Shown here in pieces: positions 1-64,000 of a stretch of DNA of 64,000 bases. The stretch comes from Crossiella sp. CA-258035 (GTDB lineage: Bacteria; Actinomycetota; Actinomycetes; Mycobacteriales; Pseudonocardiaceae). The position numbers were made by a program, and so were the translations under genes. Location: contig NZ_CP116413.1 in the NCBI RefSeq assembly GCF_030064675.1, positions 3,566,001 through 3,630,000 on the forward strand. Reading direction: 5' to 3'. The notes beneath the pieces are model-generated. The model did no database searches and was not told where the DNA came from. It saw only the letters and a program-made list of their open reading frames with translations. The stretch's first letter is position 1, and each line of letters opens with the position of its first letter.

Positions 1-3000
1 TGACCAAACCGAAGGTGCGCGGCACGCTGGCCTACTTCAGCCCCGGCTGCGGCGCCGGGGAGTCGGCGGTGGTGACCCAGAGCATCACCGGTGAGCGGGA
101 GCGCACCCGGGTGATCGCGCTGGACGCCGCCACCGGTGCGGTCGCCGCGCCGGTGGAGGTGCCCGGACAACTGACCTCGGCGGTGCCCACGAAGGACGGG
201 ATCATCGCCGCGGACAGCCACAGCCTGGTCCGGGTGGCCGGGGACGGCAGGCGCACGCTGTTCGCGCCTGCCGCAAGCACCCCGTTCAACCTGGTCCCGG
301 ACGCCGACGGCGGTGTGGTGTTCCAGGATCTGTCCGCCGACCGGGCCTTCGTCCGGCGCGCGGCCGGGAGCGGGCAACCGGCCACGCTCGCCTCTGGCGC
401 CATCTCCAAGATCAGCGTCGAGGCGGGCAGCGGCGGCCGGGTGTTCCTGACCGGGGCAGCCGAGCAGGTCACCGGACTGCCGGGCAGCGTGCGCAAGCTG
501 GACGTGCCCGCCGGGGCGGAGCCCTCCACCCACGGCGAGCTGGCGCTCATCCGGGTGAGCGCACCGGCACCCGCCGACCACGTCTCCGCCCGCGCCCTGC
601 GGCTGGAAGCCAGGTCGACGGGCCCGGGCAAGGACCTCGCGTTCCAGGTGCACCCGGCCGGCGCGGTCGCGGACAAGGCGGGCAACGGCCGGGCGGCGCG
701 GTCCACGCCAGGACAGCAGCAGGCGCGAGGTTCCGGTGATGCCGTGGACGCCGACCGGTGGTGCTCGGTGCCCCGCGGCAGCCTGCGCGACCAGGCGGTG
801 CAGCCCAAGCCGAGGCAGATCGAGTGGGCGGTCGACCAGGCCGTCCGGTCCTCGCTCACCCTCCGGCGCGAGGCGAACTGGAAGGGCCTCGGCATGCCCG
901 CCTACTCGCCGCAGTCGCTGTTCCCGTTGCCGCCGCTGGAAGGCGGGGGCGCGATCCCGGCGCAGATCGCGCTGGGCATCGCCGCCCAGGAGTCGAACAT
1001 GTGGCAGGCCACCGGTGCGGCGATGCCCGGGGTCACCGCCAACCCGCTCATCGGCAACTTCTACGGCCGCGCCATCTACGACGACAACAAGGGTGATGAC
1101 TGGGACATCCACTGGGACAAGGCCGACTGCGGCTACGGCGTCACCCAGATGACCGACGGCATGCGCTTGGCGGGCAAGGAGAAGCCCGGCGAGACCGCGC
1201 TGCCGTACGAGACCCAGCGGGCCGTGGCCCTGGACTTCGCGGCCAACGTCGCCGCGGGCGTGCGGTTGCTGGGCCAGAAGTGGAACGAGACCCGCAAGGC
1301 CGGGCTCACGGTCAACGGCGGCGACCCGAAACACATCGAGAACTGGTTCTTCGCGGTGTGGGCCTACAACTCGGGTTTCTACGCGAACAAGGGCGACGGC
1401 TCGCCGTGGGGGCTGGGCTGGCTGAACAACCCGGCCAACCCCCGGTACAAGCCGGACCGGCCGCCGTTCCTGGAGTACAGCTACGACGACGCCCGCCACC
1501 CGCAGGACTGGCCGTACCCGGAGAAGGTGATCGGCTGGGCCGGCCACCCGCTCAACACGTTCGAGGCGCCGGACAAGCCCGTCGCCGGGTACCGGCAGGC
1601 GTGGTGGGTCGACGCGCAGTACCGCGAGCTGGCCAAACCGCCCCGGTACCTGTTCTGCGACCAGTCGAACCAGTGCGAACCGGGCAAGGGCCACGTGCCG
1701 AACTACCCCGGCAACCCGCCGGGCGGCAAGGACGACGTGCGCGGCGAGCCAGCAGGGCCGTGCGCGCACAAGACCGACGGCTACTTCGACCTCAAGTGCT
1801 GGTACCACGAACCGGTGTCCTGGAAGGAGTGCCCGAAGATGTGCGGCAACGAACTGCTGCGCTTCGACCCCGGCTACGCCTACCAGGACGACGGGGCCAG
1901 CTACCCGCCGAACTGCCGCGCGGACGGCCTGCCCGCCGGTGCGATCGTCGTGGACAACACACGCGCGACCTCGATCCGCCCGGACTGCGGCCGCCCCTGG
2001 CAGGACAGCGGTGACTTCACCTTGGACTTCGCCTCGGGCTCGGCCAAAGTGGACATCCACCAGCTGGGCGCGGGCTTCGGCGGGCACTTCTGGTTCGCGC
2101 ACACCAGAGGCAACGACGCGGAGGGCGCCAAGCTCGGCGTCACCGGCACCTGGAACGCGGGCCGGGCCGTGCACGGCTGGGCCAGGGTCCTGGTACACCT
2201 GCCCGACCACGGCGCCCACACCCAGCAGGCGCAGTACCTCATCGACCGGGGCAGCGGCGAATTCGACCGGCGCCGGGTGCTGTCCCAGGGCGTTGAGGCC
2301 AACCGGTGGGTCTCGGCCGGGGTATACCAGTTCGCCGGGGTGCCCCGCGTGCGGTTGGCCAACTACACCCTCGACGGCCGGGGCACCGACGACATCGCCT
2401 GGGACGCGATCGCCATCCAGCCGCTGCCGGGCAAACCACAGCACGTGGTGGCGGCGCTGGGCGACTCCTACAGCTCGGGCGAGGGCATGGGCGGTTACGC
2501 CACCGAGAGCGACGACAACCACGGCAACCCGCGCTGGAACGCCTGCCGCCGCAGCGCTTCGGCCTGGCCGAGAGTGATGACGCTGCCCGGCGCCACCGCG
2601 CCGACGGGCCAGCTCTCCGACCAGTTCAGCACGTCGACCGAGCTCGGCTTCGTGGCCTGTTCCGGCGCGAAGACGACGAACCTGACGGGCTGGCGGCCGA
2701 ACTCCTGGGACCACCCGGGCGAGTACCAGGACGGGGAGGGGCAGTTCCACGAGATCAGCCAGCTCGCCTCCGGGGTGCTCGACGAGAACACCACGCTGGT
2801 CACCATGACCATCGGCGGCAACGACAACGACGCCTACTCCAGCGCGCTCCGGGAGTGCGCCGCGGGCAGCTGCTGGGACGAGGCCTTCCTGGTCAAGTAC
2901 CGGGCGAAGATCGACCAGAACATCGCCAGGACCAAGGAGCTGCTCCGCAAGGTGCGCACCGCACCGCTGGCCGTCAACGCCCGCATCCTGCTGGTGGGCT

Positions 3001-3410
3001 ATCCGAAGCTGGTCAGCACGGCCAAGGGCTGCGGGCTCGGCGGGTTCCTCATCGACCCCCGGGACGCCGGCCAGCTGGAGTCGCTGGCCAGCTACATGGC
3101 CGAGCAGCAGTACCAGGCGGTGCAGCAGCTCAAGGCCGAGGGCGCGCGGATCGACTACGTACGGGTCAAGGACGTCTTCGACCGGCACGCCGCCTGCGAC
3201 GACCAGGAGTGGATCAACGGGTTCAGCAAGGGCCCGCGCGGCGGCGGGGATTTCCACGCCGGCGACAAGGCCAGCCTGCTGTGCTGGCCCTGGGAGAACG
3301 GCTCGTGCCTGAGCCGCGAGAGCTTCCACCCCAACCAGCAGGGCGGGCGGGAGTACGCCCGGGCGGTGGAAGAGCTACTGCGCACAACCGGCTATTCGGG
3401 AAACAAGTGA
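1..3410 (+). CDS. Secreted multidomain lytic-transglycosylase-like / SGNH hydrolase protein, 5' end outside window
   Basis: The reading frame is open from base 3, so the true start and any signal peptide lie upstream; residues are numbered here from the GTG at 15. Residues 1-200 look like beta-propeller blades (repeats such as VIALDAATGAV). Residues about 315-400 resemble a lysozyme-fold transglycosylase: IALGIAAQESN with Glu about 326, then CGYGVTQMTDGM. Residues about 685-800 resemble a golvesin/CBD-like beta-sandwich. The C-terminal third is an SGNH/GDSL hydrolase with nucleophile motif GDSYSSGEG (Ser818), block III GGND (934-937) and SFHPN with His1105. By family this would act on cell-wall glycan and on ester or acyl substituents outside the cell. 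The domain order is unusual, the substrate is unknown, and the many Cys/Trp fit an exported protein. Domain calls are from motifs only. Confidence 0.8.
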   Translation, partial: TKPKVRGTLAYFSPGCGAGESAVVTQSITGERERTRVIALDAATGAVAAPVEVPGQLTSAVPTKDGIIAADSHSLVRVAGDGRRTLFAPAASTPFNLVPDADGGVVFQDLSADRAFVRRAAGSGQPATLASGAISKISVEAGSGGRVFLTGAAEQVTGLPGSVRKLDVPAGAEPSTHGELALIRVSAPAPADHVSARALRLEARSTGPGKDLAFQVHPAGAVADKAGNGRAARSTPGQQQARGSGDAVDADRWCSVPRGSLRDQAVQPKPRQIEWAVDQAVRSSLTLRREANWKGLGMPAYSPQSLFPLPPLEGGGAIPAQIALGIAAQESNMWQATGAAMPGVTANPLIGNFYGRAIYDDNKGDDWDIHWDKADCGYGVTQMTDGMRLAGKEKPGETALPYETQRAVALDFAANVAAGVRLLGQKWNETRKAGLTVNGGDPKHIENWFFAVWAYNSGFYANKGDGSPWGLGWLNNPANPRYKPDRPPFLEYSYDDARHPQDWPYPEKVIGWAGHPLNTFEAPDKPVAGYRQAWWVDAQYRELAKPPRYLFCDQSNQCEPGKGHVPNYPGNPPGGKDDVRGEPAGPCAHKTDGYFDLKCWYHEPVSWKECPKMCGNELLRFDPGYAYQDDGASYPPNCRADGLPAGAIVVDNTRATSIRPDCGRPWQDSGDFTLDFASGSAKVDIHQLGAGFGGHFWFAHTRGNDAEGAKLGVTGTWNAGRAVHGWARVLVHLPDHGAHTQQAQYLIDRGSGEFDRRRVLSQGVEANRWVSAGVYQFAGVPRVRLANYTLDGRGTDDIAWDAIAIQPLPGKPQHVVAALGDSYSSGEGMGGYATESDDNHGNPRWNACRRSASAWPRVMTLPGATAPTGQLSDQFSTSTELGFVACSGAKTTNLTGWRPNSWDHPGEYQDGEGQFHEISQLASGVLDENTTLVTMTIGGNDNDAYSSALRECAAGSCWDEAFLVKYRAKIDQNIARTKELLRKVRTAPLAVNARILLVGYPKLVSTAKGCGLGGFLIDPRDAGQLESLASYMAEQQYQAVQQLKAEGARIDYVRVKDVFDRHAACDDQEWINGFSKGPRGGGDFHAGDKASLLCWPWENGSCLSRESFHPNQQGGREYARAVEELLRTTGYSGNK

Positions 3411-3427
3411 CCCACTGGGGGTAAGTG

Positions 3428-3727
3428 ATGAACAACGGATTTCGCGGTGTCACCGCGGCACTTGGCGCACTCGCGCTGCTCACCACGGCTGGCCCGTCCG
3501 CGCAGGCCGGGGCCGCGGACACCTACTGCCAGTACCGCACCACCGAGGGCAGGCACCTGCTGACGGAGAACTGGAGCCAGGGCGACTGGCTGGCCAGCGG
3601 TGTGCTCGTTGTGCATGCGACCGGGACCGTGGTGAACAAGTACCGCTACATCCGGGTGTCGGCCACCGGGGCCACCGGCTGGTGGGGCGGCGGCCTGCAG
3701 CGCACCTCGGCACCCTGCTGGAACTGA
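3428..3727 (+). CDS. Small secreted protein with two cysteines
   Basis: A 99-residue protein starting at ATG 3428, with a GGGGGT ribosome binding site about 7 bases upstream; an in-frame GTG three bases earlier is the alternative. A signal peptide with core TAALGALALLTTAGPSAQA is clear. The mature part is about 70 residues, rich in Trp, Tyr and Gly, with Cys near its N-terminus (TYCQY) and its C-terminus (APCWN) that could form a disulfide. It follows the hydrolase gene by 17 bases and probably shares its transcript. I do not recognise the family. Repeated aromatic residues suggest a small beta-fold wall-associated protein, but no function is assigned. Confidence 0.65.
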   Translation: MNNGFRGVTAALGALALLTTAGPSAQAGAADTYCQYRTTEGRHLLTENWSQGDWLASGVLVVHATGTVVNKYRYIRVSATGATGWWGGGLQRTSAPCWN

Positions 3728-3747
3728 TCACACAACGGGGGAACACG

Positions 3748-4059
3748 ATGAGCACTACCGCTACTCGGTTGATCACGTCCACTCTCACCGGTGTGCTGAC
3801 CTTCGGCCTGCTCGCCGTACCAGCCTCGGCCCGCCCTGACGGCACCGTGCCGCCGGAGTGCGGTGGCGGCTTCACCGCGACACAGACGGGTTCCTGGGCC
3901 CACTGCCGGACGAAGTACAAGTTCATGGCCTCGGCCCGCTGCACGAACGGCGGTTACTACTTCGGCGCCATGCTGCCGCCGGGTGACATCGCGAGGTCCG
4001 TCGCGCTGTGCCCGGACGGCACTCGCGCGACCAACTGGTGGGTGGTGACCGGGACCTAG
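3748..4059 (+). CDS. Small secreted cysteine-containing protein; IS630 inserted in its stop codon
   Basis: A 103-residue protein from ATG 3748, 20 bases after the preceding small secreted gene. The N-terminus is a signal peptide (STLTGVLTFGLLAVPASA) and the mature part contains four cysteines (PPECGGG, WAHCRTK, SARCTNGG, VALCPDG), enough for two disulfides. It shares the small, Trp/Tyr-containing exported style of the gene before it but no obvious sequence identity. The stop codon TAG at 4057-4059 consists of the TA target of an IS630 element plus the first base of the element. The original genomic reading at the far side of the element also gives TAG, so the protein is unchanged by the insertion. 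Function unknown. Confidence 0.65.
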   Translation: MSTTATRLITSTLTGVLTFGLLAVPASARPDGTVPPECGGGFTATQTGSWAHCRTKYKFMASARCTNGGYYFGAMLPPGDIARSVALCPDGTRATNWWVVTGT

Positions 4060-4083
4060 TGTCCTGAGTCGTTAGTTCGCGTG
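4059..4083 (+). repeat. IS630 left terminal inverted repeat
   Basis: Twenty-five bases beginning GTGTCCTGAGTC, matched in inverted orientation at 5160-5184 with three mismatches (positions 12, 17 and 22 of the repeat). It abuts the TA at 4057-4058. Confidence 0.9.
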
Positions 4084-4101
4084 CAGGGGATAGGGTTTCC
4101 T

Positions 4102-5187
4102 ATGCCGAACCCGAAGCTGCCTGAGCTAGTCCTCACCGACGACGAACGAGACATGCTGGAGGGCTGGGCACGGCGCCGGAAGACAGCACAGGCGCTGGCG
4201 CTGCGGTCACGGATCGTGCTGCGGTGCGCCGAAGGCGGCTCCAACAGCGAAATCGCCGCCGAGCTGGGAATCCAGCGCGGCACGGTCGCGAAGTGGCGCT
4301 CACGGTTTCACACCGACCGAGTGGACGGCCTGCTCGACGAGCCACGCCCCGGCCGCCCCCGCACCATCACCGACAAGCAGGTCGAGGCGGTGATCACCAA
4401 GACGCTGGAGTCCACCCCGGCCAGCGCCACGCACTGGTCCACCCGCTCGATGGCCGCTGCCTCCGGCCTGACTCAGACCGCGATCTCCCGGATCTGGAAC
4501 GCCTTCGCACTCCAGCCACACCGGCGTGAAGCCTGGAAGCTGTCCAAGGACCCGCTGTTTGTGGACAAGGTCAAAGACGTGGTCGGTCTCTATCTCGCGC
4601 CACCGGAACGGGCGGCGGTGCTGTGCGTGGACGAGAAATCCCAGATCCAGGCACTCAACCGCACCGCACCGATCCTGCCCTTGTTGCCCGGGACGCCACA
4701 GCGGGCCAGTCACGACTACATCCGGCATGGCACCTCCAGCCTCTACGCGGCGCTGGACATCACCACCGGCAAGGTCATCGGGCGGCTGCACGCACGGCAT
4801 CGCGCGATCGAGTTCAAGAAGTTCCTGACCGTCATCGACAACGAGGTCCCCGCCGAGTTGGGGGTGCATCTGGTGCTGGACAACGTCTCCAGCCACAAGA
4901 CACCGGTCATCAAGCGCTGGCTGGCCGCCCACCCGCGCTTCAGCGTGCATTTCACCCCGACCTCAAGCTCCTGGCTCAACCTCGTCGAACGCTGGTTCTC
5001 CGAGCTGACCACCAAGAAACTCCAGCGCGGCAGTCACACCAGCGTCCGTGCGCTCAACGCCGATATCCGGGCCTGGATCAAGACCTGGAACGACAATCCC
5101 CGGCCCTATGTCTGGACCAAGACCGCCGCCCAGATCCTGGACTCCATCGCCCGCTACTGCACACGAATTAACAACTCAGGACACTAG
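4102..5187 (+). CDS. IS630-family DDE transposase
   Basis: A 361-residue transposase from ATG 4102; a GTG at 4081 is an in-frame alternative. Residues about 30-90 form a helix-turn-helix (SEIAAELGIQRGTVAKWRSRF), with a second helical DNA-binding part (SMAAASGLTQTAISRIWNAF). The RNase H-like catalytic domain follows: first Asp in VLCVDEKSQ (Asp177), second in VHLVLDNVSSHK (Asp260), Glu in SWLNLVERWFSEL (Glu296), giving the D-E spacing of about 35 expected for IS630. The frame is intact. Its stop codon is not inside the element: the TA of the target duplication plus the next host base supply TAG, so the C-terminus would vary with insertion site. Confidence 0.9.
   Translation: MPNPKLPELVLTDDERDMLEGWARRRKTAQALALRSRIVLRCAEGGSNSEIAAELGIQRGTVAKWRSRFHTDRVDGLLDEPRPGRPRTITDKQVEAVITKTLESTPASATHWSTRSMAAASGLTQTAISRIWNAFALQPHRREAWKLSKDPLFVDKVKDVVGLYLAPPERAAVLCVDEKSQIQALNRTAPILPLLPGTPQRASHDYIRHGTSSLYAALDITTGKVIGRLHARHRAIEFKKFLTVIDNEVPAELGVHLVLDNVSSHKTPVIKRWLAAHPRFSVHFTPTSSSWLNLVERWFSELTTKKLQRGSHTSVRALNADIRAWIKTWNDNPRPYVWTKTAAQILDSIARYCTRINNSGH
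5160..5184 (-). repeat. IS630 right terminal inverted repeat
   Basis: The inverted copy of 4059-4083, ending at 5184 and followed by the second TA at 5185-5186. It overlaps the last codons of the transposase gene, whose stop codon TAG (5185-5187) is formed by the duplicated target TA plus a host G. Confidence 0.9.
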
Positions 5188-5196
5188 TCCTGGCTG

Positions 5197-5237
5197 GCCG
5201 GTGCACGGCGAGAGGACTCTTTCCGCCGTGCACCGGC
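5197..5237 (+). terminator. Strong hairpin, probable terminator cut off from its gene by the IS
   Basis: A perfect 14-base inverted repeat (GCCGGTGCACGGCG / CGCCGTGCACCGGC) with a 13-base loop and no clear U tract. Without the IS630 element it would begin about 12 bases after the stop codon of the small secreted gene (3748-4059), so it is most simply that gene's terminator. Confidence 0.7.
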
Positions 5238-5375
5238 GCCACCACCGGGCACCCACCCACCGCGAAGTTCTCTGTCAAACCGCGTTGCGTGGAGCGAAGG
5301 CGGTGACGCGGAGCGGAGGTGAGATCGCGCCGAGCGCGTGCCCGGTCGCTCCGGCACGGATGTGACGGAGCGCGC

Positions 5376-5870
5376 CTAGGTCGCATCGGTGTCTTCTGCG
5401 CGGTGCTGGTTCAGCTGGGGTCTCGAGCTGTTCTCCGCAGCCAGGAAGTGTCTCAGCCCTGTACAGAGGGCGTGCTGTGCCGGGGCGGGCACCGCGGTGA
5501 GTAGTTCGGCGATCGTTGACTGCCTGCGCACCCGCACCTCGCGCAAGTAGGTCCGGCCCGTCTTGCTGATGCGGATCTCCGGTTCCCGGCGGTCCGCAGG
5601 ATTCTGGCGAAGTTCGATGAACCCGATGGTCTGTAGCCGGTCGCACAGCCGGCTCATTGACGGCGGGCTGGGACCGAGAGCCTCGCCCAGTTCGCGCAGG
5701 CTCATGACGCCGGCCCGTTCGAGCACGTAGAGGTTGCGGATCTGAGACACCGACAGTGGCGCCGGGGAGGGATCACCGGCGCGTTCCCACCGGACTTCCA
5801 GGAGCTCGGCCGCTTCGGCGAGCATCCCCGTCAGGTACTCGGGAGGGGGTGGCGTCAACGCCGGGGTCAT
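5376..5870 (-). CDS. MarR-family transcriptional regulator
   Basis: A 164-residue protein from ATG 5870. The central winged helix-turn-helix is clear: SLRELGEALGPSPPSMSRLCDRL as recognition helices, followed by a wing NPADRREPEIRISKTGR. This matches the MarR pattern, where the conserved DRR-type wing precedes a basic strand. The N- and C-terminal helices would form the dimer interface. MarR proteins are mostly small-ligand-responsive repressors of neighbouring export or detoxification genes. It lies 227 bases downstream of, and in the same orientation as, an ABC exporter operon, but that operon has its own divergent regulator. The target is therefore unknown, though the operator-like palindrome near 11585 is one candidate. 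No binding residues for a ligand can be named. Confidence 0.85.
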   Translation of the reverse strand: MTPALTPPPPEYLTGMLAEAAELLEVRWERAGDPSPAPLSVSQIRNLYVLERAGVMSLRELGEALGPSPPSMSRLCDRLQTIGFIELRQNPADRREPEIRISKTGRTYLREVRVRRQSTIAELLTAVPAPAQHALCTGLRHFLAAENSSRPQLNQHRAEDTDAT

Positions 5871-6097
5871 GGCGCTGCCGCCTCACCGCCTGCGGGCACC
5901 AGGTGGGACCGCCGCGCAAGGGGCAAGGAGCGGGGCGAACCGGTGGACCAATGCAGGCACACGGCGCCACCGGCAGCATTGGGCCGCTGATTGCTCGGCA
6001 GCGGTCGGCTGTTCCCAGGCGGTGGTCAGCCCGGTCCGTAGTCGAGGCACGTCGCACTCCTCGTATCGCCACTTCAAAGTGCAAGTGCGGGTAGACT

Positions 6098-6850
6098 TCA
6101 GGCCTCGGGTCGCGGTGCGCTGCCGCCGCGGATAAGTCCGCGGTACAGCAACGCGATGAGCAGGCCGTGATAAGCCAAGCCGGCCACCAGGTAGGGCCAC
6201 CACGCACCGCCGCCGGCCGCGGTCAGGAACGCCTGGGCCGGCCAGTAGCTGGGCACCAGTCCGAAGGCCAGGTCCCAGTCGGTGTCCAGGAAGGTGGGCA
6301 GCAGTGGCAGGCCGGCCACCACGATGCCCAGCGCCCGCACGACCGCGATGCCTTCTACCTTGTTCTTGGCCAGCAGCAGGATCACCAGCGTGACCACCAG
6401 CGCGGAGCACCCGGTCAGCAGCGCGATCGGGACCAACGGGAGCAGCAGCCGCCAGGGCAGTAGATCGCTGGCCGACATGGTGGCCAGCACGTAGACCGCG
6501 GTGACCGTGACGCCGAGCAGGCCGCGGTAGCCGAGGTAGGCGCGCATCGGCAGCGGGCTGACTTGCAGCGCGATCAGCGTGCCCGCGTCCCGCTCCTCCA
6601 GCACCAGCAGTCCGACCACCGCGCCGATCACGATCGCGCTGGTGAGCAACAGAAATCCGACCAGGACCAGCGGGTAGTGCGGCACCAGGTCGAACCGGTA
6701 GCGCTCGGCGAGGAAGCGGGTCACCAGTGGCGTGCCGAAGCGGACCGCGGCGATCCAGACCAGCGGGGCCAGTAGCACTCCGCTCACCAGCAGGTCTCGT
6801 CTGGCCCCGCGCATGTCGTTGCGGGCCAGGGCGGTGAGGAATCCGGGCAT
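6098..6850 (-). CDS. ABC-2 type exporter permease, second subunit
   Basis: A 250-residue integral membrane protein with about six hydrophobic segments (for example VSGVLLAPLVWIAAV, LVLVGFLLLTSAIVIGAVVGLLVL, ALVVTLVILLLA). The start at ATG 6850 is chosen because GGAGGT lies 7 bases upstream and the preceding gene ends one base before it. The ERDAGTLIALQVSPLP stretch after the third segment is the kind of cytoplasmic coupling motif seen in ABC-2 permeases. It is the last gene of a three-gene unit (ATPase, permease, permease), the same arrangement as the mycobacterial Rv2686c-Rv2688c fluoroquinolone exporter. Substrate cannot be told from sequence. Confidence 0.82.
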   Translation of the reverse strand: MPGFLTALARNDMRGARRDLLVSGVLLAPLVWIAAVRFGTPLVTRFLAERYRFDLVPHYPLVLVGFLLLTSAIVIGAVVGLLVLEERDAGTLIALQVSPLPMRAYLGYRGLLGVTVTAVYVLATMSASDLLPWRLLLPLVPIALLTGCSALVVTLVILLLAKNKVEGIAVVRALGIVVAGLPLLPTFLDTDWDLAFGLVPSYWPAQAFLTAAGGGAWWPYLVAGLAYHGLLIALLYRGLIRGGSAPRPEA

Positions 6851-6851
6851 C

Positions 6852-7562
6852 TCAGGCACCTCCGGTGCGGGCCACCAGGTAGCGGTCGAACAGGCGTCGG
6901 GCCAGCAGCCACATGCCCGCGGCGAAGAGCACCGGGTAGGCCAGGCCGTAGGCGAGCTGCCAGCCGGCCAGCTGGTACTGGTCGAAGGCCGCGCCCAGCA
7001 ACAACAACGGGCCGTAGGTGGGCAGCAGGTACAGGACAGGGGCGTCCCACAGGCCGGAGTAGCCGAGGATCGGCAGGTTGAACAGCGCGATCGGGAACAC
7101 CGCGGGCAGGAACCAGTCGCTGACCGAGTGGAAGGGCAGCGCGGTCAGGAAACCCAGCAGTAGCATCAGGATCGTGCCCAGCGCGGCGCCGGTCAGCAGC
7201 AGCGGCAGGTGGTAGTCCAGTCCGCTGGTCGCGGTGGCCACGAACACCGCCAGCAGCACCGACAACGCGGTCAGCACGACCACCTTGGCGGCCAGGTACT
7301 CGGTGAAGCGCAACGGAGTGGCCACCACCGCGTACAGGGTGCGCTCGCCCTTCTCGAAGAAGACCGCGGCGGCCACGAAGAAGAAGCCGACGATCATCAG
7401 GTCGCCGAGGATGACGTAGGGTTCGGCCGCGCGGCGCGGTCCCGGCGGAAGGGGCAGCAGCAGGGCCAGCCAGAGCAGGCCGGAGAACAGCGCGGCGTGC
7501 AGGAACTTGTACCGGTGTTGCAGGGTCACCTCCAGCCGCAGCGCGGCGCCGAGGCGGCTCAC
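6852..7562 (-). CDS. ABC-2 type exporter permease, first subunit
   Basis: A 236-residue membrane protein with about six transmembrane stretches and a cytoplasmic loop FFEKGERTLYAVVATPLRFTEYLAAK. That loop is the E-rich coupling segment typical of ABC-2 permeases that work with a separate ATPase. The gene overlaps the end of the ATPase gene by four bases and is followed one base later by a second permease, so the three products are translationally coupled and probably form a heterodimeric export channel in the cytoplasmic membrane. By gene order it is similar to fluoroquinolone-type exporters, but the cargo is not determined. Confidence 0.82.
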   Translation of the reverse strand: MSRLGAALRLEVTLQHRYKFLHAALFSGLLWLALLLPLPPGPRRAAEPYVILGDLMIVGFFFVAAAVFFEKGERTLYAVVATPLRFTEYLAAKVVVLTALSVLLAVFVATATSGLDYHLPLLLTGAALGTILMLLLGFLTALPFHSVSDWFLPAVFPIALFNLPILGYSGLWDAPVLYLLPTYGPLLLLGAAFDQYQLAGWQLAYGLAYPVLFAAGMWLLARRLFDRYLVARTGGA

Positions 7563-8419
7563 GTCAGGCTCCGGCCGGTGACCTCGACGAAGACGTCGTC
7601 CATGCTGGCCTCCAGGCTGTGCAGGGTCTGCACGTGTTCGGTGCGCAGCAAGTCGAGGAAGCCGGGGTTGTCGGCCAGCCCGTCCAACGGGAACTCCTGT
7701 CCGGCCAAGCCCGATCCGGCGCGGTACTCCACCCGCACCGCGCGCCTGCTGCGGGCGACCATGAGCTCCTTGGGTGCGCCCAGCTCGACGATCCGGCCGT
7801 CCACTACGAAGGCGACCCGGTCGCAGAGCGCTTCGGCGGTGGCCATGTCGTGTGTGGTCAGGAAGATCGTCTTGCCGTTGTCCTTCTCGGCCAGCACGAG
7901 CTCGCGCACCCGGCGGGCGTTGACCGGGTCAAGGCCGGAGGTCGGCTCGTCCAGGAACAGCAGGTCCGGGTTGTGCAGCAGGGCGCGGGCGAAGACCAGG
8001 CGCATCTGCATGCCCTTGGAGTACTTGGCGACCCTGGTGTGCGCGTCGGCGGCCAGGCCGACGGAGTCCAGCAGCGCCAGGGGATCCCTGGTCTGTCCGT
8101 GGTGCAGGGCGGCGAAGAACGCGAGGTTCTCCAGCGCGGTGAGCTTCTGGTAGTGGTTGGGCAGCTCGAAGGAGACGCCGACCCTGCGGTAGTAGTCCTG
8201 GCCCCAGGCCGCGGGTTCTCGGCCCCACACCGACACCGAGCCGCCGTGCCCGCTCAGCAGTCCGATGAGGATCTTCTGCGTGGTTGACTTGCCTGCCCCG
8301 CTGGGGCCGAGGAAGCCGAAGATTTCGCCGCGCCCCACGGTGAAGTCCATGCCGCGCACCGCGGGGTGCGCGCTGCCGGGGTAGGTGAAGGTCAGCCCGT
8401 CGACCGCGATCACTGTCAT
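7559..8419 (-). CDS. ABC exporter ATPase subunit
   Basis: A 286-residue ATP-binding subunit with Walker A GPSGAGKST (38-46), a degenerate signature YSKGMQMR (133-140) and Walker B LLFLDEPTSGLDP (Asp157, Glu158), followed by the switch His in LTTHDMATAEAL. The Q-loop position reads SFELPNHY, with Glu where Gln is usual. The C-terminal ~70 residues form the small domain common to drug-export ATPases of the DrrA/CcmA type. It is first in the operon with two permeases. Its start faces the GbsR-like gene at 8500, so the 80-base gap probably holds both promoters and the regulator's site. Predicted to power export across the membrane. Confidence 0.9.
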   Translation of the reverse strand: MTVIAVDGLTFTYPGSAHPAVRGMDFTVGRGEIFGFLGPSGAGKSTTQKILIGLLSGHGGSVSVWGREPAAWGQDYYRRVGVSFELPNHYQKLTALENLAFFAALHHGQTRDPLALLDSVGLAADAHTRVAKYSKGMQMRLVFARALLHNPDLLFLDEPTSGLDPVNARRVRELVLAEKDNGKTIFLTTHDMATAEALCDRVAFVVDGRIVELGAPKELMVARSRRAVRVEYRAGSGLAGQEFPLDGLADNPGFLDLLRTEHVQTLHSLEASMDDVFVEVTGRSLT

Positions 8420-8499
8420 GTGTCGAACGTACTGAGTTTTCGCACTTTTGGAAACATTGGGAACTGTTAAGGTGGCGTCGAACGTGGAGAGGAAGATCG

Positions 8500-8949
8500 A
8501 TGACGGACACCATGGATGCCGCCGAGCAGCTCGCGCTGACCTTGAGCAAGGGTGGCCTGCAACGGATGACCGCGCGGGTGATGAGCGCGCTGCTGTTCGC
8601 CGAGCAGGAGACCATCACCGCGGGCGAGTTGGCCGAGCGGCTGCGGATCAGTCCCGGCACGGTGTCCACCGCGATCAAGAACCTGACCATGGTCGGCCTG
8701 ATCGAGCGAGTGCCCGCGCCGGGCAGCAGGCGGGAGCACTTCCGGTTCCGCGAGGGCGCGTGGGCGATCCTGATGTCCGGCCAGAACGAGATCGTCCAGG
8801 TGATGCAGGACGCGGCCGAGGAGGGCATCGCGGTGGTGGGCGAGGACAGCATCGCCGGGCGCAGGCTGGCGGAGATGCGGGACTTCTACGCCTACCTGAT
8901 GGCCGAGCTGCCGGCGATCATCCAGCGCTGGCACGAATCCCGCGCCTGA
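8500..8949 (+). CDS. GbsR/MarR-type winged-helix regulator
   Basis: A 149-residue protein with a winged helix-turn-helix at residues about 25-80 (ITAGELAERLRISPGTVSTAIKNLTMVGLIERV, wing PGSRREHFRFREG) and a helical C-terminal half for dimerisation. The layout matches GbsR-like regulators that control divergent transporter genes. It is transcribed away from the ABC exporter operon with 80 bases between starts, which makes local control of that exporter the best guess. It is preceded by a GAGAGGAAG ribosome binding site and followed by a strong bidirectional hairpin. Ligand unknown. Confidence 0.85.
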   Translation: MTDTMDAAEQLALTLSKGGLQRMTARVMSALLFAEQETITAGELAERLRISPGTVSTAIKNLTMVGLIERVPAPGSRREHFRFREGAWAILMSGQNEIVQVMQDAAEEGIAVVGEDSIAGRRLAEMRDFYAYLMAELPAIIQRWHESRA

Positions 8950-8959
8950 GCACGCCGAA

Positions 8960-8996
8960 GCGCGGTTCCACCGGCCCCAGTCCGGTGGAACCGCGC
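8960..8996. terminator. Bidirectional terminator hairpin between convergent genes
   Basis: A perfect 15-base inverted repeat (GCGCGGTTCCACCGG and its complement) with a 7-base loop, between the stop of the GbsR-like gene (8949) and the stop of the short-chain dehydrogenase gene (9046), serving both strands. Confidence 0.8.
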
Positions 8997-9045
8997 CGCG
9001 CCCTCGACTGTCAGCAGCCCTGACAGCCGGGAGTGCGCTGGAACA

Positions 9046-9849
9046 TCAGGCGCTCACCCCGGTCAGCCGGGCGCTCACCTTCCACAGCCGCAGCGCAGCC
9101 CGCCGGTCGCCCACCACCGGGGCGGGCTTGGCCGGGACCCGGCCCTCGTAGTAGCCGCCGTCGAGCACCGCGGTGTGTGGCGAAGCCAGGTGCGCCACCG
9201 GCTCCGCGCCGTCGGCGGCTGGCCTGCCGCGGTAGCTGTAGTGCTTGAGCAGCGAGGTGTTGATGATGCCCGGGTGCACGCTCACCGCTGGACGTCCGGC
9301 CTCGGTCAGTGCGGTGGTGAACACGGTCAGTGCGAGCTTGGACTGGGCGTAGACCGCGCCCCTGGTATAGCGCCTGGCACGGTCGAGGTCGGCGAAGTTG
9401 AGGTTGCCACCGCGATGCAGCGAGGAGGACAGGTTCACCACCCGGCCGCGCGAAGCCTTGGCCAGCAACGGTTCCAGAGAGCGGGTCAGCAGGTAGGCGG
9501 CCAGGTAGTTCACCTGGAAGGTCACCTCGTGACCGTCCTCGGTGAGCAGCCGGTGCGGCGGCCCCGCGGTGGCGGCGTTGTTGACCAGCGCATCCAGTCT
9601 CGGGTATCGCGCCAGGAGCTGGGCGGCCATCTCGGTGACCTCGCCGAGCCGGGTGAAGTCGGCGACGGCCTGGTGCAGGCGCAGGGGTTCGGCGCCCGCC
9701 TCGACCAGTCGTTCGGTGGCCAGCTCGGCCAGTTCGGCGGTGCGGGCGTGCAGGATGACGGTGGCCCCGGCGGCCAGCAGGCGGTGCGCGGTCTCGAAGC
9801 CGATTCCGTCGCTGCCACCGGTCACCAGCATGATCGGTGAGTCGGACAT
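9046..9849 (-). CDS. Short-chain dehydrogenase/reductase
   Basis: A 267-residue Rossmann-fold oxidoreductase from ATG 9849. The NAD(P)-binding motif is TGGSDGIG (10-17), the NNA structural motif is in LDALVNNAATAG, the catalytic Ser in VVNLSSSLH, and the YxxxK pair in VYAQSKLAL. The absence of an acidic residue after the second strand (ILHARTAEL) suggests NADP(H). The sequence style is that of retinol-dehydrogenase-like SDRs with an added C-terminal helix. It is followed by the FAD monooxygenase gene upstream on the same strand with a 246-base gap, so joint transcription is possible but not shown. Substrate unknown. Confidence 0.88.
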   Translation of the reverse strand: MSDSPIMLVTGGSDGIGFETAHRLLAAGATVILHARTAELAELATERLVEAGAEPLRLHQAVADFTRLGEVTEMAAQLLARYPRLDALVNNAATAGPPHRLLTEDGHEVTFQVNYLAAYLLTRSLEPLLAKASRGRVVNLSSSLHRGGNLNFADLDRARRYTRGAVYAQSKLALTVFTTALTEAGRPAVSVHPGIINTSLLKHYSYRGRPAADGAEPVAHLASPHTAVLDGGYYEGRVPAKPAPVVGDRRAALRLWKVSARLTGVSA

Positions 9850-10095
9850 CAACCATCCACAGAGGACAGAGGGAGCGCGCGAAGGCGCGCTGGAACAGGG
9901 AAGGAGGAGAGTTGGTTCAGCCGCCGACCGGCGCGCAGGCGTGCGAAGCCGCGCGGCCGGCCGGCTGGAGATTCGGCGGCTGGTCGTCATGCCGCACGCC
10001 CTGCACGTGCGCGACCACGAGGCCAAATCCCATGGACCCAGGTAATCCTGCGCCGGTCGCGCGGGCAAGATCGCGGTCGTCGAACTTACGCGGAC

Positions 10096-11565
10096 TTAGC
10101 GCGGCCCGGGTCGACTCAGCGTCTGGGCCAGCCATCGGGTCAGCCCGGCGGTGTCGGTGCCGCGCCAGGCCAGATGGCCGTCCGGGCGCACCAGCGCCAG
10201 CTCGTGCCGGTCCCAGGTGAGTTCGGTCAGCAGGTCCCCGAGCCAGTCCCGCGTCGCCGTGACGGGTGCGGCGGTGGGAGCAAGCAGCGCCCACCGGCCG
10301 CCGAGCTCGGCGTGCAACCGGGTCGTGGAGCCATCCGCGCGGCAGCAGGTCAGATCGGGCACCCGGTCGCCGGGGCGCAACCCGCCGCGGCGAGGACCGG
10401 CGGGTGCCAGCGGTCCGCCGCGGTAGGAGATGGTCAGCTGCGAGGCGCCCTCGGCGATGCGCCGTTGCACCAGCGACAACCGCATGGCCGGCACGACCAG
10501 CAGTTCCCGCAGCAGCCGGGCCAGGTGGCCGGAGCTGAACAGGACGTTGGTCGCGCCGGTGGTGTTGCGCAGCACTTCGGCGGCCAGCGGACGGCGCTCG
10601 GCCAGGTAGGTATCCAGCAGCGGCTCCCCGGCCCGGCCCAGTACCACCGCGGCCAGTTTCCAGGCCAGGTTCTCCGCATCACCCATGCCGGTGTTCATGC
10701 CCTGCCCGCCCAACGGGCTGTGGATGTGCGCGGCGTCCCCGGCCAGCAGCACCCGGCCGCGCCGGTAGGTGGTGGCCAGCCGTCGCTGGATCTGAAAGGT
10801 GGACAACCAGTCCACCGTCCGCACCGCCACCCCGGTCTCCCGCGCGAGCCGCCGCCGGAGCAGCTCCTCTGGTGATATCGCGGCATCGGCGGGGGCCGGG
10901 GTCATCAGCCGCCACAGGTCCGCGCCGGGCAACGGAAACGCGGCCAGCATGTCGAGTCCGCGGAACCACACCGCAGCCGCGTCCCGGGGACGCTTCAGTG
11001 GCGCCCGGACGTCGGCGATGAGGAACCGTTCGACCAGCGGCACCCCGGGGAAGTCGATCCCCGCGGCCTTGCGCACCCGGCTGTGCGCGCCGTCGCAGCC
11101 TGCCACCCAGCCCGCCCGGAGCACCTCGGCGCCCACGCGCACCGCGACGCCGCCCGGGTCTTGGTCAAGATCGGTCACCTCCTGTCCCCACTCGACGATG
11201 CCGCCGAGTTGACCGAGCCGCGCGCGCAACGCCTCCTCGATCGTGGCCTGGGACATCAGCAGGCCGGGCTGCCCGCCCAGCCGGGTCTGCTGGCCGACCC
11301 GGAGCTGGGCCAGCATCCGGCCGGAGACTGAGATGTCGACGTTGAGCACCGGGAGGGCCCGCGCGGGGAGGTCGGCGAGCGCGCCGAGCCGGTCGAGCAC
11401 CTCCACCCCGCGCGGTTGCAGTCCCAGCGCCCGCGAGGTCGTGGCCGGGCCGTCAGCGGCATCCAGCACCCGCACCGGCACCCCGGCGGCCCGCAACCCG
11501 CAGGCCAGGGTCAGTCCGGTGGGGCCGGCGCCCACCACGATCACCGGATTCTCGACCATCGACAT
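10096..11565 (-). CDS. FAD-dependent aromatic monooxygenase
   Basis: A 489-residue flavoprotein hydroxylase of the p-hydroxybenzoate hydroxylase fold. It has the FAD dinucleotide motif VVGAGPTGLTLACGL at the N-terminus, the DG motif in AGCDGAHSRVRKAAGI, and the GD motif in LLAGDAAHIHSPLGGQGMNTG, then a C-terminal thioredoxin-like domain with RPGDRVPDL. This layout fits polyketide hydroxylases and rifampicin-monooxygenase-like enzymes that insert one oxygen using NADPH. The start at 11565 (or ATG 11559) is preferred over an upstream ATG at 11616 because an operator-like palindrome sits at 11572-11599. No biosynthetic cluster surrounds it, so a detoxification role is as likely as biosynthesis. 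Confidence 0.88.
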   Translation of the reverse strand: MSMVENPVIVVGAGPTGLTLACGLRAAGVPVRVLDAADGPATTSRALGLQPRGVEVLDRLGALADLPARALPVLNVDISVSGRMLAQLRVGQQTRLGGQPGLLMSQATIEEALRARLGQLGGIVEWGQEVTDLDQDPGGVAVRVGAEVLRAGWVAGCDGAHSRVRKAAGIDFPGVPLVERFLIADVRAPLKRPRDAAAVWFRGLDMLAAFPLPGADLWRLMTPAPADAAISPEELLRRRLARETGVAVRTVDWLSTFQIQRRLATTYRRGRVLLAGDAAHIHSPLGGQGMNTGMGDAENLAWKLAAVVLGRAGEPLLDTYLAERRPLAAEVLRNTTGATNVLFSSGHLARLLRELLVVPAMRLSLVQRRIAEGASQLTISYRGGPLAPAGPRRGGLRPGDRVPDLTCCRADGSTTRLHAELGGRWALLAPTAAPVTATRDWLGDLLTELTWDRHELALVRPDGHLAWRGTDTAGLTRWLAQTLSRPGPR

Positions 11566-11571
11566 TCCAAT

Positions 11572-11599
11572 GTTAGTTGATAACATGTTAGGCACTAAC
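11572..11599. promoter_or_regulatory. Operator-like palindrome upstream of the monooxygenase
   Basis: A 28-base dyad centred on 11585.5: GTTAGT, TGA, then perfect TAACATGTTA, then GGC, ACTAAC. Outer and inner arms match, with three mismatched positions between them. It is AT-rich against a very GC-rich background and lies just before the chosen start, as expected for a TetR- or MarR-type repressor site. No regulator gene is adjacent. Confidence 0.6.
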
Positions 11600-11697
11600 G
11601 CGCGATGGTCTGTCAAATGGGGCCAAGAGCTCCCGCCGAGTGATGGGCGCGGGCGACCGGTGATCCGCTGATCCGTTCGGTCCTTGTCCCTGTCGCC

Positions 11698-11850
11698 ACG
11701 GTGCTCGTACAGTCAGTCCTTGGTCCTGGGGCGGGGGAAGCCGGTGGAAGTCCGGCGCTGACCCGCAACCGTGAGCGATCCGCGAGGATCGCGAGCCGGA
11801 TTACCCGTCCGGGGCTGCGCGGCTTCATCTGTCGAGGACTGCAGGGTGAG
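11698..11850 (+). promoter_or_regulatory. Cobalamin (B12) riboswitch
   Basis: The region carries the conserved cobalamin aptamer core: AAGCCGGTGGAAGTCCGG (about 11738-11755), immediately followed by CGCTGACCCGCAACCGTGAG, and then the B12-box-like segment GAGCCGGATTACCC (11793-11806). This order and spacing is diagnostic of the AdoCbl riboswitch class. It lies about 75-225 bases before the start of a surface-protein/ECF-transporter operon in the same direction, so B12 should repress that operon. Exact 5' and 3' limits are estimated. Confidence 0.93.
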
Positions 11851-11884
11851 GTCGGAACGGTCCCGTGGACTTTCTGGCCCACGT

Positions 11885-11918
11885 GTGCCTTCCGGGCTGA
11901 CCACCGCGAGGAAGGCAC
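11885..11918 (+). promoter_or_regulatory. Hairpin masking the ribosome binding site, riboswitch expression platform
   Basis: A perfect 9-base inverted repeat, GTGCCTTCC (11885-11893) and GGAAGGCAC (11910-11918), encloses a 16-base loop. The 3' arm contains most of the GAGGAAGG ribosome binding site for the ATG at 11924, so folding would block translation. Its position directly after the cobalamin aptamer makes it the likely switch element. Confidence 0.75.
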
Positions 11919-11923
11919 TGGGG

Positions 11924-14680
11924 ATGTCAACTGTGTTGCGCCGCTTTGTGGCGCTGACCTGCGTTCTTCTCTTATCGGGTTCGGCCGTCGCCTCAGCTGA
12001 CCCCTCGGTCAAGGGCAGTGCCGGATACTGCCCCGACGGCAACGGTGTCACCGTCGTCGTCGACTTCCAGGAACTGGGCGGTGACACCCAGATCCGCTGT
12101 GCTCCTGGCGAGCAGGAGTCCGGGCTGGCGGCGCTGGAGAACGCCGGGTTCATCGTCGAGGGCACCCAGCGGTGGGGCAAGGCGTTCGTCTGCCGCATCG
12201 AGGGCAAACCCGGCTCGGACACCGAGCCCTGCGTGAACACCCCGCCGGCCAACGCCTACTGGGGCTACTGGCATGCGAGCAACGGGGGCCAGTGGACCTA
12301 CAGCCAGTTCGGCGCGACCGGCCGCAAGCCGCCGCTGGGCAGCTTCGAGGGCTGGTCGTTCTCCAAGGACAAGACCTCCACCACCAACCCGCCGCCGCGC
12401 CTGGCCCCGGTCCGTCCCGCGCCCGCGGTCGAGCGGGCCACGGCGAAGAACAAGCCCGCGGCCGTCGACGAGCCCACCCGGGGCAGCGGCGAGGCGGCGA
12501 AGTGGCTGGCCGGGCAGCTGGTGAAGGACCTGCTGCCCGGACCCGCCGGGCCCGAGGCGGCACCGGACCTCGGCCTGTCGGTGGACGCGCTGCTCGGCCT
12601 GGCGGCCACCGACGCCGACCCCGGGGCGCGGCAGCGGCTGACCGCGGCGCTGGCGGGCAACGCCCGCAACTACACCGGTGACCAGTGGGGCCTGCCGACC
12701 AGCCGCATCGGCGGCCAGACCGCGAAGCTGCTCTTCGGCGCGGTCGCCGCCGGGGCCGATGCCACCGACTTCGGCGGCCTCGACCTGCGGCAGGAGACCC
12801 TGAACCTGATCAACGGCCCGGAGGCGGGTGAGTGGGCAGGGCAACTGTTCGACAAGGACATGCCCAGCAACCCCACCAACACCTTCGGCTTGAGCTTCGC
12901 CGTGCTGGGCTTGGCCCGCTCCGGCGGGGCGCCACAGCACGTGGTCGACTTCCTCGCCAAGCAGCAGTGCGCCGCCGGTGGGTTCCGCCTGTCCTGGACC
13001 CAGTTCGGCGCGACCGGCCCCGCCTGCGACGGCCAGCCTGGCGCGGTGCTCGACCCCGACTCCACGGGCATGGCGGTGCAGGCCCTCCTGCTCGCGGCCA
13101 AGGCGGGTGCCAAGGGCGCGGCGGACGCGGCGACCAAGGGCCTGAACTGGCTGGAGGGCATCCAGGGGGAGGATGGCGGGTTCGGTGGTTCGGCCACCAC
13201 TGCCAACACCCGCAACACCAACAGCACCGGCCTGGCGGGACAGGCACTGCTGGCCGGCGGCCGCGCGAAGTCCGCCGACCGCGCCGCCGCGTTCGTCCGC
13301 TCGCTGCAGCTGACCCAGGACAACGGCGGCAAGGCCACCGCGCAGGCCGGGGCGATCGCGTGGAACCGCGAAACCTTCGACGAGGCCGTCCGCGACGGCT
13401 TCCCGACCCTGCCGGGCCGCCGGGACACCTGGCGGCGCGCGACCGCGCAGGCCGTCCTGGTGCTCACCGGTGCCCCGCTCGGCGAACTCGGCCCCGAACA
13501 GCCCGCGGCCGGCCCGAACACCAGGCTGGCGCGGTACCTCACCGGCAAGCTGGTCAACGGCGACCACGTCGAGGTGACCAGCGGCGGTCAGTCCTTCATC
13601 GACTACGGCCAGACCGCCGACGTGGCCTACGGCCTGCTGCTCTCCGGCCGCCAGCAGAGCAGCCTCACCAAGGTGCTCGCCTTCCTGGACAAGCCGGACA
13701 GCGTGACCGCCTACACCCAGGGGCGTCCGTTCGACCCGAACGGCCGCTACGCCGGGGCGACCGCCAAGCTGGCGCTGCTGTTCGCGCTGGCGGGCAAGGA
13801 CCCGCGCAAGGTCGGCGGCGTGGACCTCATCGCTCAGCTGAGCGCGCTCCAGGGCCCGGACGGTCGGTTCGCCAATGTGAGCCAGTTCGGCAACAACGCC
13901 AACACCTTCGGCCAGTCCTTTGGCGTGCTCGCCCTCACCGCGGCCGGCGACACTGCGCGCGCCGACAAGGCGGCGGCCGCGCTGATCGCGGCGCGGTGCA
14001 AGGACAACACCGTGCCGGTGGGCTTCCCCGGCGCGGACGGCTGCGCCATCGGCACCGCCGATGCCACCGGCCTGGCGTTGCAGGCGCTCAACGCGGTGCC
14101 GCGGGTCGGCGGCTCGCTCAGCCAGGAACGCAAGGCCGCGCTCACCGCGACAGTGCGTGCCCTGGAGGCCGCTCGCCAGGCCGGTGGCGCCTGGACCGGT
14201 CCGGGCGGGGAGAACGTCAACAGCACCGCCTACGCCACGATGGGTCTGCTCGGTGTGCGCCAGGACGCGGCCAAGAGCCGCGACTGGTTGCTGTCCTTGC
14301 AGCGCCAGGATGGCGGCTTGCCGCTCAACCCCGGCGGTGAGAGCAACCTGCTCGCCTCCGCGCAGGCGCTGCCAGCCACTGCGGGCAAGTCGTTCCTCAC
14401 CCACGACGGCGGGCCGGTGAAACCCGCCGAGAAGGTCGACGCCCCACCAAAACCGACCAGCACCGAACCGCCGCCCCCAGCCACCGAGGAGCCCGAACCA
14501 CCGCGTCCGGACGCCCCGCAGCCCGCACCCGGCGCCACCGCCGCCACCGCCGCCCAGTACCGGCCGGTCGCCCTCGCCCGCACCGGGGTGGAGGCGCCGA
14601 CGCACCTGCTCATCGGCGCGCTGCTGCTCGGCCTGGGGATGGCCCTGGTCCTGGTGACCCGTAGGCGGCGCCGGGCATGA
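11924..14680 (+). CDS. Surface-anchored transcobalamin/intrinsic-factor-like protein
   Basis: A 918-residue exported protein. Residues 1-26 are a signal peptide ending AVASA. Residues about 34-150 form a DUF4430-like domain (GYCPDGNGVTVVVDFQELGG, YWGYWHASNGGQWTY, PPLGSFEGWSFSKD), the family related to the C-terminal beta domain of animal transcobalamin. Residues about 165-830 are two blocks of alpha/alpha-toroid repeats of the terpene-cyclase/prenyltransferase type (WLEGIQGEDGGFGG, LLSLQRQDGGLPL), also the fold of the other half of transcobalamin. A Pro-rich linker, a sortase-type LARTG (884-888), a membrane helix and RRRRR end the chain. It is first behind a cobalamin riboswitch and before ECF genes, so B12 capture at the wall is inferred. 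The domain order is inverted relative to the animal proteins. Confidence 0.82.
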   Translation: MSTVLRRFVALTCVLLLSGSAVASADPSVKGSAGYCPDGNGVTVVVDFQELGGDTQIRCAPGEQESGLAALENAGFIVEGTQRWGKAFVCRIEGKPGSDTEPCVNTPPANAYWGYWHASNGGQWTYSQFGATGRKPPLGSFEGWSFSKDKTSTTNPPPRLAPVRPAPAVERATAKNKPAAVDEPTRGSGEAAKWLAGQLVKDLLPGPAGPEAAPDLGLSVDALLGLAATDADPGARQRLTAALAGNARNYTGDQWGLPTSRIGGQTAKLLFGAVAAGADATDFGGLDLRQETLNLINGPEAGEWAGQLFDKDMPSNPTNTFGLSFAVLGLARSGGAPQHVVDFLAKQQCAAGGFRLSWTQFGATGPACDGQPGAVLDPDSTGMAVQALLLAAKAGAKGAADAATKGLNWLEGIQGEDGGFGGSATTANTRNTNSTGLAGQALLAGGRAKSADRAAAFVRSLQLTQDNGGKATAQAGAIAWNRETFDEAVRDGFPTLPGRRDTWRRATAQAVLVLTGAPLGELGPEQPAAGPNTRLARYLTGKLVNGDHVEVTSGGQSFIDYGQTADVAYGLLLSGRQQSSLTKVLAFLDKPDSVTAYTQGRPFDPNGRYAGATAKLALLFALAGKDPRKVGGVDLIAQLSALQGPDGRFANVSQFGNNANTFGQSFGVLALTAAGDTARADKAAAALIAARCKDNTVPVGFPGADGCAIGTADATGLALQALNAVPRVGGSLSQERKAALTATVRALEAARQAGGAWTGPGGENVNSTAYATMGLLGVRQDAAKSRDWLLSLQRQDGGLPLNPGGESNLLASAQALPATAGKSFLTHDGGPVKPAEKVDAPPKPTSTEPPPPATEEPEPPRPDAPQPAPGATAATAAQYRPVALARTGVEAPTHLLIGALLLGLGMALVLVTRRRRRA

Positions 14681-15531
14681 TCGGCCGCCTCACCGTCGTG
14701 CTCGCGACGACCCTCCTGGTCTTCGCGGGCATGGCGCCCGTCGCCAGTGCCGCGGGCCGTCCCGGCCACTGCCCGGACGGCAACGGTGTCACCGTCATCA
14801 TCGACTTCCAGCAACTCGGTGGCTCCACGATCGTGCGCTGCGCCGTCGGTGAGCAGGAGACCGGGCACGCCGCACTGCGCAACGCCGGCATCCGCATCGC
14901 GGGCACCAACCGCTGGGGCGAGGCCTTCGTCTGCCGCATCGAGGGCAAACCCGGTCCCGAGGCCGAAGCCTGCATCGACACACCCCCGGCCACCGCCTAC
15001 TGGTCCTACTGGCACGCTCCGGAGGGCGGGCAGTGGACCTACAGCCAGTACGGCGTGATGAACCGCAAACCGCCGCTGGGCAGCTTCGAGGGATGGTCCT
15101 TCTCCAAGGACCGCACCGCTGAGACCAACCCACCGCCACGCCTGGCCCCGGTCCGGCCGCGCCAGGAGTCCACCCGGCAGCAGCCGCCTCCGCCCGTTCC
15201 GCCACCAGCGCAACCCAGGCCGTCGCGGACACCGGACGCGCCGCTCACGTCGAATGCCTCCGCCCCGCCGACATCGGCGGAGTCACCCAGCGCCACCAGT
15301 GAGACCAGCACACCGCCGAGTAGCACCGAGTCCTCGGCCCCGCCGAGCGCGACCAGCTCCGTGGCCGCGCCGACACCGTCCTGGACCGGTGGGGTCCGCG
15401 CCGGCGCCGAGGAACCGGACCGCGGCATCCCGGCGACCACCCTCATCGGCATCGGCGTGGTCATCGCGCTGGTACTGGGCGCGGGCACGGTGGCCTGGCG
15501 GCGCAGGCGCGCCGAGAGTGACGCGGGCTGA
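14677..15531 (+). CDS. Membrane-anchored single-domain transcobalamin-like (DUF4430-like) protein
   Basis: A 284-residue exported protein overlapping the previous stop by four bases (ATGA). After a signal peptide (VLATTLLVFAGMAPVASA), residues about 31-145 are a close paralogue of the first domain of the preceding protein, sharing CPDGNGVTV, RIEGKPG, GGQWTYSQ and PPLGSFEGWSFSKD. A long Pro/Ser/Thr stalk (about 160-240) leads to one membrane helix (TLIGIGVVIALVLGAGTVAW) and a basic tail. It lacks the toroid half and a sorting motif, so it is held in the membrane rather than linked to the wall. A role passing B12 from the larger wall protein to the ECF transporter is plausible but inferred from context only. 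Confidence 0.8.
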   Translation: MIGRLTVVLATTLLVFAGMAPVASAAGRPGHCPDGNGVTVIIDFQQLGGSTIVRCAVGEQETGHAALRNAGIRIAGTNRWGEAFVCRIEGKPGPEAEACIDTPPATAYWSYWHAPEGGQWTYSQYGVMNRKPPLGSFEGWSFSKDRTAETNPPPRLAPVRPRQESTRQQPPPPVPPPAQPRPSRTPDAPLTSNASAPPTSAESPSATSETSTPPSSTESSAPPSATSSVAAPTPSWTGGVRAGAEEPDRGIPATTLIGIGVVIALVLGAGTVAWRRRRAESDAG

Positions 15532-16630
15532 CCCGGTGACCTTCTCCGGCGTGCTGCCGCGCACGCTGCACCCGGCGGCGTGGTGGCTTTGGGCGCTGGG
15601 CTTGGCCACCGCGGCCAGCCGCACCACCAATCCGCTGCTGCTGGTGCTGGTGATCGCCGTGGCGGGCTACGTGGTGGTCGCCAGGCGCGGCTCCGCGCCC
15701 TGGGCACTGGGCTTCCGCATGTACCTGGTGTTCGGCGCGGTCATCGTGGCGCTGCGCGTGCTGTTCCGGATCATCTTCGGCGGCGGGCAGGGCGAGACCG
15801 TGCTGTTCACCCTGCCGCAGATCGTGCTGCCCGAACTGGTCGCCGGCATCCGGCTGTTCGGGCCGGTCGCCGCCGAACAGTTGCTCGGCGGCCTCTACGA
15901 CGGGCTCCGGCTGGCGGCCATGCTCATCTGCCTCGGCGCGGCCAACGCCCTGGCCAACCCCAAGCGCCTGCTCAAGGCCGTGCCCGGCGCGCTGTACGAG
16001 GTCGGCACGGCCGTGGTGGTGGCCCTGTCGGTGGCCCCGCAGCTCATCGAGAGCGTGCTGCGGGTGCGCCGCGCCCGCCGGCTGCGCGGCGGGCCCCAGC
16101 GGGGCATGCGGGCCTTGCGCGGCATCGTGATCCCGGTCCTGGCTGACGCGCTGGACCGTTCCCTGTTGCTGGCCGCGGCGATGGACTCGCGGGGCTACGG
16201 ACGGCGCGGCGAGGTGCCCGCCCGCACCCGGCTGCTCACCGGCTGCCTGGTGCTGCTCGGCCTGTTCGGCGTGTGCGTCGGGGTGTACGGGCTGCTCGAC
16301 GGCAGCACCCCTCGGCTGCTCGGCCTGCCCGTGCTCTTCGGCGGCCTGGCGCTGGCCTGTGCCGGGTTCGCCGTCGGCGGCAAGCGGGTGCGGCGCAGCG
16401 TGTACCGGCCGGACCGGTGGCGGCCCGCCGAGTTCCTGGTGGCCGCCGCCGGTATCACCGCAGGGGCACTGCTGTACCTGACCAGCGCGGTGGACCCCGC
16501 CGACCTGTACCCGTCGCTGAACCCGCTCGCCTGGCCCGAGCTGTCCCTGCTGCCCACCGCGGGAGTGCTCGCCGGAGTGCTGCCGGCCTGGCTCAGCCCG
16601 CCTCCGCCGTCCCAGGAGCGTCGCCCGTGA
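15518..16630 (+). CDS. ECF transporter transmembrane component (EcfT/CbiQ-like)
   Basis: A 370-residue membrane protein, starting at GTG 15518 inside the end of the preceding gene or at GTG 15536 just after it. Several hydrophobic segments are visible, and the two cytoplasmic coupling helices carry the Ala-Arg motifs of EcfT proteins: VRRARRLRGG at about residue 185 and AAMDSRGYGR at about 222. These helices dock on the two ATPase halves. The C-terminal ~150 residues add more membrane segments than a minimal CbiQ. It overlaps the ATPase gene by four bases (GTGA). With the double ATPase and the S component it forms an energy-coupling-factor importer, predicted for cobalamin because of the riboswitch. 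Confidence 0.85.
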   Translation: MTRADPVTFSGVLPRTLHPAAWWLWALGLATAASRTTNPLLLVLVIAVAGYVVVARRGSAPWALGFRMYLVFGAVIVALRVLFRIIFGGGQGETVLFTLPQIVLPELVAGIRLFGPVAAEQLLGGLYDGLRLAAMLICLGAANALANPKRLLKAVPGALYEVGTAVVVALSVAPQLIESVLRVRRARRLRGGPQRGMRALRGIVIPVLADALDRSLLLAAAMDSRGYGRRGEVPARTRLLTGCLVLLGLFGVCVGVYGLLDGSTPRLLGLPVLFGGLALACAGFAVGGKRVRRSVYRPDRWRPAEFLVAAAGITAGALLYLTSAVDPADLYPSLNPLAWPELSLLPTAGVLAGVLPAWLSPPPPSQERRP

Positions 16631-18231
16631 TCCGATTCGACCGGGTGAGCGTGACCTACGCGGGGGCGACCCGTCCCGCACTGTCCGAAGTGGACATCAC
16701 GGTGGCCGAGGGTGAGCTGTGCCTGGTGGTCGGCCGCACCGGGGTGGGCAAGTCCACTTTGCTCAACGCGATCAACGGCCTGGTGCCGCACTTCACCGGC
16801 GGCCTGCTGCGGGGCCGGGTCACCGTGGACGGACTGGACACCCGCACGCACAAGCCCCGCGAGCTGGCCCACCTGGTCGGTGTCGTCGGCCAGGACCCGC
16901 TGGCCGGGTTCGTCACCGACACCGTCGAGGAAGAGCTGGCCTACGGCATGGAGCAGCTGGCCATACCGCCGGAGGTGATGCGCAAGCGCGTCGAGGAGAC
17001 GCTGGACCTGCTGGGCATCGCGGAGCTCCGGAACCGTCCACTCCGGACACTCTCCGGCGGGCAGCAGCAGCGGGTGGCCATCGGCTCGGTGCTCACCGCC
17101 CACCCCCGGGTGCTGGTGCTGGACGAGCCGACCTCCGCGCTGGACCCGACCGCCGCCGAGGACGTGCTGGCCGCGATCACCCGCCTGGTGCACGACCTGG
17201 GCATCACCGTCGTGGTCGCCGAGCACCGCATGGAACGGGTGGTGCAGTACGCCGACAAGCTGGTGCACCTGCCCGGCGGCGGACGGGTGGAGCAGGGTGA
17301 TCCCGCCGACCTGCTCATCACCAGCACCGTGGCCCCGCCCGTGGTGGAGCTGGGCAGGCTCGCCGGGTGGCGCCCGCTGCCGCTGTCGGTGCGCGATGCC
17401 CGCCGTCAGGCCGCCCCGCTGCGGGAGCGCCTGGCAGGACGGCCGCTGCCGGAGCACGGCCGCGGCGCGAGCACTGGCGAGGCACTGCTGTCGGCGCGAC
17501 GGGTGGTGGTGCGCTACGGCGAGATCGTGGCCGTGCGCGAGGTGTCCCTGGACCTGCACGCCGGGGAGGTGTTGGCCCTCATGGGCCGCAACGGTTCCGG
17601 CAAGTCCTCTTTGCTGTGGGCGGTCCAGGGCTCCGGCCCGCGCCAGGGCGGCACGGTGACCGTGGCGGGCGCCGATCCCCGCGATGGCTCCGCCGCACAG
17701 GCCCGTCGCCTGGTCGGCCTGGTGCCGCAGACCCCCGGCGACCTGCTGTACCTGGAGACGGTCGCGCAGGAGTGCGCCGAAGCCGATCGCGAAAGCGGTG
17801 CCGGCCGCGGGGCGTGCCGCGCGCTGCTGGACCGCCTCGCGCCGGGCGTGCGCGACGAGGCACATCCGCGTGACCTGTCCGAGGGGCAGCGACTGGCGCT
17901 GGTGCTGGCCATCCAGCTCGTCGCCGCGCCGAGGGTGGTGCTGCTGGACGAGCCGACGCGCGGCCTGGACTACCAGGCCAAGCGGGAGTTCGGCGAGCTG
18001 CTGCGCGGCCTCACCGCCGTCGGGCACGCCGTGGTGGTCGCCACGCACGACGTGGAGCTGGTCGCGGCCATCGCCGACCGGGTCGCGGTGCTGGCCGAGG
18101 GCGAGCTGGTCGCCACCGGGCCCACCGCGGAGGTGGTGGTGGCCTCCCCGGCCTTCGCCCCGCAGGTGGCAAAAGTGCTCAGCCCAGCGCCGTGGCTGAC
18201 CGTCGCCGAGGTCAAGGAGGCGCTGGCATGA
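16627..18231 (+). CDS. Double-domain ECF ATPase (EcfA-EcfA' fusion)
   Basis: A 534-residue protein with two complete ABC ATPase domains. First: Walker A GRTGVGKST (36-44), signature LSGGQQQR (142-149), Walker B VLVLDEPTSALDP (Asp166, Glu167). Second: Walker A GRNGSGKSS (320-328), signature LSEGQRLAL (from 417), Walker B VVLLDEPTRGLD (Asp441). The fused pair replaces the separate EcfA1/EcfA2 heterodimer and would drive the adjacent EcfT. The start GTG 16627 overlaps the EcfT stop and the end overlaps the S-component start by four bases. Such fused ATPases are usual in actinobacterial vitamin ECF operons. Confidence 0.92.
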   Translation: MIRFDRVSVTYAGATRPALSEVDITVAEGELCLVVGRTGVGKSTLLNAINGLVPHFTGGLLRGRVTVDGLDTRTHKPRELAHLVGVVGQDPLAGFVTDTVEEELAYGMEQLAIPPEVMRKRVEETLDLLGIAELRNRPLRTLSGGQQQRVAIGSVLTAHPRVLVLDEPTSALDPTAAEDVLAAITRLVHDLGITVVVAEHRMERVVQYADKLVHLPGGGRVEQGDPADLLITSTVAPPVVELGRLAGWRPLPLSVRDARRQAAPLRERLAGRPLPEHGRGASTGEALLSARRVVVRYGEIVAVREVSLDLHAGEVLALMGRNGSGKSSLLWAVQGSGPRQGGTVTVAGADPRDGSAAQARRLVGLVPQTPGDLLYLETVAQECAEADRESGAGRGACRALLDRLAPGVRDEAHPRDLSEGQRLALVLAIQLVAAPRVVLLDEPTRGLDYQAKREFGELLRGLTAVGHAVVVATHDVELVAAIADRVAVLAEGELVATGPTAEVVVASPAFAPQVAKVLSPAPWLTVAEVKEALA

Positions 18232-19115
18232 CCAGGTTCCTGCCCGACACCAGGGCCATCCGGGTCAGCCCCCGCACCGCCCTGGTGCTCGTGATCGCCT
18301 CGATCGCAGGGCTGGCGATGTTCCTCTGGCCGCTGTTCGTGGTGGCCCGCCCGGAGGCCATGGCACACAGCGGCGACGCCCCGTTGATCTTCGTGATCGC
18401 GTTGCCGGTCCTGCTGGCCGTGATCCTGGCCGAGCTGACCAGCGGCGGCATGGACAGCAAGGCCCTGGCCATGCTCGGAGTGCTCTCCGCGGTCAACGCC
18501 GCGCTGCGGCCCCTGGGCGCGGGCACGGCAGGCATCGAAACGGTGTTCTTCATGCTGGTGCTGGCCGGGCGGGTGTTCGGGCCGGGCTTCGGGTTCGTGC
18601 TCGGCTCCACGTCCCTGTTCGCCTCGGCCCTGCTCACCGCCGGGGTGGGGCCGTGGCTGCCGTTCCAGATGGTCGCCTGCTCCTGGGTGGGCTTGGGCGC
18701 TGGTTTGTTGCCGCGGCGGGTGCGCGGACGGTGGGAGCTGGCGCTGCTGATCGCCTACGGCGTCTTCGCCGCGTACTTCTTCGGCTTTGTGATGAACATG
18801 TGGTTCTGGCCGTTCACCGCGAGCATCGACACCCAGCTCGGCTACGTGCCAGGCGCACCGGTGGCGGAGAACCTGCACCGCTTCGTGATCTTCACCCTGA
18901 TCACCTCCTCCTTCGGCTGGGACACCGGACGCGCGATCACCAACACCATCGCGATCCTGCTGGTGGGACCAGCGGTGCTGGCGGTCCTGCGCCGGGCCTC
19001 GCGGCGCGCGGCCTTCGACGCGCCGGTGACGTTCGTGCAGCCGGAGATCGCCAGTACCGGTGCAACGGCACGCTCGCTGAACCCGGCACGACCGGGAACA
19101 CCGCCGATGGGATGA
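18228..19115 (+). CDS. ECF transporter substrate-binding (S) component, predicted cobalamin specific
   Basis: A 295-residue integral membrane protein with about six transmembrane helices (ALVLVIASIAGLAMFLWPLF, LIFVIALPVLLAVILAEL, FGFVLGSTSLFASALLTAGVGPWLPFQM, LLIAYGVFAAYFFGFVMNMWFW). The architecture and the helix-1 Ala-rich/small-residue face fit EcfS proteins, which bind the vitamin and dock on EcfT. The start overlaps the ATPase stop by four bases. Its place as last gene behind a cobalamin riboswitch points to B12, like CbrT-type S components. The C-terminal ~35 residues are polar and probably cytoplasmic. Specificity is inferred from regulation, not from binding residues. Confidence 0.8.
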   Translation: MTRFLPDTRAIRVSPRTALVLVIASIAGLAMFLWPLFVVARPEAMAHSGDAPLIFVIALPVLLAVILAELTSGGMDSKALAMLGVLSAVNAALRPLGAGTAGIETVFFMLVLAGRVFGPGFGFVLGSTSLFASALLTAGVGPWLPFQMVACSWVGLGAGLLPRRVRGRWELALLIAYGVFAAYFFGFVMNMWFWPFTASIDTQLGYVPGAPVAENLHRFVIFTLITSSFGWDTGRAITNTIAILLVGPAVLAVLRRASRRAAFDAPVTFVQPEIASTGATARSLNPARPGTPPMG

Positions 19116-19121
19116 GAAGTT

Positions 19122-19146
19122 GCCTGGCCAGGCAGCCGTGGCCTGG
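19122..19146 (+). terminator. Possible terminator after the ECF operon
   Basis: GCCTGGCCAGGC is itself a palindrome and its CCAGGC (19128-19133) can pair with GCCTGG at 19141-19146. It lies just after the S-component stop, but there is no U tract and the stem is short. Confidence 0.35.
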
Positions 19147-19232
19147 TGACCACGGCGTCGATAAGATGGGGCGACCTGCGGCCCGTTCGGGCAAGCTGGG
19201 CCTGTGCCCTCAGCCCCGGAGACCGGTTGCCG

Positions 19233-19994
19233 ATGCATCTCCACCCAGGCGAGACCGAGGCCATCGGTTGGCGGGTAGTGACCGTGCTCGACGCCGTCCG
19301 GCGGTTGCGCGATGCAGCGCCCGACATCACCGGACGTCCTCGGGTGATCGCAATCGACGGCCGGGGCGGGGCAGGCAAGACGACCCTTGCCCAGCGGCTA
19401 CGCGAAACGGTGCCCAACTCCGCGATCGTGCACACCGATGACATCGCCTGGAACCACTCCTGCTTCGACTGGGGCGCCGTGCTCGTCGACAATGTCCTAC
19501 GACCCCTGCACCAGGGTGAGGCGGTGGACTTCCGCCCTGATGCCTGGATCACCCACGACCGGCCCGGATCGATCACCATCCCCGCCGGTGCCGCTTTCAT
19601 CTGGGTCGAGGGCACCGGCGTCATCCGTGAAGAGCTCGCCCCGTGGTTGGACGCCTCGGTGTGGATGCAGGGCGATCTCGATGAGCAAGAGCGTTTGTTG
19701 GCCGCCCGCGACGGTGACTCCGCCGAGCAACTGGAGCACGTGGCGAACTGGACGCTGGAGGAACTGCCGTTCCTGTCGCGGGAACAGCCGTGGGCCCGAG
19801 CCACCATGATCGTCGCAGGCCCTCCGCACATCGAGCACGACCCGGACACCGAACTGGTCGTCGCCCCACCGACGAGCCCCAGATCGGACTACCCACCCGC
19901 AGAACGCGGCCGACGGACTCGAGGTGCGGGTGCGGGTGCGGGAAAGGCTGACCTTCCGCCCGGTCGGACTGGGGCCGGACTTGGTGCCACGTGA
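19233..19994 (+). CDS. Uridine-kinase-like P-loop NTPase
   Basis: The clear Walker A motif AIDGRGGAGKTT followed by HTDDIAWNHSCFDW, and later VDFRPDAW and FIWVEGTG, matches the uridine-kinase-like P-loop phosphotransferases, where the Asp after the second strand helps catalysis. I start at ATG 19233 (253 residues); GTG 19146 is an in-frame alternative with a poorer N-terminus. The last ~45 residues (from about 19860) are Gly/Arg-rich and unlike a folded domain, so the natural end may have been altered. It is a single gene between the ECF operon and a minus-strand block. The phosphate acceptor is unknown. Confidence 0.7.
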   Translation: MHLHPGETEAIGWRVVTVLDAVRRLRDAAPDITGRPRVIAIDGRGGAGKTTLAQRLRETVPNSAIVHTDDIAWNHSCFDWGAVLVDNVLRPLHQGEAVDFRPDAWITHDRPGSITIPAGAAFIWVEGTGVIREELAPWLDASVWMQGDLDEQERLLAARDGDSAEQLEHVANWTLEELPFLSREQPWARATMIVAGPPHIEHDPDTELVVAPPTSPRSDYPPAERGRRTRGAGAGAGKADLPPGRTGAGLGAT

Positions 19995-20074
19995 TGACGG
20001 CGCCGAGTCGGCACTGGGCGCTGGCTGAGTGAACGGTGCCGGCAGGGGAATGAGACCGGTGTCAGCGAACGGTT

Positions 20075-20469
20075 TCAGCCGTGGCAGAAGCCCTTTCCGG
20101 TGCGGTCGAACGGGTCAGGGGACAGACCGAGATAGTCGGCGCGGAGCTGGTCCCAGGCGGCCAGGCGGCCGAAGTCGGGTTCGTCCCGGATCTCCTGGGT
20201 GTCGGTGAGGAAGGGGTTGGGCAGCATCACCGTCATCTGCTGCTCGTCGCGGCCGTTGAACAGCCGCAGGCCCCACGTGGTCGGGGTGCCGTCGCGGCCG
20301 ATGCCGCGGTAGAGCTCGGCGCGGGCGGTGCGGCGGATGCGGCCGAGCTCGGGGCCGCTGGCGGTACCCAGGGGCGACTTGTGCCCACCCCGCGCCAGCT
20401 GAGGTCCGCGGCGTGGTTCGCCGCCCAGGCCCTTGAGCACGGCACGAACCTGGTGATGTGGCTGAACAC
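20075..20469 (-). pseudogene. Small gene with an apparent one-base frameshift
   Basis: Two minus-strand frames join to give one plausible protein. From GTG 20469 a coding-like stretch starts VFSHITRFVPCSRAWAANHA and runs to about GVGTSRP. The next frame continues from about 20370 as GTASGPELGRIRRTARAEL through WGLRLFNGRDEQQMTVMLPN to the stop at 20075. Both parts show the strong third-position GC typical of real genes here, and the switch falls in CGCCCCTGG. A one-base indel or a sequencing error is likely. The intact protein would be about 130 residues, family unknown. It lies 108 bases downstream of the large receptor-like gene on the same strand. Confidence 0.5.
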
Positions 20470-20576
20470 CGCGCGGCCCGCGCCCTGACCCTGGCCTACG
20501 TCCGGGTCTGCGGCGGGAACCTGGCGGAGTGGGAACAGCGCTGGCGGAGGCTGGTGCCGGGAACCTGCCGTGGTGA

Positions 20577-23372
20577 TCAGCAGCTCGGCGAGCCCCACGG
20601 CCGCGGCCCGTTCCCGCCGACCGGCACCTGCACGATGAACTGGCAGCGCGGCACCTCGTCCAGGTTGTGCACATTGGACACGGTGAGGATGGCCGCCGGG
20701 CGGGTGGTGCCGGTGCGGGACTCGTGGAAGTTCACCCGGCCCGAGGCGCCCTGGAAATCGCCGAGCTGGGTCAGTTCCTGGGCGATGGCGCCGCGGTGGG
20801 GGAGGTGGTCGGCGTCCTCGGCGGGCTTGCCACTGCGTGGATCGGGCACGCGGTCGCGGATCTGGTTGCGTTCCACCGCGGCCAGGAACAGCCCGGCCGC
20901 GTCGTAGGCCAGGCCGATGCGTTCGCCGGGCCAGGGCAGGTGCTCGCCCTTGGTGGCCTCGCGGGCGAAGGCGGCCACGGCCTCCTCGCCGGGACCGGCC
21001 TGGGTGAGGTTGCGGAAGGCGCGGTAGCCGGCGCAGAAGGTGTTCAGCGGCTGGGTGGCCTCCGGGCCGCCGCTGGCCACCCTGGCCACCAGCGACTCGG
21101 GTGCGCCGCCGTTGCGGCAGGACCGCCCGGCCAGCACGATCCGTGTGCCCATGGACACAAAGGACACCGTGACCTGGTTGAACTCGTCCCGCCGCCGCAG
21201 CTCGGCCTGGGAGACGAATCTGGCCACGGTGTCCGCGCCGATCACGGTGGGGCGGTTGAGATCGCACTGCTCGACCACCTCGCGCAGGAACTCCGGGAAG
21301 TCGTACTCCCGGCCCACGAAGAAGGCGATCTTGTCCTGGCCGCACTCGATCCGGACCTCGCCGACCCGCCGCTCCCACGGCCGCAGCCCGCCGCGTTCCG
21401 GGCCGAGTGCCTTGGCGGTCAGGTTGACCAGGCTTTCCAGGTAGTTGTCGGAGAGCTTCGGGTGGTAGATGGTCACCGGCTGGCCGGCCCACCGGGCGTA
21501 CTCGGCGATCAGCTCGGCCTCCACCTGGTTGCCGGGCACGATCTGGAAGTACAGCGGCGAGCGGTCCGGCAGCGCGTCCCCGGTCAGCGTGGTGGCCACC
21601 ACCGGCACCCCGAGGTTGCCGATCGCGCCGATGGCGCTTTCGGTGGCGGGCACGGTCAAGCCCATGCCGACCACGCCGAGCACGGTCTGGTCCGCCCGCA
21701 GCAGTTCGGCCAGCAGCTCGTCCACCACGGTGCGGGCCGCGGTCATCTTGTCCCCGCCGTTGGCCACCACGATCCGCAGCAACGGTTTGACCTGGTCCTT
21801 GTGGTTGTGCTGGCGCTGCCGGATGAGCAGCCCCTCCAGCTCCTCGGAGGTGGAGGCGTCGGTGCCGGCCTCTGCGCCGGGGTGGGTCAGATCGGCGAAG
21901 TAGACCAGGGAGACCAGCGGCCGTCGCGGGTTCTCCGCGTGCAGGGTCTTGGCCAGCTCGTTCTGCTCGAACAGGGCGTGTTGCGCGGCCAGCAGGCGAT
22001 CGTCCCGGCCGAAGACCTGGGCGGCGGAGTCGCTGTAGCCCACGCAGGTCCGCTCCGCGGGCAGCCAGCGCACCGCGACCCCGGCCGAGGTGGTCACCGG
22101 CAGGCAGTCGCCCTGCCAGCGCACCAGCAGCGACTCCGCGCCCAGCAGGCTCGCGGCGACCAGCAGCACGGTCAGCGCGGCCGCGATGACCAGTCGCCGC
22201 GCGGCCAGCGGGGGTTTGCGCGGCCGGACCACCTGCTCGTGCCAGGCGGACTCATCGGCGTCCAGCGGCGGTTCGTCCGCGCCGGGCAGCCGCAGGAAGA
22301 CGAAGCGGGCGTCCTCGCGCAGGGACTGCCTGCGCCGGGGCAGCTCGTGGTACCAGCGGTCCACCTCCACCTTGGCCCGGCTGACCGGCGCGGGCGGGGT
22401 CCCGTCCGGGAACCCGGACGGCTTCGCGGTGGCGGTGGCCACCACGAACAGCGGATCGTGCGCGGTGGACTCGTTGCGCACGTCGTTGATCAACTGGAGC
22501 AGCTCCCAGCCGCCGTTGTCCTCGGTGATGCCCTCCAGCAGCAGCACCACGTAGGCGGTGCGCCGCCAGCGCCGGGGCCGCAGCCGCAACGGCCGGTAGG
22601 CGCGGCGCAGATCCTCCAGGAAGGCGTGCACCAGCAGCTTCTTGAGCTGGTCCAGGTTCTCCTCGTCCCGGCGGCCGGGGGTGAGGCGTTCGGCGAACCC
22701 GGCGAAGCTGGTGGAATGGCCGGGCACCATGAACGGCTGCCGCATCAGCCAGCGCGGCACCGCGCCGAAGGGCCATACGCCGTGGCTCCACAGCCGGAAC
22801 CGGACCGGCCGGTGCCAGGCCACCAGCAGGAAGGTCAGCGCCTGCAACCACCAGGGCGCCGCGTCGCCGGGGCCGGGTTGCTGCTGGGCGTGCGGGCGGC
22901 CGGCGCCGCCGTACCAGTCGTGCAGGGTCTCCAGCACCCGCGCGCGGGTGCCGCGGCCGGCGGCCGGCTGGTGGCAGGTGAGCCAGTCGGCCAGGCCGTA
23001 GTGCCGGAACCGGCTCAGCCGGACGCCGAAGCGGTCCGCCTCCAGCAGGTGCCACAGCTCGTCCAGCAGCGGCAACAGCGGCGGTTCGCGGTCCTCGGCG
23101 GCGCGCCGGACCCGGTCCTGCACCCGGGCTTCGGCAGCGGCCACGTCGATCCGGGCGTGCTGCACCCTGGGCGGTCCGGCGGAGTGCAGCCAGTTCTCCA
23201 GGCCGGTCTGCACGTTCCAGTCCGTGCTGCCGCGCAGCAGGCACAGGAACGGGGTCGGCCGGTCGCCCCTGATCTCCCCTGACCTGCGGCGGAACCGCCA
23301 GCGCGGGCGGTCCAGCAGCCGGGCGACCTGGGTCAGCAGCGCGTGCAGGCCACGAAAGGACGGAGTTGCCAC
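20577..23372 (-). CDS. Membrane-tethered solute-binding protein with degenerate STAND-like cytoplasmic domain
   Basis: A 931-residue protein; GTG 23372 is chosen for the GGGGAG site 8 bases upstream. The cytoplasmic half (1-440) looks like a decayed P-loop/STAND domain: FLCLLRGSTDWN sits where Walker A would be but lacks GxGKT, while YVVLLLEGITEDNGGWELLQ and DPLFVVATAT resemble Walker B and the following strand. One membrane helix follows (VIAAALTVLLVAASLLG). The outer half is a type-1 periplasmic-binding fold like receptor ligand-binding or branched-chain amino acid binding domains (VVDELLAELLRADQTVLGVVG, AIGNLGVPVVATTLTGDAL, ERIGLAYDAAGLFLAAV). No ABC transporter neighbours exist, so a transmembrane ligand sensor is more likely than a transporter part. 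Confidence 0.7.
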   Translation of the reverse strand: MATPSFRGLHALLTQVARLLDRPRWRFRRRSGEIRGDRPTPFLCLLRGSTDWNVQTGLENWLHSAGPPRVQHARIDVAAAEARVQDRVRRAAEDREPPLLPLLDELWHLLEADRFGVRLSRFRHYGLADWLTCHQPAAGRGTRARVLETLHDWYGGAGRPHAQQQPGPGDAAPWWLQALTFLLVAWHRPVRFRLWSHGVWPFGAVPRWLMRQPFMVPGHSTSFAGFAERLTPGRRDEENLDQLKKLLVHAFLEDLRRAYRPLRLRPRRWRRTAYVVLLLEGITEDNGGWELLQLINDVRNESTAHDPLFVVATATAKPSGFPDGTPPAPVSRAKVEVDRWYHELPRRRQSLREDARFVFLRLPGADEPPLDADESAWHEQVVRPRKPPLAARRLVIAAALTVLLVAASLLGAESLLVRWQGDCLPVTTSAGVAVRWLPAERTCVGYSDSAAQVFGRDDRLLAAQHALFEQNELAKTLHAENPRRPLVSLVYFADLTHPGAEAGTDASTSEELEGLLIRQRQHNHKDQVKPLLRIVVANGGDKMTAARTVVDELLAELLRADQTVLGVVGMGLTVPATESAIGAIGNLGVPVVATTLTGDALPDRSPLYFQIVPGNQVEAELIAEYARWAGQPVTIYHPKLSDNYLESLVNLTAKALGPERGGLRPWERRVGEVRIECGQDKIAFFVGREYDFPEFLREVVEQCDLNRPTVIGADTVARFVSQAELRRRDEFNQVTVSFVSMGTRIVLAGRSCRNGGAPESLVARVASGGPEATQPLNTFCAGYRAFRNLTQAGPGEEAVAAFAREATKGEHLPWPGERIGLAYDAAGLFLAAVERNQIRDRVPDPRSGKPAEDADHLPHRGAIAQELTQLGDFQGASGRVNFHESRTGTTRPAAILTVSNVHNLDEVPRCQFIVQVPVGGNGPRPWGSPSC

Positions 23373-23802
23373 TGGCTGACTCCCCGTTCCTGGGTCGCCA
23401 CCCACCGTGACGACCGGGAGAAGGGGGAGTCTAGGTGCGCGTTCCCGCGCTGTATGCGGTTTGGCATCAACCGCCCACGTGGACGACCGGCCGCCGGGCC
23501 GGGTTCTCCTCCGCGGTGGTGCAGCATCTCCCGCGCCACCGGCAGGGCGCCGTGGGGTAAGGGAGTGTCCGAGTTGCACCACTTCCTCAACTTGGCGTAC
23601 GCCGCTGACCTGCAGCTTCCTTGAAGTCAGCGCCGCAGCCAGCGCCACCGTCTTGTCCATGCCCGGCCAGAAGTCCATCGCCACCCTTGACCGGATTTAA
23701 GGACCAGCTCGGCTGGTCAAGGATTTGGCACCGGGCAACGAGTTTGCCCACCCTGTGCACGGGTGCTGGAGTCCGAAGATGGCTGACTGTCCTGGCCCGG
23801 CG
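23373..23802. other. Intergenic 430 bases without a convincing gene
   Basis: No frame shows coding-like composition. The only structure seen is the hairpin at 23702-23718 with a wider CTTGACC/GGTCAAG repeat around it. Confidence 0.5.
23702..23718 (-). terminator. Small hairpin, possible terminator of the minus-strand AfsR-like remnant
   Basis: GACCAGC, three-base loop, GCTGGTC; on the minus strand it is followed by CTTAAAT. It lies about 85 bases after the stop at 23803. A second dyad, CTTGACC (23686-23692) with GGTCAAG (23715-23721), overlaps it. Confidence 0.4.
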
Positions 23803-25345
23803 CTAAAGGCGACTACGAGCTTCCGCTTCGACTGAGGCGTGGGCCGCCACAGCAGGACAGTAGCGCCAGCACCACTGCGGCCGGCTGGCTGCGGCTGCAC
23901 ACGTCGCGCTCGGTCCACGGTCAGCCCGGCTCGCCGTGCGGCACCCCCGGCGCGGTGATCCAGTGCGGAGTCCGACCTCGACTTCGGAGACCCTGACCGC
24001 CTCGGCCTCACCGCGGATGGTGTGGATGTCGGCGAGGCTGATGCAGGCACGGGCCTGCTGGTAGCGGTCGCCGATGGCCTGGGCCACCTCTAGACCCGCG
24101 CGATGGTAGCGCTTCGCGGTGTCCGGCTCGCCGTGGCGCTGGTGGCCCCAGCCCAAGCCGACCAGGGCTCGGGCCTCGCTGAACGGGCTGCCGGTATGGC
24201 GGGCCAGGTGCAGGGCACGCTGCCAGTACTCCAGAGCCTGCTCCACTCGGCCCACGGCGAGTGCGCCCAGGCCGATTCCGTTGAGCGCGTGGCATTCCAC
24301 CTCCTGATCGTGGGCCAGCCGTGCCAGCAGCACGGCTTCCTCGTGGTGGGCCAGTCCGCTGTGGGGCTGGCGGCGCCAGTGTGCGAGGTAGCCGATGCCG
24401 GTGCGGGCGTAGGCCTGGATCGAGTGATCCCCAATCCGCGCGCCGACATCCAGCCCGGCCTGGAAACACCGCAGCGCCTGCGGGAAAACGCCCAGCCGCC
24501 AGTAGGCGAAACCCAGGCCGTTGTGGGCGCGGCCGAGGCTGCGGCGATCGCCGATCACCCCTGCGGCGTGCAGCGCACGTCGATAGATGGGGATGGATCC
24601 GGCGAAGTTTCCTTGCCGCCACAGGGTCAGGGCGAGCAGGGTGAGCCCTGGCGCGTCCACTGTGGACTCTTCCAGGGTCAGGGCTTTGCGGCCCAGGGCC
24701 AGTGCTTGTTCATAGTGCCCGCGGTCGTCCAGGCATTGTTGGATGGCGATGGTCAGCCCTGCCGCTGGTGGTGACCAGCCTCGGCCGATGGCCATCTCGG
24801 CTGCCGCGACAAGGGTGGAGCGCTCGGTGTCCATCCAGGACAGTGCCTCGGTCGTGGTCTCGGTGACCTCGCGCAGGTAGTGCTCACACAGCTGCCGGAG
24901 CACGGCCGCGAGGGCGGCGCCGGGGTGCTCGGTGCGGGCGCGTTCGGCGGCGCGCCGAGGCGGACGAGGTCGTGCATCCGGTAGCGACCGGGCCGGTGTT
25001 CCTGGACCAGGTGCACCCGGGTGAGCTGACCCAGAACATGGCGGGTGGCGCGTGGGGGCGCACCGGCGAGCGCCGCGGCGGCGGGGAGGCCGATGTCCGG
25101 GCCCGGGCCCGGGGCGAGGGCGAGCAGCCCAGCCAGGCGGGCAGTCGCTGGGGTCAGCGTCTGGTAGGTGGCCGCGACGACGGTGCGCAGGCTGGTGGTG
25201 ATCTCGCCGGTGTCGAGCACGTCGAGGCGGTTGGCGTCCTCGCGGAGTTCCCGGCCAGCGCGGTGAGGGAAGAACTGGGGGTGGGTCGCGGCGCGGGCGG
25301 CCACGATCGCCAGGGCCAGCGGCAATCTCAAGGCCGCCCACGCCT
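23803..25345 (-). pseudogene. Remnant of an AfsR/SARP-type NB-ARC-TPR regulator, truncated and frameshifted
   Basis: The upstream part (about 25345-24960) matches the C-terminal half of an NB-ARC module of AfsR-like proteins (ALRLPLALAIVAARAA, TYQTLTPATARLAGLLAL, GPDIGLPAAAALAG, GRYRMHDLVRL). The DNA-binding and Walker-A regions are missing, cut where the neighbouring gene begins. Near 24955 the frame changes by one base; the next frame continues with ERARTEHPGAALAAVLRQL and then six or more TPR units (AHNGLGFAYWRLGVFPQAL, HALNGIGLGALAVGRVEQAL, EARALVGLGWGHQRHGE). The last ~55 residues are unlike TPR and probably run past the original end. This was a signal-sensing regulator and is not expected to work now. 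Confidence 0.75.
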
Positions 25346-26290
25346 GAGCCGTCCGATCCAGGCACGGAACGGTCCCGGCTTCCTGCGGTCCCCGTCGGGT
25401 GGGACTCGCACGGCCATTAGCTCGTCGACGACGTCCGCAACCTCTCGGCCGTCTCCTGGGTCGATGGCGCCGGCGATCAGGATCTGGGAGGCTTTGCCCA
25501 GAACGGAGCACCGATCGTGGTGGTCGATCACCTTGCCGCTGGCGGCTCCGATGTGGCGCAGGCTTAGCCCCTGGGCCATCCCGGTCAGCATCATCGTCAG
25601 CTCGTCGAGGGAGATCCCTGGGCGCAGCGAAACACCGCGCGCCTGGAGGATATCCGCGTACACGTCGCGCCAGTAGCGAAAAGAGTGCTCGTATACGCCG
25701 CCGAGCGCCTCCCTGATCTGTTCGTGGAAGTCGGCCAGGCCGGTGGCCAGGTACTGGAACCGCGCCGAGGTCTCGTCGGCGTACACGATCTTCATGTCCT
25801 CGTAAGCGACCTTGTCCACCACGACGCTGAAGGCCGCCGCCTCGCGCAGCTCAGCACGTGTCGCTTCGTCGAGCATCCCTTCGGTGAGCGAGTAGCGGTC
25901 TAAGAGCGCGTACCTGACCAGGTCACCCATATAGAGGGCAAGAGTGGGCCACGGATCCTTCATAGTGCCGACCGAGGGCCTGGTTTTGGCCTTCTTCCAG
26001 TCGGGTGGCGTTCCGAAGAGCGCGCAAGCGAGCTGCCCGTCACGCGGCTTCTCCGCCTCTTGAAAGATCAGCTCCGCCTCGTCGGCGATGTTCTCCCGCG
26101 TCAGTGTTCGCAACGGGCGGTGCAGATACTCATCGCCCACATGGCCTAACAGCTCTCGCTCTGCCAGTCGCCGGCCGCTCTCGAGGCACGCCCGGACCAC
26201 AGGACTGTTGGCCAGCTTGCGGCCGGTGAGCAACCTGCCGCTCTTCGTCCGCACATTGATCGCCACGTCGTCGAGGGGACCGTCATACAT
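25328..26290 (-). CDS. Conserved-looking helical protein of unknown function
   Basis: A 320-residue protein from ATG 26290 (MYDGPLDDVAINVRTKSG). Composition is ordinary for a soluble helical protein, with an N-terminal basic segment (RTKSGRLLTGRKLANSPVV) and long amphipathic helices (TRAELREAAAFSVVVDKVAYEDM, LADFHEQIREALGGVYEHSFRYWRDVYADIL). A TetR-like ligand-binding helical bundle is possible but no helix-turn-helix is seen, so I give no function. Its 3' end abuts and slightly overlaps the truncated AfsR-like remnant, which suggests it arrived by the rearrangement that removed that gene's 5' half. Confidence 0.6.
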   Translation of the reverse strand: MYDGPLDDVAINVRTKSGRLLTGRKLANSPVVRACLESGRRLAERELLGHVGDEYLHRPLRTLTRENIADEAELIFQEAEKPRDGQLACALFGTPPDWKKAKTRPSVGTMKDPWPTLALYMGDLVRYALLDRYSLTEGMLDEATRAELREAAAFSVVVDKVAYEDMKIVYADETSARFQYLATGLADFHEQIREALGGVYEHSFRYWRDVYADILQARGVSLRPGISLDELTMMLTGMAQGLSLRHIGAASGKVIDHHDRCSVLGKASQILIAGAIDPGDGREVADVVDELMAVRVPPDGDRRKPGPFRAWIGRLRRGRP

Positions 26291-26407
26291 GGTGGTGGAG
26301 TATCCCGGGCCTTGGCCCGAAACGGGTCCTCCGCTGGAGAGGAACGGCGCGGAGTACCTGGTCAGCGCGTATCCGGGTTTCCTGTGATCACCGGATCCCG
26401 CAGAGAG

Positions 26408-26557
26408 GTGACCACGTTGAGCAGGCACTCCCGCAAGCCCCGTCGACCGTCGCGATTCGTCATTGTGTTGCAGGCCGGCCTCGCCGCGCTGCAGCTCTGC
26501 GTCGTCCTGATCGAGATCGTGGACGCGATGACCAGGTTACTGGCCGACCTGTGGTGA
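26408..26557 (+). CDS. Small single-helix membrane protein
   Basis: A 49-residue frame from GTG 26408. The first 18 residues are basic and Ser-rich (LSRHSRKPRRPSRF), followed by one hydrophobic helix (VIVLQAGLAALQLCVVLIEIV) and a short acidic end. Codons are GC-rich at third position. Its stop overlaps the start of the following small gene, as in coupled genes. The ribosome binding site (GCAGAGAG) is weak. No family recognised. Confidence 0.4.
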   Translation: MTTLSRHSRKPRRPSRFVIVLQAGLAALQLCVVLIEIVDAMTRLLADLW

Positions 26558-26757
26558 ACGGCTGGTCGCCGGCCTCAGACCAGGACGAACGCTTCCTGCC
26601 CCAACTCGTCCATGATGCCCGAGCCACCGGCCGCACCTGGCACGAGTTCGCCCACGCGCTCGGCACCAGCCCCAACACCGCACAACTCCGCTTCGACCCG
26701 AATCACACATCGCCGATGTTCGTTGCAAGTGAAGTGTGTTCGGCGGCAGACCTATGA
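26551..26757 (+). CDS. Small protein with truncated helix-turn-helix-like end
   Basis: A 68-residue frame starting at GTG 26551 inside the end of the preceding small gene. Residues 10-45 (FLPQLVHDARATGRTWHEFAHALGTSPNTAQLRFDP) resemble the resolvase/XRE-like helix-turn-helix of short actinobacterial proteins in which a GRTW-E-A-ALGTS segment precedes QLRFDP. The last ~18 residues do not look conserved, and the following 500 bases are non-coding, so this may be the surviving 5' part of a longer gene. Confidence 0.4.
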   Translation: MVNGWSPASDQDERFLPQLVHDARATGRTWHEFAHALGTSPNTAQLRFDPNHTSPMFVASEVCSAADL

Positions 26758-27260
26758 CCTGGGAGGCCATTCTTCGCTGCAAACGATCAAAGGGTTCAAG
26801 ACCGTCCTGAACTCGGCACCCGCATGCTCGTGCCCATCGCAACCAGCCACGTCCTACGTGCTCAATCTGCGGAAACTCGGCAGCGAGACAGACTCGGATG
26901 GCACAAACCGGCTCCTGGGCAAACGTCGATGGCGGAGGGACAACCTTCATTGGCAACGGACACCCAGCTGTTGTTCGGGACCCCGGACGGTGGTGTCGCA
27001 GCCGCACCGCCGTCCCGGAGGTCATCGGAGTAGTAGGGCCACCGCTGGCAGCGTCGACCCGTGACTGGTGTTGTCGGCCGAACCGAAGGCGCAACGTGCA
27101 CGGCAGTTCCCTACCCCCGGACACTGTCGGTCGGGTCGACATGCCCGGCAACTTGATCTGCCCGGCAACTCCACTTGCCCGGCAGATCCACACTGCCCGT
27201 GAACTGGCCCTCGGGGTATCCGGGTGAAGCCCGTCGGCAGCGCTAAGCCACAATCTGCGC
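26758..27260. other. Intergenic 503 bases; lower GC, no gene seen
   Basis: No frame on either strand has coding-like third-position GC, and the base composition is closer to random than in the neighbours. The only structure noted is a short degenerate tandem repeat at 27142-27210. The stretch may be debris of deleted genes. Confidence 0.5.
27142..27210 (+). repeat. Degenerate 17-18 base tandem repeat, four copies
   Basis: TGCCCGGCAAC/TGCCCGGCAAC/TGCCCGGCAGA/TGCCCGTGAAC begin at 27142, 27159, 27176 and 27194, spaced 17, 17 and 18 bases. The block ends about 50 bases before the ATG at 27261, so it sits in that gene's promoter region. Confidence 0.6.
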
Positions 27261-28472
27261 ATGATCAGTAACGCTCGGTCAGTCCCACGTCGCCACCAGG
27301 GGCGGACCAGGCAACGGGTGAGCGTGGACGGCCGAGGCCGGATGCAGTTGCCGGCCGAGTGGTGCAAGCAGTTGCCCGGGGGCCTGCCCAGTCGCCTGAT
27401 CGGTCGGCTCGATGCCGATGGCCGGGTCGTCATCGAGACCGCCGAGCACGTCATAACCCAGCTCCGCCCTCGACTGGCGGGCTTGGCGGCGGCGTGTGCC
27501 GCGCACGGCGGAGCTGTTGACCCCGTCGAGCCTGCCCAGCCCGACGGCCAGGCGACGGAGTTGTCCACGATGGTCATCGACGCGAGGGTGCTGGCCTACT
27601 TGCTCGACCCCGACGTGCTGGATGACCGCGACGCGGCCATCCTGGCCGCGATCCTGGCCCGCGCCCAGCTCATCCTGGTTTCGGACGGCTCACTGCTCGA
27701 ACTCGGCCTCGCCTTGGACAGCCTGCGCGGGGTCGCTTCGGCGAACCAGGCCGATCCGCCGCTGCCGATGGAGAACCTGCTGGAGGAACTCGCACTGCTC
27801 GGGGTGTCCCCGACCCCGGCGAACCGACCCCAACTGGCGGTCCAAGCCGTAGTCGATGTCGACGACCTGGGGGTTACACCAGGCGAGGCCTACACCCTGG
27901 CACTGGCCCACGTCCACAGGCAGACCGTTTTGCTGGCATCCCCGGTGTCCAAAAGCGTTGTGCTGCAACGATTCGGCGTGGCCGCGCTCAATCCGGCCGA
28001 TCTCGGACTCACCGTTCGCGCCGGATGCGCGGACGCGCGGGAAGCCACGCCGCCGGTGACCTCCCCTGCTGACTTGGCACAACAGACCGCTGGTGGCGAC
28101 GTTCCGGCCACCGCGCTCAGTCCCCGAGAAGCAGCGGACAGCCTGAACAGGCGCCGGGCTGAGACCGGGGACAGTGCGGGGGAGGTGTCGACGTGGCAGA
28201 AGGGGATGCGGACTGAACTCCACCAGGCGATCGTCCGGGCCGTCGAGCTGACGACGAATGCTCGGGAATCCCTGGCCGGGCACCGGAAAACGCTCCAGGC
28301 GTTGGACGACTTGCGTGCGGCCGTGGCCGAGGACGACAAGGCCAAGGTCAGGATCGTAGTGCAGGAGCACCTGCCCGGCATCGTGATCGGCAAGGCGCTC
28401 AAGCCCCGGCTCCGTGGTGCGCTGACGAAGTTGCGTCACGCAGCGAAGACCTACGGCCCCACCATCAGTTGA
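27261..28472 (+). CDS. AbrB/SpoVT-like domain fused to a PIN-like domain, unknown role
   Basis: A 403-residue protein. Residues 18-62 (RVSVDGRGRMQLPAEW through DADGRVVIE) look like a swapped-hairpin AbrB/MazE-type DNA-binding element. Residues about 100-245 resemble a PIN-like nuclease fold: MVIDARVLAYLLDP with the first acidic residue, DGSLLELGLAL, then VTPGEAYTLALAHVHRQTVLLASP, where Glu and the late strand are PIN-like. The last ~130 residues are polar and helical (ELHQAIVRAVELTTNARESL). In toxin-antitoxin pairs these two activities are on separate proteins, so a single-chain version is odd. The assignment is from motifs alone and catalytic competence is uncertain. The 3' end overlaps the convergent methyltransferase gene by 22 bases. 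Confidence 0.55.
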   Translation: MISNARSVPRRHQGRTRQRVSVDGRGRMQLPAEWCKQLPGGLPSRLIGRLDADGRVVIETAEHVITQLRPRLAGLAAACAAHGGAVDPVEPAQPDGQATELSTMVIDARVLAYLLDPDVLDDRDAAILAAILARAQLILVSDGSLLELGLALDSLRGVASANQADPPLPMENLLEELALLGVSPTPANRPQLAVQAVVDVDDLGVTPGEAYTLALAHVHRQTVLLASPVSKSVVLQRFGVAALNPADLGLTVRAGCADAREATPPVTSPADLAQQTAGGDVPATALSPREAADSLNRRRAETGDSAGEVSTWQKGMRTELHQAIVRAVELTTNARESLAGHRKTLQALDDLRAAVAEDDKAKVRIVVQEHLPGIVIGKALKPRLRGALTKLRHAAKTYGPTIS

Positions 28473-29116
28473 CGGTCACCGGGGTTGCTTGCGCGAGCGC
28501 GGACGAGCAGGGTGCCCTCCTGCTCGGGCGCTGGTGCCGGAAGAAACTCGGTGCGTACGTCACTGAACCCCGCGCCGTGCAGGGACTCCTGCCATGCCTC
28601 GGGGGTGAGTTCCCACTTCTGGACCGGCCGGCCGGCGGCCAGGGGTGCGACGGTGGGCAGGTGGGAGAAGACGAGGAGCCCACCTGGCTTGAGCGCGGCG
28701 TGGATGCGGGGCAGCAGGACGGCGGGGTCGGTGAACCACACGGCGCCGAAGATGGAGAACACGATGTCAAACTGTTCGGTTGCGCCGTCGAGGTAGCCGA
28801 CGGCCTCCGCAGTGAGGAAGGTGATCTCCCCGCAACCGGACCAGGTGGCTTGTGCGGCGGCGGTTCTGGTGGGGGCCAGGTCGATGCCGGTGCAGCGGGC
28901 GCCGAGGGTGGCCAGGTGGGCGAGGTTGTCCCCGTTGCCCGAGCCGAGTTCCAGGATGGCCTTGCCCGCCAGGTCACCGAGGAGGGTCTCGTCAGGGCCG
29001 TGGTCGGGGTACTGGGTCCAGTTCAGCCAGGTCCGTGCTCCGGCGGCGTTGACCTCTCGGCGGGGGGTGGATCGCGAGGCGAAGCGTTCCCAGGCCTGGA
29101 CCGCCGTCATCGTCAT
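28451..29116 (-). CDS. Class I SAM-dependent methyltransferase
   Basis: A 221-residue enzyme from ATG 29116, with GGGGAGG 6 bases upstream. Motif I is ILELGSGNGDNLAHLA, the acidic residue after the second strand is in CTGIDLAP, and the post-motif strands are FDIVFSIFGAVWFTD and LKPGGLLVFSHLPT, the usual order of a Rossmann-fold methyltransferase. The N-terminal cap (MTAVQAWERFASRSTPRRE) resembles small-molecule or tRNA-wobble type enzymes, but the substrate is unknown. It lies 65 bases downstream of the GRDP-like gene on the same strand, with a hairpin (29140-29165) between them, and its 3' end overlaps the convergent gene at 28472. Confidence 0.88.
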   Translation of the reverse strand: MTMTAVQAWERFASRSTPRREVNAAGARTWLNWTQYPDHGPDETLLGDLAGKAILELGSGNGDNLAHLATLGARCTGIDLAPTRTAAAQATWSGCGEITFLTAEAVGYLDGATEQFDIVFSIFGAVWFTDPAVLLPRIHAALKPGGLLVFSHLPTVAPLAAGRPVQKWELTPEAWQESLHGAGFSDVRTEFLPAPAPEQEGTLLVRARASNPGDRQLMVGP

Positions 29117-29139
29117 GCTGAGCCTCCCCATGGTGCTCC

Positions 29140-29165
29140 CCGCGCCCCAAGCAACTGGGGCGCGG
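29140..29165 (-). terminator. Hairpin between GRDP-like gene and methyltransferase
   Basis: A perfect 9-base stem (CCGCGCCCC / GGGGCGCGG) with an 8-base loop, 16 bases after the stop of the 29181-29633 gene on the minus strand. It probably terminates that gene or attenuates read-through into the methyltransferase. Confidence 0.55.
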
Positions 29166-29180
29166 CGAGCCTATCGGTGG

Positions 29181-29633
29181 CTACGCGGCCTTGCGCGGGC
29201 TGTTGCTGCACCCGGCGTAGCACTGGTTGCAGTCCGCGGCCTGCCCCGCCCACAGTTCCTCATCCACGATGAACCCGGAGTCGCGCATGGCCTGGATGGT
29301 GGCGCGCAGCGCCAGTGGGCTCTCCGGGTCGTTCTCGGTCAGATCGGGGATGTGGTGGATGTATTCGCCGTTGTGCAGCTGGGAGAACTCCCAGTAGGCG
29401 GGGGTGTCGTGGAGGAAGGTGTGCCAGCCCAGGTCGACCATCGGGGACGGACGGAGGGACAAGCCGGGGTTGCGGCAACAGGTGATGAGGAAGGCGATGG
29501 TCTGGCCCAAGATCCGCTCGGACAGGGCTCGGTCGAGGTGGTGGTCGCGTCTGATCAAGGTGACCAGGCGGTCCCACTGCGCGGCGGGGAGGTAGTCGCG
29601 GGCGTCACGGACGGCGGTGGGCGTGATGGGCAT
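29181..29633 (-). CDS. GRDP (DUF1399)-like small protein with C-terminal cysteine cluster
   Basis: A 150-residue protein; ATG 29633 is taken, with a TTG two codons upstream as alternative. The pattern PMVDLGWHTFLHDTPAYWEFS followed by YIHHIPD matches the short actinobacterial relatives of glycine-rich domain proteins, in which His and Trp residues around VDLxWHT are conserved. The family has no firm biochemical role. The C-terminus ADCNQCYAGC followed by a basic tail holds three closely spaced Cys that could bind metal. A methyltransferase gene follows on the same strand. A palindrome at 29690-29703 lies upstream. Confidence 0.65.
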   Translation of the reverse strand: MPITPTAVRDARDYLPAAQWDRLVTLIRRDHHLDRALSERILGQTIAFLITCCRNPGLSLRPSPMVDLGWHTFLHDTPAYWEFSQLHNGEYIHHIPDLTENDPESPLALRATIQAMRDSGFIVDEELWAGQAADCNQCYAGCSNSPRKAA

Positions 29634-29984
29634 CGCCAAGGTGTCCCTTCTTCGTGGCGAGTCTGGTGGTAGTCAGGCCTTCGGGCGGGCCGGTGATCAC
29701 CGGCGCGACGCTCGGTGCGCGGCCAGTTGGGAGCGCGCCGGGCACCGCCTCGACGGGACAACGCCCTGGACGAGGAGCTGGTCCAGTCGAACCGTGGTGG
29801 GCTTGTCCGTTTTGTCTGGTCGAGAGTGCGAAGCTCTGGTCATCGGCGGAGTCTCGGTTACTGTGGAAGCTGCGTCGTACCGTGATCAGAAGGCAACCCT
29901 CTGTGAGGGGTGTTGGCCATGGCAACTGCTGTGGCAGACCTGTCGCATCGTGTAGCAAACATGCGTTGAGCAGGTAAAACGGAG
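29634..29984. other. Divergent intergenic region of 351 bases
   Basis: It separates the minus-strand GRDP-like gene and the plus-strand XRE fragment. It contains the perfect palindrome CCGGTGATCACCGG at 29690-29703 and a relatively AT-rich stretch near 29960, TTGAGCAGGTAAAA. No gene is supported. Confidence 0.5.
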
Positions 29985-30422
29985 GTGGGGACCGTCGGAA
30001 GGCGGGCTGCGCTGATCGCCCGTGGGGCTGGGCTCGGCCTGACCCAGGAAGACCTGGCCACCGTCGTCGGAGTGGAGCGCACGACGGTGGCGCGCTGGGA
30101 GGCCGGTACCTGCACCCCGCAGCCGCTGCACCGGCTCCGGCTGGCCGAAGCGCTGGGTGTGTCCCCGTTCGAGCTCGATCTGCTCCTGGCCGGCCTAACC
30201 GTGGATGGTGAACCGGCAGAAGCTACGCGCCGACCTCACCAGACTGCCGGGATGTTGCGGAGCATGGCCGCGACGATTTCCCTCGCCTTCTCACACGCGT
30301 TGGGATACAACGGTTTGGCACCCAGCGAGGCCGACAGGCTCAACTCGAGATCCTGGTCGCCACTGACCCCGGCCTGCAGCAAGCAGGTCTTGTCGCCGGA
30401 GTCCAGGCGCACGCCGGGGTAA
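29985..30422 (+). pseudogene. Truncated XRE-family regulator
   Basis: The first ~75 residues from GTG 29985 are a clear XRE helix-turn-helix: LTQEDLATVVGVERTTVARWEAG, then TPQPLHRLRLAEALGVSPFELDLLL. After about base 30225 the frame runs into sequence that codes on the opposite strand for a DUF3558-like protein, so the C-terminal part is not natural. Actinobacterial XRE regulators of this type normally continue for 250 residues or more. I read this as a 5' fragment left by a deletion or rearrangement. Confidence 0.6.
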
Positions 30423-30830
30423 CGTGGCCAGTGCGCGCAACGGCCCCCGGCACTGCTCGATCTTCGGGCCGAGCCGCGTGCCGCCGAGGATCGAGGACTG
30501 GCACCGAATGAAGGCGTTGGCGCCGAGGATGGTCCGGTAGCAGCCGTCGTCGTTGCGCGGACGCTGCCACTTGGCCTGCTCGCCGAGCCCCAGATCCGGC
30601 GCTGCCCCATCGTCCACGGGATCGGTGTTCATGGCGAACTGTTCCCTGGCCAGGTGCCGACCCCTGCCCACATCGGTCCGGAACCTGGGATCGTTCGGAT
30701 CGCTGTGCCACGAGGAATACCGCCGGGCCGTTGCTGGCGGCGCCGTTTGCCCACTCCCGCACCAGGATCCGCCTGGCCTCGCCGAGGCCGATGGCGTGTG
30801 AGGCGGTGGGGCAGGCGGACTGTGACTGAC
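30236..30830 (-). pseudogene. DUF3558-like lipoprotein gene, broken by at least two frameshifts
   Basis: Three minus-strand frames must be joined: (about 30830-30715) IGLGEARRILVREWANGAAS, PAVFLVA; (about 30710-30430) SDPNDPRFRTDVGRG, AKWQRPRNDDGCYRTILGAN, FIRCQSSILGGT; (about 30425-30236) YPGVRLDSGDKTCLLQAGVS, LYPNACEKAREIVAAMLRNI. The order of Cys residues and the terminal AC..A..IV..ML..IP resemble the C-terminal half of DUF3558 family actinobacterial lipoproteins. No signal peptide or lipobox remains. The gene faces and overlaps the truncated XRE fragment, marking a rearrangement site. Confidence 0.65.
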
Positions 30831-30858
30831 CGAGTGCGATAGCTCCGCCTGCTCCCGC

Positions 30859-31044
30859 CTGACAGCGGCGGCGAACCTGGCCGGACTGCCCGCGGTGTCG
30901 GTGCCGCTCGGACAGGACGGCTTGGGGATGCCGATCGGGTTGCAGCTCATCGGCCCGCCGCTGGGTGAGGCGGTGCTGTTGCAGGTGGCTGACGGCTACC
31001 AGCGGGCGCGAGCAGCCGAGTGGGCCTTGACCTCGGCGTGCTGA
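30859..31044 (+). pseudogene. C-terminal remnant of an amidase-signature enzyme
   Basis: About 61 codons in one frame read [40 protein letters not shown] and end at TGA 31044. This is the conserved C-terminal region of amidase-signature proteins (GatA-like), where NLAGLPA-SVP and P-GLQL-GP are standard. The rest of the ~450-residue enzyme, including the Ser-Ser-Lys triad, is absent; the upstream DNA belongs to the minus-strand DUF3558-like remnant. A terminator-type hairpin follows directly. Confidence 0.8.
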
Positions 31045-31048
31045 GGGG

Positions 31049-31075
31049 GAGGGCGCCGGGATCACCGGCGCCCTC
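31049..31075. terminator. Bidirectional terminator hairpin
   Basis: A perfect 11-base stem (GAGGGCGCCGG / CCGGCGCCCTC) with a 5-base loop, between the amidase remnant stop (31044) and the stop of the minus-strand gene (31076). Confidence 0.75.
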
Positions 31076-32851
31076 TCAGCTGCTCGTGGCGGCCAGGGTG
31101 ACCAGCTCTGGCCACTCCAGGAAGGCGCGCCAGACGTGCTCGTCCGGCGCACCAGGTGTGAGCCACAACCGCCAGTACGGCTGCAGTTCGGGGGACCGCT
31201 GTTCGCGCATGGCCCGGCTGAACTCCCGGTGCAGCTCGATGAGCAACGCCCGCTCGGTCTCCGGGAGCGTGGGGTACCGGCCCGCGAACAGCCGCCGCAC
31301 TTCAGCCCGGATCGCTTCGACCGCGCGGGTGCGCGACCGCGGCGTGCCGAAACCCGACGGCGCGATCTCGGGGAACTGCTGCTGGAAGAGCGTGAACTCC
31401 GGGTCTCCCCAGTCAGCGGGATCGACCAGGGTTCGCCGTCGGCGCACCACGTCCCGGTAATCCGCCAGCACGGCGGTCAGTGCCTGGAAGGCTTCGGCCA
31501 CCTCGTCCTCCTCGGCGGTGCACAGGCGACCGTAGGCGGCGCCGAGCACCTCCTCCGCGTCGTATCCGAGCCCGGCCAGCCCTGCCCGCACGCGCTGCAC
31601 CAGCCGCGCGACGGTCCCGGTGTAGTGGCTTGGCCAGGTCTCGACGGCGTTCAGCACACGACGACGCCGGGCCCGCAACTCGGCGGCGAAACCGGTCATG
31701 CGGTCCCAGGCCCGCACCACCTCGCCGTAGCGGCGGCCGTGCAGCTCGGCGAAGTCCGACAGCAGTTCGCCACCAGCGACATGTGTGGCCAAGGCCTGGT
31801 AGTGAGGTCGGCGCATCCGGACCAGACCACGCAGATCCGGGATGTCGCCGCACAGGATCTGGTACCACCCGCCGAGCTCGGGCGTGCAGTGCATCGCGAA
31901 CGCCCGGAGATCCCGGTGCTGCCGGGGTGGCGTGGCGGCCAACCAGGTCGACCACGGTCCCACCGCCGGCGGCCAGAACCGCCGGGTCCCCGAACCGGCG
32001 CACGCTCCGGCCCTGCGGAGCCAGGCGCCGCAGCGAACCGCCGCCGCAGCGGCCGACTCGACCGCCAGCGGCCGCTCCCCGGTGCTGGCCATCCCGCTGG
32101 CCTGGCGCACTGAAAGCCCGCGCCAGATCGCGGTGTGCAGCAGCTTCAGCTGCCGGGCGGTGAGCACCTCGTGCTCCACGACGGCGACGGCCGGATCGAG
32201 CGTGCGCGGTCGGACCGGACGGGGGTGCCGGTGCACCAGGTACGTGCCAGGAGCACTGCCCGGTACCGGCACCAGGCGGTCCGGCGCACGCAGCTCCGGC
32301 ACCCAGGCCAGCCAGGTCCGCAGCTGGTCCAGGTCCTCGGCGAAGTCGACCCGGCTGCGATGAGCCGTGGCCCACAGCGCATCCGCAAGGTTCTCGGTGG
32401 TGCGCAGCAACTCCGCCAGCGCGCCGTGCCGCACACCCAGCGACGCCGGGAACCGCAACGGCGGCCGGGTCAGGATGTTCGGGTCCATCGCGGTCGGGCG
32501 GATCGAGCCGTGCAGGACGCTGTGCACGGTGGCGGCCGTCGAGGTCGCCGGCGTGCTGCCGTGCGTCGCCCGCAGCACTGCCCGGATGCGCAGGAGCATC
32601 AGGCGGTACGGGGTGGCCCGGTTGCGTGCCGCGACCGCGGACTCCCAGAGGACCCTGATCTCCTCGCGTGCCCGCGCCGGTTCCTCCTGCGCCTGTCGGA
32701 GCAGGTTTGCGGCGGAGCGCACGACAGTGTCCAGCTCGGTCAGTTCGGTCAGGTCTCGTTCCACGCAACGCGACAGCGCCGGCTTGGGGCCGTCCTCGCG
32801 CGGGATAGTCGCCGCGGGATGCGTCCACGAGGACACGGGTTTCCGGCTCAT
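31076..32851 (-). CDS. Large helical protein of unknown function
   Basis: A 591-residue soluble protein starting at ATG 32851, with GGAGGGAG 8 bases upstream. It is Arg/Leu/Ala rich, mostly helical, with no membrane segment, signal peptide, Walker motif or recognisable catalytic motif. Notable segments are WLAWVPELRAPDRLVPVPGS, EHEVLTARQLKLLHTAIWRG and a C-terminal part EIRAEVRRLF, ERALLIELHREFSRAMREQR. It is divergent from the EspR-like regulator at 33066, sharing a 214-base promoter region, which hints that the two are linked. I do not recognise the family. Confidence 0.65.
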   Translation of the reverse strand: MSRKPVSSWTHPAATIPREDGPKPALSRCVERDLTELTELDTVVRSAANLLRQAQEEPARAREEIRVLWESAVAARNRATPYRLMLLRIRAVLRATHGSTPATSTAATVHSVLHGSIRPTAMDPNILTRPPLRFPASLGVRHGALAELLRTTENLADALWATAHRSRVDFAEDLDQLRTWLAWVPELRAPDRLVPVPGSAPGTYLVHRHPRPVRPRTLDPAVAVVEHEVLTARQLKLLHTAIWRGLSVRQASGMASTGERPLAVESAAAAAVRCGAWLRRAGACAGSGTRRFWPPAVGPWSTWLAATPPRQHRDLRAFAMHCTPELGGWYQILCGDIPDLRGLVRMRRPHYQALATHVAGGELLSDFAELHGRRYGEVVRAWDRMTGFAAELRARRRRVLNAVETWPSHYTGTVARLVQRVRAGLAGLGYDAEEVLGAAYGRLCTAEEDEVAEAFQALTAVLADYRDVVRRRRTLVDPADWGDPEFTLFQQQFPEIAPSGFGTPRSRTRAVEAIRAEVRRLFAGRYPTLPETERALLIELHREFSRAMREQRSPELQPYWRLWLTPGAPDEHVWRAFLEWPELVTLAATSS

Positions 32852-33065
32852 GGCGCTTGCTCCCTCCTGTGAGCACGTGTCGGTGGCGCCCGGAGCGACG
32901 CACGCGAGCCGCCCGGCTGGGGGGCGGCCGCGCTGCGCGGCGCGGGCCGTCCACCGGTCGGACGCGGCCACAGGTAACGCGGGAGTGGTGTAACCGATCG
33001 AGGGATCGGCAACTCCGGTTCCGGCGGTTTGATGAAAGTGGACACCGAGGACGAATCGGGGCGAT

Positions 33066-33755
33066 GTGGTGCTCGAGGAAGCTGACCGACTGCCGTTCTG
33101 TGTTGTGCTGCAACGGTTACATGACTCCATTGCGCACCGGGCTGTGCCTTCCGTCAGGGGATCGCTCGAAGCCGCCGACTTCGGCCTCCCACGGTGTCAC
33201 CGTCCATTCGGGACGATTCGCGCCGACGCTGCCACCGCCGAAGCCGTCGCTGGCACCTTGGATCTCCACCCGGCGTACTTCGTCGGCGGGCGTCGCGATC
33301 GAGCCCCGGGCAGCCTGCCGCGCCGTCCTTTCCGCCAGAAGCTCAACATCCTCTTCGACCTCGTCCGCCCGATCGGAGCGGATGAACTCGGCCTGGACGT
33401 CTTCGCGGCCAACGTGCGTCAGCGTGGTGCCGAACTCGGTGAGCTGGACTGGACGATCTCGCCGGAGATGATCGCGGACCTGCGCGCCAACGCCATCGTC
33501 GATCCGGGGCTGCTTGAGGTGATCATGACGGCTGACGCCTTCTGCGTCCCGCCTGCCTACTTCCTCGACGAGGACCTCGCAGGCCGGATGGAGATCCAGA
33601 TCAAGAACTACCGAAACTCCCGCGCATTGGCAGTCGCTGGTATCTCACACGTCAGGATCGCTTGTGGCAGCAGCATTTCTGGTCCGCTGCCGGAACGAGC
33701 GGTCCTGGCGTTGATCCGAGCCGTGGGCGAGTGCACCGGCCCATCGGAGCGGTGA
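33066..33755 (+). CDS. EspR-like XRE regulator with two tandem helix-turn-helix-type halves
   Basis: A 229-residue protein from GTG 33066 (weak ribosome binding site). The second half (residues about 88-175: KLNILFDLVRPIGADELG, EMIADLRANAI, IMTADAFCVPPAYFLDED) follows the layout of EspR-type regulators, in which LFDxVxP begins the fold, a modified helix-turn-helix follows, and a F..AYF.D segment ends it. The first half (LQRLHDSIAHRAVPS, AVAGTLDLHPAYFVGG) looks like a decayed copy of the same unit. Such proteins bind DNA as dimers and can bridge sites. It is divergent from the 591-residue unknown gene. Target genes are unknown. Confidence 0.6.
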   Translation: MVLEEADRLPFCVVLQRLHDSIAHRAVPSVRGSLEAADFGLPRCHRPFGTIRADAATAEAVAGTLDLHPAYFVGGRRDRAPGSLPRRPFRQKLNILFDLVRPIGADELGLDVFAANVRQRGAELGELDWTISPEMIADLRANAIVDPGLLEVIMTADAFCVPPAYFLDEDLAGRMEIQIKNYRNSRALAVAGISHVRIACGSSISGPLPERAVLALIRAVGECTGPSER

Positions 33756-33771
33756 TCGCACGTACTCTCGG

Positions 33772-34397
33772 ATGATGGGTTTGACACGATCACGCAGGAA
33801 GCGCTCGCCTCGACTACGGGGAATTCGGCGGCCGAGCAAGAGGCTGTGGTTGCCCCGGAGGTCGCGGCCGTTCTTCTGGCTCCTCGACGTGGTGCTGGTC
33901 CTCCCCGTGGTGGGAACCGCGTTGCTGGGCGGCTTCCAGAACGACAGTTGGGTGTTCGGGTTGAGCCAGGTGGTGATCGGGGCACCGTTGATCGTGTGCC
34001 TCGGCCGAGCCTCGTTCGGGCCACTCTTCGGCGTGGCACGGGCCTCCGTCAACGAGCTGTGGACTCTGACCGCGCAGACCGGCTACGCCGCGTTCGCCGC
34101 GGTGCTGGTGGTCTTCACCCGCTTCCTGTCCGAGCCTCGCCGGTCACCGTGTCGATGGACGGGATCACCGCGGCGTTGATCGGCGTGTTCGCGCTCGCGG
34201 CGGGCAACAACATGATCAAGGCGTACCGGATCGTCTCGGACTCGTCATGGCGGCCGCCGCATCCGCCGCGCGGGCGGGGCGCGCGGCGCAGGTTCCTCGT
34301 GGCGAACACCGCCGACACCGGAACGACGGTGCGGGCTCTGCGTTCCCGGGGTGTCCGCGGGACCGGAGCACGCACCGCCAGGGCGGGTCGCGGCTGA
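33772..34397 (+). pseudogene. Membrane protein gene with a frameshift near 34130
   Basis: From ATG 33772 a basic N-terminus (SRRKRSPRLRGIRRPSKRLW) is followed by three hydrophobic segments (FFWLLDVVLVLPVVGTALLG, QVVIGAPLIVCLGRASFG, YAAFAAVLVVFTRFL). After LSEP the frame becomes uncharacteristic and stops at 34179. One base away, the other frame continues naturally with PVTVSMDGITAALIGVFALA, NNMIKAYRIVSDSSWRPPHP to a stop at 34397, adding a fourth segment. A one-base indel (or sequencing error) at about 34130 explains this. The intact protein would be about 208 residues. Family unknown. It ends convergently with the ABC exporter gene. Confidence 0.6.
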
Positions 34398-34402
34398 GCT
34401 GA

Positions 34403-36253
34403 TCAGGTCGGCGGCGGCACCAGTTGCCCCGCGAAGCGCCGGTACAGCGGGCTTGAGGCCACCAGCTCGTCGTGCTTGCCCGTGTCCACCACCCTCCCGT
34501 CTTCCAGCACGACGATCAGGTCCGCGTCGCGCACCGTGGAGATCCGGTGTGCGATCACCAGCACGGTGCAGTGCCGCGCCACCTGGCGCACGGTCGCGGC
34601 CAGTGCCTCCTCGTTGGCCGCGTCCAGCTGTGCGGTCGGCTCGTCCATCAGCAGCAGCGACGGGCGGCACAGCAGGGCACGGGCGATCGCCACCCGCTGG
34701 CGCTGGCCGCCGGAGAGCAGCACGCCCCGGTCGCCGACCTCGCTGTCCAGGCCGTCGGGTAGCTGGTCGACCAGGGTGGTCAGGTTGGTCATCCGCAGTA
34801 CTTCGGCGATCTCCTCCTCGGTGGCCTCCGGTGCGGCGTAGGTGAGGTTGGAGCGCAGCGAGCCCCACAGGATCGGGGCTTCCTGTTGCACGTAGCCGAT
34901 CTGGCCGCGGAGCTCGCCCAGGTCCATCGCGCTGATGTCACGTCCGCCCAGCAGGATCGTGCCTGATTCCGGGGTGTAGAAGCGTTCGACCAAGGCGAAG
35001 ATGGTGGACTTGCCCGCACCGGACGGCCCGACCAGCGCGGCCCGCGAGTACGGCGGCACGGTGAAGGACACCTCGTGCAGCACCGGGCGGTCCTCGGTGT
35101 AGCCGAAGGAGACCGCGTCCAGCCGCAGCTCGGCCGCGGCCGAGGTCTCCGCCGAGGGGCGCCTGTCCGGTTGCTCGTCCGCGGGCTCGGTCTCCAGCGC
35201 AAGGGTGTCCTGGATCCGTTGCAGCGCACCGAGTCCGCGCTGCACGGTGGTGGCCGCCTGCAGGATCATGATCAGCGGCATCACCAGCATCATCAGGTAC
35301 AGCAGGAACGCGACCAGCTCGCCGAGCTCCATGGTGCCGTTGGCCACCCTCGCCCCGCCGACGCCCAGTACGAACAGGAAGGAACCGTTGGCCGCCAACG
35401 ACATCGTCGGCCCCACCACCGAGTCCAGCTTGGCCGCGCGCACCCCGGCCCGGTAGGCCTCGTCGGCCCGCGCGCTGATCCGGTCCACCTCGCGCTGCTG
35501 GGCGCGGCTGGCCAGCACGGTCCGGAAGGCGCCGAGCACCCGGTCCAGGTCCGCCGTCATCGCCCCCACCCGGTCCTGGGCGTGCTCGGAAGCCCGCCGG
35601 ATGCCCATCAGCGCCAGGCTGACCAGCAGCAGCGCCACCGTCACGGTCGCCAGCACCAGCAGGAACATCCGCCAGTCCAGCCACAGCATCAGCGCGACCG
35701 AGCCGACCAGGCCGACCACGCCGGTGACCGCCTCCACCACGCCGGAGGACACCACTTCGCGCAGCAGCGTGGTGTCGGTGCCGGTCCTGGACAACAGGTC
35801 CCCTGAGCGCAGCCGGTCGTGCTCGCGGACCGGCAGGTGCAGCAGTTGCCGGATCAGCCGCTGGCGCACCCCGAACACCATGGCCTCGCCGGTGCGCTGC
35901 AACAGGAAGCTCTGCACACCGCTGATCGCGGCCTCGGCCAGGAACAGCGCGACCAGGGCGACCACCAGCCAGGTGATGTCGCCGCCGATCCCGTTGACGA
36001 CCCGCATCACCAGCAGCGGCTGCACCAGCGACAGGCCGGCCGCGGCCAGTCCCAGGGCCAGCGCCACCAGCAGCGGTCCGCGTTGCGCGCGCAGGTAGCG
36101 CAGCAGGTCCCTCGGCCGTGCCCTCGGGCCGTCCTCGAGGCCGCCCAGCCCCGGCGGAGCGGCGGACCAGTCGATCTCGGAACTGTCTGGGTTCCCGTTC
36201 CCCTTCGCCCGGGTGCCGGTCATGCTCACCTCGCGATCGGCCGTGCTCGTCAT
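34403..36253 (-). CDS. ABC exporter with fused membrane and ATPase domains (RiPP export)
   Basis: A 616-residue half-transporter with an N-terminal six-helix exporter domain (residues about 60-350, including LLVALALGLAAAGLSLVQPL and ITWLVVALVALFLAEAAIS) and a C-terminal ATPase. The ATPase has Walker A GPSGAGKST, Q-loop YVQQEAP, signature LLSGGQRQR, Walker B LLLMDEPTAQLD and the H-loop VIAHRIST. There is no N-terminal C39 peptidase domain, so leader removal would be done by another protein. It is the last gene of the RiPP operon, two bases after the CPBP protease stop. Start at ATG 36253; ATG 36223 is an alternative. It most likely exports the modified peptide and may also give self-protection. 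Confidence 0.9.
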   Translation of the reverse strand: MTSTADREVSMTGTRAKGNGNPDSSEIDWSAAPPGLGGLEDGPRARPRDLLRYLRAQRGPLLVALALGLAAAGLSLVQPLLVMRVVNGIGGDITWLVVALVALFLAEAAISGVQSFLLQRTGEAMVFGVRQRLIRQLLHLPVREHDRLRSGDLLSRTGTDTTLLREVVSSGVVEAVTGVVGLVGSVALMLWLDWRMFLLVLATVTVALLLVSLALMGIRRASEHAQDRVGAMTADLDRVLGAFRTVLASRAQQREVDRISARADEAYRAGVRAAKLDSVVGPTMSLAANGSFLFVLGVGGARVANGTMELGELVAFLLYLMMLVMPLIMILQAATTVQRGLGALQRIQDTLALETEPADEQPDRRPSAETSAAAELRLDAVSFGYTEDRPVLHEVSFTVPPYSRAALVGPSGAGKSTIFALVERFYTPESGTILLGGRDISAMDLGELRGQIGYVQQEAPILWGSLRSNLTYAAPEATEEEIAEVLRMTNLTTLVDQLPDGLDSEVGDRGVLLSGGQRQRVAIARALLCRPSLLLMDEPTAQLDAANEEALAATVRQVARHCTVLVIAHRISTVRDADLIVVLEDGRVVDTGKHDELVASSPLYRRFAGQLVPPPT

Positions 36254-36255
36254 GG

Positions 36256-37773
36256 TCAGGTCACCGCCACACCGTGGCGCGCTGCCGGTGCCGGGCGGTC
36301 CCGGACCAGCAGTGGCGTGACCAGCGAGACCGCGTTGAACACCGCGTGGGCCACCAGCGCGGCGAGCAGCCCCAGCTCCACCACCACTACACCCAGCACC
36401 GCGCCGACCAGCACAAGTTCACCCATCCGGACCCAGCGCGGGGTGAACGCCGATCCGCTGTGCATGGCCGCCCACAACACGGCCGTGGCCACGGCCGCCA
36501 CCCACGGGCTGCCGGTCAGCCACACCAGCACCGCCACGCCCAGCAGCCGGAAGACGACCTCCTCGCTGATCGCGCTCTGCACCGTGACCCCCAGGACCCC
36601 GCCGACGCCGACCCCGGCGTGCCGCAGCGAGCCCCGGTCCGGCGCCGCGGAGATCGTGGCGATGCCCGCGTTGCGCAGCAGCGCGTAGCCCGTAGCCCCG
36701 AGGCCCAGCCAAACCAGGCCGATCCAGCCACCCCACACCAACTGCCGGACCGGTTCCTCCAGCAGCGGCAGGCCGATCCGGTCCGCGACCACCAGCCCGG
36801 CCAGCGCCGCGACCACCACCACCGCGGTGGACACGATCCCGGTGACCGCCGACATCAGCACGTTCACCGTGCGGAAAGCCGACCAGGACAGCCGCCCGTC
36901 GTAGGCGTTGACCGCCGAGTTCTCCAGCGCCGCCCGCTCGTTGACCAGCACCGCCAGCAGCACCGGCCCGGCCAGCGCGAGCACCAGGTACGGGTCCGCG
37001 CGCCCGCCCGCGAAGGCCAGGATGGCGACCCCGGTGACCAGGGCGAGCACCGCGCCGAGCAGACCGCCCACACTGGCCAGGGCCTCCCGCTGCTCGGCCC
37101 GCTCGACCTCGCGCACGTCCTGCCCGACCACCTCGATCACCGAGTCCACCCGCAGCACCGCCCCGCCCACGGTCTCCGCGCTCAGGTCGATCCGCACGTC
37201 CGGACCAGTCGCCCGGAACCGGTGCAGGCTCTCCACATCCCCGTCGGCGCGTTCGAAATCGCCGTGGCCGCTCGGCGTGGTCGTGCGCCACCGCCTGCCG
37301 CCCGCGCCGTCGAGTCGTGCGCGCAGTTCCGGCGAACTCAGCGCGGCCTCCCGTGCGGCGGTCTCGATGACGGTCTGCCGCACCGGGCCGTCGATGTCGA
37401 ACAGCAACACCGCGCCATCGGCGGAGATGCCGACCAAGATGCTGCCCCTGGCACCGGCATCGTTGCCGAGGAAACGGATCCGCCAGGAACCGCGCAGGCC
37501 CCAGTCCTGCAGGAAGCCATGCTGGCGGTCCACCGCGCCGAGCTGGTGCAGCTTGTCCACGGTCTCCCCGTCGAACCACAGCGTGGCGAACGCGCGCCAG
37601 CCCTCGACGTCCACACCACACAGCCGCTGCACCGCGTTCCTGGCCTGCCGCAAGGCTTCCGGCCTGCCCGGCAGTCCGGTTGGCGCCACCGCGGGGTAGG
37701 CGATCCGCCGGTACCGCAGGAACAACCACACCAGCAGCGGGGCACTCAGGCCGAGCGCGATCGCCTCAACCAC
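36256..37773 (-). CDS. CPBP-family intramembrane metalloprotease
   Basis: A 505-residue membrane protein from GTG 37773, overlapping the radical SAM stop by 8 bases. The C-terminal half has the CPBP/Abi motifs: SAISEEVVFR (EExxxR), then VLWAAMHSG (motif 2 His), then AHAVFNAVS (HxxxN), each within hydrophobic helices. The N-terminal ~220 residues form an unusual soluble domain after one signal-anchor helix (RGSILVGISADGAVLLFDID). CPBP proteases occur in many bacteriocin and RiPP loci, where leader cleavage or immunity has been proposed. Placed between the modifying enzyme and the exporter, it is the best candidate for removing the leader of the precursor at 39201. Confidence 0.85.
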   Translation of the reverse strand: MVEAIALGLSAPLLVWLFLRYRRIAYPAVAPTGLPGRPEALRQARNAVQRLCGVDVEGWRAFATLWFDGETVDKLHQLGAVDRQHGFLQDWGLRGSWRIRFLGNDAGARGSILVGISADGAVLLFDIDGPVRQTVIETAAREAALSSPELRARLDGAGGRRWRTTTPSGHGDFERADGDVESLHRFRATGPDVRIDLSAETVGGAVLRVDSVIEVVGQDVREVERAEQREALASVGGLLGAVLALVTGVAILAFAGGRADPYLVLALAGPVLLAVLVNERAALENSAVNAYDGRLSWSAFRTVNVLMSAVTGIVSTAVVVVAALAGLVVADRIGLPLLEEPVRQLVWGGWIGLVWLGLGATGYALLRNAGIATISAAPDRGSLRHAGVGVGGVLGVTVQSAISEEVVFRLLGVAVLVWLTGSPWVAAVATAVLWAAMHSGSAFTPRWVRMGELVLVGAVLGVVVVELGLLAALVAHAVFNAVSLVTPLLVRDRPAPAARHGVAVT

Positions 37774-39115
37774 GGCAGCACCCCGCTCCGGCGCACGGCG
37801 AGGCCACGGCGGCGGCTGAGGTGAGGGGACCGGGGCGCAGACCGAAGGGCAGGTCGGCCGTCTCGTCCAGCCGGATGTTGCGCACGCACGCGCACCCCAC
37901 CGCCTCCTCGCGGATCGCGGCCAGCCGCAGGGGGTCGCCGATCTGGGTCAGGGACTCCGCGCGGATGTCGCCGAAGGACTTCTCCTCCACCTGGCACGGC
38001 GTGACCAGCCCGTCGGCCCGGATGTGCCAGCTCAAGTAGCCAGGGGTCAGGAACTCCACGGCCAGGCCGGTGGCGGCGAACTCCTGGTCCGGGTCGGCGC
38101 AGCGGTCCCACCCGGTCACCTCGATGTCCCAGTCCTGGTGGCCCGCTTCGACGAACTGCTCGGTCACCGACTCCACCTGCGACTCGCTCAACCCGAACTC
38201 GACGGCGTCCCCCCGGCCGACCGGGACCGTGCTCCCGGCCCGGAACAGCCGCGCGCCCGCCCCTGCGACCTGCTCGATCACCGCGCCGACATCGGCGAAG
38301 TTGGCCGGGGTGACCGTCATGGCGACGAACACGGTGACCCCGGCCCCGGACAGCCGCCGGATGGTCTCCAGCGCGCGGTGGTACGAACCGGCCTTGCCGC
38401 GCAACAGGTCGTGGTGCTCAGCGCGACCGTCCACGCTGACCTGGACCCGCACGTTGCCCAGCGCGGCGGCGAAGTCCACCGCGGCCTCGGACCAGGCCAG
38501 GCCGTTGGTGAAGATGTCCACGTTGTCGATCAGGGCGCTCGCGGTGGCCAGGATCCGCGGGAACTCGGGCACGATGGTCGGCTCGCCGCCGGTCAGGGTG
38601 ACCGCCGCGACGCCGGCGGTGGCCAGCCGCTCCAGCACCCTGGTCCAGTCCTGCGCCGAACACTCCACGGCAAAAGGCTCACCCGAACTGGCGTAGCAGA
38701 ATGCGCAGCGCAGGTTGCACCCATTGGTCAGCTGCAGCGAGGCATTCAGTGGCAGGTAGGCCTCGGTCGACCCGGTCACCCGGATTCCACCGGCCAGCGC
38801 GCCATCCTGCCAGCTCTGGGTGATGGGATGGCTGCCCAAAAGGGCATCCAGATGACGACGGGTGTCGGCCACCGGTTCCCGGTCCAGCCGGCTGCGCAAC
38901 CGCGCCAGCTCGTCCACCGTGCCGGTGCGGGCCAATTGGAGCGCGAGTTCCAGGGCCAGTCCGCTCATTCGCACGTAGTAGAGACTGGTGCGGTCGACGA
39001 AGATGCCGCCACTTGGTTGCAGGTGAATTCCCCAGTTGTCCGGCGGCTCGGTGCTCCGTTCGCTGTGCTCCCGGTCCGGGTCGGGTGACCGGGTTCCGGC
39101 CACGGTGGCTGTCAT
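37766..39115 (-). CDS. Radical SAM/SPASM peptide-modifying enzyme
   Basis: A 449-residue enzyme from ATG 39115 (GTG 39124 is possible and closer to an AGGAGG). The radical SAM cluster motif CNLRCAFC is at 133-140, followed by LTGGEPTIVPEFPRIL (SAM-binding GGEP) and the beta-barrel strands (VDIFTNGLAW, VRVQVSVDGRAEHHD). The C-terminal part has SPASM-type cysteines: LVTPCQVEEKSFGDI, GCACVRN and a terminal CAGAGCC that would ligate auxiliary iron-sulfur clusters. The N-terminal ~100 residues may hold a precursor-recognition region. It lies 85 bases after the precursor gene, beyond a strong hairpin. It probably installs a thioether or carbon-carbon crosslink on the precursor core. Confidence 0.9.
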   Translation of the reverse strand: MTATVAGTRSPDPDREHSERSTEPPDNWGIHLQPSGGIFVDRTSLYYVRMSGLALELALQLARTGTVDELARLRSRLDREPVADTRRHLDALLGSHPITQSWQDGALAGGIRVTGSTEAYLPLNASLQLTNGCNLRCAFCYASSGEPFAVECSAQDWTRVLERLATAGVAAVTLTGGEPTIVPEFPRILATASALIDNVDIFTNGLAWSEAAVDFAAALGNVRVQVSVDGRAEHHDLLRGKAGSYHRALETIRRLSGAGVTVFVAMTVTPANFADVGAVIEQVAGAGARLFRAGSTVPVGRGDAVEFGLSESQVESVTEQFVEAGHQDWDIEVTGWDRCADPDQEFAATGLAVEFLTPGYLSWHIRADGLVTPCQVEEKSFGDIRAESLTQIGDPLRLAAIREEAVGCACVRNIRLDETADLPFGLRPGPLTSAAAVASPCAGAGCCRG

Positions 39116-39146
39116 GGGTACCACGCCCCGTTTCTTTCCTCCTGGG

Positions 39147-39180
39147 CCGTCTGCTGGGTGGCAGGCCACCCAGCAGACGG
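39147..39180 (-). terminator. Attenuator hairpin between RiPP precursor and radical SAM gene
   Basis: A perfect 15-base stem (CCGTCTGCTGGGTGG and its complement) with a CAGG/CCTG loop, 21 bases after the precursor stop and about 30 bases before the enzyme start. It would end most transcripts after the precursor, keeping precursor mRNA in excess over enzyme mRNA. Confidence 0.8.
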
Positions 39181-39200
39181 ACTGTTGACGGCTATCCGCC

Positions 39201-39353
39201 TCAGGCGGCGATCAGCACCGGGTTCGGCTTGCCGCAGGCGCGCACGAACGGCCGGTAGTGCCGGCGCCAGCAGAAGATGCAGCCAATCGCCTTCACCATT
39301 GGCATGCTCGACGGCTGAGTCGCTGCCTGGGTCAACGTGCTGCTCCGACTCAC
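39201..39353 (-). CDS. RiPP precursor peptide, 50 residues, CxxC and third Cys in core
   Basis: The gene starts at GTG 39353, 8 bases after a GGAGG ribosome binding site, and ends at TGA 39201. The first ~20 residues (MSRSSTLTQAATQPSSMPMV) are Ser/Thr/Gln rich and leader-like. The rest is short, basic and aromatic with three cysteines: Cys25 and Cys28 in GCIFCW, Cys40 in VRACGKPNP, and aromatic residues Trp29, Tyr33 and Phe36 each followed within two residues by Arg (WRR, YRP, FVR). It precedes a radical SAM/SPASM enzyme, a CPBP protease and an ABC exporter on the same strand, the classic RiPP arrangement. Thioether links on Cys or aromatic cyclophanes are both possible. I recognise no known precursor family. 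Confidence 0.8.
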   Translation of the reverse strand: MSRSSTLTQAATQPSSMPMVKAIGCIFCWRRHYRPFVRACGKPNPVLIAA

Positions 39354-39382
39354 GTCATTCACCTCCCTCGTGTTTCGTTGTT

Positions 39383-39402
39383 GTCAGGTCAATTGACCGG
39401 AC
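39383..39402. promoter_or_regulatory. Palindromic operator-like site upstream of the RiPP precursor
   Basis: A 20-base dyad with a perfect 12-base centre, GGTCAATTGACC (39387-39398), and outer GTC/GAC arms, one mismatched pair in all. It lies 30 bases upstream of the precursor start in the region shared with the divergent SARP-like gene. Confidence 0.5.
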
Positions 39403-39550
39403 TCTGTCGTCCTGAAGATCGAATGGCCGGCTGGTCTCCAGACGGACTGAATCTACGGAAACCGGCCAAAGGCGGGACAAAGTCCGGCTAATGTCAGTGG
39501 CGCCGACATCCGGCAAGCAGAACGGAGTGCGTGAATTTCTGGGGGAAGCC

Positions 39551-40336
39551 ATGCCCGAAATGTCGAACCATCAACAACTGGAGTTCCGCGTACTCGGCTC
39601 GGTGGAGGTGCTCAGGCAAGGGCGCCCCCGCACGCCGAGCGCGCCCAAGCAGCGCGCCGTCCTGGCGCTGCTGATACTGCACGCCAACGAGTTCGTCCCG
39701 ATGAACCGCCTGGTGGACGACCTGTGGGGGCCGCGTTCACCGGCGCGGGCGGTGGCCGGCTTGCAGGTCTACATCGGCGCGCTGCGCAAGGTGCTGCCAC
39801 TGGCGGGCGCGACCGGCGGCGCACCGGCCATCGAGACCTGCCCGAACGGCTACCTGCTGCGGGTCCCGCCGGAGCAGATCGACCTGTACCGCTACCGGCG
39901 CCTGGCTGCCGAGGGCGACCGCGCGCTGACCGAGGGGCGGCCGGAGCGGGCCTCGGCGCTGCTGGACGCCGCACTCGCGCTGTGGCGCGGCCCGGCGCTG
40001 GCCGACCTCACCACCATCGGACAGCTCGGCGGATACGCGGAATCCCTGGACGCGCACCGCCTCTCCGTCATCGAGCGCCGGATCGAGGCGGACCTGCGCC
40101 TGGGGCGCTACGCCGCAGTCGCGGACGAACTGGAAGGGCTGTGCCAACGGCACCCCCTGCGCGAGTCGCTGCACCGGCAGCTGATGGTCGCGCACTGGCG
40201 GTGCGGGCGCAGGGCCGAGGCCCTGGCCACCTACCAGAGGGTGCGCCACACCCTGGTCGACCGGCTCGGTCTGGAGCCCTGCGAACAGCTCAGAGCGGTC
40301 CAGCAGGCGGTGCTGCGGGACACGGAACCGACCTGA
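39551..40336 (+). CDS. SARP-like regulator (winged helix plus BTAD)
   Basis: A 261-residue protein starting at ATG 39551 with GGGGGAAG directly upstream. Residues about 10-100 are the OmpR-type winged helix of SARP proteins (LEFRVLGSVEVLRQGRP, SAPKQRAVLALLILHANEFV, LVDDLWGPRSPARAVAGLQV, YIGALRKVLP). Residues about 110-255 are the bacterial transcriptional activation domain (LYRYRRLAAEGDRAL, ALWRGPALADL, ADLRLGRYAAVADELEGLC, YQRVRHTLVDRLGLEPCEQL). Length equals the small SARPs such as RedD/ActII-ORF4 types. It is divergent from the RiPP operon, so it is the likely pathway activator. Confidence 0.9.
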   Translation: MPEMSNHQQLEFRVLGSVEVLRQGRPRTPSAPKQRAVLALLILHANEFVPMNRLVDDLWGPRSPARAVAGLQVYIGALRKVLPLAGATGGAPAIETCPNGYLLRVPPEQIDLYRYRRLAAEGDRALTEGRPERASALLDAALALWRGPALADLTTIGQLGGYAESLDAHRLSVIERRIEADLRLGRYAAVADELEGLCQRHPLRESLHRQLMVAHWRCGRRAEALATYQRVRHTLVDRLGLEPCEQLRAVQQAVLRDTEPT

Positions 40337-40364
40337 ACCCCGCACCAGGTGGTATTCCTGCACG

Positions 40365-41660
40365 GTGACCGCCACCGTTCTCACCGCCCTGTGCCGCGAT
40401 CCCGGACTGACCGAGGCCCAGTTGCACGGCGTCATCACCACGGTCGCGGCCCTGGAACCGCATCTGCTGACCGAGCTGGCCACGCGGCCGGATCTGCGGC
40501 CACCCCACCGCCTCGCGGCCGTCCGCCACGCGCCCGCCTATCTGGTCAGGCAACTGCTGGACCGGTGGCCGCCCGATGTCACGCTGGTCCACGCCACCGC
40601 GACAGCACACGGGGCATCGGCCGACCTGATCCTCTACTGCGCCACCCACGACCTGCCGGACCTCGCCGTGTCGCTGGCCAGGCAGTTGGACGCCGACGAG
40701 GTCAGCTACGTGGCGGCGCGCTGGCGCAACCTGTTCGTCGACCTGCCAGAGCAGATCACGATCGCCCTGGTGGACGCGGTGCTGACCGAGACCGAGCAGG
40801 TCACGCTCACCGGGATGTCCGACTGGCAGCAGCGCGAGGCGCTGCGGCGACTCCAGCTGGAACGGGACAAGCGCGCCAGCGTGGCGTGGCAGCTGCTCGA
40901 ACCGGTGCCGCAGCTGTGGGAGCGACTGGCCGGCACGGGCGAGAACGCCATGCTGATCCGCCGCATCCTGTTGGACCGGCCGGAAGAGCTCACCGACGAG
41001 GTGCTGTTGGCCTGCCTGCCCGAGGTGACCTACGAGCAACTGGGCCACGACGAGTTCATCGCTGGTATCCGCCTGCACCAGGCAGCCGCGATGACCCGGC
41101 GCTGGCCCCGGCTGCGGGAGATCGCTGCCGACGAGCTGGCCCGGGTGGTCAGTGAAGCCATCGCCGACGGCTGGACCCCGGCCGGCCGGTACATCGGGCC
41201 GTCCTGGCCGGAGCTGGTCGCGTTGGCGGAGTTGACCAGCGAAGTGGCGCTGCTCGCCGATGCGGTGGCTGCGATCCGCGATGCCCGGCCGCCAGAGCGG
41301 TCGAGCCGTGACCGGGAGGCGGTCATGGAGTGGTCCCGTCGGCGAGCCGAGGCGGTGGCCGCGCTGACCGCCAACCCGGCCACGCCCCGAAACGAGCTGC
41401 GCACGCTGGTTCCCGCGCTGGATGAGCCTCGCCTGCTCGCTGGACGCGGTGGTACTACGCCACTGTCCGGCCGGAGGAGGTTCGGCTCGATCTGGTGCTG
41501 CTTGCCTGCGCCGCCGCCGCGATCGTCGTTCACGCCGTGCAACTGCTCACGGCCCGGCAGCCAGCCGGGGCTCAGGCCCGCCCGGTCGTGCGACTGCTCA
41601 CCTGGGTTGCCTGCCTCGCGCTCGCCGCTGCGGCACGCTTCCTGGCCTCTGGCTGGGTGA
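40365..41660 (+). CDS. Helical repeat (leucine-rich-variant-like) protein, probable frameshift near its end
   Basis: Begins at GTG 40365. Residues 1-350 are helical repeats with Leu/Ala/Val-rich units and segments typical of leucine-rich-repeat variants (ATRPDLRPPHRLAAVRHAPA, ALTANPATPRNELRTLVPAL). After about base 41425 the frame loses coding character (RGGTTPLSGRRRFGSIWCCL...). One base away, another frame continues naturally as RWTRWYYATVRPEEVRLDLV into the hydrophobic start of the next gene. The two may therefore be one ~550-residue protein split by a one-base indel, or a real gene pair whose first member ends irregularly. Function unknown. Confidence 0.55.
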   Translation: MTATVLTALCRDPGLTEAQLHGVITTVAALEPHLLTELATRPDLRPPHRLAAVRHAPAYLVRQLLDRWPPDVTLVHATATAHGASADLILYCATHDLPDLAVSLARQLDADEVSYVAARWRNLFVDLPEQITIALVDAVLTETEQVTLTGMSDWQQREALRRLQLERDKRASVAWQLLEPVPQLWERLAGTGENAMLIRRILLDRPEELTDEVLLACLPEVTYEQLGHDEFIAGIRLHQAAAMTRRWPRLREIAADELARVVSEAIADGWTPAGRYIGPSWPELVALAELTSEVALLADAVAAIRDARPPERSSRDREAVMEWSRRRAEAVAALTANPATPRNELRTLVPALDEPRLLAGRGGTTPLSGRRRFGSIWCCLPAPPPRSSFTPCNCSRPGSQPGLRPARSCDCSPGLPASRSPLRHASWPLAG

Positions 41661-42016
41661 GCTGGCTGCTGCCCGTGCTGGTCTGGCCGTTGTGGTTCTT
41701 CGTGCTCGGCCCCGGCACCGGCATCATGCAGTTCCGCACCGTGCGGCTGGAACGGGTCACCAGGGCACAGCTGTTCGGCGGCCAGGTCACCGAGGACCAG
41801 CACCAGACCCTGCTCTTCACACCGCCGCGACGGACCGGGATGTCCCCGGCGCTCCAGTTCGAACTCAGCTCGGAGGAGTGGGAGGAGACGTCCGCCAGCA
41901 GCTCCACCGGGGGCTTCGGACATGCCACCACCGTCGCGTACGTGACCCGCCGGGTCTGGCTGTTCCAGGTACCGCCACAGTACGTGCCGATGTTGTGGCG
42001 CGGCCGGAACCACTGA
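41495..42016 (+). CDS. Membrane protein, possibly C-terminal part of the preceding gene
   Basis: A 173-residue frame from GTG 41495, with GGAGGAGG about 15 bases upstream. Two to three hydrophobic segments (VLLACAAAAIVVHAVQLL, VVRLLTWVACLALAAAARFL, WLLPVLVWPLWFFVLG) are followed by a soluble acidic region (LFGGQVTEDQHQTLLFTPPR, FELSSEEWEETSASSSTGGF). The frame is also open upstream to 41426 with protein-like sequence, so it may continue the helical-repeat gene through a one-base shift at about 41425. No family recognised. Confidence 0.55.
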   Translation: MLLACAAAAIVVHAVQLLTARQPAGAQARPVVRLLTWVACLALAAAARFLASGWVSWLLPVLVWPLWFFVLGPGTGIMQFRTVRLERVTRAQLFGGQVTEDQHQTLLFTPPRRTGMSPALQFELSSEEWEETSASSSTGGFGHATTVAYVTRRVWLFQVPPQYVPMLWRGRNH

Positions 42017-42323
42017 CACCAGGACCACCGAACCGAGGGCGTGGACAGCCGCTGATGATCGCGTGGCTCGCCTGCGAGGAGGGGACTGAGCGGGGGACAG
42101 GTCTGCCGCTTCGCCGGGCCCCGCTGCCGGTTGCGCGAGACAGCGGCAGCGGCCGAAGGGCCCTGCCGATTTGAGGCGAACCGCCCAGGTCGGCATGACC
42201 GGACGCCGGTGCGGTCCCCGCCGTTCGCGCAGCGCGGACCGGTGTGCGAAGCGCTCGGGCTGCGGCTGATTGTGCACAGATTCTTCTCGGGCCGGCCGCT
42301 TCGGCGCAGTGCAATCGTGTGGC
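42017..42323. other. Convergent intergenic region, 307 bases, nothing recognised
   Basis: Located between the stop of the membrane gene (42016) and the stop of the minus-strand gene (42324). No coding-like frame, long hairpin or repeat was noticed. Confidence 0.4.
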
Positions 42324-43418
42324 CTATCCCACCGGTGCGAACACCGGTGAGTCTGGCTGGACACCCTGTTCGTCGAGCCAGGCGGTCAGCATCGGGACAG
42401 TAAGCGCCGTCACGGTGAGCCTGATGCCCGGGTTCGTGGCAACCGCCAACCGGGCCGCCCGCTCCAGGAAGGCACGGCGGGCAACGGTGACCCTGGTGTT
42501 CACCACCGCCACGCACAACCGCCGGGACCGCCACTGGTGTGCGAGGAGACCGTAGTTCGCGATGTGGCGGGCCAGGCCGATGGACGGGTCCCGTCGCTCC
42601 ACCTCCAGCGCCACCACGACCGGGCCAGCACCGGTTTCGAAGCCCACCAGTCCGTCCGGCACGATCCACCGCTCCTGCGGACCGTCGAGGTGGACCCGCC
42701 GGGCCAGCCGGATCACCCCGATGACCCCCGGCGTGTGCGTGGCCATCCGCAGCGCGGCGCTCGCCAGCAGTTGGTCGTGCAGTCCACCCTGCTGTGGCGA
42801 ATGCCGGGGGAGCGGCTCGCCGGTCGCGCGGGCCAGCGCCCGGAACGCGCGCACCCCGACCTCAGTGGGACGCCAGACCCGCGGCTGCGGGCTGGTTGTG
42901 CGGAGCACTCGTTCCCGTCGCCAGTGAACCAGCACCATCCGCACGTCCACTGCATTGACCGCCCGGCCCCAGCGGCGCCCGATGGCCATGACCCGCCTGG
43001 CCGCCTCTGGCGCCGGGATCGGTTGTTCTGCCGCGCCGAACACCGTCGCCAGGCCGCGGCGGACGACCTCCCGGGTGGGCGCGGTCCACGGCGGCGCCTG
43101 CCTGCTGATCCGGGCCACCCGCGCCCGGCCGAACGGGGTCAGGGCCAGTGGGCGGGCCGGTCGTCCCGTCGGTCGCTCGTTGGCCAGCCAGTGCAACCGG
43201 GTGAGCTTGCGGAGCTGCCACTGGATCTCCTCGGCGCCCTGCGCCGGCGGCGTGCGACCGAGCTGCCCGATGAGGTGCTCGTCAAGCCAGCCGACCTCGG
43301 CCAGCGCCCACCACATCGGACGCCAGCGCGCCGAGATCGCGGGCGGCGTGCCGGGGGCAACCAGGCCGATGGCCTGGGCGGCACGTTTGGCCGTGCCACT
43401 GGGAATTCGAGTGATCAC
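42324..43418 (-). CDS. Replication-relaxation-like DNA-associated protein
   Basis: A 364-residue protein from GTG 43418 (VITRIPSGTAKRAAQ). The N-terminal ~200 residues look like winged-helix units (WWALAEVGWLDEHLIGQLG, IQWQLRKLTRLHWLANERP; RRVMAIGRRWGRAVNAVDVR). The C-terminal part carries a nuclease-like strand/acidic pattern, VVVALEVERRDPSIGLARHI, NYGLLAHQWRSRRLCVAVVN, as in the replication-relaxation family of actinobacterial plasmids and integrative elements. If right, it links this region to plasmid-like biology and to the HerA-type ATPase further on. It is divergent from the 43506 gene with 87 bases between starts. Assignment is tentative. Confidence 0.5.
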   Translation of the reverse strand: MITRIPSGTAKRAAQAIGLVAPGTPPAISARWRPMWWALAEVGWLDEHLIGQLGRTPPAQGAEEIQWQLRKLTRLHWLANERPTGRPARPLALTPFGRARVARISRQAPPWTAPTREVVRRGLATVFGAAEQPIPAPEAARRVMAIGRRWGRAVNAVDVRMVLVHWRRERVLRTTSPQPRVWRPTEVGVRAFRALARATGEPLPRHSPQQGGLHDQLLASAALRMATHTPGVIGVIRLARRVHLDGPQERWIVPDGLVGFETGAGPVVVALEVERRDPSIGLARHIANYGLLAHQWRSRRLCVAVVNTRVTVARRAFLERAARLAVATNPGIRLTVTALTVPMLTAWLDEQGVQPDSPVFAPVG

Positions 43419-43505
43419 AACAAACAACAGTCGGGTTGGGCCACGTCCGGTGTGGCCGAACCGACTGTGTCTGCTGACGGATCTCTCGACCGCGAGGGGG
43501 CCCCT

Positions 43506-44051
43506 GTGGCACCGAAGCTCATCCTGGTCAGCACATTCCGGCCTGCCATCGTGGCCCACGTCGCGCCCATGCTCGCCTACGGCCTCGCCCAGCACGACGA
43601 GACTTTGTTCGTGGGTTACCCGCCGGACGGCGGCCAGGTAAGGGCGGTCCTTGTCGACCCGGACCACCGGTCGCTGCTGGAGGTGCTGGCCGCGACCCGG
43701 CCGGTGACGGAACTACTCGCGAAGATCATCCCCGAGCCACACGGCCACTACCCCGTCGCGCACCAGGCGTGGCCTCCTAACGGCAGCCAGGCGACCTGCG
43801 GGCCAGAGCTGATCCGCGCGGCCGCAGCCAGCTGCGGCGCCGAGTGGGTCGTCCTAGACCTGGACTGGGCACCACCGGTGGCGCCCCCGCGGTTCAGTCG
43901 CTACGCCGACCTCACGTTGCACTTTCCCAAGAACACCGCCGACCGGCTGCTCTTCCTGCCAGAGGACTGGGCCTTGCGCGCGGGTGCGCTCGAACTGGCC
44001 ACCTGGACCCGCACCCTGATCCCGCAACGGGAAGCCGACCAGGGCCGGTGA
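43506..44051 (+). CDS. Unknown soluble protein with Rossmann-like start
   Basis: A 181-residue protein from GTG 43506, with GAGGGGG 6 bases upstream. It begins with a hydrophobic strand and helix (KLILVSTFRPAIVAHVAPML) and later shows WVVLDLDWAPPVAPP and ADLTLHFPKN, suggesting an alpha/beta fold of the MinD/CpaE-receiver kind, but there is no P-loop or phosphorylation motif. The last codon overlaps the next gene (GTGA), so they are translationally coupled. No family recognised. Confidence 0.6.
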   Translation: MAPKLILVSTFRPAIVAHVAPMLAYGLAQHDETLFVGYPPDGGQVRAVLVDPDHRSLLEVLAATRPVTELLAKIIPEPHGHYPVAHQAWPPNGSQATCGPELIRAAAASCGAEWVVLDLDWAPPVAPPRFSRYADLTLHFPKNTADRLLFLPEDWALRAGALELATWTRTLIPQREADQGR

Positions 44052-44284
44052 CCGGGTTTCGCACTGTCCTCTTCGGACTGCTGCTCGGTGTGCTCGTGCC
44101 CGGCGGCGCCCAATGGCATGCACAGCGTTTCCTCGCCGGGACCCTGTTCCTCGGCTGTGCGTTGTGCGCCGGGCTGTTCGCCTACCCCCGGTTCGGCTGG
44201 CCCGCCCTGGTGATCGCCCCGGCGCTCGCCCTTGCCGAGCAGTTGTTGTGGTGGCACGCCGGGAAGCGCCAAGGCGAGCGGTGA
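44048..44284 (+). CDS. Small membrane protein, two to three helices
   Basis: A 78-residue protein from GTG 44048, overlapping the previous stop by four bases. Hydrophobic stretches FRTVLFGLLLGVLVPGGAQW, FLAGTLFLGCALCAGLFAYP and ALVIAPALALAEQLLWWHAG indicate two or three membrane helices with a basic C-terminus. Coupled to the soluble gene before it. It ends just before the first copy of the shared GCGTTA motif. Function unknown. Confidence 0.65.
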   Translation: MTGFRTVLFGLLLGVLVPGGAQWHAQRFLAGTLFLGCALCAGLFAYPRFGWPALVIAPALALAEQLLWWHAGKRQGER

Positions 44285-44285
44285 C

Positions 44286-44299
44286 GCGTTAACTGCCGG
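44286..44299 (+). promoter_or_regulatory. Shared motif GCGTTAnCT, copy 1 (before Crp/Fnr gene)
   Basis: GCGTTAACTGCCGG lies 115 bases before the Crp/Fnr gene start. The leader between contains a long-range complementary pair (GCGCCAGGG near 44333 and CCCTGGCGC near 44372). One of five similar sites in the window at 44286, 45200, 47197, 58102 and 58818. Confidence 0.45.
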
Positions 44300-44406
44300 G
44301 TCGTCCGTTGATCCGTGCACAGCGTTCCCGGCGCCAGGGAACCATTCGCTCACCTGGAAAGGCGGTGCGACCCCTGGCGCTTCCCGCTGGCGTGCCAGGG
44401 CTACCC

Positions 44407-45114
44407 ATGAGACAGGACCAGTTCCACCGTTTGCTCACCGACTGCCCGATCCTCGCCAAGGCGCCGGCCGGCGCCGCACACGACCTGGCGAGCAGCCTGC
44501 AGCGCAAGAGCTACTCGAGAGGAGATTCCATTTACGCGGAAGGAGATCCGGCCGACCAGGTGTTCCTGATCCAGCACGGCAAGGTGCGGATCGGGCGCAC
44601 GGCCTGTGATCGGGCCGGGCGCGTCATCTTGGACATCCGTGCTCCCACGGAGGTCTTCGGCGAGGTCGACGCGCTGACCGGTCCGCTGCGGACCACCTGG
44701 GCGGTCGCACACACCGAGGCGCTCATACTGGTGATGAGCAACGAGGCGCTGCGGGACTGGCTCCGCGCCCACCCTGCGGTCGACCACCTCCTGCTCCGCT
44801 TCATGGCCGCCCGGCTGCGCCGCGCCCAGCTCCGACTGGCCCACGCGCGGTGCGAGGACATCGATCGCCGGGTGGCGCACGCCCTGCTCCAGCATTGGCG
44901 GGACTACGGAACCGCCAGGCGCGGGCTCAACGTGGTGGAGCTGGACCGCGACCACGACGAAGTCGGCCAGTGCCACGACATCAGCCGCGAGCAGGTGTAC
45001 GCGACGCTGACCGGCTTCCAGCGCCGCGGCTGGATCAGGATCGAGGGCCGGCTGGTGCACATCCTGGAGCCGGCGCAGTTCACCCGGTTCGCGGAGGAGT
45101 TCGGCGGGATGTAG
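44407..45114 (+). CDS. Crp/Fnr-family transcriptional regulator
   Basis: A 235-residue regulator from ATG 44407 (an in-frame TTG at 44308 is unlikely). Residues about 10-125 form the cyclic-nucleotide-type beta roll (SYSRGDSIYAEGDPADQVFL, QHGKVRIGRT, APTEVFGEVDALTGPLRTTW); the phosphate-binding GE-L pattern is present, but the Arg-Thr/Ser of true cAMP binders is not clear. A dimer helix follows (HPAVDHLLLRFMAARLRRAQ). The C-terminal helix-turn-helix is divergent (VGQCHDISREQVYATLTGFQRRGWIRIEG). No FeS cysteines are seen. It heads the operon block with its own terminator (45134-45166) and may control the sites with the shared motif; the neighbouring GGDEF protein makes c-di-GMP a conceivable ligand. 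Confidence 0.85.
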   Translation: MRQDQFHRLLTDCPILAKAPAGAAHDLASSLQRKSYSRGDSIYAEGDPADQVFLIQHGKVRIGRTACDRAGRVILDIRAPTEVFGEVDALTGPLRTTWAVAHTEALILVMSNEALRDWLRAHPAVDHLLLRFMAARLRRAQLRLAHARCEDIDRRVAHALLQHWRDYGTARRGLNVVELDRDHDEVGQCHDISREQVYATLTGFQRRGWIRIEGRLVHILEPAQFTRFAEEFGGM

Positions 45115-45133
45115 ACGGATTGACGGCGTACCG

Positions 45134-45166
45134 GGGTGTTGCCGGGTCCTTCGCCCGGCAACACCC
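45134..45166 (+). terminator. Terminator of the Crp/Fnr gene
   Basis: A perfect 13-base stem (GGGTGTTGCCGGG / CCCGGCAACACCC) with a 7-base loop, 20 bases after the stop at 45114. Confidence 0.8.
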
Positions 45167-45199
45167 ACCCGGCTGCCGGCCACCAGGTCCAGCGGCCCG

Positions 45200-45213
45200 C
45201 GTTAGCTCTGCGG
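45200..45213 (+). promoter_or_regulatory. Shared motif GCGTTAnCT, copy 2 (before 45247 operon)
   Basis: GCGTTAGCTCTGCG lies 41 bases before the ATG at 45247, between the Crp/Fnr terminator and the next gene, a natural promoter position. Confidence 0.5.
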
Positions 45214-45246
45214 ACACCGCACCCGACCTGCGCCGAGGTGATCCCG

Positions 45247-45879
45247 ATGAGCCGCGACCTGCCGACACCTACCGCCATCGATCCACCTACCGACACCGAA
45301 CCCGCGGCGGCCCAACCTGTTCGACCTCGCCGGCGGCACACCTTCCTGCGCACCTGTCTGTTCGCCACCGCGCTCGCCGTGGCGATCGGCTCCGTGGTCA
45401 CCCGCGACAGCCAGGGTGTGCCGTTGCGGCTGGACGCGCCGCAGGCTCAGGCGGCGGACTACGTCGCCCGCAGCGACGCGCTGACCGGGCAGATCATGGA
45501 CAACGACGTGGCCATGCGCGCCGTGCTCACCCACAACGCGCGCGCACTGGACAGCGAACCGATCCGCCGCTCTCTGAGCACGATTCGCCAACTGCTGGCC
45601 ACCGCGATCACCGAGCTGCGCGCCGTGCCGGAAAACAAAATCCCAGGCCCGTTCGCGGACAGCCACCCTCGGCTGCTGAACGCCGCCACGCTGCTCAACC
45701 AGCACTACGAGGCGTTGCAGAAAGCGATCGAGGCGAAGAACGCGCAAGACCAGCGGCAGGCGCTGCTGGCCTCGCAGGCCATGGACACCCAGTACGCGCA
45801 GGCGCTCATGGCCTACCTGAAGTCCTATCAGGACGGACTGCGCAAGGCCGGGTTCACCCTCACCGAGCAGCCTCGATGA
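45247..45879 (+). CDS. Signal-anchored helical envelope protein
   Basis: A 210-residue protein from ATG 45247 with GAGGTG 6 bases upstream. A polar ~35-residue cytoplasmic part rich in Pro/Thr ends RPRRRH, followed by one membrane helix (TCLFATALAVAIGSVV). The outer ~150 residues are amphipathic helices (YVARSDALTGQIMDNDVAMR, LSTIRQLLATAITELRAVP, LLNQHYEALQKAIEAKNAQD, YAQALMAYLKSYQDGLRKAG) with no Cys. It resembles the 160-residue lipoprotein at 59706 in being a small exported helix bundle. The stop overlaps the start of the next gene (ATGA). No family recognised. Confidence 0.65.
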   Translation: MSRDLPTPTAIDPPTDTEPAAAQPVRPRRRHTFLRTCLFATALAVAIGSVVTRDSQGVPLRLDAPQAQAADYVARSDALTGQIMDNDVAMRAVLTHNARALDSEPIRRSLSTIRQLLATAITELRAVPENKIPGPFADSHPRLLNAATLLNQHYEALQKAIEAKNAQDQRQALLASQAMDTQYAQALMAYLKSYQDGLRKAGFTLTEQPR

Positions 45880-47207
45880 ACCAACCCGACGAGCTGCTGC
45901 CACCCGTTGAACCGGACGGTCCGGAGCTGCGGCAGCACAACCCGGACTGCCCGGGCTGCCGGGACTACGCCGTGGTGCTGGCTAGGGAACAACGGGCCCG
46001 ACTGGCCTACTACGAATCTGGGCTCGCCCACTTCGACGACCTGCACGACCTGCGCCGCCGGGTGGTCGGCCACCTCAAGGCCCGCCACCCGCTGCGCACC
46101 GAACGCTTGAAGCGGCTGGGAAATCCACTCGGCGAGCACAGCGCCAACAGCACCCTGGTGGCGGCGCTATCGCAGTGGGACGCCATGCGGGACGCCGAGA
46201 TCCGTGGCACGGTCGCGGCCTCGGTCGAAGAGGAACTGCGGCTGCTCCGCCAGCGCAACACTGACCTGGAACGGCAACTGGCCCAGCACACCGAGTTGCG
46301 CCAGCGCGATGAGCAGAGCTCGCTCGACCGCGTACGCGGACTGCGCGAGCAACTGGAGAAGGCGACCTCGGCGCTCACCGAGGCCGAACAGCACCGCCGT
46401 GAGCTGTCCAGGGGGATTGAGCGCCTGGCCGACCACATCACCACCCGCGGGCTTGCGTTGCCGACCCTGCTGCATCCGGATGAGTGGTACCGCCAGTGGA
46501 CCGACCGCGACCACCAGCCACGGTCACCCCGGAACCGCGCTGGTGCCCGCGAGTCCCGCTGGCCGGCGCTCGCCAAGGCCTACCAACCCCAGTGGGGCCA
46601 GCCGGTGCTGCAACGGCTGTGGTCCGGAGCGGCCTGGAGCTGGGCCCAGGTCCTCGGTGTCAACCCGGCTCCGCGGTTGCGGCGGTTGCTCGATGGGCTC
46701 GCTGAGCACGGGCTGGTGACGTTGCACGATCCGGAAGTCGCCGCGCTGCTGACGGTGACCGACGACCTGCGGGACTTCGCCGACGACGTCGGCGCCGTGC
46801 TCGGACCCCGGAAGCCGTCACCGGCATTGGTCGCACTGGCCACGACGAACCTGCTGCCGGAGTCACTGGGGCCGAGCTTGCTGCGCGCCCTCGCCGCGGC
46901 GACCCGGGACCACCAGGTGTCCGTGGCACACCGCAAGTCCGGCGCCCTGCCGCTGTTCCGGCTCCGCGAACGGCAAGGAGTCGCGAGATGGTTGCTGCCC
47001 TGGCTCCCCGGCCAGGAACCGTTGCTGCGCGAGCTGCTCACCCGCGCCCGCGGCCGGGACGCCGAGGCCGGACTAGTCGTAGCCGGCGTGAGAGCGGAGG
47101 ACGAGGAGCAGTGCACCGAGCTGCTCCGTGCCGCCGGGTACGACCCCCGGCACGCCAGGTGCATCGCGTTTGCCGAACCGCCAACCACTTCATCCGGCGT
47201 TAGCTGA
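45876..47207 (+). CDS. Coiled-coil protein of unknown function
   Basis: A 443-residue cytoplasmic protein from ATG 45876, overlapping the preceding stop. The N-terminal ~50 residues hold a CxxC pair (HNPDCPGCRDYAVVLAREQR). Residues about 100-185 are a strong coiled coil (EEELRLLRQRNTDLERQLAQ, LEKATSALTEAEQHRRELSR). The C-terminal half is a globular part with Trp-rich and helical segments (LLHPDEWYRQWTDRDHQ, WSGAAWSWAQVLGVN) ending in an alpha/beta-like stretch (AEAGLVVAGVRAEDEEQCTE). No Walker motif. As part of the operon leading to the HerA-like ATPase, a scaffold or adaptor role is possible. Confidence 0.65.
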   Translation: MNQPDELLPPVEPDGPELRQHNPDCPGCRDYAVVLAREQRARLAYYESGLAHFDDLHDLRRRVVGHLKARHPLRTERLKRLGNPLGEHSANSTLVAALSQWDAMRDAEIRGTVAASVEEELRLLRQRNTDLERQLAQHTELRQRDEQSSLDRVRGLREQLEKATSALTEAEQHRRELSRGIERLADHITTRGLALPTLLHPDEWYRQWTDRDHQPRSPRNRAGARESRWPALAKAYQPQWGQPVLQRLWSGAAWSWAQVLGVNPAPRLRRLLDGLAEHGLVTLHDPEVAALLTVTDDLRDFADDVGAVLGPRKPSPALVALATTNLLPESLGPSLLRALAAATRDHQVSVAHRKSGALPLFRLRERQGVARWLLPWLPGQEPLLRELLTRARGRDAEAGLVVAGVRAEDEEQCTELLRAAGYDPRHARCIAFAEPPTTSSGVS

Positions 47208-47210
47208 CTC
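47197..47210 (+). promoter_or_regulatory. Shared motif GCGTTAnCT, copy 3 (before 47232)
   Basis: GCGTTAGCTGACTC overlaps the end of the coiled-coil gene and lies 29 bases before the ATG at 47232, so it could start transcription of the small membrane gene and the ATPase gene. Confidence 0.45.
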
Positions 47211-47231
47211 GTTGCCCCGGTTGGAACGGAG

Positions 47232-47414
47232 ATGAGGATGCGGCTGCTCACCCTGACCCTGGTCCTGACCGCCAACGGCCTGCACACCCTGGCGCACGCG
47301 GCGCTGGAGAGCCTGCACGTGCTCGCGCTCGTGCTCGCCAGCGGTGTGCTCGCCCAGCAGGAACTACGCGCAGCCCGCCGCTCGGCGGCCAAGCTGCGCA
47401 CCCACCGGATGTAG
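47232..47414 (+). CDS. Small membrane protein
   Basis: A 60-residue protein from ATG 47232 (GGAACGGAG just upstream). One long or two short hydrophobic helices (LLTLTLVLTANGLHTLAHAA, LHVLALVLASGVLA) are followed by a basic tail (LRAARRSAAKLRTHRM). Two bases separate its stop from the GTG of the next membrane gene. Probably a subunit or assembly factor of the same membrane complex; no family recognised. Confidence 0.55.
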   Translation: MRMRLLTLTLVLTANGLHTLAHAALESLHVLALVLASGVLAQQELRAARRSAAKLRTHRM

Positions 47415-47416
47415 CG

Positions 47417-47902
47417 GTGGCTGCCCAGGAGCCGGTCGTGGACACGCCCGCCGTGCTCGGCAAGCACGCGCTGCTCGCCGTCGCGGTCTGGGCGATCTCG
47501 GCCTACACCCGTTCCCCGGCCATCCTCTACGTCGCCCTCTACCTGCTGATCACCGGCATCGCCGCCGCAGCCCTGCTGGCCAACGTCGCCGCCGAGATCC
47601 GGCACGAGACCCGCTGCTGGATCGCGGTGCTCTGCGCCGGCACCCTCGCTGTCCGGCTCACGCTGACGCTCTTCGCCGGTGTGGGGGAGCGCGGGGTCAG
47701 CGACGCCTTCGGCGCGGAGTTCTCCGCCACCGCGCAGAGCCTGCTCGGCGGGCACCTGCCGAGCCTGTTCGTCTACGCCATCATCTCCGTGCCGTTCGCC
47801 TGGACGCTGTGGCTGACCCAGCGGTGGCGGCTGCACGGCCGGACTCAGCGCTACGACCACATCGTCCGCCACGCCCGCCGACAGGACCGGTTCCAGCCAT
47901 GA
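47417..47902 (+). CDS. Membrane protein with three to four helices
   Basis: A 161-residue protein from GTG 47417. Hydrophobic segments KHALLAVAVWAISAYTRSPA, ILYVALYLLITGIAAAALLA, WIAVLCAGTLAVRLTLTLFA and LFVYAIISVPFAWTLWLTQR give four membrane helices with a basic C-terminus (HGRTQRYDHIVRHARRQDRF). The stop overlaps the start of the giant ATPase gene by four bases, so it is tightly coupled to it. By position it could be the membrane partner of a VirB4/HerA-like motor, as VirB3/VirB6-like proteins are in secretion systems, but no sequence match is claimed. Confidence 0.65.
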   Translation: MAAQEPVVDTPAVLGKHALLAVAVWAISAYTRSPAILYVALYLLITGIAAAALLANVAAEIRHETRCWIAVLCAGTLAVRLTLTLFAGVGERGVSDAFGAEFSATAQSLLGGHLPSLFVYAIISVPFAWTLWLTQRWRLHGRTQRYDHIVRHARRQDRFQP

Positions 47903-50900
47903 ACATGCTCACCCGCCTCGCCGGATCCGGCACCAGTCGCGGCCTCCGCTCGGTCACCGGCGAGCCGCTGGCCGAGTTTGCCGACCTGGAGGTCGACACG
48001 GCCACGGTCGTGCCACACCCGTCGAACCCGGAACAGATCCGGCACCTGGCTTACCAGCTGCGGGTTCGAGACCACGGCGAGACCGGGTGGACCCGGCTGG
48101 TCAAGGTGGTGCGGTTCCTGCGGATCACCCGGATGCCGGTGGACACCAGCATCCGCCGCCGCTCCAGCGAGTACGATGACCAGCGCGATCTGGTGCGCGC
48201 CCTGTGGATGCAGAAGATCCACTACGTGTGCGTGCTGGCCGACACCGGACCGGCCGATCACGGGGTGCTGCACCTGATGGGAGTCCAGGGCACCGGTGAA
48301 ACCCTGGCGCAGGCCCAGGAACAGGCGGACCGGCACCACGCGGCACTATCCAGCCAGCTGACTGGAACCTACCCGCAGATCCGCTTCCGCGCCCTGCGCC
48401 CACCGGAAGCCGACTGGCTGCTGCACACCCAGCAGCGGTGGTCCCACGTGCTGCCGATCCGCGGCATCCCCATGCCGCGGCGCGACGCCGGCCAGGAAAT
48501 GCGCGCCGCGGTGACCAGCACGACACCGGCGACTCCGGAGATCGAGGAAGGAGTGGAAGAGCTCATCCGGGGCATGCTCGGCGGCCCCGGTTACCTCCTG
48601 GTCCTGATGGCCAGCCCGGTCACACTCGGTCAGATCACCGACCGCCTGTCCGCCGCCGCCGAGCAACTGTCCACAGTGGCCTCCCAGGTGCACGGGCAGC
48701 GCTCGATCTCCGCCGGTGTCGGTCTGCCGATGATGTTCTCCACCGCCACCGGCGACGCCCAGGGAACCGGCCACAGCTTCGGCGTCAACGACGGCGCCAC
48801 CGACACCGACTCGGCCACCCGCGGCACCTCGCGCACCGCCACCGACGGCGTAAGCGAGGCCACCACCCACACCAGCGGCAGGACCCGCACGGACGGCATC
48901 GGCGTCACCGAAACCCAAGGCGCCCAGCAAGGCTGGAACCACACCGAGGGCCTATCCGGCGGCCGCAACACCACCGAGGGCGTCTCCCGTCAGGACACCC
49001 AGGGCCTCAGCCACGGCGCCACCACCGGCACCAGCGACGCGGTCAACCACGGCGTCAACCAGAGCACCGGCCAGAACCAACAGGTCTCCGTCGGCCGCTC
49101 CGGCGGAATCTCCAGCGGTACCAACGACACCGTCTCCCTCGGCACCAACGACAGCCGCGGCGAGCACTCCTCCCGCGGCATCAGCGGCAGCGAGTCCCGC
49201 GGCGAGAACTGGTCGGAGGGCAGCAGCCGCTCCGCCAGCTCCAGTATGACGGCCACCCACGGCGAGAACTCCGGCCGCAACCTCGGCGGCTCGCTGGGCA
49301 TCTCGCTGAACACCAGCTCGGGCACCAGCGACCAGATCGGCTACACCGCCCAGCACGGCGCCAGCTCCAGCACCAGTCAGGGCGGCAGCCGCGGGATCTC
49401 CACCTCGGAGTCCCAGACCGAGGGCCAGAACAGCTCCCACGGCGTCAACTCCGGCTACGCCAGCGGAATCTCCCGCTCAGCCAACCTCGGCTGGAACACC
49501 ACCGGCACGGAAGGCACCAGCCACCAGACCGGTTCCAGCACAGGCCGCACCCAGGGCGTGACCACCGGCACCAGCCTCACCGGCACAGACTCCACCAGCC
49601 TCGGCACCACCAACTCCGTGGGCGGCAACCGCGGCTGGAGCGAAGGCCTCGGTGAGAACACCGGCATCCAGCAATCCACCGCGAACTCCCGCACCCACAG
49701 CGTGGCCCAGCAGGAGTCGGTGTCCCAGCAGAACGGCCGCACCCGCAGCGTCGCCGACGGTGTCACCGACGGCGTCGGCCACAGCGCAGGGGACACCTAC
49801 GGCCGCTCGGACGCCCTGTCCCAGTCCTTTGCCCGCAACTCCCAGGTGGCCGGCTCCCTGTCCTTCGTGCCCACTCTCGGCATGGGCGCCTCCCGGCAGA
49901 CCGTGGATGCGATGGCCGACCAGGTCACCAAGATCCTCACCGCCCAGGTCAACCGCCTGGCCCTCGGCCACGAAGAGGGAATGTGGCTCTCCCAGGGCTA
50001 CCTGCTCGTCCCGGACGCCGACACCGCCGCCTCCGCCGCAGGGCTGCTCACCTCCAGCTTCTGGGCACCCGGCCAGAAAACCCCGGTGCCACAGCCCTTC
50101 TGCGTCGCGGCGGAACTGACCGGCACCCAATCCGAACACCTGATCGAACACGCCCGCGTCTTCAGCCCCTGCGTCCACGCCGACCTGCGCCCGGAGGTGA
50201 TGGAGCCGTATTACTACGCAACCGCCCTGCTCTCCCACGAGGTCGCGGTCCTGACCACCCCACCCCGGATCGACGTGCCCGGTATCGCCGCGGCCGCCGC
50301 GATGCGCGTCCCCGTCCTGGTCTACCCCCAAACTGGAGACACCGAGATCCACCTCGGCCACGTCGTGGACACCCAGCGCGCCGTGGTCTCCGGCCAACGG
50401 TTCGGCTTGACCGTCACCGACCACCACAATGGCCTGCTGCACCCGCTGATCACCGGCTCCACCGGCCGAGGGAAAACCGAAACCGGCATCCGCCTCGCGC
50501 ACGAATGGCTGCACACCACCCAAACCCTCACCGGCATCGCCCCCAGCACCGGACTGCCCGCCCCACAACAGGTCCCGCGCGGCGTGCTCGCCCTGGACCG
50601 CAAGAGCGACTGGCGCCGCCTCTACCACTCCCTGCCCGCAGACCAACGCCACCGCTTCCGCTTCTACGACCTCTCCCGCGAACGCCCCGCCGACTACCGG
50701 CCCACCACCGGCATCCCCAACCCCTACCTCCGCTACAACCTGCTCCGCATCCCACCGGGCGTCGCCCCCAACGTCTTCCGCGACGCCATCTGCGACACCA
50801 TGGCCAAGGTCGGCCAACTCGGCCACCGCGGCCGCGGCATCCTCTGGCAGGCCCTCAACGCCCTCTGGGCACTGCCCCGCCAGGATCCGGCGCGCGGGGA

Positions 50901-51702
50901 CACCGCCACGGTCTACGAACGCCCCGAGCTGTCCCGGTTCGTGGGCATGGCCGACATGGCCGAGTGGATCGACAAGCACCTGGAATCGATCAGCCGCCGC
51001 GCCACCACCAGCAAGGACCTGATCACCGGCTACAACGTCATCCAGAACCGCCTGCAGTTCTTCCAGCGCGGAGTCTTCGGCGCGGGCATCTTCCTGCCCG
51101 ACCCGCCCAGCAGCACCGACAGTGAAACCCTGGAGATCGCCGAGCTCGTCGGCCACGGCGACTGCGTGATCTTCGAAGCCGCGCACCTGGATGCCCAGAT
51201 GGGCGCCTTCGTCCTGGCCGCGGTCTTCACCGCCGTGTTCGCCTACGCCCGCGACAACCCCGGCCGCCTCTCCGAAACGCTGGTGGTGCTGGAAGAGGCC
51301 AACGACTACCTGCCCAACGAACGCGACTCCGACGTCAGCGGCGTCCAGCAGACCGTGTTCGACCAGTGCCTGTCCATGGGCCGCTCACTCAGCCTGGCGC
51401 TGATGCTGGTGGTGCAGAGCCCGGAAAACCTGTCCCAGCAAGCGATCAACTGCGCGGGCCTGGTCGCGGTCCATTCGGCGGACAGCTACGAGTCCAAGCA
51501 GCGGGTCATGGCCAAGCTCGGCAAGGACGGCCGCTACGACCACCGCGACCTCCAGCAGTTCCTCTCCGAGATCCCCACCGGCTGGGCGGTGATCAAACGC
51601 CGACCCACCCGCGACTGGATCGACGGCGCCCCGGTACTCGTCGCGATCGACGCGGTCGACTTCCCCCGGCCCACCGACGCCGACCTCGGCCTGCTCGGCT
51701 GA
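47899..51702 (+). CDS. HerA/VirB4-like P-loop ATPase with a giant Gly/Ser/Thr repeat insert
   Basis: A 1267-residue protein starting at ATG 47899. Residues 1-285 are an alpha/beta N-terminal region (IHYVCVLADTGPADHGVLHL, YLLVLMASPVTLGQITDRLS). Residues about 285-650 are an extreme low-complexity insert of Gly, Ser, Thr, Asn, Gln and His with short repeats such as GTS, GVS, HGxN and SRG. The motor follows: Walker A GSTGRGKTETG (853-863), a long helicase-like core (LALDRKSDWRRLYHSLPADQ), Walker B LVVLEEAND (Glu1132/1133), then LALMLVVQSPENLSQQAINC and VHSADSYESKQRV. The core fits the FtsK-HerA superfamily, nearest in style to VirB4/TraC or HerA motors of conjugation and secretion. The insert is not known to me in that family. 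Confidence 0.8.
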   Translation: MNMLTRLAGSGTSRGLRSVTGEPLAEFADLEVDTATVVPHPSNPEQIRHLAYQLRVRDHGETGWTRLVKVVRFLRITRMPVDTSIRRRSSEYDDQRDLVRALWMQKIHYVCVLADTGPADHGVLHLMGVQGTGETLAQAQEQADRHHAALSSQLTGTYPQIRFRALRPPEADWLLHTQQRWSHVLPIRGIPMPRRDAGQEMRAAVTSTTPATPEIEEGVEELIRGMLGGPGYLLVLMASPVTLGQITDRLSAAAEQLSTVASQVHGQRSISAGVGLPMMFSTATGDAQGTGHSFGVNDGATDTDSATRGTSRTATDGVSEATTHTSGRTRTDGIGVTETQGAQQGWNHTEGLSGGRNTTEGVSRQDTQGLSHGATTGTSDAVNHGVNQSTGQNQQVSVGRSGGISSGTNDTVSLGTNDSRGEHSSRGISGSESRGENWSEGSSRSASSSMTATHGENSGRNLGGSLGISLNTSSGTSDQIGYTAQHGASSSTSQGGSRGISTSESQTEGQNSSHGVNSGYASGISRSANLGWNTTGTEGTSHQTGSSTGRTQGVTTGTSLTGTDSTSLGTTNSVGGNRGWSEGLGENTGIQQSTANSRTHSVAQQESVSQQNGRTRSVADGVTDGVGHSAGDTYGRSDALSQSFARNSQVAGSLSFVPTLGMGASRQTVDAMADQVTKILTAQVNRLALGHEEGMWLSQGYLLVPDADTAASAAGLLTSSFWAPGQKTPVPQPFCVAAELTGTQSEHLIEHARVFSPCVHADLRPEVMEPYYYATALLSHEVAVLTTPPRIDVPGIAAAAAMRVPVLVYPQTGDTEIHLGHVVDTQRAVVSGQRFGLTVTDHHNGLLHPLITGSTGRGKTETGIRLAHEWLHTTQTLTGIAPSTGLPAPQQVPRGVLALDRKSDWRRLYHSLPADQRHRFRFYDLSRERPADYRPTTGIPNPYLRYNLLRIPPGVAPNVFRDAICDTMAKVGQLGHRGRGILWQALNALWALPRQDPARGDTATVYERPELSRFVGMADMAEWIDKHLESISRRATTSKDLITGYNVIQNRLQFFQRGVFGAGIFLPDPPSSTDSETLEIAELVGHGDCVIFEAAHLDAQMGAFVLAAVFTAVFAYARDNPGRLSETLVVLEEANDYLPNERDSDVSGVQQTVFDQCLSMGRSLSLALMLVVQSPENLSQQAINCAGLVAVHSADSYESKQRVMAKLGKDGRYDHRDLQQFLSEIPTGWAVIKRRPTRDWIDGAPVLVAIDAVDFPRPTDADLGLLG
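48760..49860 (+). repeat. DNA for the Gly/Ser/Thr-rich repeat insert of the HerA-like ATPase
   Basis: About 1.1 kb encoding ~360 residues that are nearly all G, S, T, N, Q, H, R, E and D, with degenerate units of 5-8 residues (for example TTGTSDAVNHGVNQSTG). Because the sense composition is so biased, long spurious frames open on both strands here. Confidence 0.85.
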
Positions 51703-51818
51703 TCCGCCAGTCCAAGATCCATCACCCGATCGAGCGTCGGACAAAAAGTGCGACCTCCGAGCGAAAATGGCGCATAGGTTCCGGTCTGATGCTGATGGTC
51801 AACGACGCGGAGGGACCG

Positions 51819-52139
51819 ATGTCCACAAAGGAGTCGTGGTACCGGATCGAGTACCACCAGATTGTGCGTGGGGTGGTGCAGCCGGTCGCGTGGGTCGAGC
51901 AGGCGAACAACCACGGATTCTGTGTGGACCACGGCAAGACGCCCGGGGAGCGCGCGGAGAACTGGCTCCGGTACTGCGCGCAGGACTGGGTCAACACCGG
52001 TGCCGGCCAGCCGGGGCGCTGGGTCGGCGTGCTGTGGCGCCTCGACGATGATCATCAGCCGTTGCACGAGATGGCCCGGCTGGAGTTCCGGTTCCAGTCC
52101 AACGCGGACGTGACCGAGCGCGGCTCGGTGACGGCATAG
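51819..52139 (+). CDS. Small soluble protein of unknown function
   Basis: A 106-residue protein from ATG 51819 with GGAGGGA upstream. Composition is mixed alpha/beta with many Trp (ESWYRIEYHQIVRGVVQPVA, WVEQANNHGFCVDHGKTPGE, NWLRYCAQDWVNTGAGQPGR, WVGVLWRLDDDHQPLHEMAR). No signal peptide or known motif. It is followed 15 bases later by another small gene in the same direction. It starts about 117 bases after the ATPase stop and has no shared GCGTTA motif, so it may lie outside that system. Confidence 0.55.
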   Translation: MSTKESWYRIEYHQIVRGVVQPVAWVEQANNHGFCVDHGKTPGERAENWLRYCAQDWVNTGAGQPGRWVGVLWRLDDDHQPLHEMARLEFRFQSNADVTERGSVTA

Positions 52140-52154
52140 GCGAGGAGCACGATC

Positions 52155-52667
52155 ATGACGATCCCCTTGGCGGTCCCTAGCCTGCCGGATCCCGCACTGC
52201 ATGCAGTCGTCCGGGCGCTGCCCGAGCTGTTCGTCCTGGAAACGGTGTCCGCGTGGCGGTTGACCATGACGCTGCAGGAGCACGATGCGATCACCAGAGC
52301 CTTGTTGCGCCATCCGCTTTCCGCGCTGTACCTGACTCGGGCGCAGGCCAACGTGGGGAGCCAGGCCTACGTCCGTGAGCCGTTGCGGATCCCGGTCCGG
52401 ACAGCCATGGCCCTGCGCTGGACCGTGTTGTACGCGTGCGGAACACCGGTGTCGGTCATCGCCGAACTGGACCACTACGCGACCAGGGTCGTCTACCGCA
52501 GGATTGCCGAATACGACGCCCATGTCCTTGAAGCACAAGGGATTCCGCGCAGTCACTGTAAGGCCACCAACCGGCGCGAACACTGTCCTCCGCACGCGGA
52601 GCTGACCCGACTGTTGGAGGAGTTCGTCGGCACAGCAGTGCACCGAGATTGTGTCGCCGCGAGCTGA
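52155..52667 (+). CDS. Unknown protein, possibly chorismate-lyase/UTRA-like fold
   Basis: A 170-residue protein from ATG 52155. The central part (YLTRAQANVGSQAYVREPLR, VRTAMALRWTVLYACGTPVS, VIAELDHYATRVVYRRIAEY) is weakly reminiscent of the chorismate-lyase/UTRA alpha-beta fold used by small-molecule sensors, but conserved residues cannot be confirmed. Three Cys in the C-terminal part (HCKATNRREHCPP, RDC). It ends five bases from the stop of the convergent flavoprotein gene. Function not assigned. Confidence 0.5.
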   Translation: MTIPLAVPSLPDPALHAVVRALPELFVLETVSAWRLTMTLQEHDAITRALLRHPLSALYLTRAQANVGSQAYVREPLRIPVRTAMALRWTVLYACGTPVSVIAELDHYATRVVYRRIAEYDAHVLEAQGIPRSHCKATNRREHCPPHAELTRLLEEFVGTAVHRDCVAAS

Positions 52668-52671
52668 GCTC

Positions 52672-53214
52672 TCAGCGCTTGGTGGCGCGGGCCACGGCTT
52701 CCAGCGCGCGGTGCCAAGGATAGGAGGCCATGGCTTGGCCGCCGGTGCGCGGCGGGTGTGGCACAAACCCGCCCTCGCCGAACAACACGGTCACCCCGGC
52801 ATCCCGGAGCTCGTTGACGCTGCGCTGGAACACGCAGTTGGCGGCCAGCGCCGTGTTGACGAAGGGCAGCACCGCGATCGGCACACCGAGCCCGGTGAGT
52901 TCAGCGAGCTGGATGAGCACGTAGTTGTCAGCGATCCCGGCGGCCCACTTGTTGATCGTGTTGTAGGTGGCGGGCGCCACGACCACCGCGTCGGGTTTCG
53001 GCAGCCCGGGCTGTCCGGCCCCTTGATGGCCGGTGCGCACGGCGTGGCCGGTCAAAGCCGCCAACTCGTCGAGGTCGAGGAAGTGCGTCGTCGCGGCTTC
53101 GGTGGCCAGGCAGCGCACCTCCCAGCCATCGGCCTGCGCCAGGCGCACCATGTCCGCGATGTAGTCGGCGGGGCCAGCGGCGCACACCACCAGGAACAGG
53201 ACCCGGCCAGTCAC
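52672..53214 (-). CDS. Flavoprotein of the HFCD/PPC-decarboxylase family
   Basis: A 180-residue flavin-binding protein. VLFLVVCAAGPADYIADMVR is the first strand-loop, GWEVRCLATEAATTHFLDLD the second, DAVVVAPATYNTINKWAAGI carries the conserved PAT-N-KWAAGIADN motif, and VLPFVNTALAANCVFQRSVN matches the PxMN-like segment. The fold is that of homo-oligomeric flavin-containing Cys decarboxylases. Actinomycetes often pair such flavoproteins with an XRE regulator, and here its start overlaps the XRE-TPR stop by four bases. The substrate and whether it is catalytic or a sensor partner are unknown. Confidence 0.85.
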   Translation of the reverse strand: MTGRVLFLVVCAAGPADYIADMVRLAQADGWEVRCLATEAATTHFLDLDELAALTGHAVRTGHQGAGQPGLPKPDAVVVAPATYNTINKWAAGIADNYVLIQLAELTGLGVPIAVLPFVNTALAANCVFQRSVNELRDAGVTVLFGEGGFVPHPPRTGGQAMASYPWHRALEAVARATKR

Positions 53215-54428
53215 GCGGTCACCCCAGCCCGGGTGGCCATCTGGCTCACCAGGCGAGCGGACTCGCCGGTGGAGTTGTGCAGCAGCGCCTCCAGCAGGCC
53301 GCGCCCCAACGGCCGACCGCGCACCTCCTGCGGCGCGATGCGTTCCGCCTGGCCAAGGAGCTGAGTGGCCTTCCGGAAGTCACCTGTTCGGGTGTGCGCC
53401 TCGGTGAGGTCCAGCAGGAAGTTCGCTCGCCGTTCAGGAGACAGTTCCGCCACTGCCGCAGGGTTGATGGTGGCGGCGAACTCGATCGCACGGCCGGATT
53501 CGTGCAGGCGTCCCAGAGCGGCGACTCGGTGAATTTGTACGTTGGCCGGACCGAAATAGGTGTGGTGCGTGGAGAAGTCCGGCTGCATTCGCTCGGCAAC
53601 GACGGTGGCCTCGTCATGCATTTCGCGAGCCAAGGCGGCGTTCTCCTGTTCGGCGGCCGTCATCGAGGCAGCGAGGTAGAGCATTCCGTACAACGACAGG
53701 AGCGTTTCCTCGTGCCTAGCGAGTTCCGGGCGCACGCGGTCGGTCGTCTCCAACAGACAGTCGATCGCCTCCGGTCGCTGGCCGCTACTGGTCATGGCCC
53801 GGGCGGCACTTCTCGCCGCCCGGGCCAGTGACCAGGCGTCGTCTGCGGCCAGCGCGGAGTGCATCGCGCGATCGGCGGCCAGCCAGGCGACTTCATTGGC
53901 GTCGAACTTCAACAACAGGGATGAAGCCAACCGGTATGCGGTGATCAGCGCCCGTCGGGCCGCGAGCTGATCAGTGCCCCCGGCGTTCCGGTCCACTTGC
54001 TGGGCGTCGCGGAGCAGGGCGGGCAGCCGTTGCGCGACGCTGGTGAAGTGGGCGGAGACCCATGCCTGCTCGAGGTAGTCCGCCTGCCGGTGGACCTTCC
54101 GGAGGTCGACCTCCGGACCGTCGGTTCGCGGCAGCACCGGGTACCGGCCGAGTGCGGCCCGGACGGCCAGCACTTCCTGGTCGTCAACCGAGTGCGCGGT
54201 TCTGGTGGCGATGGTGCGGTTGGTCAGCACATCAGGATGGATGCTGAGAATTTCGGCCGCACGTTCGATTGTCGGCAGACGTACCAGATTCCGTCTTCCG
54301 GATTCGACCATGTCCACCCAGGACACCGAACGGTCCATCAGGGCGGCGAACTGCTTTCGGTTGAGGTTTCGCCGCAACCGCCAGTACCGCAGTCGCCGAC
54401 CGTTCTCCCTGGCGTCATTGTCGTCCAT
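53211..54428 (-). CDS. XRE-family regulator with helical (TPR-like) C-terminal domain
   Basis: A 405-residue protein from ATG 54428. Residues about 10-70 are an XRE helix-turn-helix (LRRNLNRKQFAALMDRSVSW, VDMVESGRRNLVRLPTIERA, AEILSIHPDVL). The remaining ~330 residues are helical repeats (LITAYRLASSLLLKFDANEV, AWLAADRAMHSALAADDAWS, LARAARSAARAM, NFLLDLTEAHTRTGDFRKAT), typical of actinobacterial XRE regulators that sense small molecules or peptides. It is coupled to the downstream flavoprotein gene by a four-base overlap. This pair is repeated many times in actinomycete genomes; targets are usually unknown. Confidence 0.88.
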   Translation of the reverse strand: MDDNDARENGRRLRYWRLRRNLNRKQFAALMDRSVSWVDMVESGRRNLVRLPTIERAAEILSIHPDVLTNRTIATRTAHSVDDQEVLAVRAALGRYPVLPRTDGPEVDLRKVHRQADYLEQAWVSAHFTSVAQRLPALLRDAQQVDRNAGGTDQLAARRALITAYRLASSLLLKFDANEVAWLAADRAMHSALAADDAWSLARAARSAARAMTSSGQRPEAIDCLLETTDRVRPELARHEETLLSLYGMLYLAASMTAAEQENAALAREMHDEATVVAERMQPDFSTHHTYFGPANVQIHRVAALGRLHESGRAIEFAATINPAAVAELSPERRANFLLDLTEAHTRTGDFRKATQLLGQAERIAPQEVRGRPLGRGLLEALLHNSTGESARLVSQMATRAGVTA

Positions 54429-54684
54429 GCGGCGGCTCCTCTCCTTGAGGTACGCGGTCGGCCGTAGTCGATGACCAGCCTAACCAGCCCGGATCCCACA
54501 TTTTGTGCAACCAGAGGCCGCGGCCAGCGCTGCTGGTCGCGGCGTCGCGGCCTACTACGTCCACCGCGACATCCAGCAGCTGCTGAGCTGCGATCCCGGC
54601 TGGCCCCGAGCTACCGTCGACTGCTCGAACCTTTGCGACTCCCCGGGACCCGCGACCCGTGGAGGGGCCGCGGGCCGGGTGCGG

Positions 54685-56388
54685 TCAGCGTCGGCGAGGT
54701 CCGGCTTGCGCGCGTGCCTCGGCGGCGTCCAGGTCGGCCGCGTCGGTCAGGGTCGAGTTGTCCTCGTAGGTGACCGAATCCGGGACGGCGTCGCTGCCGA
54801 CCGGGTCGGCGTCCCACACATTGCCGCGGTAGACCACGTTGTCCAGCGGCGGGTGGACGTGCAGCACGGCGGTGTTGTCGGCGCGCCGCACCACGTTGTC
54901 CGCCACCGTCACCCACGCCGCGCCGTAGTCGGTGTAGAGGGCGAAGTTGTACGGGGTGCGGGTGTCGGTGACGACGTTGCCGCGCACCACCGCCCCGTCC
55001 TCGTGTGATTCGCCCTGCGGCCCGGACACATAGATGCCGCCGCCGTCGGCCAGCACGCCCATCGCGCCGGTGACGTGGTTGTGCAGGATGCGCGTGCCCT
55101 TCGCCGGGCCGCCCACGATGCCGCAGTGCGGGACGTCGTTCACGCGGTTGTGCGCGACCGTGCAGTCCACCGTGGCGAGGAGGGCGATGCCGGGCGAGCC
55201 CGAGTGGTCGAGCCCGACGCGGTGGACCTCGTTGTCCTCGACCACCGCCCGGTGAGTGCCGGTCAGGGTGATGGCGCCGGCGGCGAGGGTGTCGAACTCG
55301 CACCCGCGCACCACGGTGTCCGCGCCACCGGTGACGCCGAGCGCGGTCGAGCCCAGGCGGGTGAAGCGGCAGCCCTCAAAGCGGATGCCGGTGGTGTCGA
55401 GCAGGGACGCGCACGCCGGGACGGTCTCCGGCTCGCCGGTGACGGTCAGCCAGGACTGGCCTTCCACGACGACCACGGTGTCGATCCGGCCGCCGTCGTG
55501 GAAGCCGCTGCCGTGGTAGTGCAGGAAACCCCGGTCGCCGGTCGGGCGCAGCCAGGTGGTGTCGGCGAAGATCAGGCCGCGGAAGGAGATGCCGCCGGCC
55601 CCCGTCGCCACCAGCAGGGTGTCCCGTTCCGGAGCGACGACCCGGGTGGCGGCGGGGTCCTCGCCGGTGCGCGGGAGGTAGTGCAGGACGTGCTCGCCGG
55701 GGCGGGAGCGGTCCAGGGCGAACGTGCCCGGTTCGGTGAGGAAGGACGGGTCGTTCTCCACGCGGGTCGGCATGCCGGGGCCGGAGGAGGTCTGGCCGTC
55801 CCAGGAGGAGCTGTAGAGCTGCCGGGCCCAGGAGAAGGCGGGCTGCTTCATGGCGATCGTGCCGTCCGCGACCGACTCGACCGCGAGCCGGGCCTCGGTC
55901 CACGGGTAGACGCCCCGATGGACGAACTCGACGCCCGCTCGCCAGTCGAGGCGAGCATCCGTGACGTAACCCGACTCGTTTTCACTCACTTCGCCCGGGA
56001 TCCCGTCGATCGCGGCCCGGTCGACGCGCAGACCATCGACGGTGAGGTGGCGGGTGTCGAGCGTGCCGACGTCCACGACCCAGACGCCGTCATCGCCCAC
56101 CCGCCAGCCGGTGATCACCCGTCCGCCGCCGATCACCACCTCGTCCTGCGCGGGTGTGCCGAACCCGTTCGCCTGGTAGATGATCCGGCTGCCGTCCCGC
56201 GCGGAGTCCTCCTCGGTGAACTCCCACGGCCCGGGGTATGTGCCCGCCCGTACGTGGACGACCACGTCGCCCGCCGCCTCCCGGGCCGCCCTCCGCGCCC
56301 GGTCGATCGTGGCGAAAGGCTGTTCCGCGGTGCCGGGGGTGTCGTCGTCGCCGTCGAGTGCCACGTGAACTTCGGTTGTGTATGCCAT
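54685..56388 (-). CDS. Right-handed beta-helix protein, polysaccharide-lyase-like
   Basis: A 567-residue protein from ATG 56388. The start TTEVHVALDGDDDTPGTAEQ, PFATIDRARRAAREAAGDVV, VHVRAGTYPGPW is the standard N-cap of pectate-lyase-type parallel beta helices, and the C-terminal third holds PbH1-type coils (FEGCRFTRLGSTALGVTGGA, VVRGCEFDTLAAGAITLTGT, VVEDNEVHRVGLDHSGSPGI, VAHNRVNDVPHCGIVGGPAK). No signal peptide is visible, so it is either cytoplasmic or non-classically exported. Substrate may be a plant or microbial glycan. It is divergent from a TetR gene with a dyad in between, so it is probably repressed until an inducer is present. Confidence 0.82.
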   Translation of the reverse strand: MAYTTEVHVALDGDDDTPGTAEQPFATIDRARRAAREAAGDVVVHVRAGTYPGPWEFTEEDSARDGSRIIYQANGFGTPAQDEVVIGGGRVITGWRVGDDGVWVVDVGTLDTRHLTVDGLRVDRAAIDGIPGEVSENESGYVTDARLDWRAGVEFVHRGVYPWTEARLAVESVADGTIAMKQPAFSWARQLYSSSWDGQTSSGPGMPTRVENDPSFLTEPGTFALDRSRPGEHVLHYLPRTGEDPAATRVVAPERDTLLVATGAGGISFRGLIFADTTWLRPTGDRGFLHYHGSGFHDGGRIDTVVVVEGQSWLTVTGEPETVPACASLLDTTGIRFEGCRFTRLGSTALGVTGGADTVVRGCEFDTLAAGAITLTGTHRAVVEDNEVHRVGLDHSGSPGIALLATVDCTVAHNRVNDVPHCGIVGGPAKGTRILHNHVTGAMGVLADGGGIYVSGPQGESHEDGAVVRGNVVTDTRTPYNFALYTDYGAAWVTVADNVVRRADNTAVLHVHPPLDNVVYRGNVWDADPVGSDAVPDSVTYEDNSTLTDAADLDAAEARAQAGPRRR

Positions 56389-56395
56389 AAACGCA

Positions 56396-56408
56396 TTTAT
56401 ACTATAAA
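56396..56408. promoter_or_regulatory. TetR operator-like palindrome in divergent promoter
   Basis: TTTATACTATAAA is a perfect dyad around base 56402. An overlapping dyad ATAAA-CGCA-TTTAT covers 56387-56400. The site lies between the beta-helix gene (start 56388) and the TetR gene (start 56422), and the whole patch is strikingly AT-rich. Confidence 0.7.
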
Positions 56409-56421
56409 CAGGAGGTATCGG

Positions 56422-57237
56422 GTGACGCAGGACAACGAGCGGGTCGAACTGCTGTGGCGCGAGGAGGACGCGCGGCCGGGGCTGAGCCCGGACCGGGTGG
56501 TGGCCGCCGCGGTGGAGGTCGCCGACGCGGAGGGCCTGGCGGGCTTGTCCATGCGCAAGGTCGCCGAGCACCTGGGCTTCACCACGATGTCGCTGTACCG
56601 GCACGTGCCCAGCCGGGAGCACCTGGTCGACCTCATGCGCGACGCCGTCCTGGACGCACCCGCGCCCGACGACACCGGCGCACCGTGGCGCGAGCGCCTG
56701 GAGACGGCCGTCCGGCACGGTTGGGAACTGCGCAAACGCCACCCGTGGCTGGCTGAGGAGCGCAGCACGCGGCACCTCCCGGGGCCGAACGCGCTGGCGC
56801 ACTACGAGCACCTGCTGAGCATCCTGGCGAGCACTTCCCTGCCGCCGGCGGAGGTGGTGGCGGCGGCGGGCCTGCTCGGCCGCTTCCTCGACGCCGAGGC
56901 CCTGGCGCTGGTCCAGGCGGCGCGCGCCGAGCGGGACAGCGGGGTGAGCGACGAGGAGTTCTGGGGTGCGCGCGACGGGCTCTGGTCGCGGATGAGCCGC
57001 TACCCGACCCTCACCGCGCTGTGGGAGACAGGCGGTTTCGAGCAGCCGGACCCGTTCGAGTTCGGGCTGGCGCTCCTGCTCGACGGCGTAGAGTTGCGCA
57101 TCGCGCAACGTGAGGGAACGCGTGACGAAACCTGCGCGATGTGCGGCGGGCCGATCGAGCAACCCGCCTCGGGCCGTCCGCGCGCCTACTGCTCGCGAAG
57201 TTGCCAGCAACGCGCCTACCGCAGCCGGAAGCGCTGA
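56422..57237 (+). CDS. TetR-family repressor with C-terminal zinc-knuckle
   Basis: A 271-residue protein from GTG 56422, with AGGAGG about 7 bases upstream. Residues about 15-65 are a TetR helix-turn-helix (LSPDRVVAAAVEVADAEGLA, LSMRKVAEHLGFTTMSLYRH). The middle part is the helical ligand domain of the TetR_C tetracycline-repressor-like class (WRERLETAVRHGWELRKRHP). Unusually, about 35 residues are added at the C-terminus with a Cys4 pattern (CAMCGGPIEQPASGRPRAYC, SRSCQQRAYRSRKR) like the zinc-binding motif found in CGNR-type and similar small domains. It should bind the dyad at 56396-56408 and control the divergent beta-helix gene and itself. A short GC hairpin (57243-57257) follows the stop. 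Confidence 0.88.
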   Translation: MTQDNERVELLWREEDARPGLSPDRVVAAAVEVADAEGLAGLSMRKVAEHLGFTTMSLYRHVPSREHLVDLMRDAVLDAPAPDDTGAPWRERLETAVRHGWELRKRHPWLAEERSTRHLPGPNALAHYEHLLSILASTSLPPAEVVAAAGLLGRFLDAEALALVQAARAERDSGVSDEEFWGARDGLWSRMSRYPTLTALWETGGFEQPDPFEFGLALLLDGVELRIAQREGTRDETCAMCGGPIEQPASGRPRAYCSRSCQQRAYRSRKR

Positions 57238-57341
57238 CACCACCGGCATCACGCCGGCGCGGTCAGGAGTCGCAGCGGGCTTCTAGTGAGGTGAGTCGCT
57301 AACGGATTGTGGGCCTGAGGCCGGAGTGGCAGCTTGCCCTC

Positions 57342-57821
57342 GTGAAGAAATGGGGGAGCGTGTTCTACGCGCTGATGCTGGGGGCCGCACTGGCCGCGTG
57401 CACGTCGCACAGCGCACGGCCGGAGCAGACGACGGCGCCGGTAGAGGCCCAGAAGAACGGCAAACCGTGCGGTGATCACGTGCGGATCAGCTTTGACACT
57501 GACGAGGACATGCTGGCCGGGGTGCCGACTGCGGCAGCCGACGGTCGCGTGCGCAAGGTGTGGACCGAGACCAAGGAACAAGCGCACGAGAGGTTCCGGG
57601 ACATCTTCGCCAGGCAGCAGGACCTGGTTGCCCGGTCCCGGGTGGAGGGAATGCCCGCTGGTCTCATGCTGCAGGTCAAGCCGGGCACGGACGTGCGCGC
57701 AGTGGCGGAGGACCTCAAGCCGAAGTACCCGAAGGCCGCCAAGGTCGTCGAGTTCGTCCACCCGGTGGGGCAGCCGGACGTCCAGGAGTGCCCGCCGTCC
57801 GGCGAGTGGCCTGCCAAGTAG
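57342..57821 (+). CDS. Lipoprotein resembling the extracellular domain of FtsX
   Basis: A 159-residue protein from GTG 57342. A lipoprotein signal (VFYALMLGAALAACTS, lipid Cys at about 20) is followed by ~140 residues: CGDHVRISFDTDEDM, RVRKVWTETKEQAHERFRDI, RVEGMPAGLMLQVKPGTDVR, YPKAAKVVEFVHPVG. The order of strand, V..V..-T-EQA..RF helix, MPA.LM.QV strand and ..V.FV strand is the pattern of the FtsX ectodomain, which in mycobacteria activates the RipC peptidoglycan hydrolase. Here it stands alone without the membrane permease part or an FtsE partner. It may regulate a cell-wall hydrolase, possibly one encoded elsewhere. Assignment by pattern only. Confidence 0.6.
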   Translation: MKKWGSVFYALMLGAALAACTSHSARPEQTTAPVEAQKNGKPCGDHVRISFDTDEDMLAGVPTAAADGRVRKVWTETKEQAHERFRDIFARQQDLVARSRVEGMPAGLMLQVKPGTDVRAVAEDLKPKYPKAAKVVEFVHPVGQPDVQECPPSGEWPAK

Positions 57822-58166
57822 CGAGCAGCGCGGTGGTGCAGCACCGAAGCCTTCTCGACCCGTCACCACAACTGGTCGACCTGTGCGGGCAGTGAACGAA
57901 GTGCGCCGACAGCGAGTGCGGTGCGAGCAGGTCGATCCGGCGGGGCGTCCGGATGGCGTGGCCGAGTCGTAGCACAGGTTCGACAGCCGCTGTGCGATCC
58001 AGGCCGGCTTCGCCGAGCTGTCGGCCACGCACGGTGGGCACCAGCATGTTGCGGCATCCAGCAGCCGTATCCGCTGTGGATACCTCGACTGATCGGTCGG
58101 CGCGTTATCTCCCGGTTCGGTGGCGATCCGCCCCCGCTTCGCCGTGACCGGACCGAGGACCATGCC
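57822..58166. other. Intergenic 345 bases; contains shared motif, otherwise nothing supported
   Basis: No frame has coding-like composition. The GCGTTA motif at 58102 lies near its 3' end. A tRNA-like pair of words near 57957-57992 was considered and rejected. Confidence 0.5.
58102..58115 (+). promoter_or_regulatory. Shared motif GCGTTAnCT, copy 4 (before 58167)
   Basis: GCGTTATCTCCCGG lies 60 bases before the ATG at 58167, in a non-coding stretch. Confidence 0.5.
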
Positions 58167-58748
58167 ATGAATCCGATGTACCCAACCGAATCCGTGTTCT
58201 CCGTGCTCAAGGGTGTGCTCTCGCTCAGCTTCGGACTGGCGTTGTTGGCCCTGCTGGGTTTCGTCGTGTACAAGATCGTCGGCTCGAAGGCTTTCCGGCG
58301 ACTGCGCGATGGGCTGGACCTGCACGCCGCCCGGACCGGCTACAACCGTGCACTCGAGGACGCCAACATGTACCAGGAGCAGCGCATGCTCCTGGCGGAA
58401 CTGAAGGACGGGATCGCTGGCACCGCCGCGCAGCTGGAAGAACTGCGCCGGCAGCAAGCGGCGGTGGTCAGCGAGACGGCCACCGTTGAGGTCGAGCGAG
58501 AAGCCCGGAAGAAGATGCCGCGGCGCAAGCCGCGCCGGATCGTGCCGGTCCTCACGAGCATCCCGTTTGTCAGCACCGGGCGGCTCGGCCTGACAGCGCC
58601 AGTGAACCAGGGAGCCGTCACCGCGCAGATCGAGCGGAAGAAGTCGCGTCGGCTCGTGCCCGTTCTCGAGGACATTCCGTTCGTCAGCATCAGCCGACTC
58701 GGTCTGACGGCACCGGTGAACCGCGGAGCAGCCACCGCGACGCCTTGA
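58167..58748 (+). CDS. Membrane protein with coiled coil and duplicated C-terminal module
   Basis: A 193-residue protein from ATG 58167. One membrane helix near the N-terminus (FGLALLALLGFVVYKIVG) is followed by a coiled coil (YNRALEDANMYQEQRMLLAE, LKDGIAGTAAQLEELRRQQA). The last ~70 residues consist of two copies of a ~32-residue unit: RRIVPVLTSIPFVSTGRLGL-TAPVNQGAVTA and RRLVPVLEDIPFVSISRLGL-TAPVNRGAATA. Basic residues precede each unit (KKMPRRKP, ERKKS). The near-identity of the copies indicates a recent internal duplication or a functional need for two docking peptides. It has its own strong terminator. No family recognised. Confidence 0.65.
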   Translation: MNPMYPTESVFSVLKGVLSLSFGLALLALLGFVVYKIVGSKAFRRLRDGLDLHAARTGYNRALEDANMYQEQRMLLAELKDGIAGTAAQLEELRRQQAAVVSETATVEVEREARKKMPRRKPRRIVPVLTSIPFVSTGRLGLTAPVNQGAVTAQIERKKSRRLVPVLEDIPFVSISRLGLTAPVNRGAATATP

Positions 58749-58760
58749 GCCAAGGCGATC

Positions 58761-58796
58761 GAGGGTTGCTCCGGCCGCGTCGCCGGAGCAACCCTC
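58761..58796 (+). terminator. Strong terminator after 58167 gene
   Basis: A perfect 14-base stem (GAGGGTTGCTCCGG / CCGGAGCAACCCTC) with an 8-base loop, 12 bases after the stop at 58748. Confidence 0.85.
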
Positions 58797-58817
58797 CACC
58801 CCCAGCGCGGTGTGTCC

Positions 58818-58831
58818 GCGTTACCTCCAGG
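58818..58831 (+). promoter_or_regulatory. Shared motif GCGTTAnCT, copy 5 (before 58834)
   Basis: GCGTTACCTCCAGG lies between the terminator at 58796 and the ATG at 58834, ending two bases before it. If GCGTTA is a -10 element, the mRNA would have almost no leader. Confidence 0.5.
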
Positions 58832-58833
58832 GC

Positions 58834-59709
58834 ATGACCAAGACTCCACTCCGACGCTGGGCAATCGCCGTACTGCCGAGCGCTGCCGCTGTCCTCGCCG
58901 CAGCTGGGTGTCCCGCACCGCCGCCACGAGGCACCAGCAGCGCGGTGCAGACCACGGCGACCACTCGAGCCACCACGACCCCCGTTGTGGCGCCCAAGGT
59001 CGAGCTGCTCGAACCCGAGATCCTGCACGAATACCCGCACGACCGCCAAGCGCACACCCAGGGGGTGGAGATGTTCGACGGCGTGCTCCTGGAGAGCACT
59101 GGCCAGGTCGGCCGGTCCTCCCTGCGCGCCACCGAGATGACCACGGGGCGAGTGCTCCGGCAGATCGATGTGCCGGAACCCTTGTACGCCATGGGGATCA
59201 CCGTCGTTCCCGATGTCGGGGTTTGGCAGCTCACCTGGAGGGACGGTGTCGCGATGCTGCGCGATCCGCGCACCCTCGCCGAGATCCGCCGGGTGCGCTA
59301 CGGCGGGCAGGGCTGGGGTGCCTGCTTCGACGGCACCCGGTTGATCACCTCCGACGGCATGGATCGATTGATCGTCCGCAACCCGCGGACCTTCGACCGC
59401 ACTGGCGAAATCCGGGTGACTCACCCGGGTTCAAACCGGGTCGGCGAGCTGAACGAACTGGAGTGCGCGGGCAACACGCTGTGGGCCAACGTGTGGCTGC
59501 ATGATCAGGTACTGCGCATCGACCTGCCCACCGGCAAGGTCACCGCGGTCGCTGATGTGCGACGCCTGAAGAAGATCGAACGTCCCACCGGGGCGGAGGA
59601 CGTGCTCAACGGGATCGCCGCGCTGCCCGGCACCGACGAGTTCCTGTTGACGGGCAAGCACTTCGGTCAGACCTTTCACATCCGCTGGAAGGCCAAGGAG
59701 AATCGATGA
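58834..59709 (+). CDS. Glutaminyl-peptide cyclotransferase-like lipoprotein
   Basis: A 291-residue exported protein from ATG 58834. The lipoprotein signal is VLPSAAAVLAAAGCPAP, with a Thr-rich stalk after it. The body is a beta-propeller of the plant-type glutaminyl cyclase family: ILHEYPHDRQAHTQGVEMFD, LLESTGQVGRSSLRATEMTT, GVWQLTWRDG, ELNELECAGNTLWANVWLHD, VLNGIAALPGTDEFLLTGKH are the recurrent motifs (the HTQG and ELNELE segments are characteristic). Such enzymes form N-terminal pyroglutamate on exported peptides. It starts the operon that runs through 63 kb with four-base overlaps. None of the neighbouring exported proteins shows an obvious N-terminal Gln after its signal, so the substrate is unclear. 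Confidence 0.85.
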   Translation: MTKTPLRRWAIAVLPSAAAVLAAAGCPAPPPRGTSSAVQTTATTRATTTPVVAPKVELLEPEILHEYPHDRQAHTQGVEMFDGVLLESTGQVGRSSLRATEMTTGRVLRQIDVPEPLYAMGITVVPDVGVWQLTWRDGVAMLRDPRTLAEIRRVRYGGQGWGACFDGTRLITSDGMDRLIVRNPRTFDRTGEIRVTHPGSNRVGELNELECAGNTLWANVWLHDQVLRIDLPTGKVTAVADVRRLKKIERPTGAEDVLNGIAALPGTDEFLLTGKHFGQTFHIRWKAKENR

Positions 59710-60188
59710 ATCAGCGGATCGCCACTGCCTGCGCCGCGCTGACCCTGCTGGCCATCACCTCATGCTCCGGCTCACCATGGGGGAGCGAAGCACCCACGCC
59801 ACCAGCCGCGCACGCACGCGCGCTGTCGGACGGAGTCGCCGAGCTGACCGCCACCGAGGCACAGCTGGCCGCCGCGGCCGCCAACGAGCCCCGGCGCACC
59901 GCAACCCGGCCGGACGGCAGCAACTACTTCACCAGCCTCGCCGCCGTGGGCCGGCGCGGCCGGGTGCAAGCTGAACGGCTGAGCCACAGCACCGGTGAGC
60001 GGATGAAGGACAGCCATCTGCCCAACCTCCCTGGCCTGATCGCGACCTTGAACCAGCTGGCCCACCACTACGCCGCGCTCGACGGCGCCTGCCAGCGGGC
60101 CGACATCGTCGCGACCCGCGAAGTGCGCCAGGCCATCGTCACCGCGATGGTCACCCTGCATTCCCTGACCCCACACCTGGGAGCCTGA
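59706..60188 (+). CDS. Small helical lipoprotein
   Basis: A 160-residue protein from ATG 59706, overlapping the cyclase stop by four bases. A lipobox is seen in LTLLAITSCSGS (Cys20). The mature part is helical (ARALSDGVAELTATEAQLAA, LPGLIATLNQLAHHYAALDG, VRQAIVTAMVTLHSLTPHL) with a polar middle (RRTATRPDGSNYFTSLAAVG). Its general build, a small exported helix bundle, resembles the 45247 product. Unknown function; probably acts at the outer face of the membrane with the next protein. Confidence 0.65.
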   Translation: MNQRIATACAALTLLAITSCSGSPWGSEAPTPPAAHARALSDGVAELTATEAQLAAAAANEPRRTATRPDGSNYFTSLAAVGRRGRVQAERLSHSTGERMKDSHLPNLPGLIATLNQLAHHYAALDGACQRADIVATREVRQAIVTAMVTLHSLTPHLGA

Positions 60189-60190
60189 CC

Positions 60191-61204
60191 ATGCCCACCC
60201 GAACCCGCCTCCTGGCCGCCCTCACCGCACTCGGCGTCATCTGCCCCGCGGGCGCCGCTAGCGCGTCCATCCCGTCACCACCATTGCCCGGCGACTTGCC
60301 CATCTCGACAGCGGAACAACGAACCACCACCACCTCACCTGGCGCGCCGACAGCGGCGATGCCGGGTTTCACCATCCCGGGCCCGTTCAACTCGGCTGGG
60401 ACCTTCGGCGCCCGCCAGCAGTCCTATCTGGACATGCTCACCGCCCGAGCACGCCTGACCACCGTGCCCCAACGCGCTGGCACCCAGCCCGGCCTCGCCG
60501 ACCTGCGCTGGAACCTCGCCGGGCACCAGGCGCAGCGGGACGCCCAGGAACGAGCAGACCTCAACGGTGCCAACGACAATCTCGCCGCGCTGCAACAGCG
60601 ACTGCGCACGAACCGTCCAACTGGGGGACTCTGGACCGACCTCACCCGCTCGCTCCCAGGTCTGGGACTGCCGGCCGATGGGCTGCCGAAGTCCATGGAA
60701 ACCACCGTGCCGCAACGAGGTTCGCTGGCCATGAACCTGTTGACGATGCCCAGTCTGAACGAGGTATCCGGCGGCAGGGCGATCGACCCTACGGCCTTCA
60801 TCGCAGGCCGTGCCGGTGTGGTGGACGCCTGCCGGTCCGCGATCGCTGGGCGAATCCAGGATGTCGTGCCGAGCGGCGGCCGGGCTGGCGAGGCCGGACG
60901 GTGCTTGGACACACCGGTTGGCTTGACCTACCAACAGGGTCCAGCGTTCGACCCGGAGCGCTTCCGCAAGTCGCTGGACGGCCTGGCCGCGAAACCGCCC
61001 ACGGCACTGGCGCAGCGGCACCGGGAGAACCAGGAGCGTGCGCAGAACCCACCGCCGCCGCCGAAGCTGCCGGACGAGCTGACCCGGTCGATCTCGCCCT
61101 GCCGCCGTTTCCACCACACGCTCGACGGTGTCACCGAGTGGGTGCCGCCGTTCGGGGTGGTCAACAACGGCCTCGAACACCTCTGCCTGCTGGCCGGGAA
61201 ATAG
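60191..61204 (+). CDS. Secreted protein of unknown function
   Basis: A 337-residue protein from ATG 60191, two bases after the lipoprotein stop. A signal peptide (LAALTALGVICPAGAASAS) precedes a Pro/Thr-rich stretch, then a helical middle (YLDMLTARARLTTVPQRAGT, QRDAQERADLNGANDNLAAL) and a C-terminal part with six Cys, including VDACRSAIAGRI, GRCLDTPVG, ISPCRRFHHTL and HLCLLAGK. The Cys spacing suggests disulfides in the last third. No catalytic motif recognised. It sits between the lipoprotein and the GGDEF gene with a 64-base gap after it. Confidence 0.65.
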   Translation: MPTRTRLLAALTALGVICPAGAASASIPSPPLPGDLPISTAEQRTTTTSPGAPTAAMPGFTIPGPFNSAGTFGARQQSYLDMLTARARLTTVPQRAGTQPGLADLRWNLAGHQAQRDAQERADLNGANDNLAALQQRLRTNRPTGGLWTDLTRSLPGLGLPADGLPKSMETTVPQRGSLAMNLLTMPSLNEVSGGRAIDPTAFIAGRAGVVDACRSAIAGRIQDVVPSGGRAGEAGRCLDTPVGLTYQQGPAFDPERFRKSLDGLAAKPPTALAQRHRENQERAQNPPPPPKLPDELTRSISPCRRFHHTLDGVTEWVPPFGVVNNGLEHLCLLAGK

Positions 61205-61268
61205 CCGGTGACCTGCTGTTCGTGTTCGACTTGAAGCTACGTGGGGCCGCGGCGGTAGGAATGTTGGC

Positions 61269-61928
61269 ATGGTTGCCAATCCCGCTGTGTCCATTCGAGT
61301 CGCGGACGTGGTGCCACCGCGGATCTGCGCTCGACCACCCTCTCCACCACCCCGGAAAGCTGTTCCGGCGGTCTGCCCGGCCTGTGGGCATGTGCCCGGC
61401 GGCGGCCGCATCGACTGGCTCACCGGACTGCTGACCCGGGGTGGCTGGGAAGACGGAGTCACCCAAGCGCACCGCCAAGCCCTCCAGCGGGCCCGGACGA
61501 TCGCGCTGCTCATCGTCGATCTCGACCACTTCAAACTGGTGAACGACCGGTTCGGCCACCAGGCGGGGGATGAGGTGCTGCGGTTGGTCGCCGCGGTACT
61601 CGAGGAGTCCACCCGGGCAACGGATGTGGTCGGCCGCTACGGCGGAGACGAGTTCCTGATCCTGGCCCCCGGTGTGAACCTCAGCGGTGCGCTCACCCTG
61701 GCCCGTCGGATCTGCCACCGCGTCAGCGCGCTGACCATCGCGCATGACGACCTCACGGGCAACCCGGCCACCATCAGTGGGCTGACCACGTCCGTGGGCG
61801 TGGTGGTCCAGCGTCCCGGGGATGATCTCGGCCCGGCCGACCTCGTCCGCTACGCCGATGCCGCGCTCCTGCAAGCCAAAGAGGCCGGGCGAAACCTGAT
61901 CTACATCAGCAGCCTGCCGAGGTCATGA
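61269..61928 (+). CDS. GGDEF diguanylate cyclase
   Basis: A 219-residue cytoplasmic protein from ATG 61269. A short N-terminal part has a CPACGH motif (about residues 36-41), possibly half of a zinc ribbon. The GGDEF domain fills the rest: DWLTGLLTRGGWEDGV, LLIVDLDHFKLVNDRFGHQA (metal-binding Asp and substrate-binding Asn), RYGGDEFLIL with the active GGDEF signature at about 127-131, and SVGVVVQ. RATD five residues before the signature is an intact inhibitory I-site (RxxD). It should make c-di-GMP from GTP with product inhibition. There is no membrane or sensor domain. The stop overlaps the ATPase start by four bases, so the two are co-translated. Confidence 0.92.
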   Translation: MVANPAVSIRVADVVPPRICARPPSPPPRKAVPAVCPACGHVPGGGRIDWLTGLLTRGGWEDGVTQAHRQALQRARTIALLIVDLDHFKLVNDRFGHQAGDEVLRLVAAVLEESTRATDVVGRYGGDEFLILAPGVNLSGALTLARRICHRVSALTIAHDDLTGNPATISGLTTSVGVVVQRPGDDLGPADLVRYADAALLQAKEAGRNLIYISSLPRS

Positions 61929-63094
61929 ACGACAACGACATCCACCTCATCGTCTGCGGCCTGCCGAGCGAGTCCGTGGTCACCGCAGTCCAGCAGGCCG
62001 GTCTGGACTGGTACCTGGAACCGGTGGCGGAGAACCTCGACCAGCTGTCCTGGTTCCTCACCAGCGACACCCCGCTCATCCGCGGCGGCGCGCACAACGT
62101 CCTGGTCATCGGTGAACAGGCCGGACCGCCATCCGAGATCGCGCGGTGGCTGCTCGCGCTGGCTGGCGCCCCGGCCAAGGACCTCACCATCGTGCTGCTC
62201 TCCGACGTCTCGCACCCCGACCTGCTTGCCGCCGCCGCCACCCTGCCCGCTGGACGAATCTCGTTGCTGCCACAGGGAAATGATGCCACGGAGTGGGTGC
62301 GGGTGCTGACCGACGCACTTCCAGGCGCACCGGCCGGGCAGGTGGTCACGGTGCTGTCCGGGAAGAGCGGCGTCGGCACCTCGAGCGTGGCCTTGACAGT
62401 GGCCGCCTATGTCGCGATCGCGGGCAGACTGGATCGGGACCGCGGTCCGCCGAGGGTGTGCCTGGTGGACTTCAACCTCCCGGTGCCCGCCCTGACCGCC
62501 TTCACCCAGAGCCGGGACGGACTCCCACTGGACCTGGTGACCACCCCTGACACCGCAACGGTGATGCGTCGCGGCTACGACCTCGTCCTCATCGACACCC
62601 ACCCACCGCACCCGGACGGCGAGAACCGGCAACAGCCACTGATCGACGCCGCGAGCCAGTTGCTGGTGGTCACCGACACCACGCGCACCGCAGCCCGCAG
62701 CACCGCCGCCCTGCTCCAGACGCTCACCAGAACCCACGTCTTCCCCCTGGAATCCGTTGGCCTGGTGTGGAATCGCATCCACCCCGGCATCGATCCGCCC
62801 GTAGCGGAGTTTGCCGCCCTGCCCGGCTTGCGCCAGCTGCAACACCTGCCGGACACCGGGCCGAAACACACCACCGCGATCAACAGCGGCGACCTCGTCC
62901 GGATCTTGTGGGACAGCCCGGACTGGGCCGCCCGGATCCACCTGCTGGCCGAAGCGCTGCTCGGCCCCAACCGCGTCCAGCCGATCACTCCTGACGTCGC
63001 GCGCCTGCTCCCGCACCTGCACCGGGACGGACGCCCGCGCACCAGCTTTCGCCTGCGCCGCAACCCCTTCACCGGGAGGTACCGCGTGCGCTGA
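61925..63094 (+). CDS. CpaE/TadZ-like MinD-family ATPase with atypical P-loop
   Basis: A 389-residue protein from ATG 61925. Residues 1-130 form a receiver-like or degenerate alpha/beta N-domain (LIVCGLPSESVVTAVQQAGL, LTIVLLSDVSHPDLLAAAAT), as in CpaE. The MinD-like core begins VVTVLSGKSGVGTSSVALTV: the signature Lys147 is kept, but Thr152 replaces the Walker Lys, as in several TadZ/CpaE proteins. RVCLVDFNLPVPALTAF and YDLVLIDTHPP are the switch segments, and LLVVTDTTRTAARSTAALLQ follows. CpaE-type proteins localise pilus or secretion machines at the pole. Here it is coupled to a GGDEF enzyme and followed by a sigma-factor-like gene; no pilin genes are in view. Confidence 0.82.
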   Translation: MNDNDIHLIVCGLPSESVVTAVQQAGLDWYLEPVAENLDQLSWFLTSDTPLIRGGAHNVLVIGEQAGPPSEIARWLLALAGAPAKDLTIVLLSDVSHPDLLAAAATLPAGRISLLPQGNDATEWVRVLTDALPGAPAGQVVTVLSGKSGVGTSSVALTVAAYVAIAGRLDRDRGPPRVCLVDFNLPVPALTAFTQSRDGLPLDLVTTPDTATVMRRGYDLVLIDTHPPHPDGENRQQPLIDAASQLLVVTDTTRTAARSTAALLQTLTRTHVFPLESVGLVWNRIHPGIDPPVAEFAALPGLRQLQHLPDTGPKHTTAINSGDLVRILWDSPDWAARIHLLAEALLGPNRVQPITPDVARLLPHLHRDGRPRTSFRLRRNPFTGRYRVR

Positions 63095-63124
63095 GGGTGA
63101 ACAACCACCAGAAGGGACCAGTCC

Positions 63125-64000
63125 GTGCGAGCCCTGCGTCCACTGGCCACCGAAGCGCCGACCGTGCCGGCCGTCCACCAACTCTGCCGACGGCACACTG
63201 GCCTGACCGCGGCGGCCCTCGCCGAACTCGCGCCGATCGCCACCAACGGCCACAACGCCCATCTGGTGCTTTTCATGGCCCAGCACGCGGACAAGTGGGC
63301 CGAGGGCGATGGCGCGCCACCGCTGTTCCTGACCAGGTCCGCGGTGGCCGCCGTGCTGACCGCGGATGACGCGGTCGCCCACGTCGCGGACCCAGCCGTG
63401 CGCCGACGGCTGGAAGCGCATCGACGCGCGGGAGAGCATGCCACCGCCTACCTGGTCGGCCTGGCCGAGGGCATGATCCGCCACGCGGTGAGCCAGCTGC
63501 GGCTCCGCGAGTCGGCCAAGACCACCGTGGTTGACGCCGCCGACCTGCTCAACACCGCGCGGGCCGCGGTCGCCCAGGGCGTCTGGGCCTACGACCCGGA
63601 CAAACCCAGTGGCGCGCACTACCTGCGGCCCTGGATCGAGGAGCACATCCGGCGTGACTTGGGCGGGCAGACCTACCAGGTGAGCATCCCGGCCCGTACG
63701 CACAACCGGTTCCTGCGGATCGCCGCGATCCACGGGGTGCTGTGCCAGCAACTCGGCCGTGAACCCACCGACGCGGAGATCCTGGCCCGGCCCGATGCCG
63801 CCTTCACCCAGGCCGACCTGGAACTGGAGCGGGAGACCCGGCCCCGCAGACAGCACACAGGACTGGGCCTGGGGTCCACCGAACACCCGAGGTTCGGCTA
63901 CCGGCCGAGCGACGAGCTCGACTTCCGCTCGCTGCCGACACCGGTCACCCACGATCGTGCCGACATCTCGGCCGAGCTGGCGGACCTCGTGGTGACCGAG
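63125..64000 (+). CDS. Sigma-70-family-like factor, 3' end outside window
   Basis: From GTG 63125 (AGAAGGGA 8 bases upstream) the frame stays open to the window end (292 codons). Residues about 100-200 resemble sigma region 2: AYLVGLAEGMIRHAVSQLRL, VVDAADLLNTARAAVAQGVW, AYDPDKPSGAHYLRPWIEEH, IRRDLGGQTYQVSIPARTHN, where DLLN-AR-AV..G...YDP.K....Y...WI...IRR corresponds to the DLIQEG...A...FD...G..FSTYA.WWIR.AI.R consensus. Region 3 follows (QQLGREPTDAEILARPDAAF). The first ~90 residues are a separate helical part. A dedicated sigma factor for this gene block is an attractive reading, and region 4 must lie beyond the window. Confidence 0.7.
   Translation, partial: MRALRPLATEAPTVPAVHQLCRRHTGLTAAALAELAPIATNGHNAHLVLFMAQHADKWAEGDGAPPLFLTRSAVAAVLTADDAVAHVADPAVRRRLEAHRRAGEHATAYLVGLAEGMIRHAVSQLRLRESAKTTVVDAADLLNTARAAVAQGVWAYDPDKPSGAHYLRPWIEEHIRRDLGGQTYQVSIPARTHNRFLRIAAIHGVLCQQLGREPTDAEILARPDAAFTQADLELERETRPRRQHTGLGLGSTEHPRFGYRPSDELDFRSLPTPVTHDRADISAELADLVVTE

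Follow-up and report, generated by a model that had tools for sequence, protein, structure and literature searches.

Subtilosin A (AlbA) is a head-to-tail cyclic sactipeptide with Phe acceptors and three thioethers. In the sporulation killing factor (SKF) peptide, 26 residues are closed head to tail, with a bond between Cys4 and the alpha-carbon of Met12 and a disulfide between Cys1 and Cys16 (PMC8172795). Hydrophobic residues are described as the best SkfB acceptors at position 12 (PMC8172795), and the enzyme is reported to accept Ala at this position as well, alpha-hydrogen abstraction having been demonstrated with Ala12 (PMC8326336). SkfC has been called a putative protease or a maturation gene (PMC8172795, PMC13343845), while SkfEF is named as the autoimmunity transporter of B. 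subtilis, where SKF was undetected without SkfEF (PMC13343845). The seven sactipeptides presented in a 2021 review are all from Bacillota, namely Bacillus, Ruminococcus, and Streptococcus (PMC8172795). In 2022, a 'sactipeptide' cluster was reported for Crossiella Cross-1 and Cross-2 and was absent from C. cryophila and C. equi, to which they were compared; it is described as having a Rce1-like protein tied to SkfC, with the nearest UniProt match in Micromonospora ureilytica (49.2%) (PMC9415966).

Here, we describe a cassette of Crossiella sp. CA-258035 that, judging from homology, is almost certainly an actinobacterial variant of the SKF system. The cassette peptide is not a new class. This small actinobacterial gene set looks capable of producing a circular, sulfur-stapled peptide like the sibling-killing SKF of Bacillus.

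Gene content and limits of the cassette

The window, a stretch of 64,000 nucleotides (3566001-3630000) from a 9.17-Mb single-contig genome, had been predicted to carry a compact RiPP pathway. ORF and domain analyses confirmed its five genes, all at the predicted coordinates: a precursor, a peptide-modifying radical SAM enzyme, a CPBP protein, an exporter, and a SARP regulator. The precursor gene (39201-39353, minus strand, stop included) encodes 50 amino acids from a GTG start located 8 nt after GGAGG. On the same strand lie the genes for an SkfB-type radical SAM/Twitch sactisynthase (37766-39169; Radical_SAM and SPASM in Pfam), an SkfC-like membrane CPBP protein (36256-37773; Rce1-like in Pfam, E 2.4e-9), and a fused MsbA-like ABC exporter (34403-36253; ABC_membrane and ABC_tran in Pfam). 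The radical SAM and CPBP ORFs overlap by 8 bp, and 2 bp separate the CPBP and ABC genes. The SARP gene (39491-40336, plus strand; BTAD, E 6.2e-45, and Trans_reg_C in Pfam) is divergent. TTA codons are absent from all five genes. The GC content of the cassette genes (0.65-0.73; GC3, 0.87-0.94) resembles that of three flanking ORFs (0.72; GC3, 0.84-0.88), and the composition of the cassette is thus not foreign.

DNA comparison revealed a block of ~5.9 kb that can be aligned across genera. DNA of genome G089 (L035), which belongs to another genus of the family, aligns to 34401-40317 of the window, and its other matches correspond to three distant places (4378-5187, with 820 columns at 69.6%, and two of at most 131 columns). 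DNA of genome G003 (L036), of the same genus as the window, aligns to 34403-41440, in addition to a short match at 17050-17190 and the hairpin described below, in inverted order. These alignment limits indicate that the SARP gene is part of the cassette and that the flanks are mostly unshared; in the genomes of the genus, matches to the flanking DNA of the window are scattered. The exporter is conserved in L035 and L036, and the SARP gene is conserved along with the cassette in both L009/L035 and L010/L036. Since the similarity of the SARP gene to that of the other genus starts near 39540, the protein may begin at ATG 39551; the longer start (39491) is open in Crossiella S99.2 too.

A conserved 15-bp hairpin is found between the precursor and radical SAM genes (39147-39180, minus strand). 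It folds far better than shuffled sequences, with z-scores of -6.24 in the window, -5.42 in L009, and -6.44 in L010, and the alignment reads as one compensatory pair change and an altered loop in L009. No T run follows this hairpin, and our guess is that it acts as a partial stop or as a stabiliser favouring the precursor. As it falls inside the longer reading of the radical SAM gene, the likely start of this gene is GTG 39124 or ATG 39115, not 39169.

Conserved blocks were also observed in the region upstream of the precursor. A candidate SARP box in this region (CTTTGTC/CTTTGGC, heptamers 11 bp apart) was rejected, as 185 of 2000 mononucleotide shuffles gave an equally good one; this candidate was weak in Crossiella S99.2 (5/7) and was not kept in L009.

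Precursor, maturation enzymes, and predicted product

The proteins were compared across 14 distinct loci, comprising the window, L009 of G089, and 12 SkfB loci from GTDB (L008 and L010 are one locus and were counted once). The precursor had been thought to lie outside the known families. Its sole NCBIfam match is in fact SkfA (TIGR04404, E 4.7e-8, 32.9 bits), and its three-Cys pattern is the signature of the SkfA family. The curated SkfA equivalog cut-off (45 bits) is not reached, and the precursor is classed as SkfA-like rather than as a true SkfA.

The leader (24 amino acids; 39282-39353, minus strand) ends in MVKAIG, and the cut is predicted between Gly and Cys from the SKF core. In the alignment of the precursor with its 13 relatives, the V, K, and G of this VKxxG end are invariant (14/14), and the three actinobacterial leaders lack the WE motif present in the Bacillota leaders (as WQ in L020). 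The core of 26 amino acids (CIFCWRRHYRPFVRACGKPNPVLIAA; 39204-39281, minus strand) is in register with the Bacillota cores. Cys1, Cys4, Trp5, and Cys16 are kept in all 14 loci, of which 10 have a core of 26 residues, three of 27, and one of 28. Residue 12 is always hydrophobic, being Phe in the three actinobacterial loci and either Met (six loci) or Leu (five loci) in Bacillota. Phe12 fits as the acceptor because SkfB reportedly prefers hydrophobic residues at this position and also takes Ala. By reference to the SKF bonds (PMC8172795), Cys4 would be the thioether donor and Cys1 and Cys16 the disulfide partners.

The radical SAM enzyme scores above the TIGR04403 SkfB cut-off (407.9 bits versus 300), with a next-best NCBIfam match of 86.2 bits and only 82 bits for the AlbA model. 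Of the two chemistries initially proposed, Cys thioethers are the likely one. The enzyme is 43% identical to B. subtilis SkfB (PDB 6efn), which ranks first in a phmmer search of the PDB (E 7.8e-101) and is the best structural match of its AlphaFold2 model (mean pLDDT 70.1; E 2.2e-36). The residues aligned by phmmer (46-443) should include the N-terminal domain of SkfB to which peptide binding is ascribed (PMC6231123).

In the alignment of the SPASM-type cluster, suggested as a check, the radical SAM Cys151/155/158 and the Twitch Cys392/426/428 are present in 14 of 14 enzymes, and the CX33CXC spacing of the latter is the same as in the SkfB crystal structure (PMC6231123). We infer that the region matched to SPASM by Pfam is equivalent to the Twitch domain of SkfB, which carries one cluster. 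A fourth conserved Cys of SkfB, Cys333, is reported to lie ~12 Å from the cluster (PMC6231123). The equivalent residue is Leu374 here, and this column contains Leu in the three actinobacterial enzymes, Ser in three from Amphibacillus, and Cys in eight. The natural absence of this Cys from 6 of the 14 enzymes is consistent with the auxiliary cluster of the crystal structure, which has three Cys ligands and an open site. At the C-terminus, the actinobacterial enzymes also carry a tail rich in Cys (SPCAGAGCCRG in the window), found in none of the 11 Bacillota rows.

The CPBP protein matches 10 full-length Bacillota SkfC proteins in phmmer with E values of 9.2e-59 to 1.5e-79 and identities of 26-31%. 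The EExxxR, WAxxH, and HxxxN motifs are kept in 12 of 12 SkfC rows, these alignments excluding L016, in which skfC is split, and L009, whose SkfC sequence was available only in part. The structural model of the CPBP protein (mean pLDDT 82.2) starts with a helix, followed by an alpha/beta part (~36-214) and then a helical part that presumably corresponds to the membrane part. Foldseek with this model retrieved no solved relative (best E 0.22). From the SkfC-like gene and the alignment of the core, we propose that the SkfC-like protein removes the leader and closes the N-to-C ring. No peptidase domain was found by Pfam in the fused ABC exporter. We propose that this exporter ensures both export and immunity, given the autoimmunity role ascribed to SkfEF in B. 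subtilis and the reported failure to detect SKF without it.

Taken at the level of sequence, the cassette probably encodes an SKF-type pathway leading to a head-to-tail cyclic sactipeptide with a Cys4-Phe12 alpha-thioether and a Cys1-Cys16 disulfide. The SARP regulator would switch on the five-gene cassette, and the SkfB enzyme would bind the leader of the 50-residue precursor through an RRE-like part at its N-terminus. A 5'-deoxyadenosyl radical would then abstract the alpha-hydrogen of Phe12, allowing the sulfur of Cys4 to bond to that alpha-carbon, and the three-Cys auxiliary cluster would help complete the thioether bond. The SkfC-like CPBP protein would cleave after VKAIG and ligate Cys1 to Ala26, yielding a 26-residue ring, and a disulfide would form between Cys1 and Cys16. 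The fused ABC exporter would secrete the peptide and probably protect the producer. The cationic circular product, with an expected mass of 3050.557 Da (calculated for the 26-residue ring with the thioether and the disulfide), would most likely kill or inhibit related Gram-positive bacteria.

It should be noted that some observations count against an SKF reading. These are the sub-cut-off score of the precursor, the leader without the WE motif, the low identity to SkfC (26-31%), the absence of SkfE/SkfF and SkfG/H from the cassette, and the SkfC model without a Foldseek relative.

A silent or decayed cassette, from which no product is made, seems unlikely. SkfB is patchily distributed, with three carriers among 390 family genomes (the one studied here included) and no copy in a draft of the same species, but all five frames are stop-free in the window, L035, and L036, and both the hairpin and the upstream blocks are conserved. 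Moreover, the Cys, Trp, Tyr, and Phe residues of the precursor are kept while synonymous sites vary, with 10 synonymous and 7 non-synonymous differences from L009 among 53 codons, and 1 and 2, respectively, from L008. The precursor is also more than a chance reading frame, given its TIGR04404 match, the alignment of the block across genera, and its protein identities of 84% and 94% to the precursors of two further family genomes.

We also give little weight to a ranthipeptide-like product, in which the thioether would be formed to the beta- (or another) carbon of Phe12 or would involve a different acceptor residue. A Phe residue gives a stabilised benzylic beta-radical, and the acceptor is unlike that of the 11 Bacillota members; against this, the acceptors of subtilosin A are Phe alpha-carbons. 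SkfB itself reportedly takes the alpha-hydrogen, in the Ala12 case (PMC8326336). An SkfB branch with a changed bond, joining Cys4 to the beta-carbon or the ring of Phe12 and unknown in the SKF family, is quite improbable; the Cys-rich tail of the enzyme might then hold an extra metal site or pass thiols.

Three-residue cyclophane peptides have conserved aromatic-x-x motifs acted on by a cyclophane-forming radical SAM enzyme. Such triceptide-like links, initially suggested at WRR, YRP, and FVR and joining ring carbons of Trp5, Tyr9, and Phe12 to the Arg or Pro two residues on, are highly improbable: each aromatic residue of the window core is followed by Arg/Pro, and Trp, Tyr, and Phe are all kept in the three actinobacterial loci, but the enzyme is SkfB over the cut-off, Trp5 alone is kept in the 14 loci, the Tyr9 and Phe12 positions are non-aromatic in the 11 Bacillota cores (Met or Leu at the latter), and Arg6 is Ser in L009, while Cys1, Cys4, and Cys16 are invariant.

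Distribution and possible mobility of the cassette

A scan of GTDB contigs identified 25 loci, 12 of which, one from Crossiella sp. S99.2 (L010) and 11 from Bacillota, contain SkfB. The 13 others (L022-L034; E 3e-14 to 2e-6) were dropped as more distant radical SAM proteins; no SkfA or SkfC match was found in them, and several of these contigs are merely 3-9 kb. The precursor-SkfB-SkfC order was observed in the 14 distinct loci (three actinobacterial and 11 Bacillota), with a split skfC in L016. SkfB over the cut-off is encoded by 3 of 390 genomes of the family and 2 of 5 of the genus, own genome included in both counts, and is missing from one draft of the same species. The genome studied here is the sole SkfB carrier in a sample of the class (1/394) and the only one with SkfC in a sample of the phylum (1/396).

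A search of the 390 family genomes with the SkfA profile returned 16 with E <=0.01, three of which are the SkfB carriers (E <=2.4e-21). The next best match (APLVKTAGCSPCW... in G097, E 3.8e-5) was taken as a chance similarity, and neither SkfB nor SkfC was matched in the surrounding 19.9 kb. From the other 12 genomes, four 3-kb loci (L058, L060, L062, and L063) were inspected by phmmer and gave no match to either protein; weak matches to the precursor (L060 and L062, E ~1e-3) and to SARP (L060, 0.0073) were present.

In the midpoint-rooted SkfB tree, the three actinobacterial proteins are separated from the 11 Bacillota proteins by a long branch with 100/100 support. The tree program warned of long branches and of the odd composition of the three actinobacterial rows. 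The 4378-5187 match mentioned above is a DDE_3-type transposase gene, ~30 kb from the cassette in the window. In G089, a DDE_3-type transposase reading ends at 7754-8863, adjoining the end of the SARP gene (about 8895), and this transposase beside the G089 copy hints at movement of the cassette. Plasmid- or tRNA-linked carriage was rejected, as the window contains no tRNA genes and a tblastn search of plasmids with SkfB (E <=1e-30) returned a single record, from Anoxybacillus.

Comparison with known systems

Like the predicted product, subtilosin A is a head-to-tail cyclic sactipeptide with Phe acceptors, and it differs by its three thioethers and its other precursor. The cluster of Crossiella Cross-1 and Cross-2 is probably of the same type as the cassette described here. 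L010, whose SkfB is 90% identical to ours, is in assembly JALMDK, deposited by the same study (PMC9415966). The account of the cluster in that paper names the SkfC-like Rce1 protein and does not give the precursor, SkfB, the acceptor residue, or the cassette limits, and our literature search found no description of this precursor or its product.

The skf-like loci of Paenibacillus, Amphibacillus, and Anoxybacillus (L011, L012, L014, L015, and L020) share the A-B-C order and the Cys register with the cassette; they differ by their Leu12 acceptor, their cores of 26, 27, or 28 residues, and the SkfE-type ATPase after C. An ATPase of 239-261 amino acids is encoded after SkfC in all 11 Bacillota loci. 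Further downstream, the five loci inspected (L011, L012, L013, L016, and L020) have a permease-sized ORF (5/5), a G-like ORF (4/5), and an H-like ORF (4/5). In L013, the only locus so checked in Pfam, F had no match, G contained HEAT repeats, and H was thioredoxin-like. The Bacillus loci (L013, L016-L019, and L021) resemble the cassette by their 26-residue core, their Cys1, Cys4, Trp5, and Cys16, and the VKxxG end of their leader.

An intact SKF-type cassette with a Phe acceptor in another phylum is a natural test of the acceptor choice of SkfB. It is also a natural test of the role of SkfC and of whether one fused exporter replaces SkfE/SkfF for export and immunity.

Compared with the SKF system of B. 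subtilis (skfABCEFGH), the cassette has the same A-B-C order, an SkfB over the cut-off, and an SkfC-like CPBP protein. It differs by Phe12 in place of the Bacillus Met12, by a leader without WES, and by the Cys-rich tail of the enzyme. The fused MsbA-like exporter replaces SkfE/SkfF, and an SkfF query (run without a positive control) had no match in the genome. Neither SkfG nor SkfH is encoded in the conserved block. Finally, the cassette carries its own SARP gene, whereas the B. subtilis operon is reported to be induced by Spo0A (PMC8172795, PMC9936203).

Cysteine-rich tail of the radical SAM enzymes

The SkfB-type radical SAM enzyme of the window ends in a Cys-rich tail (window 37769-37841; Cys459, 464, 465), located C-terminal to the Twitch domain. 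In the alignment of 14 SkfB rows, this tail was present in all three actinobacterial enzymes and in none of the 11 from Bacillota. It should be noted that the SkfB proteins of three Amphibacillus loci (L012, L014, and L015) carry Ser at the position of Cys333, the fourth conserved Cys of the crystal-structure SkfB.

Precursors and skfC in Bacillota

The cores of the same Amphibacillus loci are 27 residues long, with Leu12 at the thioether-acceptor position. The Anoxybacillus precursor (L020:7669-7866) has a 28-residue core, CAGCWAAKSISLTSACWECEISLVACAI; as this core contains five Cys, a second bridge is possible. In B. tequilensis, skfC is split into two ORFs of 215 and 279 aa (L016:9184-10674).

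Cassette flanks and plasmid carriage

In G089, a genome from another genus of the family, a DDE_3-type transposase gene (L035:7754-8863) directly adjoins the cassette; a relative lies at about 4060-5187 in the window, ~30 kb from the window cassette. A 431-aa ORF (window 40365-41660) gave no Pfam match at an E-value threshold of 0.01. Over its first 1.1 kb, this ORF could be aligned to cassette-adjoining DNA in Crossiella S99.2, and the cassette-region comparison gave no alignment of that stretch with G089. Finally, a tblastn search for SkfB in plasmids identified an skfB copy (43.9% identity) on a 258-kb Anoxybacillus amylolyticus plasmid (NZ_CP015439.1:6730-7914), and such carriage is a possible route of spread.
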